From: Nostoc flagelliforme FACHB-838 | GTDB taxonomy: Bacteria > Cyanobacteriota > Cyanobacteriia > Cyanobacteriales > Nostocaceae | Reading direction: 5' to 3' | Assembly: GCF_014698065.1 (NCBI RefSeq) | Contig: NZ_JACJSI010000004.1 | Location: 1 to 64,000, forward strand | DNA: 64,000 bases | In this document: positions 1-64,000 of the stretch, one piece after another | How the letters are laid out: the number at the start of each line of letters is the position of its first letter | Numbering within the stretch: the stretch's first letter is position 1 | Position numbers and translations under genes: made by a program | Notes under the pieces: generated by a model | Database searches by the model: none | What the model saw: the letters and a program-made list of their open reading frames with translations, nothing else | What the model was told of the DNA's origin: nothing

Positions 1-313
1 AACGAAGAAAGTCAATTTTCAACATTCTTGTACAAACCTCAATCACCACTCCTAAAACTTAGGATAGTCCCATGCGTGACAAAACTCCAGCTTTCAAAAT
101 GGACGAGGTTTAATATCAAATTGTAATATCAATGTCAGCGTAGGCGTAGATCCGCCGTACGCATCGCTACTATATCGTTGAATTATCCTTGGTAAAAAGA
201 CTTGGGGAGGGGAAGATCATTTCCCTGCCCAAGTCTTTTCATTGACACCTTGAGAGTACCGCCTAAAACGGACTCTGCCATAAAAGCTATTTGCTGGGTA
301 AATTGGGATATAG
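1..313. other. Left-edge intergenic stretch
   Basis: No gene is visible here. The stretch holds a dispersed-repeat fragment near 138-172 (a GCGTAGGCGTAGATC-type element seen widely in Nostoc-like genomes) and a strong hairpin at 195-239 that is listed separately. The gene that would use the terminator lies left of the window. Confidence 0.6.
195..239. terminator. Strong bidirectional-type terminator hairpin
   Basis: Perfect 12-base arms AAAAGACTTGGG (195-206) and CCCAAGTCTTTT (228-239), with a second inner pairing (GGGAA/TTCCC). The A-tract before and T-tract after allow it to work on either strand. It most likely ends a gene lying left of the window. Confidence 0.7.
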
Positions 314-355
314 ATGCGGAAAAATTTTCTGTGTAAACTTGACCAGCAAATAGTA

Positions 356-847
356 ATGAAAAACTATTATCAAGATTTTTTAATTCGTGATTGGGTGCAA
401 AGCGATCGCACGAGAGCCGCCGAGGTTATCAGTTATGTATTATCAGAATACGGTCTGGGTTGGGAACCAAAGGGCGCTGACCAAGATGTGCTGCGAGTAG
501 AAGAATGTTATTTAGCTACTGGGGGAGAGTTTTGGGTAATTGAACACCAAAGCCAGCTAGTAGGTACTGGGGCATACTACCCCATAAGTCGAGGCGAAAA
601 AGCTGTAGAAATACGCAAAATGTATCTTTTGCCCAGCATCAGGGGTTTGGGATTAGGGAAATATTTGTTACAACAGCTAGAAGCAGCGATCGCAGAGCGT
701 GGTTTTAGGCAAATTTGGATTGAAACTTCCAGCGTTTTAGTAGAAGCAGTCAAGCTGTATGAAAGCAACGGCTACACTCCAGCAACGGGCGTAGAAACAA
801 CAAGGTGCGATCGCGTGTATGTTAAGTCATTAGTCAATGGTCATTAG
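356..847 (+). CDS. GNAT family N-acetyltransferase
   Basis: Small acetyltransferase of the Gcn5-related fold, moving an acetyl group from acetyl-CoA to an unknown amine. The acetyl-CoA pyrophosphate loop is visible as RGLGLG, followed by the expected helix and the C-terminal strand ending in a YESNGY segment, typical of the family. The ATG at 314 is also in frame, but homology-like sequence begins at the ATG at 356 (MKNYYQDFLIRDW), so the later start is preferred. The final residues (VKSLVNGH) are encoded by the beginning of a heptamer repeat tract, so the original C-terminus may have been altered by repeat growth. The substrate cannot be read from the sequence. Confidence 0.8.
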   Translation: MKNYYQDFLIRDWVQSDRTRAAEVISYVLSEYGLGWEPKGADQDVLRVEECYLATGGEFWVIEHQSQLVGTGAYYPISRGEKAVEIRKMYLLPSIRGLGLGKYLLQQLEAAIAERGFRQIWIETSSVLVEAVKLYESNGYTPATGVETTRCDRVYVKSLVNGH

Positions 848-931
848 TTATTAGTCATTGGTCAATGGCCATTAGTCGAAAGTTACTAGTCAAGGACAAA
901 TCACGAATGACAAATGACGAAGGACAATTCT
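826..931 (+). repeat. Heptamer repeat tract (STRR-like)
   Basis: Imperfect direct repeats of AGTCATT/GTCAATG followed by the complementary-looking AATGACA/AAGGACA series. It overlaps the last codons of the acetyltransferase and fills the gap to the ComF gene. Similar tracts occur near 2153, 18850, 51341, 53900, 60103 and 61619. Confidence 0.75.
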
Positions 932-933
932 AA

Positions 934-1611
934 ATGCACACTTGGATTAAAAATCTCACAGGCTTACTCAATCTTTTTCTCCAATCCCATTGCCCCTTAT
1001 GTCAACGTGCAACTTCCCAAGAATTCTGTCAGAACTGCACCAGACAACTGCAAAAATGTCAACGCCAAGACCCGATTTCTTTATGGCAAGAGCCTATACC
1101 AGTATTTGGCTGGGGGGAATATGGTGGCCCAGTTAAACGAGCGATCGCGGCAATGAAATACGAAAATCAACCCCAAATAGCTCGTCCTTTGGGTCAATGG
1201 TTAGGAGAAGCATGGTTGTTAAATTCACCGAAGCGAGATAGCCAACCTGTGGTGGTTCCCATTCCACTGTATGCTAGCAAACAGAAGCAACGTAAATATA
1301 ATCAAGCCGCACTGATAGCACAAAGCTTCTGCGAAATAACTGGATTAAAATTAAAACTAAACGGTTTAGCAAGAGTGCGAGAAACGGAAGCGCAATTTGG
1401 ATTATCGGTATCGAAACGAGAAGAAAACTTGGCTCAAGCTTTTGCTGTTGGGCAAGAATTTCGTCATTGTCCCCCAAATGCCCCAGTGCTGTTAGTAGAT
1501 GACATTTATACTACTGGTGCTACTGCCAGGTCTGCTGTGCAAACACTTCGTCAGAATGGAATTGTGGTCTTAGGATTAGTAGCTGTAGCCACCGCCGTCA
1601 AAGACGGATAA
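934..1611 (+). CDS. comF: ComF family protein (phosphoribosyltransferase fold)
   Basis: ComF-type protein, 225 residues, the usual length. An N-terminal zinc-ribbon-like pair of motifs (CPLCQ and FCQNC, residues ~20-40) precedes a type I phosphoribosyltransferase domain whose PRPP-binding loop is clear near residue 190 (LLVDDIYTTGAT). In transformable bacteria ComF homologues act in import of single-stranded DNA during natural competence; cyanobacterial ones are widespread. Its neighbours are unrelated, so it is probably a single-gene unit. The function in competence is from the family, not from context here. Confidence 0.85.
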   Translation: MHTWIKNLTGLLNLFLQSHCPLCQRATSQEFCQNCTRQLQKCQRQDPISLWQEPIPVFGWGEYGGPVKRAIAAMKYENQPQIARPLGQWLGEAWLLNSPKRDSQPVVVPIPLYASKQKQRKYNQAALIAQSFCEITGLKLKLNGLARVRETEAQFGLSVSKREENLAQAFAVGQEFRHCPPNAPVLLVDDIYTTGATARSAVQTLRQNGIVVLGLVAVATAVKDG

Positions 1612-1697
1612 ATCAAGAATTAATGGCAATCTTTGACTTAAAAGCGCATTAATTGACCAACTTACCCTATTCTCGTGGAAAAATTTCTTAAAGTATC

Positions 1698-2153
1698 ATG
1701 AATAAAGTTTTTGCGGCGGGTTTAAAACAACTCATCATTATTCCTGCCATGTTGCTGGGAATAGGCATAAGTACAAGTGCGGCTTTTGCTCAGAATAAGT
1801 TGTATAGTCCAATTCCTTTATCTAACAGTACTGAAATTAGTGATAGTCTCTCAGATAAAGATATACCCACAGGTCAAGGTGGGTTTGCCCGTGATTACAC
1901 AGTGAAGTTAGAGAAGGGCGATAATTTAGCAGTTGACCTGTCGTCAGAAAACTTTGATAGTATCATCACACTATTAGCACCTAATGGTTCAACTCTGGCA
2001 GAAAATGATGATGGCCCTGATGGTAGTAGCAATTCCTTACTGTTTACTCGCATCGTAGAGACAGGGAATTATGTTATTCGTGTCCGGTCTTTTGGAGAAA
2101 CTGGGGTTGGGACTTTTAAACTCAAGGTGACAAAGCTGCAACCGATTAAGTGA
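1698..2153 (+). CDS. Secreted PPC-domain protein
   Basis: 151 residues: a signal peptide (hydrophobic stretch ~10-30 ending SAAFA, cleavage likely before QNK) followed by one bacterial pre-peptidase C-terminal (PPC) domain. Typical PPC features are the segment DNLAVDLSSENFDSIITLLAPNG (~75-97, written here only as a description of its beta-strand pattern), then the acidic loop AENDDGPDG and a final strand pair (GNYVIRVRS, GTFKLKV). PPC domains are usually appended to secreted proteases; here the domain stands alone and no catalytic part is present. Probably exported to the periplasm or cell surface. Role unknown. Confidence 0.8.
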   Translation: MNKVFAAGLKQLIIIPAMLLGIGISTSAAFAQNKLYSPIPLSNSTEISDSLSDKDIPTGQGGFARDYTVKLEKGDNLAVDLSSENFDSIITLLAPNGSTLAENDDGPDGSSNSLLFTRIVETGNYVIRVRSFGETGVGTFKLKVTKLQPIK

Positions 2154-2245
2154 ATTAGTCACTAGTCATTAGTCATTGGTCAGGAGTTAGAAATTATTAT
2201 TCTCCCCTACTTCCCCTGCCTCCCCTGCTCCTCTGCTCCCTCATC
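2153..2245 (+). repeat. Heptamer repeats plus C/T-rich repeat
   Basis: AGTCATT-type direct repeats (to about 2185) followed by a run of CCCCTGCTCC-like units. The complement of the second type, GGGGAGCAGG, is the same unit found inside the hybrid kinase (28421-28456) and anmK (43120-43160) coding regions. Confidence 0.7.
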
Positions 2246-2253
2246 TCCCTGAT

Positions 2254-3030
2254 TTATTGAAAGGTGGTCAGCACGCAGAGAAATAAGGCTTCAGTCCACT
2301 CAACGACTGCGCCGTAGGTATCTCCTGTATGCCCACCTAATTTGTGGTTGAACCATGCACCAGTTAAAGTGGCGATCGCACTGCCAACAACTATCATTGC
2401 CAGTGTGAGAAACAGTTGCTGTTTATCTATCAGCCAAAGTAAACCACTTAAACCGAATAACAACAACAGCCCCGGTAACAAATCCTTGTAAGAACGAATG
2501 GCTTGTTTGTGAAATGCACCTTTGCCTGTTGGTTTCAGGTAAGGATATCGGGCGATCGCTAGCTGTTGTCCCCAACGTCCCCAGCCACAAGCAGCCATTA
2601 GCAACAACCAACGGCTTTCTGCTATATCCGTCAAAGCTGCTATTTTTAATAGCACCAAGGCGATCGCAGCCATTGCTCCGAAAGCACCTGTAGCACTATC
2701 TGCCATCACCTCCAATCGCCGATCTGGGTCGCCCACTGCCAAACCATCGGCAGTATCCATTGCCCCATCTAAGTGCAATCCTCCAGTGATGGCAATCCAA
2801 ATACTTACTACTAAAACACTACGAGTTAGCACGGGCATCCCAATATAATCCATCCCCGTATCTACTAATCCTAAAATTCCCCCAATTATCAGCCCTATAA
2901 GCGAAGCAAGGCTTGCTACTCCCCGAAAATCTAATCCGTTCAAATACGGTAGTGGAATAATTGTGTAAAATATGATACTAGCTGCCAGCTTTAACAGCAG
3001 CTTTTCCCACCACTGTTGCTGTTTCGTCAT
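2254..3030 (-). CDS. cobS: Adenosylcobinamide-GDP ribazoletransferase (cobalamin synthase)
   Basis: CobS joins adenosylcobinamide-GDP with alpha-ribazole (or its phosphate) in the last steps of cobalamin assembly, in the membrane. The 258-residue length fits. Motifs: [16 protein letters not shown] (~85-100), which matches the family's HLDG..D..DG metal/substrate site, and the C-terminal [10 protein letters not shown] with two following glutamates. Several hydrophobic helices run through the whole protein. The gene stands alone: no other cob/cbi gene is in the window, and no B12-box-like sequence (GCCACTG) was seen upstream on its strand. Confidence 0.92.
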
Positions 3031-3405
3031 CTGAATTACATTAATATTTGGTAAATGCAGGATAATTGTCTTGATATAGGTACAATCTACATGAGCAGAC
3101 TTTAAAACTTTAGATAAGATTTACTTCTATTAAACATTCTCCTTCAAAATTTTGTTATGCTTGTCTAAGTGGTAAGCAAATAATAGTGGGCAATTTTTAT
3201 ACAGAAATCCATTGATTTTAGGAAATTAAAATTCCATCAGGGAGCAAAATTTGTGTTTTGTATTCGCTAACTAAAAACTTACTCTAAATTGTTAGACGAT
3301 TGTTCCACAAAATTGATATTTTTTAAATGTAGGAAGTAAACAAGCTAATCAATTATGACTGTTTAGCTATGTTGCCACTCTCCTTAGCTCAATCGCTATT
3401 TTCCT
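3031..3405. other. Intergenic region between divergent genes
   Basis: 375 bases between cobS (leftward) and the next gene (rightward). AT-rich, should carry both promoters; no riboswitch, repeat or small gene could be supported. Confidence 0.5.
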
Positions 3406-3858
3406 ATGAGTCACCATCTACCCGACACCAGGATACCAGCTCCGTGCATTATTAACACGGGCATCATTGTGAATAAGCTCGACATACGGCGATTGCTGAC
3501 AGATTTAGGTCGAGTCCACTACATCTACACCCAAGAAGATAAGGTACTGAGCGAGGGTGAAGGGGATGTGATGGAGGTTTTTGCCAATCCGCAAAGGTCT
3601 ACCTTAGTGGCTAACCATGCCCTATATTTGAATGTTTGTAGTTTTGATTACTTGGAACTAAAACAGTCGTCACAACAAGAAACCTACTTCGATTTGATGC
3701 AAGAAGGGGTGTGTCTGCGGTTGATTCCCCGCTCAACCCCCCTACAAGAGCGACGAGAGCGAAACTTGAATGTCAGCGCTATAGAAGCGATGATGGAGCA
3801 AGTACTCTCAGCTAGGTGGGATGCAGAAATCGACGATGACTGTTCTGATTCTTTCTAA
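3406..3858 (+). CDS. Conserved hypothetical protein, cyanobacterial type
   Basis: 150 residues, soluble, no signal peptide or membrane segment. Acidic C-terminus (EIDDDCSDSF). It begins with a variable, proline-containing stretch and then a mixed alpha/beta pattern (KLDIRRLLTDLGRVHYIY; NHALYLNVCSFDYLEL). I do not recognise a named domain; composition and codon use look like a real gene, and it is followed by a hairpin terminator. It reads like one of the small core cyanobacterial unknowns, but that is an impression, not a search result. Confidence 0.7.
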   Translation: MSHHLPDTRIPAPCIINTGIIVNKLDIRRLLTDLGRVHYIYTQEDKVLSEGEGDVMEVFANPQRSTLVANHALYLNVCSFDYLELKQSSQQETYFDLMQEGVCLRLIPRSTPLQERRERNLNVSAIEAMMEQVLSARWDAEIDDDCSDSF

Positions 3859-3906
3859 AAGACCTACAACTATACCAAATTTATCTAAGACTGTACTTTA
3901 TTGATG

Positions 3907-3938
3907 AACTAGGGGCAATTCCTGAATTGCACCTAGTT
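3907..3938 (+). terminator. Hairpin after the 150-residue hypothetical gene
   Basis: AACTAGG (3907-3913) plus GCAATTC (3915-3921) pair with GAATTGC (3924-3930) plus CCTAGTT (3932-3938), leaving one G/A mismatch and a 2-base apex. The following T content is modest, so termination efficiency is uncertain. Confidence 0.55.
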
Positions 3939-4108
3939 TATATAGTTTTGCTATTATTTGGTTTGATTGCACAACTACCAGAGGCAGAAACTCTCTAATA
4001 TCTAATGCGTGAGTTCTGCATTTTGTACCTCACTTAAAAAGCAAACTGCTGGTTTGTGGATGATAAGTTATGAAAACACTCAAAAATTCATCACCAAGAC
4101 TTTGAAGA

Positions 4109-4816
4109 TTATTTACACATTTGCAGCGTGCGGCGATCGCTAGCAGTGATAGAATTTAACCGATAAAAGTCTTGGAGAGCCAGTGAGTAAGCATAAGAGT
4201 TTAACTCATCCTCACTAACCTTGGGTAGTCTATTACTTGTAGCTACCTGATTCGACTGCTCAGAGCTGGCTTGAGTTGATGAACCATTAACCGTCATCAC
4301 CAACTCTCCTGATGGATTGATTGAACCTTGAAAACAATTAAACTCTGATTGGGGCATATACAATGCACCCGTTATCTTGGCCTGCTGCTTTTGAAATATG
4401 ATATAACCTTGACCAAGCTCATTTGGTTTAGGAGATTGACCATAGAGGTAAATCCCATCTTTTGCAGGAAAATTTGCTTTTGGTAGAACTCCTGTGCTTT
4501 TTGTGGCTCCCTGACTATTTGGAACCAGCGCTGTAGTTGTAGATATTGTTTTTCCGCTCTTATGAGAAAAAACTCCTCTATCTCCAGAAGCCGCATTAAG
4601 TTGACTTCTCTGCTCTCGAACTTTTCTAAGTTGCGACAAAAGAGAGTTTTCGGAAGTTTTAGTTTTCTGAATCTGAGCCGATGATAATGGAGAATCTTTA
4701 ACTGATATTACTTGAGTCTGCTTGGCTAGAAAGCCCAAACCGAGAAGTAAGCCTAAGCCCGCGAGGGAAATTCCCCACTGCCGGGGAGATAATAACTGAT
4801 GAAGGTTGTTAAGCAC
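4109..4816 (-). CDS. Hypothetical membrane-anchored protein
   Basis: 235 residues from a GTG start (no better ATG nearby). One N-terminal transmembrane segment (WGISLAGLGLLLGLGFLA, ~14-31) anchors a Ser/Gln/Thr-rich low-complexity linker (~40-120) and a folded C-terminal part (~120-235) that starts DGIYLYGQSPKPNELGQGY and contains two cysteines (FNCFQG and the terminal LQMCK). The topology suggests a periplasmic or lumenal C-terminal domain tethered to a membrane. No family recognised. Upstream on its strand is an AT-rich 380-base gap. Confidence 0.65.
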   Translation of the reverse strand: MLNNLHQLLSPRQWGISLAGLGLLLGLGFLAKQTQVISVKDSPLSSAQIQKTKTSENSLLSQLRKVREQRSQLNAASGDRGVFSHKSGKTISTTTALVPNSQGATKSTGVLPKANFPAKDGIYLYGQSPKPNELGQGYIIFQKQQAKITGALYMPQSEFNCFQGSINPSGELVMTVNGSSTQASSEQSNQVATSNRLPKVSEDELNSYAYSLALQDFYRLNSITASDRRTLQMCK

Positions 4817-5197
4817 CCTACTTCTCCTGTTACAAAACTAACTAAGTTCTCTAGAACTTACTCAAAGTATAACTAAGTCTTAATTGCCTAAGACTTTGTT
4901 AAAGACTTATATTACTATTGTCCAAAAAACAAAACTGTCAAAAACTAAAGTTTTTATTTAATTCAGCCCAATTATCTTATAGTAATCCTATTTGATTTGC
5001 AAATACTGACAGGTTAAAATACCAGACTTCTTGAAGAAGTCCGGTATCTCTTTGTTCGCAACTGCTGCAAAGATTGCTCTATACAGCAGATTTCAAGGAA
5101 GGTGAAGTACACAAGCTAAGTTTCTAAATTTAGATATAAAGCCTATTTGACTCCTGACTCCTGCCTCCTAAATTCTGACTCCTGAATTCTGCCGTAT
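4817..5197. other. AT-rich gap with a palindromic repeat
   Basis: Between two leftward genes. Holds the palindrome at 5019-5047 (listed separately) and, at 5150-5190, short direct repeats of CTGACTCCTGAATTC type. No gene seen. Confidence 0.55.
5019..5047. repeat. Dispersed palindrome
   Basis: ATACC-A-GACTTCTT pairs with AAGAAGTC-C-GGTAT, one mismatch, tiny loop. This GACTTCTTGAAGAAGTC core is a common dispersed palindrome in Nostoc-like genomes (family knowledge). Without a T-run after it on the minus strand it is more likely a repeat than a dedicated terminator of the LuxR gene. Confidence 0.6.
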
Positions 5198-5869
5198 TTA
5201 TGAAACTTGTATATCTTGTAGCTTGGCCACCATTTCTGCACGCGCCGAAACCTTCAACTTGCGAAACATCCTCTTCAAAGCTTGTTTGACAGAATTTTGC
5301 GTAATCCAAAGCTTTTCACCAATTTCGGCATTCGTTAACCCCTGCGCCACCAATTCGGCAATTTCTAACTCACGGGCTGTTAGAGGACTGACTAAAAGCG
5401 AATTGGATATTTTGGGTTTTGTCCGTAGGGTTGCCATTTTCGCTGATAAATGAATGCATAAAGCGCTTAAATCAGCTAAATCGTTGCCATTAAAGGCAGG
5501 ATTTCCCTTGTCACGAGCCAAGTTCAGCGTTCCGACAAGACGACCATCGTAAACAATGGGCCCAGTCATTACGTGTTCGTGATCTGAACGCGAACAAAAA
5601 TGCTTCCAGGCTGCTGGTGATAATAATAACTGCTCATGCGCGGGAGCATGACGCTCAACCACGTAGCGCCCCACTGGATTGCTTTCTAAGCATACTGCTG
5701 GGATGCCTGGAACATTAATCTCAGTGCTTGGCTGCTCATCTAGAAGATAAATGCCCCAATTTTGCACGCCAAAATGCTCACCAATTTTATCCGTGAGAGC
5801 TAGTCTTAATTCTTGCTCATTCTGGACATTGGCGATGGCATGAAATACAGCGTGGAGAGAATTAGTCAT
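5198..5869 (-). CDS. GAF-domain LuxR-type transcriptional regulator
   Basis: An N-terminal GAF-like sensor domain (~10-145, with the pattern VGTLNLARDKGNPAFNG typical of GAF strands) is followed by a LuxR/NarL helix-turn-helix at ~160-220: LTARELEIAELVAQGLTNAE, then a recognition helix NSVKQALKRMF. No receiver domain, so the signal is probably sensed directly by GAF (small ligand or redox). The start is taken at the ATG at 5869; an in-frame TTG lies at 5896. It is divergent from a DUF3386 gene with about 100 bases between starts, which suggests shared or mutual regulation. The target genes cannot be read from the sequence. Confidence 0.8.
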   Translation of the reverse strand: MTNSLHAVFHAIANVQNEQELRLALTDKIGEHFGVQNWGIYLLDEQPSTEINVPGIPAVCLESNPVGRYVVERHAPAHEQLLLSPAAWKHFCSRSDHEHVMTGPIVYDGRLVGTLNLARDKGNPAFNGNDLADLSALCIHLSAKMATLRTKPKISNSLLVSPLTARELEIAELVAQGLTNAEIGEKLWITQNSVKQALKRMFRKLKVSARAEMVAKLQDIQVS

Positions 5870-5969
5870 AAGTGTACCCAGTTGGGGACTATCCAAGCCT
5901 CAACAATTACTTCTATGCTAATACCAAGGAAACTAAAACGCTAATTAGAGTAGCGACTAGGAGAAGCAC
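5870..5969. promoter_or_regulatory. Divergent promoter region (LuxR gene / DUF3386 gene)
   Basis: About 100 bases separate the two start codons, so both promoters and any operator for the LuxR protein must lie here or in the flanking codons. No clear -35/-10 pair could be assigned with confidence. An AGGAG-type ribosome site precedes the rightward ATG. Confidence 0.5.
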
Positions 5970-6626
5970 ATGACAGTTACACAACTCTCTGCTCAGGAAC
6001 TTTTCCGGGCTGCTTATGAAAACCGCTATACTTGGGACAAGAATTTTCCCGGTTATACCGCAAATATTACCTATAAGCATGATGATAAAGTGTTTACAGG
6101 CAAAGTTATCATCACTGCCAATCTGAAAGCCGAAGTTTTGGATGTAGATGACGAGTCAGCCCAGAAAGCAATTCATGGTCAAGCGTGGGAGATAGCAATT
6201 CACCGCGTCCGCCGCAGCTTTGAAGACACCCACAGTGCCAATACCTTTAGCTATGGCAAAACTGACGAAACTGGTGCAGTTGAGCTTTTAATGGGTGGTA
6301 AGGCTGAGGGCGATAAATATAAAGTCCGCAATAATGAAGTATGTCATGTTCACCGTTTAATCCACGGTACTTACGTGACCATTGACACCTTCAGCAGTCA
6401 TGACACTGGGGAAGGCTACCTGTCCCACCGCTATGACTCTGTGTACCATGACCCTAAAACTGGGGAACAAAAGGGCGGTAGAAGCGAATTTGTTGATGAG
6501 TATGAAAAAGTTGGTGACTATTTCATCCTAAATCGTCGGGAGATTCGCACCGAGATAGCAGGAAAATTTTCTACTCAAGAATTTGTTTTCTCTGACATCA
6601 AATTGTTGGAACCTGTTGCTGCTTAA
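5970..6626 (+). CDS. DUF3386 family protein
   Basis: 218 residues, soluble, full length for the family, which is mainly cyanobacterial with plastid relatives. It starts MTVTQLSAQELFRAAYENRY and has the typical central run of histidine- and acidic-rich segments (HVHRLIHGTYVTIDTFSSHD, YLSHRYDSVYHDPKTGEQ). Function is unknown; the regular strand pattern suggests a lipocalin-like or beta-barrel fold, but that is inference. It is divergent from the GAF-LuxR regulator and is followed by a HIP1-built terminator, so it forms a single-gene unit. Confidence 0.8.
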   Translation: MTVTQLSAQELFRAAYENRYTWDKNFPGYTANITYKHDDKVFTGKVIITANLKAEVLDVDDESAQKAIHGQAWEIAIHRVRRSFEDTHSANTFSYGKTDETGAVELLMGGKAEGDKYKVRNNEVCHVHRLIHGTYVTIDTFSSHDTGEGYLSHRYDSVYHDPKTGEQKGGRSEFVDEYEKVGDYFILNRREIRTEIAGKFSTQEFVFSDIKLLEPVAA

Positions 6627-6650
6627 ACTTTCTTCTGTAATATAAAAATT

Positions 6651-6687
6651 AGCGATCGCTCTTAATTAAAAGGGGCGATCGCTTTTA
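6651..6687 (+). terminator. Terminator built from two HIP1 palindromes
   Basis: AGCGATCGC (6651-6659) pairs with GCGATCGCT (6675-6683), 15-base loop, followed by TTTTA. It lies 25 bases after the DUF3386 stop. Each arm is itself a HIP1 site. Confidence 0.65.
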
Positions 6688-6708
6688 GTAGGGGCATACA
6701 TCTGTACC

Positions 6709-6812
6709 ATGTTCCCAATCTCCGGCTGGGAATGCCATCCTAGAGGCTGCCTCAAGACTTGCGGCACTGCTACAAGCAGCATTTTCAGCCAGAGACTGGA
6801 AACGAGGTTTTA
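6709..6812 (+). repeat. Dispersed GTTCCCAG/CTGGGAAC element, copy 1
   Basis: About 100 bases beginning GTTCCCAATCTCCGGCTGGG and ending GAGACTGGAAACGAGG, with an internal GAGGCTGCCTC stretch. A second copy in the opposite orientation lies at 21888-22003. The near-inverted ends and shared layout make it a dispersed MITE-like or REP-like unit without coding capacity. Confidence 0.65.
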
Positions 6813-6876
6813 AAGGAGTTTTAAAATCACGTTAGGATACTTAATTAGGTGTTCCTAATCAAGTGGTAATTTACTT

Positions 6877-7386
6877 ATGAGTCAACTTGAAAACATTCAA
6901 GCTGAGTACGAAAAGTTTCCTGAAGCATTTGAGAGTGTAATCATTAGCACCGTGAGCGCACAGGCAATACCCGATGCTAGTTATGCTCCCTTTGTAATGG
7001 ATGATTCCAAGAATATTTACATTTACGTCAGCGGTCTTTCGACTCATACCAAAAATATTTATGCCAATCCTCATGTTAGTGTCTTGTTTATCGAGGATGA
7101 AGCTAAGAGTAATCTAATTTTTGCCCGTCGTCGTTTGAGTTTTGATTGTACGGCAACTCTGATAGAGCGTGAAACTGACAATTGGAATCAAATTGTTGAG
7201 CAATTTCAAGGGCGCTTTGGTGAAATGGTCGAAGTTTTGCGCGGCTTGTCTGACTTTCGGATTTTCCAGTTAACTCCGAGTGGAGGCCGTTTTGTAGTTG
7301 GTTTTGGGGCAATATATCAAATCAGTGGTGATAACCTTGATCAACTTGTTCAAATCACAGGAGATGGTGACAAAAAGCAAGGTTAG
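6877..7386 (+). CDS. HugZ-like / pyridoxamine 5'-phosphate oxidase family protein
   Basis: 169 residues forming a split-barrel FMN-binding-type domain: strands seen as SVIISTVSAQAIPDASYAPF, NIYIYVSGLSTHTKNIYANP and VSVLFIEDE, followed by the FARRRLSFDCTA strand typical of the HugZ heme-utilisation group. HugZ relatives bind heme or flavin and open heme or reduce small substrates; which applies here is unknown. No neighbour supports a heme pathway. Confidence 0.75.
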   Translation: MSQLENIQAEYEKFPEAFESVIISTVSAQAIPDASYAPFVMDDSKNIYIYVSGLSTHTKNIYANPHVSVLFIEDEAKSNLIFARRRLSFDCTATLIERETDNWNQIVEQFQGRFGEMVEVLRGLSDFRIFQLTPSGGRFVVGFGAIYQISGDNLDQLVQITGDGDKKQG

Positions 7387-7504
7387 AAATTCAAGATTTA
7401 AAATTCAAAGTTGTACCCTTATAAGGAAGCTAGCTACGCACAGCGTCTCGTAGAGAAGAAAGTTTCAGGCTCTTATTTAAACTTAAACTAAACTTTTTAA
7501 TTTT

Positions 7505-8404
7505 ATGCTTCAGTTTCAACCTCCTGGCTTTGGACATAAAGTCATCCATACATCCTTGGGGGCGATGGTCTACTATACCCAAACGAATGCACCTTGGGCA
7601 ATTGCTGACACTGAAGATTTACCCCCACTACTGTTTCTCCATAACTTTGGTGGTGGGGCATCTGCGTATGAATGGTCTAAAGTTTACCCAGCTTTTGCCT
7701 CTAATTACCATATTTTAGCCCCCGATCTCATCGGCTGGGGAGAATCGGCCCATCCAGTCCGGGATTATCAAATTAAGGATTATCTCAGTACGATCACAGA
7801 GTTTATCATCCAAACTTGTCGCCAACCGGTGACGCTGGTAGCCTCATCTCTCACAGCCGCTTTTGCTATCCGCCTAGCTATTGTTCAACCCAATTTATTC
7901 AAAGCATTGTTTTTGGTTTCCCCGTCTGGATTTGATGATTTTGGACAGGGTGCTGGACGCAGACTTCCGCTTTCAGTAATTAATGCACCTTTGTTAGACA
8001 ATTTTATTTACATCCTTGGTGCTGAAAATGAAATTGCAGTCCGCAATTTTTTACAAAGTTTTCTGTTTGCGAAGTCACAAAGAGTATCCCAAGAGATGGT
8101 GGAGGCTTATTTAACCTCTGCACAACAACCTAATGCCAAGTTTGCTGCTTTGGCATTTTTGCGGGGCGATCTTTACTTTGATCTAAGTTTATATATTCAA
8201 CAACTGATAATTCCCACCGTTATTTTTTGGGGAGAAAAGGCACAATTTACCAACATCAAATTAGGGCAACGCTTGGCAAATTTAAATCCAACTGCAATTC
8301 GAGATTTTTATGCGATCGCAGATGCCGGAATATTGCCTCATTTGGAAATACCGGAAGTTTTCATTGGTTTATTACAGCGGTATATTGGCGGATTGGGGAG
8401 ATGA
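7505..8404 (+). CDS. Alpha/beta hydrolase
   Basis: 299 residues with the alpha/beta hydrolase fold: oxyanion-hole region LHNFGGGASAYEW (~42-54), PDLIGWGES (~76-84), a nucleophile elbow near residue 116, and the late histidine in GILPHLEIPEVF. The elbow reads VASSLTAA instead of the usual GxSxGG, so the serine is present but both flanking glycines are replaced; the enzyme may still be active, as some plant and cyanobacterial members vary here. Substrate unknown. A dispersed repeat (GCTAGCTACGCACAGCGTCTCG type) lies at 7428-7461 upstream of the gene. Confidence 0.8.
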   Translation: MLQFQPPGFGHKVIHTSLGAMVYYTQTNAPWAIADTEDLPPLLFLHNFGGGASAYEWSKVYPAFASNYHILAPDLIGWGESAHPVRDYQIKDYLSTITEFIIQTCRQPVTLVASSLTAAFAIRLAIVQPNLFKALFLVSPSGFDDFGQGAGRRLPLSVINAPLLDNFIYILGAENEIAVRNFLQSFLFAKSQRVSQEMVEAYLTSAQQPNAKFAALAFLRGDLYFDLSLYIQQLIIPTVIFWGEKAQFTNIKLGQRLANLNPTAIRDFYAIADAGILPHLEIPEVFIGLLQRYIGGLGR

Positions 8405-8433
8405 GGAAGAATAATTACAAATTATCTTAATGT

Positions 8434-11220
8434 CTACCTAGAAATTAGATGCGCGTTCAATGCTTTAGTAATGCGATCGCCAGAAGCTTCTAAGTGGGCT
8501 AGGGTATAAATATCATCAAGCGGTGGAACCCCACCAAGTTGTTTGAGTCTGACATCAATGGCTTTTTGCAGTTGGCGCAATTTATACCAAGCCAATGTAC
8601 GACCATCTTCAGGTGTATTAGTAGTACCCAAAATCATTTCAAGCAAAATATTTAGATATTCCCGCTGCAATGAACGGCGGATGCTTGAAATTGGCTTTGG
8701 TTCTCCTGGGATCAAAACTTCTGTCCAGATGCCTGTTTGCAGGGTATCGAATAATTCTGGAATGGAAAGCGCTTGACTAGGCAGAGTTTTTAATTCTATA
8801 TCTTGTAGACGATTCAGGCGATCGCTGTCTAATAGCGATCGCAATATCGCACTTTGAAAATTCAGGATGCGATCGTGGATTGGATAATCAAGGCGGTTGT
8901 TCCGTGCAGAACTACCCCAGTGTTCCCAACGTGATGGTGCCAGTTGATTGAGCAATTCTGGTGAAAAATTGAAAGCATCTTCAGCAAATGCATATTTTTG
9001 CAGTTTTGTCAATGCTTGACGTTGTTTTAAAAGTGAAACTGGTACAAATGCCCAAGCAGCATCATCACTAGCATGGAGACGCCGAAACGATTGCCCACCA
9101 ATGTATTTAGAAAGCAAAATGGCGTTCCGAAAATAATATTTAAGTACTCTATTGAATTTCAGGCGCAGATTACTATAGCTTTCTCCTTTCGATAGATAAC
9201 CCTTGTCAAGGCGCTGCCAAATAAAACGAGCATTATCCATCTGCCACTGCGAATAAAGTAGCACATCACTACTCATATCCCAGACATTTGCCAAAGGATT
9301 AATGTCCCAGATATCTTCATCAGTTGCGTAAGATAATTCTGGTTGAGGCGACGCTAGGGCAATCTGGTCTAAAAAACTTTTTTCTGATTCTGGAATAATT
9401 GCCTCAAATGCTGTTGGTGGGGATCTTTTATAACCATACTCAATTGCCCATTCGTCATAAGGCCCAACAACTCCTGGAAAATAGTCACCCTGCTGTACTC
9501 CCTGTGGCGCTATATTCACAGGTAGATAGTCCATCACCGAACTTACTAAACCTTTGGTGTGAGTAATTTCAGTGTTATTTAATTCTTCAGGCGCTAACAT
9601 GGTGCTGCCATGAAAGTTGTGGCGCAAACCAAGAGTGTGTCCGACTTCGTGAGCGATGAGAGAACGCAAATATTGATGCACATATTCCTTCATCGTTTCA
9701 CTACTTGGTGTAGTATTTGGCAAAATTGACAACGCTAGCGCCCCTATAGCTGCTTGATTTGCAGACTCCATACCATAGCAAAACTCAGAGGAGAAAAAGA
9801 GAGCAGGGGAAGATGATGTGGTAACGCGGAAATTGGGTGACGCGGAGAATCTATCCAGCAACTTTCCCGCGTCCTTCTGTCCTTCTGCTTTTTCTTGACA
9901 TGGGTTTGTACTCAGTGATGAATTTGCTTCCATCAACGCTTGATATTCTTGCTGAATTGATAGCACCATATTGGCATCCACGATGATATCTGCGTCCAAT
10001 ATTTCCCCGGTGAATGGGTTGACGCGCATTGGCCCTCTGGCAAAACCTGCATCCAAAGAATTGAACCAGCGAATAGTGTTGTAATGTACATCTGCTGGTT
10101 TCCAATCAGCATCATCTGGCATTTGCTGTACTTCAATGGCATTTTGAAATCCGGCTTTTTCAAATGCCTTATTCCACATCAAAACGCCTTCACGAATCGC
10201 ATCACGGTATTCTAATGGCACAGCATTCTCAATCCAATACACAATTGGCTTTTTGGGTGGAGATAAGGAAGCATTAGGATCGGATGGTTCTAGATGCCAG
10301 CGATTGATGTAACGTACAAATGGCTCATGAGCATTATTATTAGAGAAATTTTGAAAAGCAGTAATAAAATATCCCACTCTGTCATCGGCAAGTCTGGGAA
10401 TATAACCATTGTTTTCTCTCAGCTGAGAAAAACTATAATGGACTTTTAGAGTGAGTGCCCTGCTATCGGGTACTGTAACTAAATCTGCTCCTTCTAACGA
10501 TGAAAAACCGTAAGTCGAATCAATTTCTACGTTTTCTGGGAAGCTATTAACATCACTAAAATATGACTTGTGTGCATCTAAGCGGTAATCAGCCTGTAAA
10601 GAGTATTTTAACAAGGAACTTAATCCGGGAAAATCCTGCATGAGCAGTTCATCCAGGCTGATCAGAATATTTTTACTGTTTGGATCAATAGTGGCTATTT
10701 GGAGTGAATAAAGAACTGAATCGCTAAATGAACGAGCAAGCGATCGCTGTTCTGCTTCACTTTCTGTACGGAATTTAACATTACGTACAACAAAATGCAA
10801 TCTGTTATTTATTCGTCGGAAGTAGAAGAGAAAATCAGAAATAGGTAATCCACTATAAATCCCACTTTCTCCAACGCCCGATTCTAATGTAACTATAGCT
10901 AGGTAATCTTTATTTAGCTGCTCTGGTTGAATTTCTAAGTAAATTTTGCCCGAATCTTCACTGCAATAAAGTGTGAAGAGTCCCTCTAGTTTATCTATCT
11001 TATTAAGAATGCCATTAAATCGACAAAAATCTTCCTTTTCAATCTCAGAAAAATTTTTGTCAGCACTGGCTAAATTTTCAACTGCTGGGAGTGCATTTAA
11101 TTGCTGCACATCAATATTAGAAATATTTGAAAGCTGGTTTGCTCCGGCGTAATCAGATGAGAGGAACAAGTTATACAATAATACTATACAGATTGCTAAT
11201 TTAGTTATCCAGTATTTCAT
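8434..11220 (-). CDS. Secreted zinc-dependent metalloprotease (DUF5117/DUF4953 type)
   Basis: About 928 residues. N-terminal signal peptide (MKYWITKLAICIVLLYNLFL), then a long propeptide-like region matching the large bacterial DUF5117 metalloproteases, and the metzincin zinc site HEVGHTLGLRHNFHGS near residue 520 (HExxHxxGxxH plus a downstream SVMDY Met-turn). ATG 11220 is chosen because the signal peptide starts there; a GTG at 11235 is also in frame. About 38 residues between NPCQ and FCYGMES (DNA 9785-9900) carry repeat-like sequence (ACGCGGA units and an AGAGCAGGGG unit) and look like an in-frame insertion close to the catalytic domain. It converges with the alpha/beta hydrolase gene. 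Substrate unknown. Confidence 0.85.
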   Translation of the reverse strand: MKYWITKLAICIVLLYNLFLSSDYAGANQLSNISNIDVQQLNALPAVENLASADKNFSEIEKEDFCRFNGILNKIDKLEGLFTLYCSEDSGKIYLEIQPEQLNKDYLAIVTLESGVGESGIYSGLPISDFLFYFRRINNRLHFVVRNVKFRTESEAEQRSLARSFSDSVLYSLQIATIDPNSKNILISLDELLMQDFPGLSSLLKYSLQADYRLDAHKSYFSDVNSFPENVEIDSTYGFSSLEGADLVTVPDSRALTLKVHYSFSQLRENNGYIPRLADDRVGYFITAFQNFSNNNAHEPFVRYINRWHLEPSDPNASLSPPKKPIVYWIENAVPLEYRDAIREGVLMWNKAFEKAGFQNAIEVQQMPDDADWKPADVHYNTIRWFNSLDAGFARGPMRVNPFTGEILDADIIVDANMVLSIQQEYQALMEANSSLSTNPCQEKAEGQKDAGKLLDRFSASPNFRVTTSSSPALFFSSEFCYGMESANQAAIGALALSILPNTTPSSETMKEYVHQYLRSLIAHEVGHTLGLRHNFHGSTMLAPEELNNTEITHTKGLVSSVMDYLPVNIAPQGVQQGDYFPGVVGPYDEWAIEYGYKRSPPTAFEAIIPESEKSFLDQIALASPQPELSYATDEDIWDINPLANVWDMSSDVLLYSQWQMDNARFIWQRLDKGYLSKGESYSNLRLKFNRVLKYYFRNAILLSKYIGGQSFRRLHASDDAAWAFVPVSLLKQRQALTKLQKYAFAEDAFNFSPELLNQLAPSRWEHWGSSARNNRLDYPIHDRILNFQSAILRSLLDSDRLNRLQDIELKTLPSQALSIPELFDTLQTGIWTEVLIPGEPKPISSIRRSLQREYLNILLEMILGTTNTPEDGRTLAWYKLRQLQKAIDVRLKQLGGVPPLDDIYTLAHLEASGDRITKALNAHLISR

Positions 11221-11720
11221 CCTTGGGCTTTTCACCTGAAGCAGTTATCGTGTAAAGGAAAGATGTGGATTAATTTGTCGTCTGTAAGCCCTTCAAATAT
11301 CTAGGGATTACGATATAAATCCACTCGGTCAGATAAACAATACCTCTAGTACAGCATGCTGGAAATCCAGCTACTATCTCGATTAACCAGACAAGTTGAT
11401 CGAGCAATTTGTGAAAATTAGGCAAACTTCCATTACAGTGTACTAGCCTAAAAATCGCGTGACTATTTGATTGTTATTAGTAACTCTTGAGAAATTACCT
11501 ATTAACAATATATGTCTTAAGATAGATATATTTTACAACTAAAGATATATGTTTTTTTACATCTATCTGTATTAAAAACCAAATGTAGCATTAAAAATGT
11601 ATTTAGTGCTACATTTGGCAGCCGAAGAAATCTTAAGCATGATTTATAAACAAAGAGCGAGACTTGTCAAAAAGCTGTTATTAAACAGGTAAACGCTTTT
11701 TTTGGGCTAATTGTGGAAGT
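11221..11720. other. AT-rich gap between two leftward genes
   Basis: Should hold the protease promoter. The only clear structure is the terminator hairpin at 11573-11618 that belongs to the gene on its right. No small gene seen. Confidence 0.5.
11573..11618 (-). terminator. Rho-independent terminator after the Coq4-like gene
   Basis: Perfect 12-base arms CCAAATGTAGCA (11579-11590) and TGCTACATTTGG (11607-11618). Read on the minus strand the stem is followed by TTTTTAAT, the expected T-tract, about 100 bases after the stop of the Coq4-like gene. Confidence 0.7.
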
Positions 11721-12320
11721 TTATGCTAATCTCAACCTTTTCCTTACATAGTCAATTGGTTCTTCCCAATGTTCTTCAAAACGGTAGCCCAACAAAAAAT
11801 CAGCTTTTTTGCCTAGTTCTTGCCCTTTCGCCAAATTGACGAAAATCGCTTTGATTTGTTGGGGAGCCAAAATTGGATAGAGCAATCTCGCTAACCACAA
11901 ACCGATTTGCAGTGATTTGCTGTAGTTTTGTGTAGCAGCAAAAGCAAGTACCCCAATTTCTCCTGCGTAGGTGGTATCAAAATCAAGCAAGACGTGAAAA
12001 ATATCATGGGTGACTAAATATCGCAGAGCAAATAGATTACGTTTGGCAATGTCTTCTAGTTCTGGGCTGATGTTTAATGGTTTTAGTTGATTTACCTGCA
12101 TATAATTGGCATATTCTCGTCCAAAGGAGCCTTGAGGATATTGGCTTAATTGGTTCAAATCAATTGCGGGATAATATCCCACTACTGGTTGTAGTTTGGA
12201 AGCGATTGCTGGAGAAATTTTAGTACCAAAAAACTCAGATTTAAGAATGGCAATATCACCCAAATTTTCTGAGTTTTTGTAAGCCAGAATTGCTTTGAGT
12301 TGTTGTAGTTTTTTGAGCAT
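11721..12320 (-). CDS. Coq4 family protein
   Basis: About 199 residues. The Coq4 signature HDxxH-x11-E is present exactly: HDIFHVLLDFDTTYAGE, which in the family binds a divalent metal. Coq4 acts in ubiquinone assembly of mitochondria and bacteria, and has been linked to oxidative decarboxylation of the ring at C1; cyanobacteria make plastoquinone instead, so the substrate here is open. The ATG at 12320 (MLKKLQQLKA) is preferred over an upstream TTG at 12347. The gene stands alone with its own terminator and no quinone-biosynthesis neighbour. Confidence 0.8.
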   Translation of the reverse strand: MLKKLQQLKAILAYKNSENLGDIAILKSEFFGTKISPAIASKLQPVVGYYPAIDLNQLSQYPQGSFGREYANYMQVNQLKPLNISPELEDIAKRNLFALRYLVTHDIFHVLLDFDTTYAGEIGVLAFAATQNYSKSLQIGLWLARLLYPILAPQQIKAIFVNLAKGQELGKKADFLLGYRFEEHWEEPIDYVRKRLRLA

Positions 12321-12754
12321 AATAATTTTCCGTAATGGGCTAACCAAAGTTGAGACAGCGCCAGGTGTAGACCTTGATACAAAGTTATCTAACGTCGAAT
12401 AACTGTTAAGGACACAGTTAGGTGAATAGGCGAAATAATAGACCAGAAATCTTGTTGTAATCAGTTTTTATAAATATAGGTGTAGCTTTAGTTAAGAAAC
12501 GTAGACACAAAGCGGCTTCGCCCAGAGTAACCCAACGCCAAGAATCCTTGCTTTTGTTGGTTTTCACTTTGTTCAACCCAATTTACAAATATTGTATTTT
12601 TTCAAAGCCACAAAAGAGCGTAAATAAGTTTTCTCTTCCCCAGGGTTGAAGAAGCCTTTCTTTTTTATAACTTAAGATATGCCTTTTGCTAGAAGGATAA
12701 TTGTCTTTTTATAGTTAGTCTTTACTAGTACCCTAAAAAATTAAGTTAATTGGC
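12321..12754. other. Divergent intergenic region
   Basis: Lies between the leftward Coq4-like gene and a rightward small membrane-protein gene. A short dispersed-repeat scrap (AGCGGCTTCGCCCAGAGTAA) lies near 12512. AT-rich otherwise; promoters not resolved. Confidence 0.5.
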
Positions 12755-13150
12755 ATGATAAATTTGATTTCTAGGACGATTAGTCACATCAATTCCCTGC
12801 TTAAAGGACTTCAGGTAAAAGGTTTTTTGGCTGTTGTCCTAGTTGGTTTTCTAATGCTGACAACGAATGTTAGTGATGGGCAAAATGACAAAGGCTTAAA
12901 AGAGAGAGTTCGTGAAAAGGTAGAGCAGAATGATGCTCAAAGACCGAAAACAGTAGGGCAGTGGTTTAAAGATGCTCGTGAAACAGAGGCTTCTCCTGGC
13001 GAACGACTTCAGAAGATTGGACAACAATCAGGAGAAGCCTTTAAAGAATTTGGATCTGGGTATGTAGAGGGCGCTCAAGAAACGGCTAGTGATGTAGGGG
13101 ATAGTGCGGCACAGGCAGGCAGAAATATCTCAAACAAAGTTGCACGCTAA
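12755..13150 (+). CDS. Small membrane-anchored, LEA-like hypothetical protein
   Basis: 131 residues. An N-terminal hydrophobic segment (GFLAVVLVGFLMLTTNVSDG, ~24-43) is either a signal peptide or an anchor. The remainder is highly charged and probably helical or disordered: KERVREKVEQNDAQRPKTVG, then GSGYVEGAQETASDVGDSAA and an AGRNISNKVAR end, which resembles the amphipathic repeats of LEA/hydrophilin-type stress proteins. No catalytic motif. Function unknown; desiccation or envelope stress is a guess from composition only. Confidence 0.65.
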   Translation: MINLISRTISHINSLLKGLQVKGFLAVVLVGFLMLTTNVSDGQNDKGLKERVREKVEQNDAQRPKTVGQWFKDARETEASPGERLQKIGQQSGEAFKEFGSGYVEGAQETASDVGDSAAQAGRNISNKVAR

Positions 13151-13830
13151 ATGCGTCAGAATATCCTATTGGCAGCAAGTAGTAATAACTTTTCGCCAAT
13201 AAATTAGTTACCCATAGAGACGTTGGTATTAAATCAACAAAGTCTTCAAATACTTCTTAGGTAACACGCTTACTTTTTTTGATGAAAGATTGTAGCGTTT
13301 CTCAGTTGCCTAAAATATAGGTCTTTAGTAGGGGCGCATAGTTAGCTATGCGCCTCTACTGCTGCATCCAAAAGACCTCATTTCCATTCCAATACTTGTC
13401 GGTTAAAGGGAAAAGGGGAAAGAGGAAAGAAAAAAACTTTAACCTTTCCCCAAATCCAATGCCGAGTTAAAAATGCAAAACCCGAGCAGTATTGACTTCC
13501 ATTCCTCTCCTACGGTGTAACTTTCCATAACACTTAATAAATCGGTACAAATAAAGTGAACTATTAAGGCTTGTCATTTGTTATTTGCAAAAATGCTTGA
13601 CGCAGAAATATCAGCACTTTTCCATAGAAATAGGAAAAATAGCAATTGATATAGTTATGTTTATTTATACCTATCTATCTAATTCTATTCAAGGATAAGT
13701 GTATATTTTTTTACTAACTAATAAACACTTTAAGAACGGGTAAGTAACTGTTGAATAACTGCTTAAAAACGTGAAACAATGAGGAGATAGCTAAGACGGT
13801 TAGAAAAAAAGTAGATAAATAATTAATTAT
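13151..13830. other. 680-base gap with a dispersed palindrome
   Basis: No gene supported. It contains the palindrome at 13327-13360 and a very AT-rich final 250 bases upstream of the HTH-AAA gene, where that gene's promoter should be. Confidence 0.5.
13327..13360. repeat. Dispersed palindrome GTAGGGGCGCATAG type
   Basis: 15-base arms (13327-13341 and 13346-13360) around a TTAG loop, one G-T type mismatch. It belongs to the same GTAGGGGC(G/A)C-style palindrome class as 33474-33503. It could also serve as a terminator for the small gene upstream, but no T-run follows. Confidence 0.6.
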
Positions 13831-15279
13831 ATGAAGCAATCTAAGAGTACGCGAAAGCGGGGACTTATCTTAACGATCACAGGGCTGAAGCGTTTACAAG
13901 CAGCGATTTTGGCTATGGAAAAGGTACAAAACAACGGGCATCGCTTCACTTTAGAAGATTTAGGCGATCGCATGAATGTTTCTACCAAAACTCTAAACCG
14001 ATTATGGTCGTTGAATACAGGCGTGGATCAAAAAACCCTGAAAATGTGTTTTAACGCTTTTAATTTAGAATTATATAGAGAAGACTATGCAGTTCTGAGT
14101 GAACCGAATCATATTGAAAGCTCTCAACCTCTATCAATAGCTTTAAGCACAAAAGAACAGAATCCATCCCCGTCTTTATCCTTAGATTCTTTGACTACTC
14201 AAGAATATAACCAACTCGAAAATCTTTGGTCATACCCGGATGGCCCCGTACCTTTAGATTCTCCCTTTTATGTCGAACGTCCCCCAATTGAGGAACTAGT
14301 TTATCGAGAAGTAATTCAACCAGGCTGTGTGATCAGGATTCGGGCACCAAGAGAGATGGGTAAAACTTCTCTTGTATTGCGCCTGTTAGCCTTTGCTCAG
14401 ATGCAAGGTTATCGCTCAGTGAACTTGAATTGCAGCCAAATCGATTCTAATTGTCTGACAGACTTAAACAAGCTTTTGCGTACTTTTTGCTGGCAAATTG
14501 CAACAGAATTAGGCATAGACCCCAAGCTAGATGAGAAATGGGATGGAGAAATAGGTTCTAAGTTGAGTTGCAGTTTATATTTGCAATCTTATTTGCTCAA
14601 GCAGAGTCAAAGTCCAGTGGTTTTAGTATTAAATGAGGTTGATCGCTTTTTTGAATATCCGGAAATTGCTCAGGAGTTCTTTGGTTTATTGCGCTCTTGG
14701 TATGAGGAAGCACGACAAGATAACAACTTGCAAAAACTAAAGCTAGTGGTAGTTTATTCCACAGAAGTATATGTTTCCCTACATATCAACCGCTCCCCAT
14801 TTAATATTGGACTTCCGATCCGTTTGCCAGAATTTACTGAATATCAAGTAGAAGATTTAGCCCGACGGCATGGGCTAGATTGGACTTATAATAACGAAGT
14901 TAAGCAGCTGATGTCTCTTGTGGGGGGACATCCAGCATTAATTAGAATTGCTCTGTATTATCTCTGCTGTCAAGGAATCACCTTAGAAGAACTAATACGG
15001 GATGCGATCGCTAACGGTGGTATCTATCGTTATCATTTATGGCGACACTGGGCAATCTTACAAGAAAATCCTAGTTTGGTAAAAGCTTATATTGGAGTTG
15101 TTACCGCCAAGCAAAACATTTCTTTAAATCCCATTGAGGCTCATAAACTCGAAAGCTTGGGGTTAATCACCTATGAAAGCGATCGCATCCTACCGCGTTG
15201 CGAACTCTACCGTGCTTACTTTAAAAAACAACTAAGTGTTGCTGAATTTGAATATCAATCATTGCAAAAACGTGCCTGA
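13831..15279 (+). CDS. HTH-AAA ATPase (AAA-like domain protein)
   Basis: 482 residues. The N-terminal ~90 residues form a basic, probable helix-turn-helix module (FTLEDLGDRMNVSTKTLNRL at ~42-61 reads as a DNA- or protein-binding helix pair) of the kind placed at the front of many cyanobacterial conflict/signalling ATPases. After a Ser/Pro linker comes an AAA-like (AAA_35) ATPase: Walker A APREMGKTS (~172-180), Walker B VVLVLNEVDRFFE (~262-274), and a C-terminal winged-helix-like part. The pair 'HTH + AAA_35' is common in Nostocales but of unknown function. No effector gene is adjacent on the same strand. An orphan regulator or a sensor of a dispersed system are both possible. Confidence 0.8.
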   Translation: MKQSKSTRKRGLILTITGLKRLQAAILAMEKVQNNGHRFTLEDLGDRMNVSTKTLNRLWSLNTGVDQKTLKMCFNAFNLELYREDYAVLSEPNHIESSQPLSIALSTKEQNPSPSLSLDSLTTQEYNQLENLWSYPDGPVPLDSPFYVERPPIEELVYREVIQPGCVIRIRAPREMGKTSLVLRLLAFAQMQGYRSVNLNCSQIDSNCLTDLNKLLRTFCWQIATELGIDPKLDEKWDGEIGSKLSCSLYLQSYLLKQSQSPVVLVLNEVDRFFEYPEIAQEFFGLLRSWYEEARQDNNLQKLKLVVVYSTEVYVSLHINRSPFNIGLPIRLPEFTEYQVEDLARRHGLDWTYNNEVKQLMSLVGGHPALIRIALYYLCCQGITLEELIRDAIANGGIYRYHLWRHWAILQENPSLVKAYIGVVTAKQNISLNPIEAHKLESLGLITYESDRILPRCELYRAYFKKQLSVAEFEYQSLQKRA

Positions 15280-15642
15280 ACTGAGGATTGGGGATTAAGG
15301 ATTAGAGACTGGGACAATTTTGATGGGGATTCAAACCCCAACTAAATTGCGCAAAAGACTCTTTCCCAATCTCCAATAAGTAGCTGGGCAAAAATATTTA
15401 CAGTCATTGCGTACTTAGAAGCAAGCTATGTAAAGCGTTTCTAATAGAATATTTGAAAATTCCTCTTCGCGGTAGCAAAACGTTTTAGATCCCCCCAAAT
15501 CCCCCGATAAATTGGGGGACTTTGATTTTAGTTTCCCCCCCCCTTTTTAATGTTTTTAAATTGGAAGTACCTAAGCACTCCTGTAGCCTCACTTTTGCTG
15601 TAGTTTCGCTCTGATGATTTTGGTATTTACAACGAAAAATAA
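15280..15642. other. Convergent gap with repeats
   Basis: Holds GATTAAGGATTAGAGA-type short repeats (15285-15310) and a G/C-tract hairpin near 15490-15522 (CCCCC...GGGGG) followed by a C-run and TTTTT, which is a common dispersed Nostoc repeat and may terminate transcription of the HTH-AAA gene. No gene seen. Confidence 0.5.
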
Positions 15643-16020
15643 TTAACTAGCTGACCAATAAAGCTGATAATATTCAATATAAAATGTTCCATTATTGGAA
15701 GGCATTTTAAAAAAGAAATAATAATCTCCTGGCTCCCAAATATTAAATTCTCGCTCTTGTTCTTGAACGTGTGCTCTTGAACCACTATTAGGGATAGCCA
15801 TGCTAGCAGTTTGCGTTTCGTTCTGGACTCTCATCAGAAAAACTTCTAGCAGGCAGAAACCGCTTAATTCAGCGGAATAACGAATTTTAAAACGTATTTT
15901 TCCACCATTTCTTAGTGTCTTTTGAATAAAAAATTTCTCGGTTTGAATGGGATTACCAGAAAGATAAATGCCTTCACCTTGTGTCAATATATGGACTAGC
16001 TTGTTATTCAGCGAACTCAT
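15643..16020 (-). CDS. Hypothetical beta-rich small protein
   Basis: 125 residues, no signal peptide, no membrane helix. Alternating hydrophobic strands rich in aromatic residues (GDYYFFFKM, GTFYIEYYQLYWSAS) suggest a small beta-sandwich, for example a carbohydrate- or protein-binding fold. It has an unusually strong ribosome site (AAGGAGG, 6 bases before the ATG), which points to high translation. I do not recognise a family. Confidence 0.65.
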   Translation of the reverse strand: MSSLNNKLVHILTQGEGIYLSGNPIQTEKFFIQKTLRNGGKIRFKIRYSAELSGFCLLEVFLMRVQNETQTASMAIPNSGSRAHVQEQEREFNIWEPGDYYFFFKMPSNNGTFYIEYYQLYWSAS

Positions 16021-16026
16021 GATTTT

Positions 16027-16033
16027 CCTCCTT
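16027..16033 (-). promoter_or_regulatory. Strong Shine-Dalgarno site
   Basis: AAGGAGG on the minus strand, 6 bases before the ATG of the beta-rich small protein. It fixes the start and is much stronger than the ribosome sites of most genes in this window. Confidence 0.75.
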
Positions 16034-16193
16034 CAATAGAATAGAGTCTATGGAGATGATTGCATTGTTAACAAAAATTTTTCAATGTCGCGTTTGTATT
16101 TTCTCGCCATCGTCAATAAAATGCAATGACAGATAAGACAGTTAAAAAGTAAATTTTTATAGGCGATCGCAGTTTATTAGCCTAGATTGTGAT

Positions 16194-16489
16194 TCACAAT
16201 TTACCCATGAAGCCGATAATTTCTTCTAAAAAACTTGCAAACACACGTTTGGCATTGGTAGCATCATAGATTACAAAATCGCCTTAAGCGATCGCATCAA
16301 CAATCTCCGAAATTACTTTTTCTTCTATCTGACTTCACTCACCCTGTCACCCTGGATAGTTGCATTGCCATAGAGTTGTTGGCGAATTGTATCAGTGGAG
16401 ACAATGCGATAATTCCCCTGTTTTGCTAACTCAACCGCGAAGATCGTTTTCCCGCTACCGAGGACACCCATGAAAAAGTGACAAATCAT
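16194..16489 (-). pseudogene. Broken P-loop kinase (COG4639-like ATPase)
   Basis: Reading the minus strand from the ATG at 16489 gives an intact Walker A (FMGVLGSGKTIFAVELA) and the following STDTIRQQLYGNATIQGD segment of polynucleotide-kinase/zeta-like ATPases. Then a frameshift is needed near 16330 to continue as IEEKVISEIVDAIA, a TAA interrupts inside a HIP1 site (16284-16286), and the frame goes on as GDFVIYDATNAKR, the matching Walker-B-like motif of the family, before a final TGA. So two lesions plus early truncation make it non-functional. The order of motifs leaves little doubt about the origin. Confidence 0.75.
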
Positions 16490-16811
16490 CAGCTGTTTAA
16501 GATTAAAAGTTTTTGTAGTTTAACTTTTAGCTGTTATTTGTTCCTTGTTTAGAGTTTTCAAGCGAATGACCAAATAAAAAAACAAACTGGGGTTTGAATA
16601 AGTAAAATGGCATTTTGAGAAAGTAATTGCGGATTTTGCTTATTGAATCTAGCCCAAATATGAAGTTGATTTTATATTTCTATAGAATTCACTAAAAGGC
16701 GTAAAAGCTTGGTTTTAGCGTGAAAGATTGTTATCATTTTTGGACAAGTTAATAAATAAACCCAGGTATATGTTTTACTGAATTTTGCATAATTAGTAAA
16801 CCACTAAATCT
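16490..16811. other. AT-rich gap
   Basis: Between the dead kinase (leftward) and ruvC (leftward). No repeat, RNA or gene could be supported. Confidence 0.5.
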
Positions 16812-17303
16812 CTACAACTGATACGAAGCCGTCAAAGCCACCGCCAAAGCATCCGCAGCGTCATCCGGCTTAGGAATCTGATCTAAATCCAACTCCCGCG
16901 CCACAGCTTCTTGTACTTCCGACTTATCAGCATTACCATACCCGGTTAAAGCCTGTTTAATTTGAGCAGGAGTAAACTCTACATAAGGAAGACGACGCTG
17001 CCCCAACACTAAAATGACTATACCTCGCGCCTGTGCAACCAAGATTGTACTTGACATCCGATAGAAGAATAGTTTCTCGATCGCAACCAAATCTGGTTTA
17101 AATTCTTCTATCACGGTGTGTAAATCATCAAACAAGGTACATAGGCGTTGTCCCATTTCCACATCTGCGGACGTTTTAATTACTCCAAAATCCAGCATAT
17201 TTACCGTAGTCTCTGGTATCTTGTTGAGGTTTTGTGTGCAGCTAATTGCCCCAAATCCTAAAATTGCCAATCCTGGATCTAATCCTAAAATTCGTTTTTC
17301 CAT
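16812..17303 (-). CDS. ruvC: Crossover junction endodeoxyribonuclease RuvC
   Basis: RuvC resolves Holliday junctions made during homologous recombination, together with RuvAB. 163 residues from the ATG at 17303 ([18 protein letters not shown]), the usual length; an upstream in-frame extension is unlikely. Catalytic acids are seen in GLDPG, AIEKLFF and [12 protein letters not shown], and the [11 protein letters not shown] segment is typical. Divergent from yvcK. No ruvA or ruvB nearby, as is usual in cyanobacteria. Confidence 0.93.
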
Positions 17304-17477
17304 TAAATTCACTTTTACCAAGGCAGGGTATTGTTTAATTAGAAATGCTGGCAATCTTGACGACTTGCTCTTAGTCTAATGGGATTGACAAATATAATAG
17401 TTTCACGCCTAATGTTTTAAACCAAGTGGTGTAAATTTTCTGTTAATTATTGTTTGTAGCACTGCTCCGAATCAGGT
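17304..17477. promoter_or_regulatory. Divergent promoter region ruvC / yvcK
   Basis: 174 bases between the two ATG codons. Both promoters must lie here; no confident -10/-35 was assigned. Confidence 0.45.
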
Positions 17478-18848
17478 ATGTCAAATGGTTTTCTCAGACA
17501 AGCCCTCAACGCCCTGCAAAAGCAGTCGCGCTCCCGTACTTCCTATCGGGTTAGCCAGTGGTTCAAATGGTTATCGCCTGGACTATCGGTAAAACGTTGG
17601 TTGTTGATCAGTATTGGGGGTGTACTGCTGGCAAGCTTGGGATTAGCTATTTGGATTAAGCTGACCCCAATCTTTTTGATGATTGAGTTGATTAGAGGTT
17701 TCCTGGGAGTAATCACTAACATCTTGCCCAACTATATCAGTGGCCCTTTGGTACTACTTGGCGGCTTGCTATTAGTGCTTTGGGGGCAAACTCGCACTGT
17801 AGGCTCAATTACTAAGGTACTGAGAGCAGAAGGCGGAGAGGAACTCATTGATGTCTTGATGGCTCATCGTCGATTGTACCGAGGCCCGAAAATAGTGGTA
17901 ATTGGTGGTGGTACAGGACTTTCTACGTTGTTGAGGGGACTGAAAACCTACAGCGCTAATATTACAGCTATTGTCACTGTCGCCGATGATGGTGGATCTT
18001 CTGGGCGATTGCGCCAAGAATTTGGTGTGCTACCACCAGGGGATATTCGCAATTGTTTAGCTGCACTAGCAGATGAAGAAAAGTTATTAACAGAATTGTT
18101 TCAATACCGTTTTCGGGCTGGAGATGGTTTAACTGGTCACAGTTTTGGTAATTTGTTTTTAACGGCAATGAGTGATATTACTGGAGATTTAGAACAAGCA
18201 GTTGCAGCTAGTTCTAAAGTACTAGCGGTACGGGGACAAGTACTACCGGCAACTCTCAGTGATGTTCGCCTCTGGGCAGAATTAGCCGATGGTCGCCGTA
18301 TTGATGGTGAGTCTAGCATTCCTAAAGCTGGCGGTAAAATAGTTAAAATTGGCTGCGTTCCAGCTAATCCTCCGGCAGTGCCAGCAGCTATTAAAGCACT
18401 TAGAGAAGCCGATTACATTATTATTGGCCCAGGTAGCCTTTATACAAGCCTGATTCCTAATTTATTAGTACCAGAAATTGCCGATGCGATCGCTCAAACA
18501 GATGTCCCCCGTATTTATATCTGCAATATAATGACTCAACCAGGAGAAACGGAAGGCTACACTGTTGCAGACCACATCAGAGCAATTGATGCAGCTTGTG
18601 GGGAAAGACGGCTATTCGATGCTGTACTAATACACAAAAAATCCCCCTCAGAGCAATCACTCATTCGCTATGCCCAACAAAACTCCCATCCCGTTTTCTT
18701 AGATAGAGAAACCGTAACTGAGCTAGGACGAAGGATTGTTCCAGCTAATGTTTTGTATGAAGATGAAACAGGTGTGATTCGTCACAATCCGCAGAAACTA
18801 GCACAAGTGTTATTGCGGTGGTACGGTAGAGTTAACCACGGAAGATAA
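17478..18848 (+). CDS. yvcK: YvcK/CofD-like gluconeogenesis factor, UDP-GlcNAc-binding type
   Basis: 456 residues. Two membrane segments in the N-terminal 110 residues ([33 protein letters not shown]) are an addition usual in cyanobacterial members. The C-terminal domain is the YvcK fold: [17 protein letters not shown] (~134-150), [13 protein letters not shown] and [13 protein letters not shown]. In Bacillus YvcK binds UDP-GlcNAc and is needed for growth on gluconeogenic carbon and for cell-wall synthesis. Followed after 67 bases of heptamer repeats by tsaE on the same strand. Confidence 0.88.
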
Positions 18849-18905
18849 ATTTGTCATTAGTCATTTGTCACTTGTCCTTTGTTTAGACTAATGACTAATA
18901 ACTAA
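18849..18905 (+). repeat. Heptamer repeat tract
   Basis: GTCATTA/GTCATTT/GTCACTT/GTCCTTT direct units followed by their complements (ACTAATGACTAATAACTA), so the tract as a whole can fold. Sits between yvcK and tsaE. Confidence 0.75.
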
Positions 18906-18915
18906 ATAATTAAGT

Positions 18916-19371
18916 ATGAAAATTTTTCTTGCAGATACAGAAGCGACGCTACGCTTAGGTATTACTCTTGGTGAATCCCTAACTCCTGGCAGTGTAATTT
19001 TACTAGAAGGTGATTTAGGCGCTGGTAAAACTACCCTAGTTCAAGGCATTGGCAAGGGTTTAGGAATTAATGAACCTATTGTCAGTCCCACTTTCACGCT
19101 GATTAATGAGTACACAGAAGGGCGCTTTCCCCTTTACCACCTGGATTTATATCGCTTAGAACCACAAGAAGTTGCAACCCTAAACTTAGAAAGTTATTGG
19201 GAAGGTATTGAAGTCATACCAGGAATTGTGGCAGTTGAATGGGCAGAACGATTACTCTACAAGCCAGATAGTTATCTGAGTGTAAGTTTAACTTATGGGC
19301 ATGAAGGCACTCGTCAAGTCGAACTCACACCATTCAATTGTGCCATTAGCAAAGTCATTGCCGCAATTTAA
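18916..19371 (+). CDS. tsaE: tRNA threonylcarbamoyladenosine biosynthesis ATPase TsaE
   Basis: TsaE works with TsaB and TsaD to place t6A at position 37 of ANN-reading tRNAs. 151 residues, the normal length. Walker A LEGDLGAGKTTLVQGIG (~34-50), SPTFTLINEY, the HLDLYRL motif and VAVEWAERL are all present. Same strand as yvcK; cotranscription is possible. Confidence 0.92.
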   Translation: MKIFLADTEATLRLGITLGESLTPGSVILLEGDLGAGKTTLVQGIGKGLGINEPIVSPTFTLINEYTEGRFPLYHLDLYRLEPQEVATLNLESYWEGIEVIPGIVAVEWAERLLYKPDSYLSVSLTYGHEGTRQVELTPFNCAISKVIAAI

Positions 19372-19624
19372 GCTCATCTCCCGACTGAAGTACGAGGGAT
19401 TTCACTTTTTTGATCGCAATACTAAAAAATTACTGCAAATAGTCGAGGAAGCACTTTACACTCGTTCTATCTGCCACTACCACGTTCGCCACTGTCAGTT
19501 ATTAACATTGTTATCTCAACCAAAAAATATTGAATCAGCTTTTCTTCAATCGAAAATGGCAGTCAGCAAGCCGCCGTCTGTTCTTAGAGATTTGGAAAGT
19601 TGGCAACGCACTGGCTTTTTTTAA
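19358..19624 (+). CDS. Possible small unknown ORF overlapping the end of tsaE
   Basis: About 88 codons, open in a frame different from tsaE. Protein-like composition (YEGFHFFDRNTKKLLQIVEE, then HYHVRHCQLLTLLSQPKN). The only plausible starts are TTG 19358 or codons inside tsaE, and there is no clear ribosome site. It might be the tail of a lost gene or a translationally coupled small gene. Function unknown. Confidence 0.3.
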   Translation: MPQFKLISRLKYEGFHFFDRNTKKLLQIVEEALYTRSICHYHVRHCQLLTLLSQPKNIESAFLQSKMAVSKPPSVLRDLESWQRTGFF

Positions 19625-20112
19625 AGGGAGACTACTTTTCTCTTCACTCCCTTAAATCCAGGCGGGGTTATCGTATCCGAATAGTATTGAACCTAAAGTG
19701 ATTCTTAACTAAACAGGATATATTGCATCTACTAGCTTTATTGCTGTAATAAGCAGTTAAAAACTGATTTAGATGGTTGGTGTACGAATCAAGCAAGTGT
19801 AAATAGACTGTTGTTGGGTTCAATAAGGAGAGAACTTAGTCAGCTTCGATTGAAACCGATTAGTTCCCTACCTCGTTCGGAGAAGCAATCTAGATTATTT
19901 AGCAGCGAATGCTAGTAAAAAAGTTAAGCAATAAGCAATTTCTGTATAATGTTTAACTTTCCTTACACTTAGTATGCCCAAGTTAAGTTCATAATCTATA
20001 CAAAAAAATAAACTATTTTATAAATTTGCAAAATTAGTTTTAATAATTTTAACTAGCAATAAATTTTTAGATTCACATCTGTAATTAGCACTGATATTTA
20101 AAAAAAATAACT

Positions 20113-20163
20113 AAAAACGTTTCGTGTTTATACGATATTTAATTTGTAAGTACGAAACGTTTT
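20113..20163 (-). terminator. Inverted repeat AAAACGTTTCGT, possible patatin-gene terminator
   Basis: Perfect arms AAAACGTTTCGT (20114-20125) and ACGAAACGTTTT (20152-20163), 26-base AT loop. Read leftward, the second arm is followed by TTTTTAGTTATTTTTTT, so it can end transcription of the patatin gene whose stop is ~170 bases away. Each arm holds the palindrome AACGTT, so a protein-binding site is an alternative. Confidence 0.5.
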
Positions 20164-20207
20164 ATTATAAGTTGAAGTTAGTATGCTTACGTGGATGCAC
20201 TACTGGT

Positions 20208-20308
20208 GCAATACGCTTGGCTTTGTGAAAAATATTAGGTTGGGTTGAACAATAGCGAAATCCAACCTACACCACTTTTAGTTTTTACCCTTAACCCAAG
20301 CGTATTGC
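20208..20308. repeat. 101-base MITE-like element
   Basis: Outer inverted repeats GCAATACGCTTGG (20208-20220) and CCAAGCGTATTGC (20296-20308) are perfect over 13 bases. An inner pair TAGGTTGG/CCAACCTA (20236-20243/20262-20269) nests inside. A lone half of the outer arm (AACCCAAGCGTATTGC) recurs at about 36343-36358, in the kdpA-kdpB gap. Confidence 0.65.
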
Positions 20309-20331
20309 CTCATAACTAATGACATATAGCA

Positions 20332-21507
20332 TTAGTTATCTCGAATAAAAGAGGCGATCGCCTTTTTTATCGGAGAACCAGAGTCGTCTCTGGTATAGTA
20401 CGTCAATCCTCGATCAATAAATGCAGAGGTAGTATCTATCAACTGCTGAACAATCTCAAAATTAGCATTATCTATTTCTTCAGTGATTTTTTCATTTGTA
20501 AATTTATTTTTTCGCTCTTCTGGAGGTAATACAATACGAGGATCTTTATAAGTTTCTTTTGGTTTAGGTTTAAATGTCTCATTTAAGTCAAACTGAAGAC
20601 GTAAATAACGTTTAGACTCATAGCCGCCCATGATTTGTCGGCAAATTGTACTATCAATCTCAGATGACGGTTCCATAAAAATATTAGTAAGATTTTGAAC
20701 CCAGTCTAAGCCTCTCCACTTGCTTACTTGCTCATATTTATATGGTTCACCAGTTTGACCTGTGCCAATAGAAAGGATAGAAATATCTTCCAATCGTAGA
20801 TTATCCAGTTTATATTTTTGCTTGATTGTTGGAGAGATTGAAGACTGACTCACCCTCATAACTAAACTTAAAGCTGCCAAAGATGGGTTATTAGCAGAAA
20901 CTCCTCCATCAATGTGAGGGAATTCCCAATCACCAAATTTTTCTTTATCTACAGGTTCCAATTTATATGGTGGAAAAAAAGTAGGTGCTGAAGCCGAAGC
21001 AGTACATATCTGCCATAAATAACAGTCATCGTACCATCTGTCTCCTAAATCGGGATGACAATTTGTAAAAAAGGTTGTGTTGCGATATAGCGTATCGTAA
21101 GCAAGAATCAAAATAATAGGTTTTTCAATATCCTTTATTCTTATAGATTTATAAGCATCTTTGAGGACACTAATAATTCCATCATGAGAATATCTAGATG
21201 CTGAAAAGACATCAACAATTGGTCTAATGAAGGACGGAATGTTTTTATAGCGCTCTTTTCTAGCCGTCGGAAATATATCTTTACCCCGATTTTGATACAT
21301 TTTAATTAGTTGATCGCTCGTACTTCCTACAGCAATCCCTCCTGTTAGGATTGAACCAGTAGAAGTGCCAGCAATTAGGTCAAAGTATTCGTGTAAAAAC
21401 TCTCCTTTCCCCTGATTTCTAATTTCTTGTTCTACTTGTTGAAGTATTCGCGCTGCAATGACTCCACGAATGCCACCACCATCTAAAGCTAGAATTTTGA
21501 AGGACAT
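20332..21507 (-). CDS. Patatin-like phospholipase
   Basis: 391 residues. Patatin catalytic set complete: oxyanion loop DGGGIRG (~9-15), nucleophile GTSTG (~47-51), and the aspartate in HIDGGVSANNPS. These enzymes deacylate membrane lipids using a Ser-Asp pair. The C-terminal 120 residues hold a KPKPKETYKD basic linker and a helical tail. Some patatins are the killing effectors of phage-defence systems (CapV in CBASS), but no nucleotide cyclase, Cap2/Cap3 or other defence gene lies beside it, so a housekeeping or stress lipase is as likely. Own terminator candidate at 20113-20163. Confidence 0.87.
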   Translation of the reverse strand: MSFKILALDGGGIRGVIAARILQQVEQEIRNQGKGEFLHEYFDLIAGTSTGSILTGGIAVGSTSDQLIKMYQNRGKDIFPTARKERYKNIPSFIRPIVDVFSASRYSHDGIISVLKDAYKSIRIKDIEKPIILILAYDTLYRNTTFFTNCHPDLGDRWYDDCYLWQICTASASAPTFFPPYKLEPVDKEKFGDWEFPHIDGGVSANNPSLAALSLVMRVSQSSISPTIKQKYKLDNLRLEDISILSIGTGQTGEPYKYEQVSKWRGLDWVQNLTNIFMEPSSEIDSTICRQIMGGYESKRYLRLQFDLNETFKPKPKETYKDPRIVLPPEERKNKFTNEKITEEIDNANFEIVQQLIDTTSAFIDRGLTYYTRDDSGSPIKKAIASFIRDN

Positions 21508-22196
21508 AGCAACTCTCTTTGATTATTTCTATGGTTATCTTTCTGGGTACAAGCATCATGGAATGCATCGCAATACGGTTCCATTAGCTTGTTTACTCTT
21601 ATCCGGCTGGAAGATACCTAATTTTTTTTTACGAACCGCCTTTTCTATCTTTTCTATGAGAGGCTTCCGCCAACGCGCAGCATCTCGTTAGAGAAGGAAG
21701 TCAAGCAGGGAAAAAATAATAAATAGGTAATCTTATAGCGGGAAGAGAGTAGTTATTGAAGATTTGACTTGAAACATTTACAAATAAATTCAGAGTTTCA
21801 AGTTGCAATTCCTGATACAGAAACAAGTCAATACCCTTTGTTGAAAAGGGAATGGCACTAAAAAAACGCGAAAAGCTTATGTAACCTCGTTCCCAGTCGG
21901 AAGATTGGGAATGTATTCCAAATGGGCTGCTGCCTCCTCTTTCTTGACGAGAGGCGGAACTTCCCAGAATGCGTTCCCAGGCTCCAGGCTGGGAACGAGG
22001 CAACACAAAACTTTCGACTGATTTTAGTGCCATTTGGTTAAAAGGTTAAAAGAGGAAAAACAAGAATTTTCGCCTTTTAGCTTTAACCAAATTGCATTGG
22101 TTTAGTCTGACTCTGGATAGATGAAAATCTTGCCAGTTCAAATATTGGTTTGATGTATAACTATTTGTCTACTACGTAAGCTTAAATAAATATTTG
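21508..22196. other. 690-base gap with two dispersed repeats
   Basis: Contains a GCTTCCGCCAACGCGCAGCATCTCGTTAGAGA-family scrap (about 21662-21696) and copy 2 of the GTTCCCAG element (21888-22003). An open frame across the latter is explained by the repeat, not by a gene. Confidence 0.55.
21888..22003 (-). repeat. Dispersed GTTCCCAG/CTGGGAAC element, copy 2
   Basis: About 116 bases, reversed relative to the copy at 6709-6812. Ends CCTCGTTCCCAG and CTGGGAACGAGG are inverted; an internal GAGGCGGAACTTCCCAGAA stretch and an AGGAGGCAGCAGCCC stretch (complement) correspond to the other copy's middle. Confidence 0.65.
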
Positions 22197-23516
22197 CTAT
22201 AAGAAAGTTAAAGCTTGACCCCGCACTTGCGTATTTACCTGGCCTTTGTCATAAACTATCTCACCGCCGACAATGGTGGTTTTAGCCCAACCGGTGAGGT
22301 TCCAGCCTTCAAAGGGACTCCAATGGCATTTGGTTAAAAGTTCTTCGCGCTGGACTGGACGGTATGTGTTTAAATCTACAAGCACTAAATCGGCATCGTA
22401 ACCAGGTGCGATCGCTCCTTTATTCGGAATACCATAAGCCACAGCTACAGCTTTAGACATCCAGTTCACAACTTCAGCTACAGTACACTTTCCTTGCATC
22501 GCCGCAGTTAACATCAAAGCTAGAGAAGTTTCTACCCCAGGCATTCCCGAAGGACTATTGGGGTATTCTTGAGCTTTTTCTTCTAAGGTGTGTGGCGCGT
22601 GATCTGTAGCGATGAAATCAATCACGCCATCGCGCAAAGCTTGCCAGAGAACTTCGTTATCGTGGGGCGATCGCAAAGGTGGATTCATCTGTGCTAATGT
22701 GCCAATTGTTTCATAAGCACTAGTATTTAACAATAAATGCTGTGGTGTAACCTCAGCTGTTACCCAACTAGGTTTCTCCTGACGCAGCAAATCTGCTTCT
22801 TCGGCAGTTGACATGTGCAAAATATGCAAACGACGTTGATATTTTTGAGAAAGTTTTAATGCCAGTTGGGTTGCCAGCATTGCCGCTTGATTATCTTGAA
22901 TTTGCGAGTGAACGGCTGGATCGTGAATATTGGCAAATTCTTGGCGGCGTTGGTTGATTCTAGCTTGGTCTTCGGCATGAACGGCAATCAAGCGATCGCC
23001 TTTAGCAAATATCGCCTCTAATGCTGTTTCGCCATCAATCAGCAGTTGACCATGCATCGACCCCATGAAAATCTTAATTCCCGGCGTTGGCTTTGCTAAA
23101 AGCAAATCTGGTAAATTCTCTGCTGTTGCCCCAATAAAAAAGCCATAATTAACCAACGACTTGTGTGAGGCACGTTCTAGCTTGTCGTCTAAAGCCTGCT
23201 GTGTCGTTGTCAGGGGGCGTGTATTGGGCATTTCTAAAAAAGAAGTGACTCCGCCTTTAGCACAGGCACAGCTGGCGGTGAATAAATCTTCCTTGTGTTC
23301 TAGTCCAGGTTCCCGAAAATGCACCTGCGGATCAATAACTCCTGGCAACAAAGTCAAGCCTTCTGCGTCAATTTCAGTGGCTAGTGCCGTTTGCGATATT
23401 TCTGGTGCAACTTCGACTATTTGGCGATCGCGCGTCAACACATCCCCAATCATTAGTTCACCATTGGGTAAGATTATACGAGCGCGGCGAATCAGTAAAG
23501 TTTTTGAAGATGACAT
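22197..23516 (-). CDS. pyrC: Dihydroorotase
   Basis: Third step of pyrimidine synthesis, closing carbamoyl-aspartate to dihydroorotate. About 439 residues from the ATG at 23516 (an in-frame TTG lies at 23528). Class I features: GVIDPQVHFREPGLEHKEDL (metal site), IATDHAPHTLEEK and FMGSMHGQLL. In the metal motif the first histidine of the usual HxH is glutamine (PQVH); this QxH form is known from a subgroup of class I dihydroorotases, so the enzyme is probably active but worth noting. Stands alone. Confidence 0.9.
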   Translation of the reverse strand: MSSSKTLLIRRARIILPNGELMIGDVLTRDRQIVEVAPEISQTALATEIDAEGLTLLPGVIDPQVHFREPGLEHKEDLFTASCACAKGGVTSFLEMPNTRPLTTTQQALDDKLERASHKSLVNYGFFIGATAENLPDLLLAKPTPGIKIFMGSMHGQLLIDGETALEAIFAKGDRLIAVHAEDQARINQRRQEFANIHDPAVHSQIQDNQAAMLATQLALKLSQKYQRRLHILHMSTAEEADLLRQEKPSWVTAEVTPQHLLLNTSAYETIGTLAQMNPPLRSPHDNEVLWQALRDGVIDFIATDHAPHTLEEKAQEYPNSPSGMPGVETSLALMLTAAMQGKCTVAEVVNWMSKAVAVAYGIPNKGAIAPGYDADLVLVDLNTYRPVQREELLTKCHWSPFEGWNLTGWAKTTIVGGEIVYDKGQVNTQVRGQALTFL

Positions 23517-23934
23517 AGGGATAACCAAGTTCTGACAGAGGACTATGTATTACAGGGGACTATGCTTTTAGGTTAAACTTATTCGCGATCGGAGTAACCA
23601 ATTTTTTTTTGCCGTGCCTTAAAAAAAGTTTATTTTTATTTTATGAAGAACCCCGTCAATCAATTTTGGATTTTAGTTCTAGCACAACTTGGATTTGGGA
23701 TTGATCTTATCTTAGAAGGGATTCAGCCTGTTCATTTGAGATTGATTTCGCCCACCAGAGGCGAGTCATGACCCAGAATAAACATCTTAATCCAAAATCT
23801 AAAATCTATAATCTAAAATTGGTAGTCAAGATGCAAACATGACTAGGAAATTAAAATTTTCTCGTTAAGATTAACAGATAAAGTCTCACTAGGTGGGTTG
23901 ATTACCTACATTTTTTGTTAAATTAAGTAATTTC
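23517..23934. other. Divergent gap pyrC / lepB
   Basis: Both promoters lie here. From 23660 to 23825 the sequence is made of TTTTGGATTTTAG / CCAAAATCTAAAATC-type short repeats, the same family as at 24655-24760. No gene. Confidence 0.5.
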
Positions 23935-24576
23935 ATGCAAAATCAAGTGCCTGATAACAACTCTAGTCAACAACCCGATAATTCTTGGATCGCAGAGCTA
24001 GGTAGAACAATTGTATTGAGCATTGTTCTCGCTCTGGGAATTCGCACCTTTGTTGCTGAAGCACGCTGGATTCCTTCTGGATCAATGGAACCTACTCTGC
24101 ATGGTACGCCTAACCAGTGGGAGGCAGATAAAATAATTGTCGATAAGTTGAAGTATAAATTTACTGACCCACAACGGGGAGATATTGTAGTATTTTCACC
24201 TACGAAAGAACTACAGAAAGAACAATACCAGGACGCTTTTATTAAGCGTATTATTGCTTTACCTGGAGAAAAAATACAACTTAAGGATGGCAAGGTTTAT
24301 ATCAATAACAAACCCCTCCCAGAAACCAATTACCTTGGTTCTGGGCAAAGTACAGTCATTGATGTTTGCCAATCAGGGCCACAGCCACCTTTTTTAGCAA
24401 AACCCCAAACTATACCAGCCGATTCATATTTAGTACTAGGTGATAATCGTAACAGTAGTTACGATAGCCGCTGTTGGGGTGTCGTCCCCCGCCAGAATAT
24501 TATTGGACGTGCTGTAGTTCGCTTCTGGCCCCTAAATCATGTTGGCGGAATTGATAAGTCGCCAGTATATCCATAA
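23935..24576 (+). CDS. lepB: Signal peptidase I
   Basis: Leader peptidase that removes Sec/Tat signal peptides at the outer face of the membrane. 213 residues with one N-terminal membrane segment (TIVLSIVLALGIRTFVA). The catalytic serine is S50 in SGSMEPTL and the general base is K104 in AFIKRIIALPGE; the GDNRNSSYDSRCWGVV box is also present. Usual length for cyanobacterial type I enzymes. No operon partner. Confidence 0.93.
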   Translation: MQNQVPDNNSSQQPDNSWIAELGRTIVLSIVLALGIRTFVAEARWIPSGSMEPTLHGTPNQWEADKIIVDKLKYKFTDPQRGDIVVFSPTKELQKEQYQDAFIKRIIALPGEKIQLKDGKVYINNKPLPETNYLGSGQSTVIDVCQSGPQPPFLAKPQTIPADSYLVLGDNRNSSYDSRCWGVVPRQNIIGRAVVRFWPLNHVGGIDKSPVYP

Positions 24577-24654
24577 GTTAAAAATATTGATCAAGTTGAA
24601 GAAGGATTCAGAATCCAGAATTCAGACAATAAAGTGAGGGATTGCTAAATTACC

Positions 24655-24762
24655 AATCTTTAATCCAAAATCCGTCTTGAAAAGTGACGCTCGCTCTGCG
24701 CTAACTAAATCGCTGCAAGCTGGCGCTCCGACTTTTCGCAAAATCTAAAATCCAAAATTGCT
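24655..24762 (+). repeat. Composite dispersed repeat
   Basis: CCAATCTTTAATCCAAAATCC-like units, then a GTGACGCTCGCTCTGCGC scrap and CAAAATCTAAAATCC. It fills the gap before the MOSC gene. Confidence 0.5.
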
Positions 24763-25551
24763 ATGATGCCTTACCTAGCAAAAATTTTACTGTATCCAGT
24801 TAAGTCACTAGATGGTGTTGAAGTTGAGAACGCTAGAGTTCTTGCTAGTGGGGCACTACAGCATGACCGCGAGTTTGCCATTGTTGACGAACAGGGTAGA
24901 TTTGTCAATGGCAAGCGTCATGCTAAAATCCATTCACTAAGGGCGCAATTTGCACTCTTAAATAGAACTATCTCGTTGCAAATCCCAGATAGCGACTTCC
25001 AAAAAATTTTTCATTTAGATGAGCAACGGCAAGGATTAGAAGCAACTTTGAGCGATTTTTTTGGGTTTGCTGTCACATTAAATCAAAACTCTCTAATGGG
25101 TTTTCCGGACGATACACACTCACTTGGCCCGACGGTAATTAGTACAGCAACATTGGCAGAGGTTGCTTCTTGGTTTCCCGGTTTAAATGTAGATGAAATG
25201 CGCCGTCGAATGCGTGCCAATATCGAAATTGATGGTGTACCAGCATTTTGGGAAGATCAACTATTTAGTGAACAAGGTGATTTAGTCTCCTTTCGAGTAG
25301 GAGATGTACACTTTTTTGGGGTTAACCCGTGTCAGCGTTGTATAGTCCCAATACGCGATTCTTATTTAGGGGAAGCTTATCCAAACTTCCAAAAAATCTT
25401 TACAACTCAGCGAAAAGCAACTCTACCAAATTGGGTTACTTCATCGCCTTTTAATCACTTTTACAGATTGAGTGTCAATACGCAATTACCCCTATCGTCA
25501 GCCGAAAAAATTTTACAAATCGGCGATGAGGTTGACATAATTCAACAATAA
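24763..25551 (+). CDS. MOSC domain protein
   Basis: About 262 residues with an N-terminal MOSC beta-barrel (LAKILLYPVKSLDGVEVE) and the C-terminal MOSC domain. The MOSC cysteine is in GVNPCQRCIVP. MOSC domains handle sulfur or molybdenum cofactor chemistry (molybdenum-cofactor sulfurase and mARC relatives); the exact substrate is unknown. Two adjacent ATG codons (24763 and 24766) are both possible starts. No molybdenum-cofactor gene lies nearby. Confidence 0.85.
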   Translation: MMPYLAKILLYPVKSLDGVEVENARVLASGALQHDREFAIVDEQGRFVNGKRHAKIHSLRAQFALLNRTISLQIPDSDFQKIFHLDEQRQGLEATLSDFFGFAVTLNQNSLMGFPDDTHSLGPTVISTATLAEVASWFPGLNVDEMRRRMRANIEIDGVPAFWEDQLFSEQGDLVSFRVGDVHFFGVNPCQRCIVPIRDSYLGEAYPNFQKIFTTQRKATLPNWVTSSPFNHFYRLSVNTQLPLSSAEKILQIGDEVDIIQQ

Positions 25552-26061
25552 AATTAACATTTATTTAAAATAAAAAATACTAAGTAAATTTTTTTTGATT
25601 TTTTTGTTTTTACTGTGTCTTTGCATGACAATTTTAAAATTGTTGTACTTAAACATAAGCTTTTGTGCAAAGCCCAAAGCTTTTAATACCAGAAAATCAA
25701 GAAATCAGCAATTATAAATTGAATTTAGGATTAGGTGCTAATGGCGACCTGAATTTTAGAATGGCATACTGGAGCTTATCGATTAAATATCAGTTTATCT
25801 AAGAACATCTGTTGACACATTGCCAGATAAAACTGAACAAATTCAGGCGTGATGGGATCTTTACAAGCTATAGGCGATGTCTATAACGGGCTACGCCTAC
25901 GTAAATTTGGAAAATTAGGCGTTGGAAGAACTCGCTTTTTAGTACCAAAAACACGAAAAATGTCATAAATAAAATGATGAGTACCGTAATTATCTTGGTA
26001 TTCAATGTAGCTAATTTAGCTAGTATGCACCTAGAATCTGCTGGGGAAGAATTAAACAACA
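25552..26061. other. 510-base upstream region of the signalling cluster
   Basis: AT-rich at first, with a scrap of the CTACGCCTACG dispersed repeat near 25890-25902. It should contain the promoter for the hybrid kinase. A leftward open frame at 25868-26062 is judged a chance frame. Confidence 0.5.
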
Positions 26062-29000
26062 ATGTTATCCAAAGTTCAGCCCGCCAAATCTATTAATCGC
26101 TTAGTTGGCAAAGTTTATGCCAAGATGCCCCTGAGGTATGTTCTGATTGTGCCCTTTATATTGCAAATTTGTGGGGCGGTTGGACTTGTGGGCTATCTTT
26201 CGTATCAAAACGGTCAAAAAGCGGTAAGAGAACTTGCTACGCAATTAGAAAATGAAATCTGCGATCGCATTGAACAGCATCTCGATCGTTATTTAACAAC
26301 CCCCAAACAAATCAATCAAATCAACTTAGATGCGATTGAGCTAGGTTTGCTTAACCTTTCCGATTTTAAAACCACCGGCAATTACTTTTGGAAACAAATG
26401 CAAGTTTTCAATGTTGGCTACAACAGCTTTGCCAATCCCAAAGGTGAATTTATCGGTGTTGAACGTCTAGATAATGGTAAGTTGTTGATTAATCAAGTTA
26501 GCGAAAAGAATGGTATAGGTAAACTTTATGTTTATGCTACAGACAACCAAGGAAATCGCCGCCATTTACAGGAAGTCAAAAATTACGATCCCCGCCTAGA
26601 AGCTTGGTATGCAGATCCAGTCAAGATAGGCAAACCCGTCTGGAGTCAAATTTATCAATGGGAAGATAAACCAGAAATTTTATCCATATCTTCCAGCTAT
26701 CCTATTTACGATAAAAATCGCAAATTTGTTGGGGTAATTAGTGTTGATTTGCTTTTATCACAAATCGGCAAATTTTTAGCCAGCTTAAAGGTTAAAGAGT
26801 CGGGTAAAACTTTTATTTTAGAGCGTTCTGGGTTAATAGTGGCTTCTTCTACTAGCGAGCCATCATATACCATCATTAATGGTAAAGGAAAACGTTTATC
26901 AGCATTAGATAGTCAAAATCCTTTAATTAGACTTACAACACAATCTTTGATCAAACGCTTTGGCAATCTTAAGCTGGTTGTAAAGAAGCAACAGCTAAGT
27001 TTTACTGCCGATGGAATGCGTTATTTTGTGCAGGTAAAAAGCTGGAATGATGAACTGGGTTTAGATTGGCTAATTGTGGCGGTGATTCCCGAAGGCGAAT
27101 TTATGGAACAAATAAACGCCAACACCCACATCACTATTTTGCTGTGTATGGTTGCTTTTTTAGTCGCTACCATAATTGGGATTTTGACTGCTCGCTGGGT
27201 TATTAAGCCGATTTTACAATTAAACACATCAGCGAAGAAAATTGCTCAAGGTGAATGGGAGCAAACACCAGAAATTCAGCGTTCCGATGAACTGGGGGAA
27301 CTAGCTAAGTCATTTGAAATTATGGCAAAGCAACTGCAAGCATCTTTTAGTGCTTTGTCAGCAAAGAATGCCCAGATGCAAGTCTTAAATGAGGCACTAT
27401 CTCACAGCCAAAGTCGGTTAAATCAATTTTTAGAAGCCATGCCAGTAGGTGTATTTATTATCGATGCTGAAGGTGAACCTTATTATACAAATCAAATTGG
27501 GCAGCAAATTCTTGGTCAAGGAGCGATCGCAGTTAGCGCCGAACAATTGTCAGAGGTGTATCAAGCTTATCTTGCTGGGACAGATCAATTTTACCCCAGC
27601 GATCGCTTGCCGATTTTAAGAGCATTACTGGGGCAAAGCACCAGAATTGACGATATGGAAATTCGCTCTTATGACAAGATTACTCCCATTGAAGTTTTAG
27701 GAAAACCAATCTATGATGAATCGGGGAATCTGGCTTTTGCGATCGCTACATTTTTTGACATCAGCCAACGTAAACAAACAGAAAATTTGTTAGCAGAATA
27801 CAATCGCACCTTAGAAGATCAAGTAAAAAAACGTACTGAAGAATTTCAGCAAGTTATCGAGCAACTGCAAACCACGCAAGAAGAACTGATTCAATCGCAA
27901 AAAATCGCTGCCCAGGAACAACAAGTAGCCGTTCGGGAAGCAGCACGAAGCGCCGCTGCTAACCTCGCCAAAAGCGAATTTCTTGCTAACATGAGCCATG
28001 AACTGCGTACCCCACTCAACGCCATTCTTGGTTTTACCCAAGTCATGAGCCAAGATTATTCACTATCCACGGAACATCAAGAAAACTTAGCAATTATTAA
28101 TCGTGCAGGCGAACATCTACTCAATTTAATTAACGACATTCTAGAAATGTCCAAAATCGAAGCTGGCAGAATCAGATTAAATTGCAGTAGCTTTGACTTA
28201 ATTCATTTGTTAAAAAACTTAGAAGAAATGTTGCACTTGCGTGCTGCATCTAAAAATTTAGAATTAGTGTTTGAATATGCACAAGACATTCCTAAGTACA
28301 TAGAAACGGACGAAAATAAACTGTCTCAAGTCTTGATCAACCTCTTGGGAAATGCCATCAAATTTACTGATACCGGGAGGGTGATATTACGGGTGAGACT
28401 GGGGAGCAGGGAGCAGCGAGCAGGGGGAGCAGGGGGAGCAGGGGGAGCAGGGGGAGAAGAATTAATAAGCAATCACCAATCCCTAATCCCCAAAATCCCC
28501 AATCTCCAATCCCTAATCTTCGAGATAGAAGACACTGGCTGTGGTATTGCCCCAGAAGAAATTAACTTGCTGTTTGAGGCTTTTGAACAAACCGAAATCG
28601 GCAGGAAATTCCAACAAGGGACGGGACTTGGTTTAGCGATTAGCCGTAAATACGTGCAACTGATGGGAGGAGATATTAGTTTCACCACTATGCTTGGTGT
28701 CGGTAGTACGTTTACCTTTGATGTTCAGATTGCTCTAACTTGCCCCAGAGAAATCCCGATAAATCCAATTAAATCCAAAACTTTATCTTTAGCACCTATT
28801 GACAAAACATACCGTATCTTAGTAGTTGACGACTCCACAGAAAGCCGTTTGTTGCTAGTTAAAATTCTTACATCTCTAGACTTTGAAGTCATGGAAGCTA
28901 CAAATGGCACTGAAGCGATCGCAAATTGGGAATCTTGGCAACCACACTTGATTTTTATGGATATGCGAATGCCAGTCATGGACGGTTACGAAGCTACAAG

Positions 29001-29709
29001 AATAATTAAAGCTAGAGAAATAGAGCATGGGGCAGTCAATACGTTGCGGAGGTTCCCAAAATTCAAACAACTGGCATCATCGGGGGGGCACTACTTTGCG
29101 GGAGGAGTAACCGATTCCGGCAACTGCGAGGTTCTTGAAGCTCTATGCAAAGTGTCTCCTACAGAAGAAGCAACTGCTGTTATGGAAAATGATGTTTCTG
29201 GTGCATCAACTTTGCGATCGTGGATGCCAAAAGTCTTGGCTCCCACTTCCGACTTTTCTGAAGTAACACAGGATTGCTCCAATACACACACGATCATTGT
29301 TGCTCTAACAGCTAGCGCCTTTGAAGAAGAACGCCAGAAAATTTTGTCCATTGGCTGTGATGATTTTATTCGCAAGCCATTCAGACAAGAAGTATTATTG
29401 GAAAAATTAAGCCAACATCTGGGTTTAAACTATACCAACCAAATAGAAACCACAAACACAGCAGTTATCGATCAACCTACACAGATTTTTGTCAGTGTTG
29501 CTGAACTCCTGAGCCATTTATCACAAATGTCACCTGAGTGGCTCCACCAGATTCACTATGCCGCAGCCAGCTGTAGCGATGAACTGATTTTAGAGTTACT
29601 CAAGCAAATTCCATCAGATAATTATCAACTTTTCCAAGTTCTTAAGGATTTAGCAAATAACTACCAGTTTGAGAAAATAATGGAATTGACTATAACAAAC
29701 GTAGAATGA
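26062..29709 (+). CDS. Hybrid sensor histidine kinase (Cache-HAMP-PAS-HisKA-HATPase-REC)
   Basis: 1215 residues. TM1 (~25-47), a periplasmic double-Cache sensor (~55-345), TM2 (~352-376), HAMP, PAS (~453-575), coiled coil, HisKA with phospho-His H646 (MSHELRTPLNA), HATPase, and a receiver domain with phospho-Asp D967 (FMDMRMPVMDG) plus a C-terminal tail. Two insertions stand out. Residues ~781-820, between the ATPase N box and EDTGCGIAPEE, come from G-rich repeats, four perfect 9-base copies (28421-28456) coding Ala-Gly-Gly, and AATCCC repeats. Residues ~985-1073 split the receiver between its phospho-Asp helix and TIIVALTASAF. Both keep frame. Overlaps the next gene by 4 bases, so translation is coupled. 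Ligand unknown. Confidence 0.9.
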   Translation: MLSKVQPAKSINRLVGKVYAKMPLRYVLIVPFILQICGAVGLVGYLSYQNGQKAVRELATQLENEICDRIEQHLDRYLTTPKQINQINLDAIELGLLNLSDFKTTGNYFWKQMQVFNVGYNSFANPKGEFIGVERLDNGKLLINQVSEKNGIGKLYVYATDNQGNRRHLQEVKNYDPRLEAWYADPVKIGKPVWSQIYQWEDKPEILSISSSYPIYDKNRKFVGVISVDLLLSQIGKFLASLKVKESGKTFILERSGLIVASSTSEPSYTIINGKGKRLSALDSQNPLIRLTTQSLIKRFGNLKLVVKKQQLSFTADGMRYFVQVKSWNDELGLDWLIVAVIPEGEFMEQINANTHITILLCMVAFLVATIIGILTARWVIKPILQLNTSAKKIAQGEWEQTPEIQRSDELGELAKSFEIMAKQLQASFSALSAKNAQMQVLNEALSHSQSRLNQFLEAMPVGVFIIDAEGEPYYTNQIGQQILGQGAIAVSAEQLSEVYQAYLAGTDQFYPSDRLPILRALLGQSTRIDDMEIRSYDKITPIEVLGKPIYDESGNLAFAIATFFDISQRKQTENLLAEYNRTLEDQVKKRTEEFQQVIEQLQTTQEELIQSQKIAAQEQQVAVREAARSAAANLAKSEFLANMSHELRTPLNAILGFTQVMSQDYSLSTEHQENLAIINRAGEHLLNLINDILEMSKIEAGRIRLNCSSFDLIHLLKNLEEMLHLRAASKNLELVFEYAQDIPKYIETDENKLSQVLINLLGNAIKFTDTGRVILRVRLGSREQRAGGAGGAGGAGGEELISNHQSLIPKIPNLQSLIFEIEDTGCGIAPEEINLLFEAFEQTEIGRKFQQGTGLGLAISRKYVQLMGGDISFTTMLGVGSTFTFDVQIALTCPREIPINPIKSKTLSLAPIDKTYRILVVDDSTESRLLLVKILTSLDFEVMEATNGTEAIANWESWQPHLIFMDMRMPVMDGYEATRIIKAREIEHGAVNTLRRFPKFKQLASSGGHYFAGGVTDSGNCEVLEALCKVSPTEEATAVMENDVSGASTLRSWMPKVLAPTSDFSEVTQDCSNTHTIIVALTASAFEEERQKILSIGCDDFIRKPFRQEVLLEKLSQHLGLNYTNQIETTNTAVIDQPTQIFVSVAELLSHLSQMSPEWLHQIHYAAASCSDELILELLKQIPSDNYQLFQVLKDLANNYQFEKIMELTITNVE
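28421..28456 (+). repeat. Four perfect 9-base tandem copies inside the kinase
   Basis: Unit CAGGGGGAG repeated four times without error, in frame with the coding sequence (Ala-Gly-Gly). Because 9 is a multiple of 3, gain or loss of copies keeps the frame. Related to C/T-rich units at 2195-2240 and G-rich units at 43120-43160. Confidence 0.85.
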
Positions 29710-31541
29710 ATTACGATCATTTAGACCCTAATAAAAAAGATATTTTGATCATTGACGATATGGCAGACAACCTCCGGGTTTTATCCTCCATATTGACAAG
29801 GGAAGGGTATAACGTTCGTAAAGCCTTGAACTGGCAAATGGCACAGACGGCGACTCAAACTCTATTACCGGATTTGATTCTGCTCGATATTATGATGCCA
29901 GAAGTGGATGGCTATGAAATTTGTCAGACTTTTAAAGCTTGGGACTTAACAGCCGATATTCCGGTAATTTTTATTAGCGCTTTAGATGATGTTATTGATA
30001 AAGTTAAAGCTTTTAAGGTGGGTGGCGTAGACTACATCACCAAACCTTTTGAGTTTCAAGAAGTTTTAGTGCGCGTGCAAAATCAACTGGCATTGAGGTC
30101 GGCGCGATTAGAAATATTAAAACTAAATGTTGAACTAGAACATCGGGTAAAACAGCGGACTGGGGAGCTAGAAAAAACTTTACAAAAACTCCAAGAAGAA
30201 ATTAATTCCCGCCAGAAACTGCAAAGTCAACTGCTAAATATAGCACTTCATGATTCCCTGACTGGATTACCAAACCGAGTTTTGTTTATTAGACGACTAG
30301 AAAATGCTCTCAATCGGGCAAAGCAAGAATATAGTTATCAGTTTGCTGTACTTTTTTTGGACTGCGATCGCTTCAAAGTTATCAATGATTCTCTTGGTCA
30401 TCCAGTGGGAGACGAATTACTAATAGCCATAGGTCGCCGCCTACAAGCGTGTCTGATACCTATTGATACTTTAGCAAGATTAGGCGGGGACGAATTTGGT
30501 ATTCTTCTAGAAAATATCACAGATATCAACATAGCAATCCAAGTTGCCGAACGGATTATACAACAGCTATCACTTACTTTTAAGCTGTCAAGATATGAAG
30601 TATTTATGAATGCCAGTATTGGTATTAGTTGGGGCAATAAAGATTATGATCGCCCAGAGTATTTGCTGCGGGATGCTGATACGGCAATGTATCGAGCTAA
30701 AGCTCAAGGAAGAGCTAAATATCACGTTTTTAATCCAGCGATGCATCAGGAAGCCATTCAGCTTTTAGAGTTAGAAAATGATCTGCGAAGGGCTGTTGAA
30801 AGGCGAGAATTCCTCGTTTACTATCAACCAATTGTTTCCTTAACTACAGGCAGAATTTCTGGATTTGAAGCCTTGGTGAGGTGGCAACATCCGATTCGTG
30901 GTATGGTTTTTCCTATAGAATTTATTCCTGTGGCCGAAGAAACAGGTTTGATTAACGCCATCAATACTTGGGTATTACAGTCGGCTTGTCATCAATTAAG
31001 CATCTGGCAACATCATCCAGTGACCCCAGAACCCCTAACAATCAGTGTCAATTTGAGTGCAAGGTTATTTTTACAACCGAATTTCGTAGAACAAATTGAC
31101 AGAATAATTTATGAAAATAAAATAGATCCTGAATACTTAGAATTAGAAATTACAGAAAGTGTAATTATGGAAAATACTAATGCAATTAAAATAACTCTTC
31201 AACAACTAAAGCAGCGAAAAATCAAGTTGATTATGGATGACTTTGGTACAGGATATTCCTCTTTGAGTTACCTGCATAGTTTTCCTTTGGATGCACTTAA
31301 AATAGATAAATCTTTCGTCAACCGGATGCAGGATAATAAAGAGAATATGGGGTTAGTACCAGCAATGATTGGCATTGCCAATTCAATGGGGATGAGTGCG
31401 ATCGCAGAAGGTGTGGAAACACAAGAACAGTTAGATCAATTGAGAAGTTTAAACTGTAATTTTGCTCAAGGATATTTGTTTTCTCGACCAATAGAACAAC
31501 AGTTGGTGCTTGAATTGCTTGCTGCATCACCTCAATGGTAG
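29706..31541 (+). CDS. Response regulator with GGDEF and EAL domains (c-di-GMP turnover)
   Basis: 611 residues: receiver (~12-130; acceptor Asp in LILLDIMMPEVDG), GGDEF (~178-340; RLGGDEFGIL intact) and EAL (~350-600; EALVRWQHP, LELEITESV, MDDFGTGYS, LKIDKSF, AEGVET all intact). It can in principle both make and break cyclic di-GMP. No RxxD inhibition site is found five residues before GGDEF. Its ATG overlaps the stop of the hybrid kinase (ATGA), so the pair almost certainly forms a phosphorelay unit: the kinase senses, this protein outputs c-di-GMP. Which activity dominates cannot be told from sequence. Confidence 0.93.
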   Translation: MNYDHLDPNKKDILIIDDMADNLRVLSSILTREGYNVRKALNWQMAQTATQTLLPDLILLDIMMPEVDGYEICQTFKAWDLTADIPVIFISALDDVIDKVKAFKVGGVDYITKPFEFQEVLVRVQNQLALRSARLEILKLNVELEHRVKQRTGELEKTLQKLQEEINSRQKLQSQLLNIALHDSLTGLPNRVLFIRRLENALNRAKQEYSYQFAVLFLDCDRFKVINDSLGHPVGDELLIAIGRRLQACLIPIDTLARLGGDEFGILLENITDINIAIQVAERIIQQLSLTFKLSRYEVFMNASIGISWGNKDYDRPEYLLRDADTAMYRAKAQGRAKYHVFNPAMHQEAIQLLELENDLRRAVERREFLVYYQPIVSLTTGRISGFEALVRWQHPIRGMVFPIEFIPVAEETGLINAINTWVLQSACHQLSIWQHHPVTPEPLTISVNLSARLFLQPNFVEQIDRIIYENKIDPEYLELEITESVIMENTNAIKITLQQLKQRKIKLIMDDFGTGYSSLSYLHSFPLDALKIDKSFVNRMQDNKENMGLVPAMIGIANSMGMSAIAEGVETQEQLDQLRSLNCNFAQGYLFSRPIEQQLVLELLAASPQW

Positions 31542-31808
31542 CTATTAAGTAGTACCTGGAAAAAATTAAATTTTTGATGCTCGGCGAATAATTTGAACAT
31601 ACTATGCATTATACGCCTAGAAGCAGGCTATTAGGTTCACAAAGCTCATCACTTACTAATAGCTTTGATAGTTTGTAGAACTCTCCAGCCACCGTGGGAG
31701 TTAAACTATAAATATAAATATTTTGGTGAAATTGACCAATAAATTTCCGAGTTATTTCCAAGAATAATTTACTACGCTCAATAACTATACGCCTAGCTTT
31801 TGATAATA

Positions 31809-33137
31809 ATGTATTTTAATCAAACTAACCATCATAAAAAAAATATTTTGGTAGTCGATGATACCCCAGATAATTTGCGGCTTTTATCGGCGATGTTGAC
31901 TGCACAAGGTTTTGAAGTTCGCAAAGCTTTAAACGGTAAAATGGCACTGACTGCGTGTCAAATGGTTTTGCCGGATGTGATTTTGCTAGATATCAATATG
32001 CCAGGGATGGATGGCTATCAAGTTTGTCAACAACTGAAAGCTGACGATAAAACTTCTGAAGTTCCAGTAATTTTTATTAGTGCCCTGGATGATGTTGTCG
32101 ATAAGGTAAAAGCTTTTGATGTTGGTGGTGTAGATTATATTGCAAAACCTTTTCATGGGGCAGAGGTGGTATTGCGAATTGAAAATCAGATTAATTTACG
32201 TTTGCTGCAAGTTAAACTTCAAGAAAAAAACTTTTTACTCCAACAGGCTCTTGAGAACTTGCAAGCCTCCCAAGTTAAACAGATTCAGAACGAAAAGATG
32301 GTGGCGTTGGGACAATTAGTCGCTGGACTGGCTCATGAGATTAATAACCCTATCAGTTTCATTTATGGAAATCTCCAATATGCTGGTCAATATGTACAAG
32401 ACCTAGTGAATATCATTGAGGTCTATCAACAAGAATATCCCAAACCTACACCAAAAATTCAGGAAATAGCTAAAGATATAGACCTGAATTTTATGATTAA
32501 GGATCTGCAAAACCTTATAGGTGCAATGTATAGAGGATCTGATCGCATTCGAGAAATTGTACAGGCGCTACAACACTTCTCTCGACATGATGAAGCACAA
32601 ATGAAGCGCGTAAATATCCATGAAGACATCGAAAATACTTTGGTGATGTTACAACATCGGCTAAGGAAAGCAGCAAATCGCCCTGAAATTGTTGTAGTAA
32701 AAGATTATGGTAACTTGCCCCTAATAACTTGTTATGCAGGTGAATTAAACCAAGTATTTATGCATTTGTTGAATAATGCTATTGATGCAATAGAAGAGGG
32801 AGTGGGGAATCAATCTTCTCCTCTCTACTCTCAACTTTCTACCCCCCAAATTCGGATTCATACAGAGGTGACAGACTTGAATATGGTCAAAATTGCGATC
32901 GCTGATAATGGTCTTGGTATTGAAGAGTCATTGCGATCGCGTTTATTTGACCCATTTTTTACCACAAAACCTGTAGGCAAAGGTAGTGGGCTAGGATTAT
33001 CCATTAGCTATCAAATTATCGTCCAAAAGCACCGAGGAAATATTACCTGCACCTCATCTGTTGGCAAAGGGGCAGAGTTTGCGATCGAAATTCCCATAGA
33101 GCAACCTGATATTTCATCACAAATTTCAAAATCTTAA
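31809..33137 (+). CDS. Receiver-histidine kinase (REC-HisKA-HATPase)
   Basis: About 442 residues; ATG at 31809 preferred over TTG 31800. An N-terminal receiver (NILVVDDTPDN; acceptor in ILLDINMPGMDG) leads into a kinase with phospho-His H176 (LAHEINNPISF) and ATPase boxes LLNNAIDAIEEG, IADNGLGI and GKGSGLGLSIS. The stretch between the N box and the next strand (DNA 32800-32855) is lengthened by G- and CT-rich repeat-like sequence. This layout, with no membrane segment, acts downstream of another kinase: phosphate may pass from the hybrid kinase to this receiver. It lies 267 bases after the GGDEF-EAL gene. Confidence 0.88.
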   Translation: MYFNQTNHHKKNILVVDDTPDNLRLLSAMLTAQGFEVRKALNGKMALTACQMVLPDVILLDINMPGMDGYQVCQQLKADDKTSEVPVIFISALDDVVDKVKAFDVGGVDYIAKPFHGAEVVLRIENQINLRLLQVKLQEKNFLLQQALENLQASQVKQIQNEKMVALGQLVAGLAHEINNPISFIYGNLQYAGQYVQDLVNIIEVYQQEYPKPTPKIQEIAKDIDLNFMIKDLQNLIGAMYRGSDRIREIVQALQHFSRHDEAQMKRVNIHEDIENTLVMLQHRLRKAANRPEIVVVKDYGNLPLITCYAGELNQVFMHLLNNAIDAIEEGVGNQSSPLYSQLSTPQIRIHTEVTDLNMVKIAIADNGLGIEESLRSRLFDPFFTTKPVGKGSGLGLSISYQIIVQKHRGNITCTSSVGKGAEFAIEIPIEQPDISSQISKS

Positions 33138-33217
33138 AAGGAATTGGGATGAAGAGGCAGAGGGTCTGGGGGCTGCGCAGGCAGAAGGTTCTGTATTGCC
33201 CCCTTCCCCTTTAACCT

Positions 33218-33439
33218 TTACCCTTTTCCCCCCTCTTGCAAAAAGCACTTTTGCAAGAGGTCTAATAATGTTAATCCTGTAGCTGCAAGAGTGATCCCCA
33301 AAACTGCTCCCCGATTCAATCGAGAATCTGCTAACAAAGTCGTCCCTGTGTAGAGGTAGCCAAATACGTACTCAGATGGTGTCAAATATTCCAACACTAC
33401 CACGATTGCAAAGGCGATCGCTATTATAGCGGTTCCCAT
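33218..33439 (-). pseudogene. N-terminal fragment of a membrane sensor kinase, cut by a palindrome
   Basis: A 73-codon leftward frame from the ATG at 33439. The first ~58 residues (AIAFAIVVVLEYLTPSEYVF, then YTGTTLLADSRLNR and LAATGLTLLDL) look like the two-helix membrane front of Nostocales PAS/GAF sensor kinases. After LDL the frame runs into a dispersed hairpin (33232-33260) and ends in repeat sequence, so all sensor and kinase domains are missing. Confidence 0.6.
33232..33260. repeat. Palindrome CCTCTTGCAAAA/TTTTGCAAGAGG
   Basis: 12-base perfect arms (33232-33243 and 33249-33260), 5-base loop. Well-known style of dispersed Nostoc palindrome; it marks the point where the sensor-kinase fragment is cut. 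Confidence 0.7.
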
Positions 33440-34389
33440 TCAGATGCGGTATAAGATTATAATATTGCAAGGTGTAGGGGCACGGGCAGTGCCGTGCCCT
33501 TACGGGTGTACTATAGGCCATAAGTCTTCACGTTTATTTATAGCTTCTTTCATAGTTAGTAATCGATTTTAAGATCGTCATTTATGATTTACCAATAATC
33601 TGTATAACTATTTAATTCATCAATTATGATCTATATCTGCAAATGCCAACTTGAGAGTTATATCAAGTTAGCATAATATGATTTTTACAGCCATTGCACC
33701 CCTAAAAGCCTGCAAAGAGGGAATTAAGGGGAGCTAGTGCGGTCTTGAGTTCTCCCCAAATGGAGCATCTGGCGTGTGTGGTTTTCCGGATTTAATAAGT
33801 AATTAAGCGAACATGATATTAATCCTAAAATTAGGATAATCCAGATCCAGAAAAGGGAATTGGAGACTGGCGACTAGCGGCTGGGTAGTTGACCATAAGG
33901 AGCACGGCCTCTATCACTATATTTTCCAACCCCTAATCCCATTACTCAAACCCTGTCGGATATTTATATTCTTTGAAAGTAGCAAACTTGAAAAATGTAT
34001 TGTATAAACAAATAATCCTAACTAGTGAGATAAATGAATTAAGAGTAAAAATTAAATATTCTTAACAAAAACTTTAACAAGTATTTGGAAAATAGTATTA
34101 AAGAAGAATTTAGAATCAAGACGCTCGCTGTGCGTAGCTTCCCCGTTGGGGTAAGCGGACTCGCTACCCCTACCCTATCAGTAGAGGATTCAGACCCGCT
34201 ACTTTCTTGTTAACCTTAAAACAAAAAAATGCTGGTGATGTAAAAACGGCGAATATTCATTCGTCAGTCGGACTCCTGGCTGCTGAATTCTATTTAGGTA
34301 AATCCTTCAAAATCAAATATTCCTACAGTTAATCTGTTATTTCTAAGAATTGGCTTGCTAACACTTAAATTTAATTTAGCGCGAAATAT
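33440..34389. other. 950-base region upstream of kdpA
   Basis: Holds the palindrome GTAGGGGCACGG/CCGTGCCCTTAC (33474-33503, one wobble pair) and a GCTCGCTGTGCGTAGCTTCC / CGGACTCGCTACCC dispersed-repeat scrap at 34123-34167. The remaining sequence is AT-rich. It should contain the kdp promoter; no riboswitch or small gene could be supported. Confidence 0.55.
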
Positions 34390-36075
34390 ATGGGACAAGG
34401 TTTTTTGCAAATTGGCTTAACGCTGTGTATTGTCATAGCAATCACTCCACTATTAGGAAGATACATAGCGCGTGTCTTTTTGGGAGAAAGAACACTGCTT
34501 GATTTTTTAATGAACCCCATAGAGCGAAGTATGTTCGTACTAGCAGGTGTTCGCAGGAAAGATGATATGACGGGTTGGCAGTATATTCGATCTGTACTGT
34601 TTAGCAACATCCTCATGGGTATCTCAGTATATTTATTGATATATTTTCAGAGACTCTTACCCTGGAATCCTAACGGCTTTGGTGCGCCCAGATGGGATGT
34701 ATTGCTGCACACAACGATTTCATTTGTAACTAATACTGACCAACAACACTATGCTGGTGAGACAACCTTAAGCTATTTTAGCCAGGTAGCAGCTTTAGGC
34801 TTTTTAATGTTCACCTCCGCAGCCACCGGTTTATCTGTGGGAATTGCCTTTATTCGCGGCTTGACAGGTAGCAGACTAGGTAACTTTTACGTCGACCTTG
34901 TTCGTGGAATTACGCGAATATTGCTGCCGATTTCGGTTATTGGCGCGATCGCTCTGCTTATAACGGGTGTACCACAAACATTAGCTAAGACTCTAGATGT
35001 GAGAACCTTAGAAGGCGGGACGCAATATCTTGCTAGAGGCCCGGTGGCATCATTTGAAATGATCAAACTTTTGGGCGAAAATGGCGGTGGCTTTTTTGGC
35101 GTAAACTCAGCACATCCCTTTGAAAATCCCAATGGCGCTTCTAACTTGATAGAAATGATTGCCATGATTTCTATCCCAGCAGCCTTGATTTATACCTACG
35201 GTATATTTGCCAACAACATCAAACAAGCTTGGCTACTTTTTTGGATGGTGTTTGTGATTTTTGTAGTTCTGGTGGGAATAACAGCCGTAGGAGAACTGCA
35301 AGGTAATCCCCTTGTTAATAACGCCTTTGGATTAGAACAACCCAATTTAGAGGGGAAGGAAGTTCGATTTGGCTGGGCACAAACGGCATTTTGGGCAGTG
35401 ATGACTACTGCTACTATGTCTGGTGCTGTGAACGGGATGCACGATTCTTTGATGCCGCAAGGAATATTTTCGACTCTCTTCAACTTATTTATCCAGGTTA
35501 TCTGGGGTGGTCAAGGAACTGGAACAGCTTACTTATTTATTTACTTAATTCTCACAGTGTTCCTAACTGGACTAATGGCAGGACGCACCCCAGAGTTTTT
35601 AGGACGCAAAATTGAAAAGCGAGAAATCGTCCTTGCCAGCGTGGTGCTATTGATTCACCCAATTCTAGTTTTAATTCCTAGTGCGATCGCCTTAGCTTAT
35701 CCCATCTCCCTATCTGGAATTAGCAACTCTGGCTATCACGGTATTTCTCAAGTAGTTTATGAATACGCCTCAGCAGCAGCAAATAATGGCTCCGGCTTAG
35801 AAGGGTTGAGGGATAACACCCTGTGGTGGAACTTGAGTACTTTGGTTAGTTTAATCGGAGGACGCTACATTCCGATAGTTGCCATTCTGCTGTTAGCTGA
35901 CGGTATGTCTCGCAAACAAAAAGTACAAGAAACTCCTGGTACCCTGAGAACTGATTCTCTGGTATTTACTAGTATCACGGCTGGAGTGACGCTGCTTTTG
36001 GGAGTATTGACTTTCTTTCCCGTTCTGGCTTTAGGCCCCATAGCTGAGGGTTTAAAGCTAACATCTGGCAGTTAG
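34390..36075 (+). CDS. kdpA: Potassium-transporting ATPase subunit KdpA
   Basis: Channel-like, K+-binding subunit of the KdpFABC pump. 561 residues, full length, ~10 membrane helices. Filter-type segments are present: [48 protein letters not shown] and [12 protein letters not shown]. No lesion is visible in this subunit. The next gene, kdpB, starts 345 bases downstream behind repeats, an unusually wide gap for a kdp operon. Confidence 0.95.
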
Positions 36076-36420
36076 AAAATTTATGAGTTATGAGTTATGA
36101 GTTATAAGTTTGGAATTAAGAGAATACTAAAAAATAAATAAACTATCCGGTTTTGTAGGTTGCGTTACTAACACACCCTACAGCTTGGACATTTTTTATT
36201 AGAAGTTCCTAATAACTCAATACAGTCCAGTTAAGCCCAAAATCCTGCAAAATTTGACCGGGCTGAGTTCGCGCCACTACGTTAAGGCCGCGTTGCGCTA
36301 ACGCATCTTTACAGGTCTAAAATCACTAACAAAAATTCTTAACCCAAGCGTATTGCTTAATAACTCTTAACTCCTAACTTCTAATTCCTAACTCCTAACT
36401 TCTCATTCCTAACTATATTT
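36076..36420. repeat. kdpA-kdpB gap filled with repeats
   Basis: Contains, in order: GAGTTAT heptamers (36082-36105), a TGTAGG...CCTACA inverted unit (36154-36182), a GTTGCGCTAACGCATC scrap (36292-36308), one arm of the element seen at 20208-20308 (36343-36358) and CTAACTT/CTAACTC heptamers (36366-36415). No gene. Confidence 0.7.
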
Positions 36421-38526
36421 ATGAATCCAGTGGCAACTAACTCCAAAGCTAGACGCCCAAATTTTCGTTCTGGCGATCGCCGCCAAGTACGTAAAAAGGC
36501 CAGGGCAAGTAATAAATGGCTGTACTTAAGGGCAATTAGAGATGCTTTTGTCAAGCTAAACCCTAAGTATGCAATCAAAAATCCAGTGATGTTTGTGGTT
36601 TGGGTGGGAACAATCATCGTTCTATTGCTAACAATTGATCCCAACCTATTTGGCCCAGCTCTCCAAAAGAACCCGCAACTTTTCAACGGTTTTTTGTCGG
36701 GGATTTTATTCTTTACAGTTTGGTTTGCCAATTTTGCCGAAGCAGTGGCAGAAGGACGGGGTAAAGCTCAAGCCGATGCTTTGCGAGCAACCAAATCAGA
36801 GATGATCGCGAAAAAACTTGCTGCCGATGGCACACTGAGTGAAGTTTCATCTACCAGCCTCAAACAGGGCGATACCATCTACGTTGTTGCTGGCGATATC
36901 ATCCCTGCCGATGGCGAAGTAATCATGGGTGTCGCCTCGGTGGATGAATCGGCAATTACTGGTGAATCCGTACCAGTATTAAAAGAATCAGGCTCCGACG
37001 TTGCTAGTTCCGTTACTGGTGGGACGCGGATTATCTCAGATGAATTAATTATCCGCATCACTAATGACCCCGGCAAAGGCTTTATTGACCGGATGATTGC
37101 CTTGCTAGAAGGGGCAGAACGCAGTAAAACACCCAATGAAATTGCCCTGACAGTATTGTTGGCAGTTCTCAGCTTAGTGTTTTTGTTAGTCGTGGTAACT
37201 CTGCCGGCACTTGCCTACTATGTCAACAGTCCAGTCAGCATCCCAATTTTGATTGCTTTATTAGTAGCATTAATTCCTACAACCATTGGCGGCTTACTAA
37301 GTACCATCGGCATTGCTGGTATGGATCGAGTTGCCCAATTTAACGTCATTGCTACTTCAGGACGAGCAGTCGAAGCCTGTGGTGATGTCAACACTTTAGT
37401 TCTCGATAAGAGAGGTACAATTACCCTCGGCAACCGTTTGGCGGAAGAATTGATTCCCATCAACGGCCATTCAATGTCAGAAATTGCTAATGTTGCCTGG
37501 GCAGCTAGTGTCTTTGACAATACACCAGAAGGTAAATCCATTATCCGATTGGCAGAAAAGTTAGGCGCAAGGTTTGATTTCGACTCCAACCAAGCAGAAG
37601 GAGTTGATTTTTCTGCCAAAACACGGATGAGTGGTACTAACTTACCTGGTGGGTATGAGGCTAGAAAGGGAGCAGTAGAAGCCATTGAAGCATTTGTTCG
37701 TTCCCGCAACGGACGCGATACGCCAGAATTGGATGCTGTGTACGAACAAGTTTCTCGCCTCGGAGGTACACCTTTAGCAGTCAGCCTAGATAATGAAATC
37801 TATGGGATTGTTTATCTCAAAGATATAGTTAAACCTGGTATCCGCGATCGCTTTGAGCAACTGCGACGGATGGGAGTGCGTACCATCATGCTAACTGGAG
37901 ACAATCGAATTACAACTTCTGTTATTGCCCAAGAAGCAGGTGTTGATGACTTCATTGCCGAAGCTACATCAGAAGATAAAATCAGCGTCATTAAGAAGGA
38001 ACAAGCAGCAGGCAAACTAGTTGCCATGACCGGAGATGGAACTAATGATGCTCCCGCATTAGCCCAAGCGAATGTCAGCGTTGCGATGAATACAGGAACG
38101 CAAGCTGCAAAAGAAGCCGCCAACATGGTTGATTTAGACTCCGATCCCACAAAGCTGATCGATATCATTAGCATTGGTAAACAATTGTTGATTACTCGCG
38201 GGGCATTAACAACATTTTCCATCGCTAATGATATTGCTAAATACTTTGCAATTATCCCAGTGATATTTGTCGCTGCTAACCTGCAAAGCTTGAATATTAT
38301 GAATTTAACTAGCCCTAAATCTGCTGTACTATCAGCGCTGATTTATAATGCTTTGATTATTCCCGCTTTGATTCCTTTGGCATTGAAGGGTGTACGGTTT
38401 AGACCGCTGACAGCTAATCAGCTACTCCAACGTAATATTTTAATTTATGGCTTAGGTGGGGTGATTGCGCCGTTTATTGCCATTAAGTTGATAGATGTAC
38501 TGATTACAGTTGTGGGTTTGGCTTAA
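36421..38526 (+). CDS. kdpB: Potassium-transporting ATPase subunit KdpB with altered phosphorylation motif
   Basis: P-type ATPase subunit that drives K+ uptake. 701 residues, full length; [34 protein letters not shown] and the C-terminal membrane helices are all normal. However the near-invariant phosphorylation loop DKTGT reads DKRGT (D329-K330-R331-G332-T333; codons GAT AAG AGA GGT ACA at 37405-37419). One base (ACA to AGA) explains it. The threonine helps bind the phosphorylated aspartate and Mg2+, so an arginine there is expected to block or cripple phosphorylation. A sequencing error is the alternative. With the damage in neighbouring kdp genes, decay is the better reading. Confidence 0.93.
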
Positions 38527-38665
38527 CAACAGCAAAAGTAGAGACGCTGAGAAACGATGGCATCTTGACCAAAGTAAAATAATCAACATTTTTACTTTTA
38601 CCTGTTGAGAAAGGTAACAACAAGAATATGAATAAACATCGTTTTCACTCAGCAATGCTTCGGCA

Positions 38666-38828
38666 ATGCCCTTTGTTTGGTCGCAATGGCGTAAACAACA
38701 ACTACCACTCGCTATTTTTATCCTGCTGTGCTTGAATGTGGTAACTGCCCCAGTTAGTTGTTTATGCTGTTGCTAACAGCGCTCTGGAACGTCGTGCTGG
38801 GTGGGAAAAACAATTAAAAATTAAATAA
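38666..38828 (+). pseudogene. Frameshifted KdpF-like small subunit
   Basis: From the ATG at 38666 the frame reads MPFVWSQWRKQQLPLAIFIL (a basic start and one membrane helix, as in cyanobacterial KdpF/KdpG-type subunits found between kdpB and kdpC) up to TAPV, then hits TAA at 38774. The sequence there is CCAGTTAGTTGTTTAT; removing one AGTT copy restores PVVYAVANSALERRAGWEKQ and a stop at 38826-38828. So a 4-base tandem duplication broke the gene. Even when restored it is short and lacks a second helix. Assignment rests on position and sequence. Confidence 0.6.
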
Positions 38829-38866
38829 TTAAAGATTAAATTCTAGGAGCAATTGGAAAACTTATT

Positions 38867-39469
38867 ATGGCTATTATTCGAGAAACCATCAGAGCAATTT
38901 TCATAACTCTAATGCTTTGGTTGTTGACTGCAATCATCTATCCTTTGATAATCCTTGTAGTGGGTCAAGTTTTTTTGCCCTATCAAGCTAATGGCAGCAT
39001 CATGCTGAATCTAAATAATCAACCAATTGGTTCGGCTTTGATTGGTCAGCTGTTCACATCTGAGCAATATTTCCATCCTCGTATCAGCACTGTTAGATAT
39101 AGCCAAGGGAAAAAAGCCAAGCCAACTGGCATATCTGGAGCCAGCAATCTCGCTGCTAGCAATCCAGAGCTACTAAAGCGAATTTTAGAACAGGCAAATG
39201 AATTGCGAGACGAAAATCTTCAACCGATCGCCGATATAATTTATACCTCCGCTTCTGGTTTAGACCCGCATATTTCCTTGAGAGCAGCACGGCAACAATT
39301 GACGCGGGTTGCTGGTGCGCGGGGGGTAAAAGAAGATGAGATCCTACGTTTAATTAATAAGTATACTGATGGCAGATTTTTATGGACTTTTGGTGAGCCG
39401 GGGGTCAATGTTCTCCGATTGAATTATGCTCTTGACTTGCAAGATTTTAATCGCCAGCAAAATCAGTAA
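38867..39469 (+). CDS. kdpC: Potassium-transporting ATPase subunit KdpC
   Basis: 200 residues, single N-terminal membrane helix (AIFITLMLWLLTAIIYPLII) and periplasmic domain; assists K+ binding and assembly of the Kdp complex. Family motifs: GSALIGQLFTSEQYFHPR, TGISGASNLAASNPELL, SGLDPHISLRAARQQ, GEPGVNVLRLNYALD. Intact. An ATG-containing ORF with KdpD-like ending follows 14 bases later. Confidence 0.93.
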   Translation: MAIIRETIRAIFITLMLWLLTAIIYPLIILVVGQVFLPYQANGSIMLNLNNQPIGSALIGQLFTSEQYFHPRISTVRYSQGKKAKPTGISGASNLAASNPELLKRILEQANELRDENLQPIADIIYTSASGLDPHISLRAARQQLTRVAGARGVKEDEILRLINKYTDGRFLWTFGEPGVNVLRLNYALDLQDFNRQQNQ

Positions 39470-39483
39470 ATTGGGGATTTGAC

Positions 39484-39651
39484 ATGGGTAAAGCGTCATT
39501 TTGTGATGAACAGCGAACCTCCTTCGGAGGCGCTATGCTAACGCGCTGGCAAATGTTCCTCAAAGTATCTTTGATGCAAAAATTAGTGCGCTTGCTCAAA
39601 AATATTGATTTGCATATCATTGCCAGCGAAAAAATGGTTTCAGCGAAATAA
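39484..39651 (+). pseudogene. Remnant of a short KdpD (C-terminal ~37 codons only)
   Basis: A 55-codon open frame beginning ATG 39484. Its first part (to about 39540) is made by a dispersed repeat (CCTTCGGAGGCGCTATGC and AACGCGC). From TRWQMFLKVSLMQKLVRLL onward, then KNIDLHIIAS, it matches the end of KdpD-type proteins, whose Usp-like domain finishes with SRW..LL.GS...LLR...IDLHII. Cyanobacterial kdp operons carry a short KdpD without transmitter after kdpC (known from Anabaena). Here nearly all of it is gone, probably by a repeat-associated deletion. No intact kdpD or kdpE lies in the window. Confidence 0.6.
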
Positions 39652-39655
39652 GAGA

Positions 39656-41155
39656 TCAAATTTCCCCAAAAACCTCAGAAGTAAAGCTTCCATGCAGACC
39701 ATAGGGGATATGATGCTTCAGATGTAGCCGTGCGATCGCTCCTTTAGAGAAATCACTAGCATCTAAAATTACCAAATCTGAGCGGTGATGGGCAGCATCA
39801 TAAACTAAAGCTAATACCCAACCATCATCTTCCTTTTCCGAACCTGGACGCAAGACAAAAATCGGTTCACCGACAAAACCACGGGGTGCAGCACTCCAAA
39901 GTTGTCTTTCTCCAGACTCTAAATCAATTTTCAGCAATGCTTGTAAAGGAGCATTACCACTCTCTGCATGAGCCGCACCTATATATAGATATCGATAAGG
40001 GTGTCCCACATTCGCCGGATGTATGCTGGGAAATTCACAACATCGGCTCTCAATCAATTCCCGCCGGACTGTCCCATCCTTTAGATTCAGATAAAATCGC
40101 CAAAGTTCTCCAGGTGAAAGCGCCTCAAAATCAACTTGTCGGAAATCGCTTTTGGGTTCCACTTCTGGTAAATTTTGGTAACAAATGGAGTCAACCAAAA
40201 CTTCGTCTCCTACCTCAAAAGCATTAACATGGTGGAAGACAAAACCAGACTGAGTTTCTAAAATTTTTATCTTTTCTTGCCCTTCTTTGGGGAAGCGGGG
40301 AATAATTAGAATTTGAGTTGGCTGATTTGGCTGAAATTTAATACATTCTCCTGCTGCACGTATTCCTAAAGCGAAAGGTATGGGATTGAAGGTGACAGGA
40401 TTTTGAAAGAAGATGCAGTAATTGGGAGTAATAACAAAATCGTGAATGAAACAGAAACCTGGAACACTATGAGCGTGTTGTCTGACAATTTCACCTGCTG
40501 GGTTTAGCTCAAAAATAGTAATTGTGGTAGATAATCCTGGCTTAATTGAGAAGTTTACCAAGCAAGGTGCGCCCCCATCTTGATCACAATTCTTTTCCAC
40601 ACGGGGATGTGCAGCGAAAGCTTCACCTGCTGACAAAGCACCATTAAAATATTCATTCCCCAAGGTTTCAAGAGTATAAGGATCAAGGCGATATGCTTCA
40701 GCCGCTTCCCACAGCGCTAGCAGTTTACCGCCCCAATAAATAACATTTGTATTGGCGATATTTTTAAGGTTGAAGTCAAAAATGTTAGCTAGCCAACCGC
40801 CGGGCTTTTGAGTACCAAAAGTACCGCGATAGAGAATTTTTCCCGCCTTTTGCTCTGCCAAATAGCCAGTTGTGCGAACAAAGCGGTTGCGAAAATGGGC
40901 ACGACCATTGGTAAAGGTAATTTTGCTAATCATCCCATCCCCATCAAATGGGTGATGAAAAGGTTGGCCATTCACATCCAGCAAACCGGGGCCATTTCTA
41001 AACAGCGTACCTTGTAACTCTGTGGGAATTTGCCCTTCTATATCATCAATCCAATAATCAAACTCTTGGGTAAGAGATTGATATCCTCCTTGCCAGTCTG
41101 CACAAGTGTAGGATTTTTCTGCGACTAAGCTCTCTTGACTTTTAAAACTCTGCAT
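39656..41155 (-). CDS. Carotenoid oxygenase (carotenoid cleavage dioxygenase)
   Basis: 499 residues, usual for the family. Non-heme Fe2+ enzyme that splits carotenoids or apocarotenoids at a double bond. The four iron-binding histidines appear in AAHPRVEK, FIHDFVITPNYC, FHHVNAFEV and PYGLHGSF (near the C-terminus). The N-terminal part carries NGPGLLDVNG and HHPFDGDGMI. Nostoc has several CCDs with different cleavage sites; which one this is cannot be told. Convergent with the kdp operon and in the same direction as the FBT transporter, separated by 44 bases, so the two may be cotranscribed. Confidence 0.9.
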   Translation of the reverse strand: MQSFKSQESLVAEKSYTCADWQGGYQSLTQEFDYWIDDIEGQIPTELQGTLFRNGPGLLDVNGQPFHHPFDGDGMISKITFTNGRAHFRNRFVRTTGYLAEQKAGKILYRGTFGTQKPGGWLANIFDFNLKNIANTNVIYWGGKLLALWEAAEAYRLDPYTLETLGNEYFNGALSAGEAFAAHPRVEKNCDQDGGAPCLVNFSIKPGLSTTITIFELNPAGEIVRQHAHSVPGFCFIHDFVITPNYCIFFQNPVTFNPIPFALGIRAAGECIKFQPNQPTQILIIPRFPKEGQEKIKILETQSGFVFHHVNAFEVGDEVLVDSICYQNLPEVEPKSDFRQVDFEALSPGELWRFYLNLKDGTVRRELIESRCCEFPSIHPANVGHPYRYLYIGAAHAESGNAPLQALLKIDLESGERQLWSAAPRGFVGEPIFVLRPGSEKEDDGWVLALVYDAAHHRSDLVILDASDFSKGAIARLHLKHHIPYGLHGSFTSEVFGEI

Positions 41156-41199
41156 ATACTTTGTTATTTATTGTTACTTTGCACGAAAAGATTTAGCCG

Positions 41200-42618
41200 C
41201 TAAAAAGAATTTTTTTCCGACTCTGGTTCTCTCAGTACCAACTCGGACATCAAATCTGGCAAAAACGCTTGTTCCCCATCTTCGGATGTCTCAGTTTGTT
41301 CCTCAGCAGCAGGTAGCCAATTGATAAATGGTAGAGGTAACAACGTGCTGAGATTAGTAATTAGCACCAATAGCCAAAGTGATTCAAAGTTCGTTGCGGT
41401 GATCCCCAGCCAATAGGTGATTAATGCCCCAAATGCATGGGAAACCGTTGATGCTGAATTAAACACCGACATTAACAAGGCAAATAATGTCGCTTCCACG
41501 CCAGAGGGACAAAGCCTTGCAGCTAGCACCATCACTTGCATAAAAGCAATTTTTCCCATTACAGTGAGAATCAGGCTATCACCCAAACTAAACCAGTGGT
41601 CATCTATACCTAACCGCCTGTTTGTGTGAGTCACTAACAACAGCATCGTCATTCCTAAAGCTGACGAAAGGACTGTACTCCAAGCAAAAATCACGCGAAA
41701 AGGGATGCTTTTGAGGAAACGTTGAAAAATCCAAACACCTGCTAAAGAAGCGAAACTTGTCACCAAGTGTACGCGCCCCAAAAATTCGGGTTCAAAGTGT
41801 AGTTCGTTGGTAGAGAAGTAGAAAAAGGCTGAGTCAGCATTTGGGGTAGCTTGCCAGATGAAGACAAACACCGTTGGTAGCCAGATTCTTTTTTGGCTAA
41901 TGGCTTGGCGTAGCTGTCCCAGTTGATGTTTGATTGGTAAAGAGTTGGTCTGATTACTATCTTGAGCATCTTTGCTAACGGGGGACTCAGCAATTAACCA
42001 AGCTACCCCTGAGACGATGAGAGGAAATAAGGCGGTAATTGCAAAGACGGTACGGGTAGTAAAGTATTGGAGCAGCAGACCACTAAAGTATGCTGTTATT
42101 AAACCTCCGATCGCAGAAGCACCCCAGCAAAGAGATTGTAGTGAACCGGCTTTTGCTTGCGATTCCCCTCTGACTCGTTCCACAACCAGCGAGTCAACTA
42201 TGACATCACTCATGGCTACAGACAGAGAACCCAGAGCGATCGCTAATGTAGCTGCCCAGCTAGTATGAACTATTGTGGCCAGACTTACCCAAGAAGCAGT
42301 TCCCAGTATCCCCGATAAAATCAAGTATGGACGCCGACGATAGCCAAATATAGGCAGGCCATCAGAGATAAAACCAAACACCGGCTTGATCATCCAAGGT
42401 AGAAAGACAATTCCCAACAGCGCCGACACCTCGACTGGACTCAGCAGCAGTTCATCTTTAAGGAAAAAGCTCACGGCTAGACGCGATAATCCTAAAATTC
42501 CTTGAACAAAATAAACGGTGAGAATTGCAATTAACTCTGCATTAGGTTCATTACCCAAGAAGATTTTTTGTGTTAACGAGTCTTTGACCTTGGCCAAGCC
42601 AGATGATTGAAGCACCAT
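41200..42618 (-). CDS. Folate/biopterin family MFS transporter (FBT/BT1)
   Basis: 472 residues with ~12 membrane helices. It resembles the BT1/FBT family found in Leishmania, plastids and cyanobacteria, which move folates or pterins: start of TM1 LTVYFVQGILGLSRLAVSFF, loop GIVFLPWMIKPVFGFISDG and SDVIVDSLVVERVRGESQ are typical. Substrate is likely folate or a pterin (from family). Upstream of the carotenoid oxygenase on the same strand. Confidence 0.88.
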   Translation of the reverse strand: MVLQSSGLAKVKDSLTQKIFLGNEPNAELIAILTVYFVQGILGLSRLAVSFFLKDELLLSPVEVSALLGIVFLPWMIKPVFGFISDGLPIFGYRRRPYLILSGILGTASWVSLATIVHTSWAATLAIALGSLSVAMSDVIVDSLVVERVRGESQAKAGSLQSLCWGASAIGGLITAYFSGLLLQYFTTRTVFAITALFPLIVSGVAWLIAESPVSKDAQDSNQTNSLPIKHQLGQLRQAISQKRIWLPTVFVFIWQATPNADSAFFYFSTNELHFEPEFLGRVHLVTSFASLAGVWIFQRFLKSIPFRVIFAWSTVLSSALGMTMLLLVTHTNRRLGIDDHWFSLGDSLILTVMGKIAFMQVMVLAARLCPSGVEATLFALLMSVFNSASTVSHAFGALITYWLGITATNFESLWLLVLITNLSTLLPLPFINWLPAAEEQTETSEDGEQAFLPDLMSELVLREPESEKNSF

Positions 42619-42774
42619 TCGATAAATATTTTTTAAGTTTTATCTACTTTTCTATCATATCGATTCTGAAGATGTGGGCAGTTTCTCCAGCCAACTATGC
42701 CACCTGAGTTTTTTTGACATGGGTAGTAACATGAATTAGACTACCTCTTGCAATCAACAAAAGAATCTTGCTCA

Positions 42775-44037
42775 ATGCATCCGACTGAACAAGCTGCTGT
42801 ACCTACTCGCGTTATCGGTTTAATTAGTGGCACATCCGTAGATGGCATAGACGCTGCGTTGGTAGAGATTTCTGGTACAGAATTGGATCTCAAAATTGAG
42901 TTGTTAGCCGGGGCAACATATCCCTATCCAGCCGAACTCAGGGAAAGAATATTGGCAGTTGGTGCAGGCGTTGCCATCTCAATGGCAGAATTAGCAGAAA
43001 TAGATGATGCGATCGCTATTGTCTTTGCCCAAGCTGCCCAAAATATTCAAATTGGTCATCAGCCAGCCACCCTCCTAGGCTCCCACGGTCAGACGGTTTA
43101 TCATCGACCACCTGCGGGAGTGGGGAAAGCAGGGGAAGCAGGGGAGCAGGGGAAGAAAGAAACAGAAATGCTCACCCCTTACTCAGCAGAGGCTAAACGT
43201 TTTACTATCGCTAACAGTACTCCCTTAGGTTACAGTCTTCAACTAGGGCGCGGTGCGTTAATTACTCATCTTACGCGTATTACAACTGTGAGCAACTTTC
43301 GCGTTGCTGATATTGCTATTGGTGGTCATGGTGCGCCTCTTGTACCCAGAGTAGATGCCTATTTACTTAGCCATCCTCAGGAGGGGCGTTGTATTCAAAA
43401 CATTGGTGGTATTGGTAATGTTGCTTATATTCCACCTCGATATGGCGACTGGCTTTCAAAAATTCGCGCTTGGGATACTGGCCCAGGAAATAGTCTGTTG
43501 GATCTGGCGGTGGAGCATTTAAGCGCTGGTGCTAAAACTTACGATGAAGATGGCAATTGGGCAGCGAGTGGTACTCCTTGCGATCCTTTAGTAGAACAAT
43601 GGCTCAACCAAGAATATTTTCATTTGCCGCCGCCGAAATCCACTGGTAGAGAGTTATTTGGCGTGGCTTACCTGCATCAGTGTTTAAAAGATGCCCAAGC
43701 ATACCAACTCAACGCTGCCGACTTACTGGCAACTCTCACGGAACTTACAGCTGCTTCAATTGTTCATAGTTACCGCACTTTTTTGCCGGAAATGCCACAA
43801 CGAGTATTATTATGTGGCGGTGGTAGTCGCAATCTCTATTTGAAACGTCGATTACAGTTGTTGTTGACATCAATACCAGTCTGGACTACAGATGAAGTTG
43901 GTTTGAGTGCAGATTTTAAAGAAGCGATCGCTTTCGCCGTTTTAGCCTACTGGCGAAATTTGGGCATTCCTGGCAACTTACCTATTGCTACTGGGGCATC
44001 TCAAGAAGTGCTTTTGGGGGAAATTTACCAAATTTAG
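42775..44037 (+). CDS. anmK: Anhydro-N-acetylmuramic acid kinase
   Basis: Phosphorylates and opens 1,6-anhydroMurNAc during peptidoglycan recycling. About 420 residues from ATG 42775 (TTG 42748 is in frame but lies upstream of the motif-bearing start). Motifs: [41 protein letters not shown] and [12 protein letters not shown]. Between HRPPAG and YSLQLGRG the protein carries ~38 extra residues ([14 protein letters not shown] and more) encoded by GGGGAAGCAGG units and a GCTAAACG...CTATCGCTAACA unit, both dispersed repeats (DNA 43118-43222). Other active-site residues look normal. Confidence 0.92.
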
Positions 44038-44080
44038 TTCTGAGTCAGGAATAATAAAAAAGTTTCTTCATTCTTCACGG

Positions 44081-44106
44081 GCTAAACGCCCCGCTATCGC
44101 TAACAC
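44081..44106 (+). repeat. GCTAAACG...CTATCGCTAACA unit, copy 2
   Basis: GCTAAACGCCCCGCTATCGC then TAACA, non-coding, between anmK and the next gene. Copy 1 lies inside anmK (43192-43216) with CCCCG replaced by TTTTA. The pair shows one unit both outside and inside a gene. Confidence 0.65.
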
Positions 44107-44165
44107 AATTCAGCACTGCTATAACTGTAGTCTTGGCGGCACTCGATCGACAGGGAATATAAAAG

Positions 44166-44606
44166 GTGGCTCATACTTTTTTATTGGAACCAGGACGCTG
44201 GACAATACAAGGAAATTGGTTGGAACGTAATGGTTTGCCAATCAGCGTCAAGGGTATGACCTTGGTAGCTTGGAATCGAGATAACTGGTTCACTATGGCC
44301 ACAAAACTGATATTTCCAGGTAGTGATCGCTCTGAAATCTCTCTGCAATATAAGGGGCGGCTACATGATGGAGAGCGTCAGTATACTTTTTTACTACAAC
44401 ATAATATTTTGGGGCAGGTTGAAGGTGAAGGCTGGATTGGTTTAGATACTATTGTGCAGCGTTACTGGGTAATAGGCGATCGTCAGCGTCGTAGTGGCTT
44501 TGAAAGCCTACACCGCATTTCTGAAGATACATACTACCTCAGTAGTGGTATCTTATCTGGTCATTTTTTAACTAACACAATAGAAGCTAGCCTAGAACGT
44601 CAATAA
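44166..44606 (+). CDS. Conserved hypothetical protein, GTG start
   Basis: 146 residues, soluble, beta-rich (HTFLLEPGRWTIQGNWLERN, DTIVQRYWVIGDRQRRSGFE, SEDTYYLSSGILSGHFLTNT). Starts with GTG. Its length and strand pattern suggest a small barrel, such as a lipocalin-like fold; no family recognised. Lies 128 bases after anmK and may share its transcript. Confidence 0.65.
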   Translation: MAHTFLLEPGRWTIQGNWLERNGLPISVKGMTLVAWNRDNWFTMATKLIFPGSDRSEISLQYKGRLHDGERQYTFLLQHNILGQVEGEGWIGLDTIVQRYWVIGDRQRRSGFESLHRISEDTYYLSSGILSGHFLTNTIEASLERQ

Positions 44607-44942
44607 AATAGAACTATATTTACTTGCTGAAAACTTGGACTTGTTAACGTCTGTTTACCATATTTAGGTTTTCTAAGCAACTGAGGTACATCCAAATCTT
44701 ATTTAACAAGGTTAATAATTTCGAAAGCGAATTTTACCAGATTAGGAACCACAACGCATCAATCCTAAGTATGAGTTGTAAAAGTTATTTGATTTAATGA
44801 ATCGCAAAGGGCACGAAGTATAAAAATAAAATATTTTACAAATTATTTAGTACTGGTATAGTAAAAAATAAATTATTCTCAATTTATTAAGATTTTAGCA
44901 TTCTCATTTAACCGTGTAATCAATAGTCAGGAACTCAGTTTC
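44607..44942. other. AT-rich gap before the glycosyltransferases
   Basis: 336 bases, no repeat or gene recognised. It should hold the promoter of the GT2 gene. Confidence 0.5.
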
Positions 44943-45956
44943 ATGAATCCTAAAGTCTCTGTCATTATCCCTGCTTACAATACTGAAGCTTATATTGCAA
45001 AGGCAATAGAGTCAGCCTTAAAGCAAACGCTCACTGATATTGAAGTTATTGTGGTCGATGATGGTTCAACTGACAAAACTATAGAAGTTGCTAATAGTTT
45101 TACCGATCAACGTCTCAAAGTGATAATTAATCAACAAAACCTTGGGGTTTCTGCTGCGCGTAATATTGCTCTCAGAGCAGCCGAAGGAGAATGGATTGCT
45201 GTTCTTGATTCAGATGACTGGTATGCTCATGAAAGATTAGAAAAGCTTGTGTTGCTGGCAGAAGAAACAAATGCAGATATGATTGCAGACGATATTTATT
45301 TTATCAAAGATGGTGCAACATCTCCTTGGAGTACATTAATTCAAGAAAGTGGAGAAAATATAGATAAAATCATCCAAATTGATCCCGTTTATTTTGTAGA
45401 AACTGATGTTTATGGACAAGCAGGGTTGCATCTTGGTTTAAGCAAGCCTGTATTCAAACGAGAATTTCTGGTTAAGTACGGCATTGAGTATGATGAAACC
45501 GTAAGCATAGCTGAGGACTTTTGGCTTGACATGAAATGCTTAATCAATGGCGCTCGCTTTTTCCTAGTACCAGAACCCTATTATTTCTACCGTTCACGCT
45601 CCATTTCTCTTGTACGTCAAAGCCAATTGTCACGTCTAAATCAATATTGCCTAGCTACTTATTCTTTCATGCAACAAAAAGCTGTGGAAAAAAATCCAGC
45701 TTTAATGCGTGCTTTGTCTTATAATCTTGCAGTATTTAAGAAAAATTTAGCTTATGCCCAAGTTTTAGTGCCTATAAAAAAAGGAGAATGGTTAACAGCA
45801 TTAAGAGAGATAAGGAAAAATCCGGGCTTTTTTTATGATTTTATTTCTCGACTTTCTACTCTAATGGAACGTCGATTCCAATATTATGTAATGGGTAATA
45901 AATTAGTTTTTGAAATGTCTTACAATCTCCAGCTAAAACGAAGAAAAACCAATTAG
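44943..45956 (+). CDS. Glycosyltransferase family 2
   Basis: 337 residues. GT-A fold with VSVIIPAYNTEAYIAKAIES at the N-terminus, VVDDGSTDKT, and the metal-binding DSDD in AVLDSDDWY. EDFWLDMKC matches the catalytic E/D region. It probably adds a sugar to a polysaccharide or lipid acceptor at the cytoplasmic face. It converges with a GT4 gene only 48 bases away, so the two are not in one operon but may serve the same polymer. Confidence 0.88.
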   Translation: MNPKVSVIIPAYNTEAYIAKAIESALKQTLTDIEVIVVDDGSTDKTIEVANSFTDQRLKVIINQQNLGVSAARNIALRAAEGEWIAVLDSDDWYAHERLEKLVLLAEETNADMIADDIYFIKDGATSPWSTLIQESGENIDKIIQIDPVYFVETDVYGQAGLHLGLSKPVFKREFLVKYGIEYDETVSIAEDFWLDMKCLINGARFFLVPEPYYFYRSRSISLVRQSQLSRLNQYCLATYSFMQQKAVEKNPALMRALSYNLAVFKKNLAYAQVLVPIKKGEWLTALREIRKNPGFFYDFISRLSTLMERRFQYYVMGNKLVFEMSYNLQLKRRKTN

Positions 45957-46004
45957 CAAATTCACTATAAATAAAATATATTCCTCTACTATGGCGATAT
46001 TTAT

Positions 46005-47264
46005 TTATATCTGCTGAAAATACTTTTGTATAAGATTAATTATACAGTTGCGATCGTAATGTTTTATAGCAGCAGCACGAGCTTGATTTCCTAGCTGTTC
46101 GCAAAGAAAATCATTTCTAAATAATTCTAGGCAAGCTTGGGCAAAATCTTCAGGCTGATCTCGAAGTATATATTCTCTACCGTCTATCATTTCTAGTCCT
46201 TCTGCTCCAACAGTAGTTGAAACAATTGGTTTTCCATACGCTGCTGCTTCGATGATTTTAAGTCGAGTACCACCTCCAGATAAGATTGGGCAACAAACCA
46301 CGCGAGTTCGGTCATAAAGAGCATTTATATCTGTCACAAAGCCTGTAAATTCTACTCCAGGAATATTATCAGTATAAGTACGAATATTATCTGGACTCTT
46401 GCCAGCAATAATTAAACGTGCTTCTGGCTGCTGTTGATAAATAAGCGGCCAAATCTCCTCTATTAAGAAATTAGCACCAATAACATTATTAGGCGATCGG
46501 TCATAATTTCCTAAAAATAACAAATTTGGGTTGCTAGGAAGCGAACTTTTTTCCGTCGGGATAGTCACAGCATTCGGTACTATTTTAACCTGAGAATCAT
46601 TAAAGTTTTCTGAAATATATTTCCGGTCGATCTCAGAACAAACAAATGTTAAGTCTGAAATTGCAACAGCACGAGAAAGTAGTAATTGTTTGTGAAGAAC
46701 CTGAAAAAAGAAAAAAGGAGATGATTTAATGCTTTCCCAGGAATTACCTAAATAACGTAGCTTAGAACTCCATAGCCTCTTATAATAATCAGTGTGCGAA
46801 ACATCATCAATATCAAAGAAAATAGTGGGAAATTTATATTCAGATTCAGTACCTAATGCTGAGACAATTGACAGTAATCTACTAAAGAATATTATGTCAG
46901 GTTTTATTATTTTAATCTTCTCTTTTAAAACTATACTTTCTAATGAGTTTCTGCTAGAAAAAAACCTTTTTTTATCGTAAGAAATCAAAAGTAAATCTAT
47001 TATCTTTTCTACTAAATTACCTCTTATTTTATAAGGATAAAGATACAAACTAACCTTTTTATTGATTCTGCTGCTTAGATTTGTTTCTATCTGAGCAGTT
47101 TTTTCTAAGGTTAAATCGTCTTGCCCCTCACTAAGATAGTAAAGGATATGGATCTCAGCAATATCCTTGAGTGCATCGATAAATATTTCTAGGCGTTTAA
47201 ACCATCCATGTTTATCAGTTTTATTATCAGTTGGTAAGTGACACGTAACAATTAAAGCTTTCAT
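46005..47264 (-). CDS. Glycosyltransferase family 1/4
   Basis: 419 residues. GT-B fold: N-terminal domain (MKALIVTCHLPTDNK) and a C-terminal nucleotide-sugar domain with NLLFLGNYDRSPN, ARLIIAGKSPDN, FTGFVTDI and the acceptor/donor motif GGGTRLKIIEAAAYGKPIVS. Donor and acceptor unknown. Low GC compared with flanking housekeeping genes (visible as many AT-rich codons). Converges with the GT2 gene. Confidence 0.87.
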   Translation of the reverse strand: MKALIVTCHLPTDNKTDKHGWFKRLEIFIDALKDIAEIHILYYLSEGQDDLTLEKTAQIETNLSSRINKKVSLYLYPYKIRGNLVEKIIDLLLISYDKKRFFSSRNSLESIVLKEKIKIIKPDIIFFSRLLSIVSALGTESEYKFPTIFFDIDDVSHTDYYKRLWSSKLRYLGNSWESIKSSPFFFFQVLHKQLLLSRAVAISDLTFVCSEIDRKYISENFNDSQVKIVPNAVTIPTEKSSLPSNPNLLFLGNYDRSPNNVIGANFLIEEIWPLIYQQQPEARLIIAGKSPDNIRTYTDNIPGVEFTGFVTDINALYDRTRVVCCPILSGGGTRLKIIEAAAYGKPIVSTTVGAEGLEMIDGREYILRDQPEDFAQACLELFRNDFLCEQLGNQARAAAIKHYDRNCIINLIQKYFQQI

Positions 47265-48518
47265 ATATCCACCTAAAATAGTTCTATGTAAAGAATATTT
47301 TTCTCTAGAGTAAGCGTCTAAACTTGAAAGTAAATATGTATTTTGTTAGTCTAGATAATTCACTAAAAATTCAGAGATAAAGGGCAATTTAACTGCTAAA
47401 AATCTAAAAAATTTTTTATGAGTAGACTTTATTTTTAGTTATTCACTTTTTTACCTAAGAAAATATAGCATAAGTAGCAGAAGGTTCGATTATATACAAA
47501 AAACTTTACGCTCATCCGGAATTCCAGAAAGTTAGAGAAAACCAACAGCCGATTGTCTATAAATGCGGTTACAGACTAAGAGTAAGCTCATTTAATTTTG
47601 TATAATGTGAGCTTAAGCAATGAAAAAAATAAGCATAAACAACAGTATAAAAAACGCATTTGAAAAATAAGAAGACAAATGAGATTACTTCAATGCGGTT
47701 GTCAAAAAATCGTCATGAGTCAGGCTAATGTTACAGGATTTTGAAACTAAATATGCTGATGCTCTTTAAAATTATCGTGGTCAGCGAGAGCTAAAATAAG
47801 TGGCAGATATTGGTAGTATTGAACAGAGTATAGTGGAGTATTTTGCGGATATCAATACCCCAGGGGAGAGCGAACCAAGAAACAAAAAAATTATGATCAA
47901 GCAAAACTTTAGTTAAGGGTTATTGACCATTAAAATAACAGTTATAACTTCTAATAAGTTAGAGCATTATTTACGAGACATAAGGGCTTGGAAATTATAA
48001 AATATGCCTAGCACGGTTTCATGTCACCGCATCAGGCTTTATTTATATTCAAAACTCTGTACTCACGACTCAGTTATCCGAAATTTGCCAAAGTTATCTT
48101 ACTCCCTAATTAAAGTTTTTGCCTCATCCTAGAGTTATATATTTAGTCAAAATTGGGCAAACTAAAATTACATCACAATTAAAGTGCCAAATGGTCAAAA
48201 GCGTCATTATAAACATAACCCTTCTAGTTTGTTTGATTTAGTATGTTGCAACAGTTGTAATAACCGTCTTGGTTACAAACTGGCAAATCGTGGTTTAAAT
48301 CCTCTTTTAAAGGACTGAAAAACGCTAGTACAGCACCGGCCAAACAAAGCAATTATTGGAAATCGCACAAAAGCTTATCCGATAAGCTTTTTGCCCTCCG
48401 ACTTCTGCCTTGCGGTACGAGTCTAGAAAGTCATTTATAGGCGCAATAATTCAGATATCAGTTTGAATGCACTTTTCCTCCCAAATACTTACAATCTGCT
48501 TTTGGATTTAAATTTTCT
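47265..48518. other. 1.25 kb gene-poor region with an ORF remnant
   Basis: AT-rich with no HIP1 palindrome seen, unlike most of the window. A short frame at about 48165-48318 reads YITIKVPNGQKRHYKHN then LVCCNSCNNRLGYKLANRG and stops; it has a Cys pair but no start and no recognised family. Upstream pieces are full of stops. Probably decayed foreign or old DNA. Confidence 0.5.
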
Positions 48519-50072
48519 ATGTCAGACCCCAATATTGGTCGCTTACTCAGCAAACGCTACCAACTCCAGGAGTTAATCGGTACTGGAGCAATGGGTCGGG
48601 TTTATCGTGCTAAAGATACTTTGTTGGGAGGTGTACCTGTTGCGGTGAAGTTTCTCGCTTTATCAATCCAAAATGAAAAGATGCGATTGCAAGACCGCTT
48701 TGAGCGAGAAGCAAAAACCTGTGCTTTACTAGGGCAAAAAAGCATCCATATTGTCCGAGTTATGGACTACGGCGTAGACGAAAATAACACCCCGTTCTAC
48801 GTCATGGAATACCTACAAGGACAAAGCCTGAATAATATTATTCGCAAGCAACGACTGCCTTTACCAAGATTCCTCAGCATGGCGCGTCAACTCAGCCTGG
48901 GTTTACAGTGCGCCCATGATGGCATCCCAGTTGAAGGCAGTATTTGCCCAATTATCCATCGGGATGTCAAGCCAAGCAACATGCTGGTAATTCAAGATCC
49001 CAGTTTTGGAGAATTGGTCAAGGTTCTAGATTTTGGTATTGCTAAGTTATTACAGTCAGACGGCGATCATACAAAATTCTACTTGGGGACATTAGCTTAT
49101 TCTTCTCCTGAACAGATGGAGGGTAAGGAATTAGACAATCGTTCTGATATTTATAGTTTGGGCATCATGATGTTTGAGATGCTCACAGGCAAAATGCCAT
49201 TGGTGGCACCAACTCACTCTTTTGGAGCATGGTATAAAACACATCACTATCAAAAACCACGTTCTTTTGCTGAGGTTGTGCCTGGATTAGAGCTACCAAA
49301 AGAAATCGAAAATTTGGTGATGAGTTGTCTAGCTAAAGTAGCACGCGATCGCCCGCAAAGTATCACTGAAATCCTTAAAGTTTTAGCATCTCTAGAAAAA
49401 CCTGAGCATACACGCAAAATTAAGCAAGACAGCCATGCCCTAGTTCCTGCGACTACAGCGAGCAATGAGCTGGAACAAAAGACAAAAGTCGATTTGCAGG
49501 TATCCTTGTCAAATGATGAAATCGCTCGTGCCATTTCCTGGCCCCAAAATAAACCAATTGCCGATATTGTTTTTCCTCAACCCATTCATAGCAATGGGCA
49601 GGTGTTACCAGCTTTGTGGGTGATGCTACCGCAAGAAGAAATTCAAAAGCGCTTACTCTGTAACCGCTATAACCAATTTCTGTTTATCTCTATTCCCCAT
49701 CCCATGCTGCTATGGATTACTGTTATCCACAACCGCAGGCATGGCGCTAAATGGTTGCCTTATTACCTTGATCTCAAAACCAGTCTTGGTCAAGAAATTA
49801 CCCGATTACTACAGCACACAGGTTACTATCGCCTGTTATTCTTTGCACGAGAAACACCAAATCGCTGTTCTCATATCTTACTTTCCAGTGTTGCTTCTGC
49901 CCAGCGCCAACGACTACAAGAGTGGGTCGCAATGAGTAACACGTTGATGTCCTCTGCTGACCCGCAAATGAGTAAAAGCTTACTCAAAAACGAGTATGAA
50001 AAGATTAAGCCTCAAATTCTGGCAAAACTGGAAAGTATTGATACCGATTCTCCATACGATCTTTCCAGCTAA
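48519..50072 (+). CDS. Serine/threonine protein kinase (Hanks type)
   Basis: 517 residues. Kinase domain ~12-270: GTGAMGRVYRAKD (P loop), VAVKFL (Lys), IIHRDVKPSN (catalytic loop), VLDFGIAKLL (DFG), SSPEQMEG. After a Thr/Gln-rich linker (~285-325) there is a ~190-residue C-terminal domain found in cyanobacterial Spk-like kinases (begins with QNKPIADIVFPQPIH), of unknown role. No membrane helix, so cytosolic. The PP2C phosphatase 1.3 kb downstream on the other strand could be a natural counterpart but is not in an operon with it. Confidence 0.92.
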   Translation: MSDPNIGRLLSKRYQLQELIGTGAMGRVYRAKDTLLGGVPVAVKFLALSIQNEKMRLQDRFEREAKTCALLGQKSIHIVRVMDYGVDENNTPFYVMEYLQGQSLNNIIRKQRLPLPRFLSMARQLSLGLQCAHDGIPVEGSICPIIHRDVKPSNMLVIQDPSFGELVKVLDFGIAKLLQSDGDHTKFYLGTLAYSSPEQMEGKELDNRSDIYSLGIMMFEMLTGKMPLVAPTHSFGAWYKTHHYQKPRSFAEVVPGLELPKEIENLVMSCLAKVARDRPQSITEILKVLASLEKPEHTRKIKQDSHALVPATTASNELEQKTKVDLQVSLSNDEIARAISWPQNKPIADIVFPQPIHSNGQVLPALWVMLPQEEIQKRLLCNRYNQFLFISIPHPMLLWITVIHNRRHGAKWLPYYLDLKTSLGQEITRLLQHTGYYRLLFFARETPNRCSHILLSSVASAQRQRLQEWVAMSNTLMSSADPQMSKSLLKNEYEKIKPQILAKLESIDTDSPYDLSS

Positions 50073-50546
50073 AAATAATTTCCTAGTTTTATCTATTTTT
50101 TAGATGCAACTCAAGGGGCGGTCACTCCCCAAATGTAACGTTTTATAAACAAAATATATATAAAGATGTAAGTTCTAGTTATATGTATAAAGAGTGAAAA
50201 CACTAGCTGCTAAGGCAGTGCTATGTAGATTCTCTCTGAATCTCCCTGTGTACATATTCAAGTAGATTGTAAATTTATGCAGGTGTGGTTCTCAGACTAG
50301 ACGAAACAAAAAGAAGTTTGGCTAAAGCAAACAATAAGTTTAGCTTACGAATATAAAGTCAAGTCTAGACTCCAACAGATATGCCGTAGACAATGTTTAG
50401 TCATTCTTAGCTAATTTCGTGAACTGAACTTTTACACCACTTTTGTGGGATTACTTATCGAAGTTGACGCCCCGGCATCCCCAGCTCTTTTCCTCCTTGG
50501 AAACAAGCAAGAGAAGGAGGTCGCCCACTGCGACATTAGAACGACT
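50073..50546. other. Convergent gap kinase / nblA
   Basis: 474 bases, AT-rich, with no clear terminator or gene. The GGAGGTCGCCCACTGCGAC stretch near 50517 precedes the nblA stop and has no assigned role. Confidence 0.45.
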
Positions 50547-50744
50547 CTATGCCATAGTGGAACCTGAATCTAAGCCCCACTGGTGCTTGAGAAGCTCTTG
50601 ATAAGTTGCCTCGCGGACGACCATTTGCTCATAAAGCTTGACTAAAAAGTCTTTAGCTTGGTCGTGGCTCATGTATTGTACCTGAGTAGAAAATGAGCAA
50701 ATGCTGAATTGCTGTTCCAAGGATAGCTTCATAGGTTGATTCAT
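50547..50744 (-). CDS. nblA: Phycobilisome degradation protein NblA
   Basis: 65 residues, the usual size. NblA is a small helical adaptor that binds phycobiliproteins and Clp protease partners and triggers bleaching in nitrogen or sulfur starvation. Typical content: LSLEQQFSICSFSTQVQYMS, DQAKDFLVKLYEQMVVREAT and the terminal YQELLKHQWGL segment. A 635-base non-coding region lies upstream on its strand, consistent with a long regulated promoter; no perfect GTA-N8-TAC NtcA site was found by eye. Nitrogen-responsive control is expected from the family. Confidence 0.92.
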   Translation of the reverse strand: MNQPMKLSLEQQFSICSFSTQVQYMSHDQAKDFLVKLYEQMVVREATYQELLKHQWGLDSGSTMA

Positions 50745-51379
50745 AATAAACTCCGAAAAAACAACGCGTAAAGTTTATATCGCTCACAGAAGTCCAAATG
50801 GGATAATATTTGGGCTTTTATCTGTCCAACATTTGTTCCTCCGTATTAAGAAAGATAACAACTGTTTGACATGATTGACCACATCCGAAATGTGGACTTT
50901 TTCTGATTTGATTTCTTGCACCTAATCCTACTGATATACCACTCAAGTTAGCCAAAGCGTATTCCGGAAAATAGGCTTTATTTAACTTTAGATAGTTATA
51001 ACTATCTCCCTAACTCCTTCCTGCTTTGCACAACTCTCGTTTTAGGACAAGATTAGGTGCTATGCTTAACCATCCTAGTTTTGATTAAATAGAAAACTAA
51101 GAGGCTGTCTTCCCCAATGTGGAGGAAGCTTTGCAGCAGAAGGATTTTCAGGAAGTTAGGAAATGAATGGTAATAAGCGTGAATTATAGTCGCTCTACCT
51201 TATTACGTGCAAGATGTCAAATTTACCAATTTATTCAAATTTAGCCTCTTTAGGTCATTTTTGAGGTTAAAAATATTTGTATCAAATTGTAAAAAGGAAA
51301 AATGCTCACGCTGAACAAATTACTGAGTATATTTACCAGATTTGTCATTTGTCCTTTGTCTTTTGTTCTTTGACAATGA
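50745..51379 (-). promoter_or_regulatory. Long upstream region of nblA
   Basis: 635 bases with no gene between nblA and the phosphatase. Contains a small hairpin CCACAT/ATGTGG (50879-50895) followed by ACTTTTT on the plus strand, and heptamer repeats from 51341. Promoter positions not resolved. Confidence 0.45.
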
Positions 51380-51389
51380 CTAATGACTA
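51341..51389 (+). repeat. Heptamer repeat tract
   Basis: TTGTCATTTGTCCTTTGTC followed by TGACAATGACTAATGACTA; the two halves are complementary in type. It overlaps the last codons of the phosphatase (51380-51389), coding its final residues. Confidence 0.7.
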
Positions 51390-52117
51390 TTTTCTTCGAG
51401 TGAGACGATGACAACCGTGATGTTATCGTGTCCTCCATGCTCTTTGGCAGCCTCAACTAGAGAAATGGCGGCTTTATCAACCCAAGGAGTGTCTTGGAGG
51501 CAGCTAGCAATCTTTTGCTCGACAAGTTCTTCCGTAAGACCATCACTACATAACAGCAAGCGATCGCCAACTTTCACATCCAGCGGTTGCACATCAATTT
51601 GATGCAAGTCTTCACGCCCTAAACAACGGGATAATACATGACGAAAAGGATGTAACCGTGCCTCATCTGTGGTGATGTCACCGATTTTGATTGCCCGTGC
51701 TACCCAAGTGTGGTCTTCTGTTACTTGTTCTAAGTGCGACTCTCGGAAGCGATACAGCCGAGAATCGCCAACATGAGCGCACCAGGGGGATTCTGGGGCG
51801 CGAAAAATTACTGCTACAACTGTTGTACCCATGTCGGCGCGTTCGGGATGATTTTGCTGATCGTGCAAAATCGCTTGATTGGCACCCCACAAAGCTTGCT
51901 CTAGCAATTCTTGAGAAGATTTAGGAGATTCCCAATTTGCTAGCAAATACGCCTGGATTTCTCCAGTGGCAATCCGACTTGCTTCTTCACCTCCCGCATG
52001 ACCACCCATTCCATCGGCGACAACGAAAAATCGTCCCTCTGGGTCGATATAGTAAGCATCCTGATTATTAGAACGAATAAGTCCCGGATCGCTAAAACCC
52101 GTGAAATTAAGTTTCAT
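51380..52117 (-). CDS. PP2C-type protein phosphatase
   Basis: About 245 residues from ATG 52117 (TTG 52135 also in frame). Metal-dependent Ser/Thr phosphatase: RSNNQDAYYID, VADGMGGHAGGEEAS, GTTVVAVIF, LLLCSDGLTEELVE and GGHDNITVVIV, which supply the aspartates for two Mn2+/Mg2+. It lies just after a UbiB-like gene on the same strand (18 bases between), so the two are likely cotranscribed. Confidence 0.92.
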   Translation of the reverse strand: MKLNFTGFSDPGLIRSNNQDAYYIDPEGRFFVVADGMGGHAGGEEASRIATGEIQAYLLANWESPKSSQELLEQALWGANQAILHDQQNHPERADMGTTVVAVIFRAPESPWCAHVGDSRLYRFRESHLEQVTEDHTWVARAIKIGDITTDEARLHPFRHVLSRCLGREDLHQIDVQPLDVKVGDRLLLCSDGLTEELVEQKIASCLQDTPWVDKAAISLVEAAKEHGGHDNITVVIVSLEENSH

Positions 52118-52135
52118 AATTTTTTTTTGCAACAA

Positions 52136-53821
52136 TTAATACATACGATCGTAACGGTCGAGGCGTAAAAGTAATCTGATCAGGATCACTGAAAGCCCTA
52201 GTGCAATTAAACCAGGCAGCAGTGCCAACCAGACATAATCTTTAACCACTAGGATAGTAGCTGAAAGCGTGAAACCGCTTATTAACAGAGAATAGCTTAT
52301 TGAGAGCTGAATACTGCTCTGTCGCCGCAGCAAGCGTTCAGTTTCTATAGACCGAACGCGCAAACGCATATCTCCCTGCTCTAGCTTCTCTAGCGTATCT
52401 TCTAATCTACGTGGTAGACCAAAGGCGGTACTACTTACCTGAGCTGCTTGGCGACTTAATTCGTTAAGAAAGCTATTCCCCTCAGAACCATTCATGTCGG
52501 TCATAAGTTGCATTGCATAAGGTTTAGCAACTTCCATAAAGTTAAACTCTGGATCTAAGCCTTTGCCTACCCCTTCTAGGGTAGAAAAGGCTCGCATCAC
52601 AAAAGTAAAAGTTGCTGGAAATCTAAATGGCTGATTATAAGCTATTTCGTAAAGGTCGTCACTGATTGCCGCGACTGATTGGTTTTCAAAGGGCTTATCC
52701 ATGAAATGATCGAGCATATACTGGACGGAGCGCCGTACTGGCCCCATATCATCCGTTGGTGCGATCGCGCCTAACTCAATGAGAGACTGTACAACGCGAT
52801 CGCCATCTTTTTGAGCGATACCAAACAGTGTTTGCATCAGTCCTTCGCGGACGTTGGACTTAATCCGCCCCATCATGCCGAAATCATAAAATATCAGGGC
52901 ACCATTTGCACTAACGGCAATATTGCCTGGGTGAGGATCGGCGTGGAAAAAGCCACTATTGAGTAATTGTAATAAGTAGGCTTGAGCGCCTTGACGAGCG
53001 ATCGCTTTTCGGTCTAAACCTGCCGCTTCTAAAGCTTCGTATTGGTTAATTTTAATTCCAGGGAGATATTCTAAAGTCAGTACTCTGGAAGTGGCATAAC
53101 GCCAGTATATTCTGGGGACGTTTACCCAATCGTAGCCGCGAAAGTTCCGGCGAAAAGTATCGGCGTTACGACCTTCGTTGAGATAATCAATTTCTTCCCA
53201 AAGAATGCGACAACACTCTTCGTAAATACCCAACCAATCTCGCCCTCGTCCCCATTTGGGATGGTTTTGAAAGTAGCGGGTAATTCCCTTAAGAATTTGT
53301 AAATCTATTTCAAATAACTTCTTTAGTCCAGGACGTTGCACCTTGACGACAACCGATTCTCCAGTATGGAGTATAGCTTTATGTACTTGCCCCAAGCTAG
53401 CAGCAGCCAAGGGAATCGGTTCAAAATTATGAAAGAGTTCAGGAATTTTCTTGCCTAGTTCTTTTTCAATGGTCGCTTCTACTTGCTCATAGCTAAATGC
53501 GGGTACTTTATCTTGTAACTTGGCTAGTTCTTCTACATATTCACCAGGGAATATATCAGCACGGGTGGAAAACAGTTGGCCAACTTTAATAAAGGTTGGC
53601 CCTAAATCTAGCAAGGTATTGCGAATCCACACCGCTTGGGTTTTGCGTCTTGCAGCTTGCTTTACCTCAGTCACACCACCTGGATAACTCCAAGATTTGT
53701 TGTATAGCCAAAGTTTGAACAATAAGGTCAAGACAAAAGACCAAATGTCCACAAAACGCCGTCTGCTAGAGTATTTTTCCCGATTCCAACGGTATGCTTT
53801 ATCTGAATAACCTTGTTCCAT
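52136..53821 (-). CDS. AarF/UbiB (ABC1) family atypical kinase
   Basis: About 562 residues from the ATG at 53821 (MEQGYSDKAYRWNREKYSSR). The frame is open further upstream to 53941, but that part is heptamer-repeat sequence and is not family-like. Signature motifs: FIKVGQLFSTRADIFPGEY (KxGQ), AAASLGQVHKA (Ala-rich loop), FFHADPHPGN and IFYDFGMMGR; two membrane helices at the C-terminus. Members of this family act in quinone biology or lipid and stress signalling in plastids and cyanobacteria. Probably cotranscribed with the downstream PP2C gene. Confidence 0.9.
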   Translation of the reverse strand: MEQGYSDKAYRWNREKYSSRRRFVDIWSFVLTLLFKLWLYNKSWSYPGGVTEVKQAARRKTQAVWIRNTLLDLGPTFIKVGQLFSTRADIFPGEYVEELAKLQDKVPAFSYEQVEATIEKELGKKIPELFHNFEPIPLAAASLGQVHKAILHTGESVVVKVQRPGLKKLFEIDLQILKGITRYFQNHPKWGRGRDWLGIYEECCRILWEEIDYLNEGRNADTFRRNFRGYDWVNVPRIYWRYATSRVLTLEYLPGIKINQYEALEAAGLDRKAIARQGAQAYLLQLLNSGFFHADPHPGNIAVSANGALIFYDFGMMGRIKSNVREGLMQTLFGIAQKDGDRVVQSLIELGAIAPTDDMGPVRRSVQYMLDHFMDKPFENQSVAAISDDLYEIAYNQPFRFPATFTFVMRAFSTLEGVGKGLDPEFNFMEVAKPYAMQLMTDMNGSEGNSFLNELSRQAAQVSSTAFGLPRRLEDTLEKLEQGDMRLRVRSIETERLLRRQSSIQLSISYSLLISGFTLSATILVVKDYVWLALLPGLIALGLSVILIRLLLRLDRYDRMY

Positions 53822-53899
53822 ATACTTTGTGTACCGTTGGTTTGCGACCGAATCTTTTGGAAGAAAAGACACTCTGATTCCTAAACTGTTTTTTCTTAA

Positions 53900-53970
53900 G
53901 TGTCTTTTGTCATTTGTCATTTGTGCATAATTTTTGACCAATGACTAATGACCTATGACCTATGACTAAA
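53900..53970 (-). repeat. Heptamer repeat tract with mirror halves
   Basis: TGTCTTTTGTCATTTGTCATTTG, ending near 53923, followed by GACCAATGACTAATGACCTA. It could fold as one hairpin because the halves are complementary. Sits between the UbiB-like gene and the small coiled-coil gene. Confidence 0.7.
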
Positions 53971-53971
53971 T

Positions 53972-54298
53972 TTATGCAGAAGTTCTGCGATAATGTTGCA
54001 ATTCTGTTCGTAAAAGGGCAATTTCTGCCCGTAATTCATCTACATCTGCTTGCAAGTCACCGGAATCAGGGCTGGCTTGTCTAGTACCGGTGGTAGCTTG
54101 ACCGCTATTAGCCGCTTCTGCTGCTCGGTTTGCCCGCTCTATGACTTCTTCTGTAAACTGACGCAACTGCTCTTTAGCTTCCGCATCAAATTTGCCCAGA
54201 TCACTCAAAGCATCGGTCAAGGCGACCTCTAAACGCTCATTAACTACTTCAGCTACTGCTCTGCCTACGAAAAAGGCTTGCACAAGGGGGTTACTCAT
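53972..54298 (-). CDS. Conserved small coiled-coil protein
   Basis: 108 residues: a helical N-terminal part ([20 protein letters not shown], then [20 protein letters not shown]) that is the conserved half, a Ser/Gly/Gln-rich hinge, and a C-terminal leucine-patterned helix ([20 protein letters not shown]) that should form a coiled coil. Cyanobacterial/plastid DUF6825-type proteins look like this. No catalytic motif. Possibly a scaffold; role unknown. Confidence 0.7.
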
Positions 54299-54449
54299 AA
54301 ATTTTTGTTACGTTGCACCGCAAGAGAATTATAACTTGCCCGTATGCTTTACGGCTTCTGTTGTAGAGTTAGAAATTTACGTGGCAGGATGGGTGAGTTT
54401 CAGCCTTAGTGAATAGAATTTACAAAGTTTACGGATACGTAAGCAAGAG

Positions 54450-56075
54450 CTACAACGATCTTGGGTCAGAGATGTCGAGTAATTCTTGATAATATTGCTC
54501 TGGTGTATTGGGTAAATAGGTTGTCATTTGCAAGGCTTGCTCTCTCAACTTAAAACTTTGAGTAATGTTAGTTCGGCACAGGAAGTCTAGATCGTGGGAA
54601 ATTACCCAAAGTGCCCCTTGATAGTCATTGATACCTACTACCATTTGTTCAACAGTTTCAATATCCAGGTTATTAGTTGGCTCATCGAGAATCAGCAGAT
54701 CGATTTCTGAGATACTGATCATAGCGATCGCTAATCTTGCTAATTCACCCCCACTCAGCACAGAGGCGCTTTTGTGAACGTCATCATATTTAAAGAGAAA
54801 GTGTCCTAGTTGTTGACGCAAAAGCTGATAGCTGAGATTAGGATTGGCAGCTTGCATATTTTCCAAAAGTGTGCATCGGCGATTTACCAATTCGTAGGTT
54901 TGATCGAGATATACAGCTTTTATCGCTGGTGCAAGCAAAACCTCACCTGAGTCTAAAACTGCGGTTTGGTTTTCCATTCCTAAAATTGCTTTTACCAGAC
55001 TCGATTTACCAGAACCGTTTGCGCCGATAATGGCTATGCGATCGCCTGATGATACATGCAGTTGAATATTTTGAATCAATAGACGTTCTGATACCCTAAG
55101 ATTTGCACCCTGGATATTAATGAGATTTCGGCGCTTTTGATTTTTTTCTTCTAGCAGAATACTTGTTACTTTTGTAGTTTTGACCTTCGTCTCTGCAACC
55201 TTTTGATTAGCCTTTACTACTGCTGCTTCATGTTTCTTTTTCGCAGTTCCGGTAGACACCTCAGCTTTAGTTTTAATCAGCCCTGCTGCCATTCTATCAA
55301 TACTGCCATTAAGAAACTTGGCGCGGCCGTTGCGGCTAGATTGGGCTGCGCGTTGCTGCTCTTGCATAGCGGTAGCTTGGGTACGTTTGAGTTCCTTTCT
55401 GGCGGCTTCGTGCGATCGCAATGCCGCTTCTAACTCGATTTCTTTCTGTTCTTTATACTGAGAAAAATTGCCTCCATATACCTTTATTCCAACAGGTGTA
55501 AGTTCCCAAGTTACAGATGTCACTTGGTCTAGGAAAAAAGGCTTGTGCGAGACAATCACAAATGCGCCAGTGAAATTTTGGAGAAATTGCCTTAAACTTT
55601 CTAACGCTTGCAAATCCATGTGGTTGGTTGGCTCATCCAGCAACAGCAAATTTGGTTCTTGAGCTAAACCGATCGCTAGAAATAGTTTTGTGAGTTCTCC
55701 TCCACTCAAGCTAGTAATTGGTAGAGACAAATCAATATTTGTATCAAATTGTGTTTGCAAAATATCCTCAATCTTCCACCATTCATCAGAGGTGGAAATC
55801 AAAAAATTAAGTACTGTATCTGCTGTTATTTCTTGTCTGATAGTGCTGATTGGTGGCAAATAATAGACGACACCATTACGCCAAACTGATCCTGTACTGG
55901 GGCTAGTTTGACCTGCAATTATCTTGAGTAGGGTTGATTTTCCTACACCGTTGCGACCGACTAAAGCGATGCGATCGCCTGCTTCGATACCCACCTGAAT
56001 TTTTTGAAACAAAGTTCTATCCAAGCTGAGTTCGTAGGCTAAATTCTCAGCTAATAATATTGATTTTTTCTGCAT
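54450..56075 (-). CDS. ABC-F family ATP-binding protein
   Basis: About 541 residues, two ABC domains without membrane parts, the ABC-F (ribosome-associated) layout. Walker A GRNGVGKSTLLK and GANGSGKSSLVK; signature SLSGGELTKL and LSGGELARLA; Walker B LLLLDEPTNHMD and LLILDEPTNNLD. The interdomain linker (~220-310) is long and rich in Lys/Gln/Glu, as in antibiotic-protection (ARE) ABC-Fs, but this does not prove resistance. ATG 56075 preferred to TTG 56084. Confidence 0.88.
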   Translation of the reverse strand: MQKKSILLAENLAYELSLDRTLFQKIQVGIEAGDRIALVGRNGVGKSTLLKIIAGQTSPSTGSVWRNGVVYYLPPISTIRQEITADTVLNFLISTSDEWWKIEDILQTQFDTNIDLSLPITSLSGGELTKLFLAIGLAQEPNLLLLDEPTNHMDLQALESLRQFLQNFTGAFVIVSHKPFFLDQVTSVTWELTPVGIKVYGGNFSQYKEQKEIELEAALRSHEAARKELKRTQATAMQEQQRAAQSSRNGRAKFLNGSIDRMAAGLIKTKAEVSTGTAKKKHEAAVVKANQKVAETKVKTTKVTSILLEEKNQKRRNLINIQGANLRVSERLLIQNIQLHVSSGDRIAIIGANGSGKSSLVKAILGMENQTAVLDSGEVLLAPAIKAVYLDQTYELVNRRCTLLENMQAANPNLSYQLLRQQLGHFLFKYDDVHKSASVLSGGELARLAIAMISISEIDLLILDEPTNNLDIETVEQMVVGINDYQGALWVISHDLDFLCRTNITQSFKLREQALQMTTYLPNTPEQYYQELLDISDPRSL

Positions 56076-56568
56076 TCTTCTCAAACCTCAATTCGCAAAG
56101 TTCCACCCGTGTATTCATAAGAATTACGGGTAGATTAGACACAAAAACTTAGCCGCAGACACTTGCCAAGCGGTTCAATCTAGATAGGAGTGATGACAAT
56201 ATTTTTAGTACATGACTATGTGAAGTAACCCTGTCAAACTAATTGCGTTTATTCTTTGTTGACATTTGTTGCTTTGGCGCAACAGGTGTTTGGTACTACT
56301 TCATTTGTGCTATCTCGTTGGAGTTGTGATGAGGTTTATATTGGCTACAGTGTAGCATGAAGGTATTTCGGAAGGCTAGCGATCGCTTTTTTCTTCTCTG
56401 TGCCCTCTGCGCCTCTGTGGTTAATAAAAATTTTCCACCGCAGAGACGCAGAGAACGCAGAGGTTCAGGAGGAATTTTGATAAAGATGCCTCGTACCTAT
56501 AACTAAGCGATCGCTAACTACAACACTGCTAAAATAAATCCATAACTACTTGATGCCGTATCCATTCT
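56076..56568. other. Divergent gap with an inverted repeat
   Basis: Carries the long inverted repeat 56392-56463 listed next. Otherwise AT-rich; contains the promoter of the Uma2 gene. Confidence 0.5.
56392..56463. repeat. Inverted repeat CTCTGCGTCTCTG type
   Basis: TCTCTGTGCCCTCTGCGCCTC, ending TGTGGTTAATAAAAATTTTC, then CACCGCAGAGACGCAGAG and AACGCAGAGG form imperfect complementary halves around an AT-rich centre. A commonly dispersed cyanobacterial repeat (family knowledge). Confidence 0.7.
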
Positions 56569-57354
56569 ATGACCATAGCTCAAGAATTAGATTCTCAAGA
56601 AGGCATCTGTCAAGATGTTATATTTCCCCCTGGTGATTTATATAGTGATGAGCCTCCCTTGGAAAGCGAACTGCATCTACGGCAAATAATCCTATTTTTG
56701 CAATGTCTGGAATGGCTGTGGCGAGACAGAAATGATTTTTATGCGGCGGGAAACTTGACTGTTTACTACAGTCCGCACCAACGAAAATCAGAATTCTTTC
56801 GGGGACCAGACTTTTTTGTAGTGTTGGGAACTGAACGCAAAACCCGAAAAAGTTGGGTAGTCTGGGAAGAAGATGGCAAATATCCCAATGTAATTGTAGA
56901 AATTCTCTCTGACTCAACAGCTAATACTGATAGAGGTTTAAAAAAAACAATTTATCAAGATACCTTCCGCACACCCGATTATTTTTGGTTTGACCCTTAC
57001 ACACAAGAATTTGCGGGATTTCATTTAGTAGATGGAGAATATCAACCTCTACAAGCAAGTGAACAAGGATATTTGTGGAGTCAACAACTAGGGTTATATT
57101 TGGGAGCTTATCAGGGATTATTGCGGTTTTTTACACGAGATGGTCAACTAGTACCAACACCTGAAGAAACGGCAGATCAAATACAACAACAAGTTGAACA
57201 AGCTGAACAAAAGGCTGAACAAGCTGAACAAAAAGCTGAACAAGCCGAACAAAAGGCTGAACAAGCTGAACAAAAAGCTGAACAAGCCGAACAACAAGCT
57301 GAACGTTTAGCAGGAAAACTACGGGAGTTAAATATCGATCCAGATACAATTTAG
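56569..57354 (+). CDS. Uma2 family endonuclease with repeated coiled-coil tail
   Basis: 261 residues. The N-terminal ~200 residues are a Uma2-type PD-(D/E)XK nuclease-like domain: RGPDFFVVLG, WVVWEEDGKYPNVIVEILS and DRGLKKTIYQD hold the acidic and lysine residues. The C-terminal tail (~208-250) is a set of AEQAEQK heptads made by 21-base DNA repeats (57193-57305), predicted to form a long charged coiled coil. Uma2 proteins are multiplied in cyanobacteria; their function is not settled. Convergent with the tRNA nucleotidyltransferase fusion. Confidence 0.85.
   Translation: MTIAQELDSQEGICQDVIFPPGDLYSDEPPLESELHLRQIILFLQCLEWLWRDRNDFYAAGNLTVYYSPHQRKSEFFRGPDFFVVLGTERKTRKSWVVWEEDGKYPNVIVEILSDSTANTDRGLKKTIYQDTFRTPDYFWFDPYTQEFAGFHLVDGEYQPLQASEQGYLWSQQLGLYLGAYQGLLRFFTRDGQLVPTPEETADQIQQQVEQAEQKAEQAEQKAEQAEQKAEQAEQKAEQAEQQAERLAGKLRELNIDPDTI
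57193..57305 (+). repeat. 21-base tandem repeat in the Uma2 gene
   Basis: About five copies of a 21-base unit (GCTGAACAAAAGGCTGAACAA type, 7 codons AEQAEQK) with a 42-base higher order seen as alternating GCT/GCC and AAG/AAA wobble bases. The unit is a multiple of 3, so copy number can drift without frameshift. Confidence 0.85.
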
Positions 57355-57366
57355 ACCAGAGCTATT

Positions 57367-60093
57367 TCATTTAGGATAGTGTTGTGCTAAAAACTCCTCA
57401 GCTTCCGTCCTATCTTTAATCACTCCATCTAAGGTAGCAGCAACTACATCATCTAATATTTGCCGATACTGGGGCCCTGGTTTGTAACCCAGTTTTTTTA
57501 AATCATTGCCATTCAATAGTGGCTGCACATTAGCCAAAACAGTTAAATATTCCCAAATCTGATGTCTAAGCGATCGCGGACTTTGCAAAGCAATTAAAAT
57601 CAGCATTGGTAAATCGTACTGTCGCAACAACTGCACTACTTGACTGGGACTTTGACACTTAGGCAAAAACTCCATCACCTCAGTTTGGGCAGAAGCCAAG
57701 TTTTGCAAGCGTTTAATAGTATCCTCTTGCAGTTGCAGATTCTTTGCGACTTTCGCCCGATATTGTGATGTTAAATGGGCGATTAACGCTTCTAAACGCA
57801 TTTCCCAATGGATGAGAGTTTGTTCAGCGTCAAATTGCCGCAAGCAGCGTTCTAGCAAACGTAATTGTCGCAAAAGTTCTGCGTCTAGGTTGAGGGTAGG
57901 ATGGATACATTGCAACGCTCCTAAATTATCGAGTAACTGCAAAGCCGATTTCCAGTAGGGGGCTTCTAGGATGTGTTTTAATTCTGTTTTCAGGCGAGTT
58001 TGCAGGGCTGGAGTTTTGCTATTCTCTTGAGTAGTGCGATCGTAAACACCACTGTTGATGGCATAGCGGATAAACTCTTCAGTTTGCGGTTCAATTTGAA
58101 ATCCGAAGCGCACAGCAAAGCGCACGCCACGATAAATCCGGGTGGGGTCTTCGATAAAGCTGTTGGGGTGTAAAACCCGAATTTGCTTGGCTTGTAAATC
58201 TATTAATCCGCCAAAGAAATCGAGTAGTTCACCAGCACGGGGAGTAGTGAGGCGTAAAGCAAGGGCATTGATGCTAAAATCTCGACGATATAAGTCTTGA
58301 CGAATAGAACTCGCCTCAACTTCTGGATTCGCTGCTGGATATGGATAGAATTCTGTCCTCGCGGTGGCAATATCTACCCATAAAGAATCTAATTCTGGGT
58401 CTTTGTGCCACAACAAAGCCGCAGTTTGAAAAGCCCCGTGGATTTCTAAGCGGGCAGCAGGGTAAAGTTGTTGGAGTGCTTTTGCTAATTCCACACCAGC
58501 ACCAACATCTGCTGATTTGTGAAAGCCATCAACTACAAGATCAATATCTTTAATCATCAAAGTGCCTGATGTTGCATCAGCTAACAGTAAATCCCGCACT
58601 GCACCTCCGACAAGATAAAGATGCCAACCGCGTTTTTCAGCTTCTTGTGATGCTGTGGTGAGTAATTGCCACAATTGGGGAGCAAGGCGATTTTGCAACT
58701 CAGTGCTGAGAGGAATTTTGAATTTTGTTAGCGCAGCGTTAGCGTCATTTTGAATTTTGAATTTTTGTCCCTCTTCATCTTCATCCCTTTCTTGATGTAA
58801 TTCCCGCAAGACATCAGTACGAGTAACTAGACCAACTAACTGCTCATTCTCTAATACTGGTAAGCGTCCGATATCATAAGTCACCATCAGCGCTTCAATT
58901 TGTGGCAATGTCGTATCTGGTGCGATCGTTTTAAGATTCGTCGTCATATAGCCTTTAACTGGCGCATGACTAAATCCGTGGTGCAGCGCAACATCAAGAT
59001 CCCGGCGCGAAATAATACCAACTAGTTGCCCTTGGGCATCGACTACAGATAAACCAGAGTGTCCATAGCGTAATAAGATGCGCTGGGCTTCGGCAATTGT
59101 GGTTTCAGGTAGAATCGTGCGAACAGGAGAGGACATCAAGTCCCTAGCGGTGAGGGGATGGGGAATTTGTGCTTTTACCCCGTCAAGGAGTTGTTTTAAT
59201 ATTGCCTCTGAATCAACTCCTCTTAAATTTAGTGATGCGGCTTGTGAATGACCACCGCCACCTAGAAGTTGGAATAATACGTTAAGATTCGTTTTGGGAA
59301 TTTGCGATCGCCCAATTACAGTTAACCGTGAATCACCTTCATCCAAATCATATTCATTAGCCAACAGTAGGGCATCAATTTCGGTTAGTTCCACGAGTTC
59401 CGATGCCAAACTCGATAACCCTGGCACAAAACCATCTGTTTTCAGAGTTACCCAAGCAACCGTATATCCATGTAGAGAAAAATATTCTAAATTTTCCAGC
59501 GATTCAGTTAATAACTGCTGCAATTGCACAGACAAACCAGGGTCACGGTAGGTGGAAATTACCGATAAACTCGCACCTTGTTGCATCAACCAAGCCAAAG
59601 CTAAGGCATCCCGTGGTGTGGACTGGTCATAAGTCAAAGAACCAGTGTCAACATGGATACCCAAAGCCATCACAGTTGCTTCGGCAGGAGTTAGGGAAAT
59701 TTCCTGTTGTTGCAATTGCTCAACGATTAAAGTTGTAGTTGCTCCTACTGAGGAAATATATGATTCGGTAGCCGGAATATTTGATTCTTGTCCTAAGTGA
59801 TGGTCATAAATTATAATCTCTCCAATATGCGGTAAATCTAACCACTCAGCAGCTTTACCCAAGCGATCGCGCTGTTGGGTATCCACCACAGTCAGAGAAC
59901 GAATTTTTTCTGGATTCACCGAACGGCGTTCAATTAACGGATATTCATCCCGATGCAATGCTAAAAAATCCCTTACAGGAGGGTGAGAACCGCCACTCAG
60001 CACAATCTTACTTCCCGGTAGTAGGCGCGTTAACCCTACCGCAGCCCCTAGTGCGTCAAAATCTGCTGTTGTGTGGCAAAGAATTAAATCCAT
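57367..60093 (-). CDS. tRNA nucleotidyltransferase with DHH and CBS domains (A-adding type)
   Basis: About 908 residues. Order of domains: DHH/DHHA1 phosphoesterase-like (~1-300; [23 protein letters not shown]), two CBS modules (~315-430; [30 protein letters not shown]), a nucleotidyltransferase head (~470 on; [12 protein letters not shown] and [11 protein letters not shown]) and the helical tRNA-binding part. Bacteria of this type split CCA addition between two enzymes; this one probably adds the final A, with CBS sensing adenylates. Between the CBS pair and the NTase head (DNA 58711-58768) an AAAATTCAAAATG/GCTAACGCTGCGCTAAC repeat is inserted in frame. ATG 60093 fits better than ATG 60108. 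Confidence 0.88.
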
Positions 60094-60662
60094 AGTACTA
60101 AGAGTCATTGGTCATTGGTTCTTAGACAAAGGACGAACGACTAAAATATTGTATTTGGTAACTGAAAAATAAGAAAAAAATATCAGTGTTCCCATTTAGC
60201 TAAAATGGACAGAAGCCTCACCCTTTAACCTTCAGAGTCAGCGCCCTAATTGTCAAATATTCTGAAATACGCGATCGCGGCGTTGTATGATTTAAGTAGT
60301 TACTCGCCACCACGGTTATTGATACACCTCGCTTACTGCCCTCTGGCAAACCTACGTGAAACGTTGGACAACGGGAAACGAGTAGGCATCCTTTCAAAGA
60401 ATGCAAATTTACCATTGGTTGACACATCAGTGCAAAAGTCATAAGCAATTCATCCTGTGTCGTAAAATTTGTGGGGTACGAAAGGAAGAAAAAATCAAAT
60501 TGTTGACCGTGGGGGATCACGAGGACATAAAACCAAAGCTTCTGGCCAGAAGCTTGTGGAAATGTCCTATGCAATAGCAGGAGTCACGCTCGTTGCCTAC
60601 ACTGTACACCTTACTGTTAGTGTAAGACATATCACTATTTCGCTGTATTGGGAGAAGCAAAA
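60094..60662. other. Gap upstream of psbZ
   Basis: Starts with heptamer repeats (60103-60143). Apparent frames inside are not gene-like. An inverted CTTAC...GTAAG pair (60611-60627) lies 35 bases before the psbZ start and may be part of its promoter or leader. No small gene supported. Confidence 0.5.
60103..60143 (-). repeat. Heptamer repeat tract
   Basis: AGTCATTGGTCATTGGT followed by AGACAAAGGACGAACGAC. Lies at the 5' end of the DHH-CBS-nucleotidyltransferase gene, outside the chosen start. Confidence 0.65.
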
Positions 60663-60851
60663 ATGACCATAATATTTCAATTCGCTTTGATAAGCCTAGT
60701 TCTATTGTCTTTTGTCCTGGTTGTTGGCGTTCCCGTAGCTTATGCCACTCCCCAAAATTGGGTTGAATCTAAAAAACTGCTCTGGGTTGGTTCCATCGCC
60801 TGGATTGGTTTGGTATTTTTAGTTGGTTTGTTAAACTTTTTTGTCGTGTAG
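60663..60851 (+). CDS. psbZ: Photosystem II protein PsbZ
   Basis: 62 residues starting [20 protein letters not shown], with two membrane helices joined by [17 protein letters not shown]. PsbZ (Ycf9) sits at the edge of photosystem II and stabilises supercomplexes. The start is the ATG at 60663, because an upstream in-frame ATG would add non-conserved residues. Followed by ribH, 188 bases away on the same strand. Confidence 0.95.
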
Positions 60852-61039
60852 GCGACGGCTTCACTCTGGCGCAGGCACATAATATAAGAACTAGAGGAGC
60901 AGAAAAGCTAAGGTCAAAGACCAAAGGAGAAAAGGAGAAATTTTTTCCGATTTCCTTTTTTTAACCGTGCTTTCCTGCTCCTCTACATTTAAATAAGAAA
61001 TGTATATTGGCCAGAACTATAGTTGATTAAGAGGCAGTC

Positions 61040-61618
61040 ATGGCAGTTTTCGAGGGAACTTTTACCCAAACGGAGCCTTTGCGGTTTGCAGTGGTGATTG
61101 GTCGATTTAATGACCTAGTTACCGGAAAGCTGCTAGAGGGATGTCAAGATTGCTTGAAACGCCACGGTGTAGATCCTAACCCCCAAGGTAATCAGGTAGA
61201 CTATGTTTGGGTTCCGGGAAGTTTTGAGGTACCTTTAGTAGCTCGCCAACTAGCACTTTCCCATCGTTATGATGCTGTAATTTGTCTAGGTGCAGTCATT
61301 CGAGGACAAACACCCCATTTTGATTATGTATCCGCCGAAGTTTCTAAAGGTATTGCCGCCGCTAGCTTTCAAACTGGAGTGCCAGTAATTTTTGGCATTT
61401 TGACAGTAGACACTATGCAACAAGCCTTAGAACGGGCAGGCATCAAAGGTAATCATGGCTGGGATTATGCCCTGAATGCCCTAGAAATGGCAAGCCTGAT
61501 GCGGCAACTGCGTTCTAACCTGGCAGAGCCATATTCTCGTAATAGCCAGTCTTTGCCAGCCTCTTTTCAAAGTGCCAGCATCGGCAATTTAACTGCGGAA
61601 TCAGAAGAACTCGGCTAA
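61040..61618 (+). CDS. ribH: 6,7-dimethyl-8-ribityllumazine synthase
   Basis: Condenses a ribityl-pyrimidinedione with dihydroxybutanone phosphate in riboflavin synthesis; forms a shell-like oligomer. 192 residues, slightly longer than usual because of a Ser/Gln-rich C-terminal tail (~170-192). Motifs: [46 protein letters not shown] and [16 protein letters not shown]. Confidence 0.94.
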
Positions 61619-61690
61619 ATGAGTCATTAGTCATTTGTCCTTTGTTATTCACTAATGACCAATGACTAATGACCAATGACCAAATAACTA
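61619..61690 (+). repeat. Heptamer repeat tract
   Basis: AGTCATTAGTCATTTGTCC, then ACTAATGACCAATGACTAAT and GACCAATGACC; first half on one strand sense, second half complementary. Lies between ribH and the tRNA gene. Confidence 0.75.
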
Positions 61691-61747
61691 AATTAAGGGG
61701 TTGACAATTAGGAATAAATCTGAGATATTAATATATAGTGATTGATT

Positions 61748-61819
61748 GCGGGTATAGCTCAGTGGTAGAGCGTCACCTTGCCAAGGTGAATGTCGCGCGT
61801 TCGAATCGCGTTACCCGCT
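61748..61819 (+). tRNA. tRNA-Gly (anticodon GCC)
   Basis: Acceptor arms GCGGGTA and TACCCGC pair fully. D arm TAGCTCAGTGGTAGAGC, anticodon loop TTGCCAA (GCC), T arm with TTCGAAT and a G-T first pair, discriminator T as expected for tRNA-Gly. CCA is not encoded, which fits cyanobacteria needing nucleotidyltransferases such as the one at 57367. Confidence 0.95.
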
Positions 61820-62487
61820 TCCAACTAAAGCCTCTTGCAGTTTTTAACTCCAAGAGGTTTAGTGTTTTTAGGGTGCATTAAATCAGTGAACAGTTAATCA
61901 TTGGAAGTAGTCGGAGATTTGATCCCGACTGAAGCACGCCACTTATATTTGTGGGAAACTCTGACTCCCAACGGACAAATTAACTGATAACTGATAATTG
62001 ATAACTGTTGAAGTCTTAGGCGATTCGCACTACACTCTTGTGAATCACTCCTAATGTGGACAAATCAAGCAAGCAAATCGTCTACTGTCTCAATTTGAAT
62101 ATCGCTCACAAAAAGAAGCGTTACCCACTTGCTAAGAAATATAAAACCCAGCTTTAGACTGGTGTAGATATAGATTAGCTTGGCTACAATCTTTGTGTGT
62201 CATCGCAATAAATGCCCAAAAACGCAACCACATTATCTTTAAAGCGACAAATGAAAAGAAGGAAATTTTTAGATAAGATTGCCAGCTATGGGGAAAGATT
62301 ACAAACAGAGAACCTCGTACTGATATGGCAATTAGGATATTTAGAGTCTGCTGCATCTACTGTTTGCAATGATGGCGATATTTGAATCGCCTGTTTATTT
62401 TCATAAAAAGAGAAGCCTTTAAGGCATTTACCAAGGAATCATATTCTCACAGGTCGTGTAAAACACGCTCAAGTTACTAGAACGCTT
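61820..62487. other. Gap after tRNA-Gly
   Basis: Includes an oligo-repeat AACTGATAACTGATAATTG (61982-62000) and one possible small frame (62212-62385, listed separately). No further gene or RNA seen. Confidence 0.45.
62212..62385 (+). CDS. Possible small unknown ORF
   Basis: 57 codons from an ATG, with a protein-like mix: basic start (LSLKRQMKRRKFLDKIASYG) then LQTENLVLIWQLGYLESA. No ribosome site visible and no family recognised. Kept at low confidence because the frame is clean but short. Confidence 0.3.
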   Translation: MPKNATTLSLKRQMKRRKFLDKIASYGERLQTENLVLIWQLGYLESAASTVCNDGDI

Positions 62488-62895
62488 GTGCAATCTCAAA
62501 AACCCGAAAAAATAGACTTCAATACCGAATACCCCTGTCCCTGTCGTCGCCGGGGTCAGTTAATTCCGATTACGCTGACAGAAGCATTTGGTTGCGATCG
62601 CTGTCAGCAAATCTTTGTAGTAGAAGATAATGGTCATGTCTTAGAACAGCTTTCTACCACCTATCCCTACAAACGGGCTTGGCGTTGGATGGGAAATAGT
62701 TGGCATGTTGTCCATCCGCGCTTGGGAGAAAGCTATCTGCCTATAGCACTTGGCATTATTTTCGTGCTAGTGATTATATGGCTGCCATTAGCACTGCGAT
62801 TGGCAAATAGTTCCAGCATTGTTGCTTGGGCAATGGTGGCGGTACTATTGGCTATTCTGCCAGCACTAATGGTTTGGCTTACCTACAGACGTTAA
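62488..62895 (+). CDS. Small zinc-ribbon membrane protein
   Basis: 135 residues, GTG start. CPCRRRG and FGCDRCQQIFVV form a probable four-cysteine zinc ribbon in the N-terminal ~45 residues; two membrane helices follow (~85-105 PIALGIIFVLVIIWLPLAL and ~110-130 VAWAMVAVLLAILPALMVWL). It lies 4 bases before the ProA-like gene, so both are probably read together. Function unknown. Confidence 0.75.
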   Translation: MQSQKPEKIDFNTEYPCPCRRRGQLIPITLTEAFGCDRCQQIFVVEDNGHVLEQLSTTYPYKRAWRWMGNSWHVVHPRLGESYLPIALGIIFVLVIIWLPLALRLANSSSIVAWAMVAVLLAILPALMVWLTYRR

Positions 62896-62899
62896 CTCA

Positions 62900-64000
62900 A
62901 TGACTGTTGAAGTTTTGGATGATTACCCCGAACCAATTACTAGTGCCCAACGCGCCTATCATGCTTCCCTAAAATTGGGGATCACAAAGGGAGCAGACCG
63001 GAGTCGTGCAGTACTGGCGATGGCACAAGCCATTGAGCGCTCATTTGACGACATTCTAGAAGCCAATACCTTGGATTTAGAAGCCAGTCGGGAAATGGCA
63101 GTGCCTGAGTTGATACTGGACTGGCTGAAGCTGACTCCCACAAGGCTAGAGATGACCGTGGACATTTTGCAACGGTTGGGGGAATTATCAGATCCACTGC
63201 GGCGCGTCAGAACTGCTGATTATCAACTGGAAGATTCCCAGAGTTATACCCAGTTAATGCCCTTGGGAGTGATTGGATTTATTTATGAGGCGTTTCCAGA
63301 TTTAGGAGCGATCGCAGCAGGTTTTTGTATCAAAACTGGCAATAGTATAATTCTCAAAGGCAGTACTGAAGCTAGCCATTCCAACGCGGTCATAGCTGAG
63401 GTACTGCAAAGTGCGATCGCTCAGGTTGGTCTAGCTCCTGGCTGTCTAGAATTGATTACAGCAGAACATGGTGCTTCGGTTCGGGATTTAATCACCCAAG
63501 ACCAGTACGTGAATCTAGTGATTCCTTACGGACGTTCTAGTTTGGTACAGCAGGTAGTACGACAGTCAACTTGCCCAGTCTTAAAGTCAGCGATGGGTAA
63601 CTGTTATCTCTACTGGTCGCTAAATAGCAGTTTAGAAATGGTGCGCTGGATGATTCTTAATAGCCATCAGAGCGAACCAGATCAAGTTAATGCCATTGAA
63701 AAAGTACTTATTCATCGCCAAGCCTTGCCATCATCTTTAGCCGTTCTGTGGAACAGCTTGATGGAAAAAGGCTTTGAAATTAAAGGGGATGCAGAACTAG
63801 TAGAAGCTTTTCCCCAGTTGCAGCTCGTGAAGGAGAGCGAATGGGGAAACCCTTATTTAACGAGGACAGTAGCTTTTAAATTGGTGGATAGCTTAGAAGC
63901 TGCGATCGCCTGGATTAATGAACACAGCAGTGGTCATGCTGACTCTATCGTTACTGAATCTTACCAAGAAAGTCGGCAGTTTGCTTTAGGAGTGACCAGT
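62900..64000 (+). CDS. ProA-like gamma-glutamyl phosphate reductase, partial; catalytic Cys missing
   Basis: 367 codons visible; the gene continues past the right edge. N-terminal and NADP-binding parts are clearly ProA-like (MPLGVIGFIYEAFPDLGAIA, IILKGSTEASHSN). ProA makes glutamate semialdehyde for proline. But the catalytic cysteine in the family motif CNA-x-E-x-LL-x-H reads Val here: SEPDQVNAIEKVLIHR (V263, codon GTT at 63686). The phosphate-loop region IPYGRSSLVQQV also departs from the usual. Cyanobacteria often carry two ProA genes; this may be the divergent paralogue, perhaps inactive as a reductase or altered in function. Confidence 0.8.
   Translation, partial: MTVEVLDDYPEPITSAQRAYHASLKLGITKGADRSRAVLAMAQAIERSFDDILEANTLDLEASREMAVPELILDWLKLTPTRLEMTVDILQRLGELSDPLRRVRTADYQLEDSQSYTQLMPLGVIGFIYEAFPDLGAIAAGFCIKTGNSIILKGSTEASHSNAVIAEVLQSAIAQVGLAPGCLELITAEHGASVRDLITQDQYVNLVIPYGRSSLVQQVVRQSTCPVLKSAMGNCYLYWSLNSSLEMVRWMILNSHQSEPDQVNAIEKVLIHRQALPSSLAVLWNSLMEKGFEIKGDAELVEAFPQLQLVKESEWGNPYLTRTVAFKLVDSLEAAIAWINEHSSGHADSIVTESYQESRQFALGVTS

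Follow-up and report, generated by a model that had tools for sequence, protein, structure and literature searches.

A kdpB gene of Nostoc flagelliforme FACHB-838 encodes a full-length P-type ATPase subunit in which the phosphorylation motif reads DKRGT rather than DKTGT. Does the Kdp complex to which it belongs still pump K+, and if it does not, why are its genes still read whole? The gene lies in a window of 64,000 nucleotides, the whole stretch of DNA that was analysed. We take the host, which carries GCGATCGC repeats and multiple Kdp operons, to be a Nostoc-like cyanobacterium. The window locus is called kdp1 below; kdp1, kdp2 and kdp3 are labels local to this analysis and not the operon names used in Anabaena. 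In P-type ATPases the aspartyl phosphate forms on the Asp of DKTGT, which is D307 in E. coli KdpB (PMC7535926). The cryo-EM model of KdpB puts both Thr309 and Lys499 at the phosphate analogue, Thr309 being at the nucleotide as well (PMC6255902). A literature search found no report of the loss of a catalytic residue in a cyanobacterial KdpB.

Two altered P-domain sites in an otherwise open operon

The operon has the following parts, all on the forward strand:

34390–36075, +: kdpA, 561 residues, open and full length (Pfam PF03814, 751.9 bits, profile positions 2–548 of 548; TIGR00680)
36421–38526, +: kdpB, catalytic P-type ATPase subunit, 701 residues, open and full length, with T331R and P517S (TIGR01497; alignment with E. 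coli KdpB)
36958–36969, +: segment inside kdpB, read from the sequence and compared across the KdpB rows
37405–37419, +: phosphorylation motif, DKRGT instead of DKTGT (equivalent to E. coli KdpB D307–T311; R331 corresponds to T309)
37969–37971, +: P517S, motif EATPEDK changed to EATSEDK (counterpart of E. coli P496, three positions ahead of K499)
38663–38804, +: what is left of the kdpF-bearing gene, with its first helix but not the KdpF helix (tblastn with the L096 KdpF protein)
38867–39469, +: kdpC, 200 residues, open and full length (Pfam PF02669, 204.4 bits; NF010607, 324.9 bits)

All four loop segments of KdpA, including GQGTG, were located in the sequence; we take them to be the filter segments. 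The window KdpB scores 1189.8 bits against the kdpB equivalog model NCBIfam TIGR01497 (cut-off 527.9; profile positions 2–675 of 675) and aligns at 773 bits to the E. coli KdpB chains in the PDB. The two proteins can be aligned over residues 28–700 and have the same motif order (E. coli KdpFABC, PDB 6hra, 5mrw and others), with D307, K308, G310 and T311 of E. coli corresponding to D329, K330, G332 and T333 of the window. The TGES and TGDGTNDAP motifs are present, but Arg replaces T309 of DKTGT and Ser replaces P496 of the P-domain motif EATPE.K. The window operon also differs from E. coli KdpFABC in that kdpA and kdpC flank kdpB but no KdpF is encoded, and in that the host has three further Kdp operons. 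None of kdpA, kdpB and kdpC has the stops, frameshifts or neutral dN/dS of a pseudogene; in this operon only the kdpF-bearing gene has a frameshift.

The change at residue 331 is exactly as first read from the DNA: codons 37405–37419 are GAT AAG AGA GGT ACA, giving D329 K330 R331 G332 T333 in an uninterrupted frame. We compared 104 KdpB rows, consisting of the window copy, 37 kdp1 orthologues, 32 kdp2 and 8 kdp3 proteins (3 of the latter encoded by the host itself) and 26 rows from the outgroup. All 103 other rows, 102 of them distinct since outgroup L117 duplicates L089, have DKTGT, with Thr at residue 331 in 37/37 other kdp1, 32/32 kdp2, 8/8 kdp3 and 26/26 outgroup sequences. The alignment of close relatives thus returns Thr in every orthologue (n = 37). 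Codon 331 is ACA in 33 of the 37, ACG in two, ACC in one and ACT in one, and AGA occurs in the window only, so one C-to-G change explains T331R, as the original prediction had proposed. DKRGT as a lineage trait is rejected, because DKTGT is found in all 37 other orthologues, G020, the nearest relative, among them. A mix-up of paralogues or a collapsed repeat is likewise rejected, as the genome's other KdpBs are at most 76–78% alike to the window copy. A pattern scan of 84,980 species found no other DKRGT KdpB; it needed the exact motif context and a second base other than C in the target codon, was blind to residues with C at that position (Ser TCN, Pro, Ala), had no positive control and possibly left out records near the window's genome. 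Its three matches, none with Arg, were one DKSGT KdpB fragment and two large unrelated Pirellula proteins. DKSGT is seen in a KdpB fragment of an Acidobacteria MAG (L090, 7527–7558), in a short frame of 172 residues.

The rest of KdpB had been described as intact and full length. The length and the open frame stand, but P517S breaks a second invariant P-domain motif: column 517 is Pro in 103/103 other rows and Ser in the window only. Compared with G020 and polarised with the other orthologues, the window branch of kdpB carries 4 nonsynonymous (A184V, T331R, P517S and I693V) and 16 synonymous changes, with 6 unresolved; the G020 branch carries 11 and 22. A parallel count of KdpB changes private to the window relative to G020 gave L91F, A184V, T331R and P517S. 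L91F is absent from 34 orthologues and 6 paralogues, and in the wider set its column varies, with one other Phe. T331R and P517S both arose after the split from G020.

A base-call or assembly error, with ACA as the true codon and a normal pump, would need one wrong base only, and the assembly is split over many contigs (10.84 Mb in 726 contigs, 3.61% estimated contamination). Against this, P517S is another invariant site hit within the same gene, and kdp1 is a single locus on a contig of 179,745 bases. Window-only changes in kdpABC number 8 compared with 13 found only in G020 (1317 columns), which is no excess; these three genes are the only ones found in all four comparison stretches. Among the 42 window frames tested, the 10 neighbouring genes with a G020 counterpart align over at least 99% of their length and thus give no sign of frequent indels; the frames left of about 20 kb have no counterpart in the stretches fetched. 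Genome-wide sloppy sequence is not supported, the comparison of window-only changes covering the three kdp genes. Two invariant-site changes in one gene would fit relaxed selection better than a stray error, and we consider an error possible but improbable.

Weaker constraint on kdp1 across the genus

The genome holds three other KdpBs with 76–78% identity to the window copy, all with DKTGT, in operons that each include KdpA, KdpF and KdpC; the check for a second kdp operon that had been proposed thus turned up three. Two of these, the kdp3 operons L084 and L085 (G000:C245 and G000:C308), match at 96.5% over a length of 4.9 kb, and their contigs measure 5.5–6.8 kb; the operon may have been duplicated recently, or the assembly may include another strain. 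Short KdpA pieces lie just past two kdp3 operons (G000:C245:6574–6714 and C308:5201–5332), and a frame of 267 residues at G000:C218:6216–6971 matches the first half of KdpA. In three other genomes (L139 in G010, L141 in G027 and L145 in G004) the kdp2 operon is followed downstream by an extra kdpA-like frame, 56–59% alike to the window KdpA, which runs off the stretch that was fetched; possibly these frames belong to tandem kdp operons. No KdpD match was found on the window's contig. One lies at the end of C167, and C78 begins with the part that complements it; a contig break probably splits a single gene here.

Several kdp operons per genome are likewise described for Anabaena and other filamentous cyanobacteria with kdp1 and kdp2 (PMC5716572, PMC4060947). 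In cyanobacteria with two kdp operons, one only responds to K+ limitation (PMC5716572), and in the Anabaena-type operons one only responds to K+ limitation, osmolarity or desiccation (PMC5716572, PMC4060947). These papers (PMC5716572, PMC4060947) deal with expression and not with lost catalytic residues, and their kdp1 need not be the orthologue of the window locus.

Across the genus selection holds kdp1 less tightly than kdp2, and the difference is largest in the catalytic P domain. At 268 columns that are invariant in the outgroup rows, and in the same 32 genomes, kdp1 KdpB has 81 changes and kdp2 KdpB has 7; genome by genome (n = 32) kdp1 has more changes in 26, as many in 6 and fewer in none. 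For kdpB, dN/dS averages 0.101 in the kdp1 copies and 0.055 in the kdp2 copies. The kdp1:kdp2 ratio of dN/dS, from 27 to 32 genomes in pairs that are not independent, is 1.83 for kdpB as a whole, 3.09 for the P domain, 2.91 for TM3–4 and 1.19 for the N domain, compared to 1.36 for kdpA and 1.46 for kdpC. With alternative columns defined from kdp2 and kdp3, outgroup KdpBs deviate more (means of 17.8 with KdpF and 30.2 without) than kdp1 does (10.7). Part of the contrast therefore comes from kdp2: it may be exceptionally conserved, with kdp1 not exceptionally loose.

All 38 kdp1 KdpB frames are open, and 31 of the 38 keep all five motif positions, which implies that catalysis is the rule in kdp1. 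At the same five positions altered catalytic motifs occur in 7/38 kdp1, 0/32 kdp2 and 0/8 kdp3 proteins:

Window: DKRGT, EATSE
G024 (L072) and G031 (L079): TRES
G017 (L077): TKES
G010: TGDATNDAL
G020 and G015: TGDGTNDAL

Fisher tests give 0.013 against kdp2 and 0.0048 against kdp2 plus kdp3, values that are descriptive only, since the five positions were chosen after seeing the data and the sequences are related. The motif changes need at least six origins on the tree, where G017 and G031 are sisters, and all lie on tips or on one tip pair; deep branches of this tree are weak and the outgroup rows do not form one group. P545L, shared by G020, G010 and G015, may be mild. The sister pair G017/G031, with altered TGES, has a dN/dS of 0.062 in kdpA and 0.201 in kdpB. 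In G006 (L068) kdpC is gone from the kdp1 locus and unrelated genes follow kdpB. Beyond kdp1, motif variation is seen in one kdp2 row (TPEGRS) and two outgroup rows (one IGES, one TGET). The TKES and TRES motifs of L077, L079 and L072, which stand in place of TGES, adjoin the serine that inhibits E. coli KdpB when it is phosphorylated.

KdpF is missing from kdp1 and kept as an orphan gene

Damage elsewhere in the operon had also been proposed, and it is there: what lies between kdpB and kdpC is a frameshifted gene remnant that has no KdpF helix. The L096 KdpF protein matches it in two tblastn fragments (38663–38755 and 38757–38804), with the frame shifting by one at about 38756. A profile of the KdpF helix scores 5.9 bits at the remnant compared to at least 52 in kdp2 and kdp3; it was built from kdp2, kdp3 and the 12 outgroup rows that it scores high, so that only its low kdp1 scores are informative. 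No match to PF09604 was found on the window contig C334; the identity of the helix with PF09604 was checked on one kdp2 protein and the outgroup L096 protein. In 32/32 kdp2 and 8/8 kdp3 operons the gene at this place has a KdpF helix at its end. In kdp1 the helix is absent from all 36 loci that reach far enough, a count that leaves out L056 and L066, which end 199 and 113 bases past kdpB. The loss is not special to the genus: the helix is present in 12 of the 26 outgroup rows, including the nearest, L096, with an intact gene. The other 14 have no helix in the sequence covered, which for one of them, L106, stops shortly past kdpB.

A kdp2 KdpB is missing from six of the genomes compared (G000, which is the window's genome, G020, G017, G023, G029 and G031), and each of the six carries a kdp2-type kdpF outside its kdp3 operon. 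Judged by the kdp1 tree and by flanking sequence held in common, kdp2 would have been lost about four times. All six orphan kdpF frames are open (L179, L182, L184, L192, L193 and L194); that of the window genome, L179, lies on contig C29 (G000:C29:5956–6027). In G000, G020, G029 and G031 there is no piece of kdpA, kdpB or kdpC within about 1.5 kb of the orphan, while in G017 and G023 it adjoins kdp2 kdpB pieces, and in G023 also kdpC pieces. G002, G009 and G025, in which kdp2 is present, have one KdpF each. The pN/pS of kdpF is 0.22 over the 6 orphan copies, compared with 0.17 for the 31 copies within operons that the motif picked up, but as this is mostly shared history it is weak proof of continued selection.

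One simple reading of an orphan kdpF retained after the loss of kdp2 is that the kdp1 complex, having no KdpF of its own, also uses the one from kdp2, which hints that kdp1 may still be in use; alternatively, a short gene may have been retained by chance, or KdpF may have a role of its own. A fuller version of this idea is that kdp1 encodes a KdpABC complex borrowing KdpF in trans from kdp2. In a few species, including the window's, it would have been retained without normal catalysis (DKRGT, TRES/TKES, TGDA) and with KdpA constrained, as a pump-derived, non-pumping complex. Such borrowing would explain both the absence of KdpF from kdp1 and the orphan kdpF in six genomes without kdp2 KdpB. 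As a whole we judge this proposal to be distinctly unlikely.

A spare pump that has probably lost catalysis

The reading that we favour, with a probability of roughly 0.64, is that the window kdp1 is a redundant pump, probably inactive here, under recurrent missense erosion. T331R removes the threonine at +2 of the phosphorylation motif, and P517S the proline just before the phosphate-site lysine. Arg331 would be expected to prevent formation or turnover of the aspartyl phosphate, so that KdpABC1 would no longer pump K+. The loss would be tolerated because the three further Kdp operons have DKTGT and each encodes a KdpF, and the same redundancy would allow the different catalytic-motif changes in kdp1 of other species. 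A known parallel is the human Na,K-ATPase variant ATP1A2 T376M, found in familial hemiplegic migraine, which affects the same DKTGT threonine; the protein is expressed but has no pump activity. It differs from the window in being a disease variant of another pump, with Met rather than Arg (PMC4914835).

A dying pump, as first proposed, remains the best-supported reading, given two changed invariant P-domain sites, the kdpF remnant, the weaker genus-wide constraint and three other operons. The proposal needs amending in that T331R is not the sole lesion of KdpB, the erosion is genus-wide rather than private to the window, and a long period of free drift is not seen. Simple decay is opposed by the 38 open frames, the kdp1 KdpB dN/dS of about 0.10 and the 4:16 ratio on the window branch; inactivation in the window is therefore recent, or something is still preserved. 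If the latter, KdpABC1 might be kept for a non-pumping role, as a gated K+ path, scaffold or sensor, in which frames are conserved while catalytic residues may change. The open frames and low dN/dS agree with such a role, as do a relaxation that peaks in the KdpB P domain and is milder in kdpA and kdpC, the tight kdpA and looser kdpB of G017/G031, and the kdpF kept where kdp2 was lost. However, most kdp1 KdpBs keep all five motif positions, G006 has no kdpC at the locus, no fixed replacement residue is common to the genus, and the motif changes are confined to tips and a single pair of tips, the pattern of recent loss; we regard this role as unlikely.

The purifying selection on the rest of the operon could be taken to mean that the pump works despite DKRGT, with P517S or another change compensating. 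T331R and P517S do fall on the same short branch, and a change of the last Thr of DKTGT in ATP7A was judged a partial loss (PMC3489546). Yet the species scan returned no other DKRGT KdpB, Met at the same position abolishes pumping in ATP1A2 (PMC4914835), and P517S would be a change at an invariant site in its own right and not a known compensator, making a working pump highly improbable. On the sequence evidence, kdp1 of the window looks like a spare pump worn by point mutations while its genes still read whole.

Together with its relatives, the locus provides a natural panel of KdpB catalytic-site variants (DKRGT, EATSE, TRES/TKES, TGDA and NDAL) in operons that are otherwise intact, with close relatives as controls. 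Such a panel lets one study at what stage, and for what reason, a duplicated ion pump gives up its catalytic engine, and it raises the question of whether a Kdp complex can use a KdpF subunit encoded elsewhere. It also carries a warning for annotation, as curated models score such genes high as kdpB even where catalysis is probably gone.
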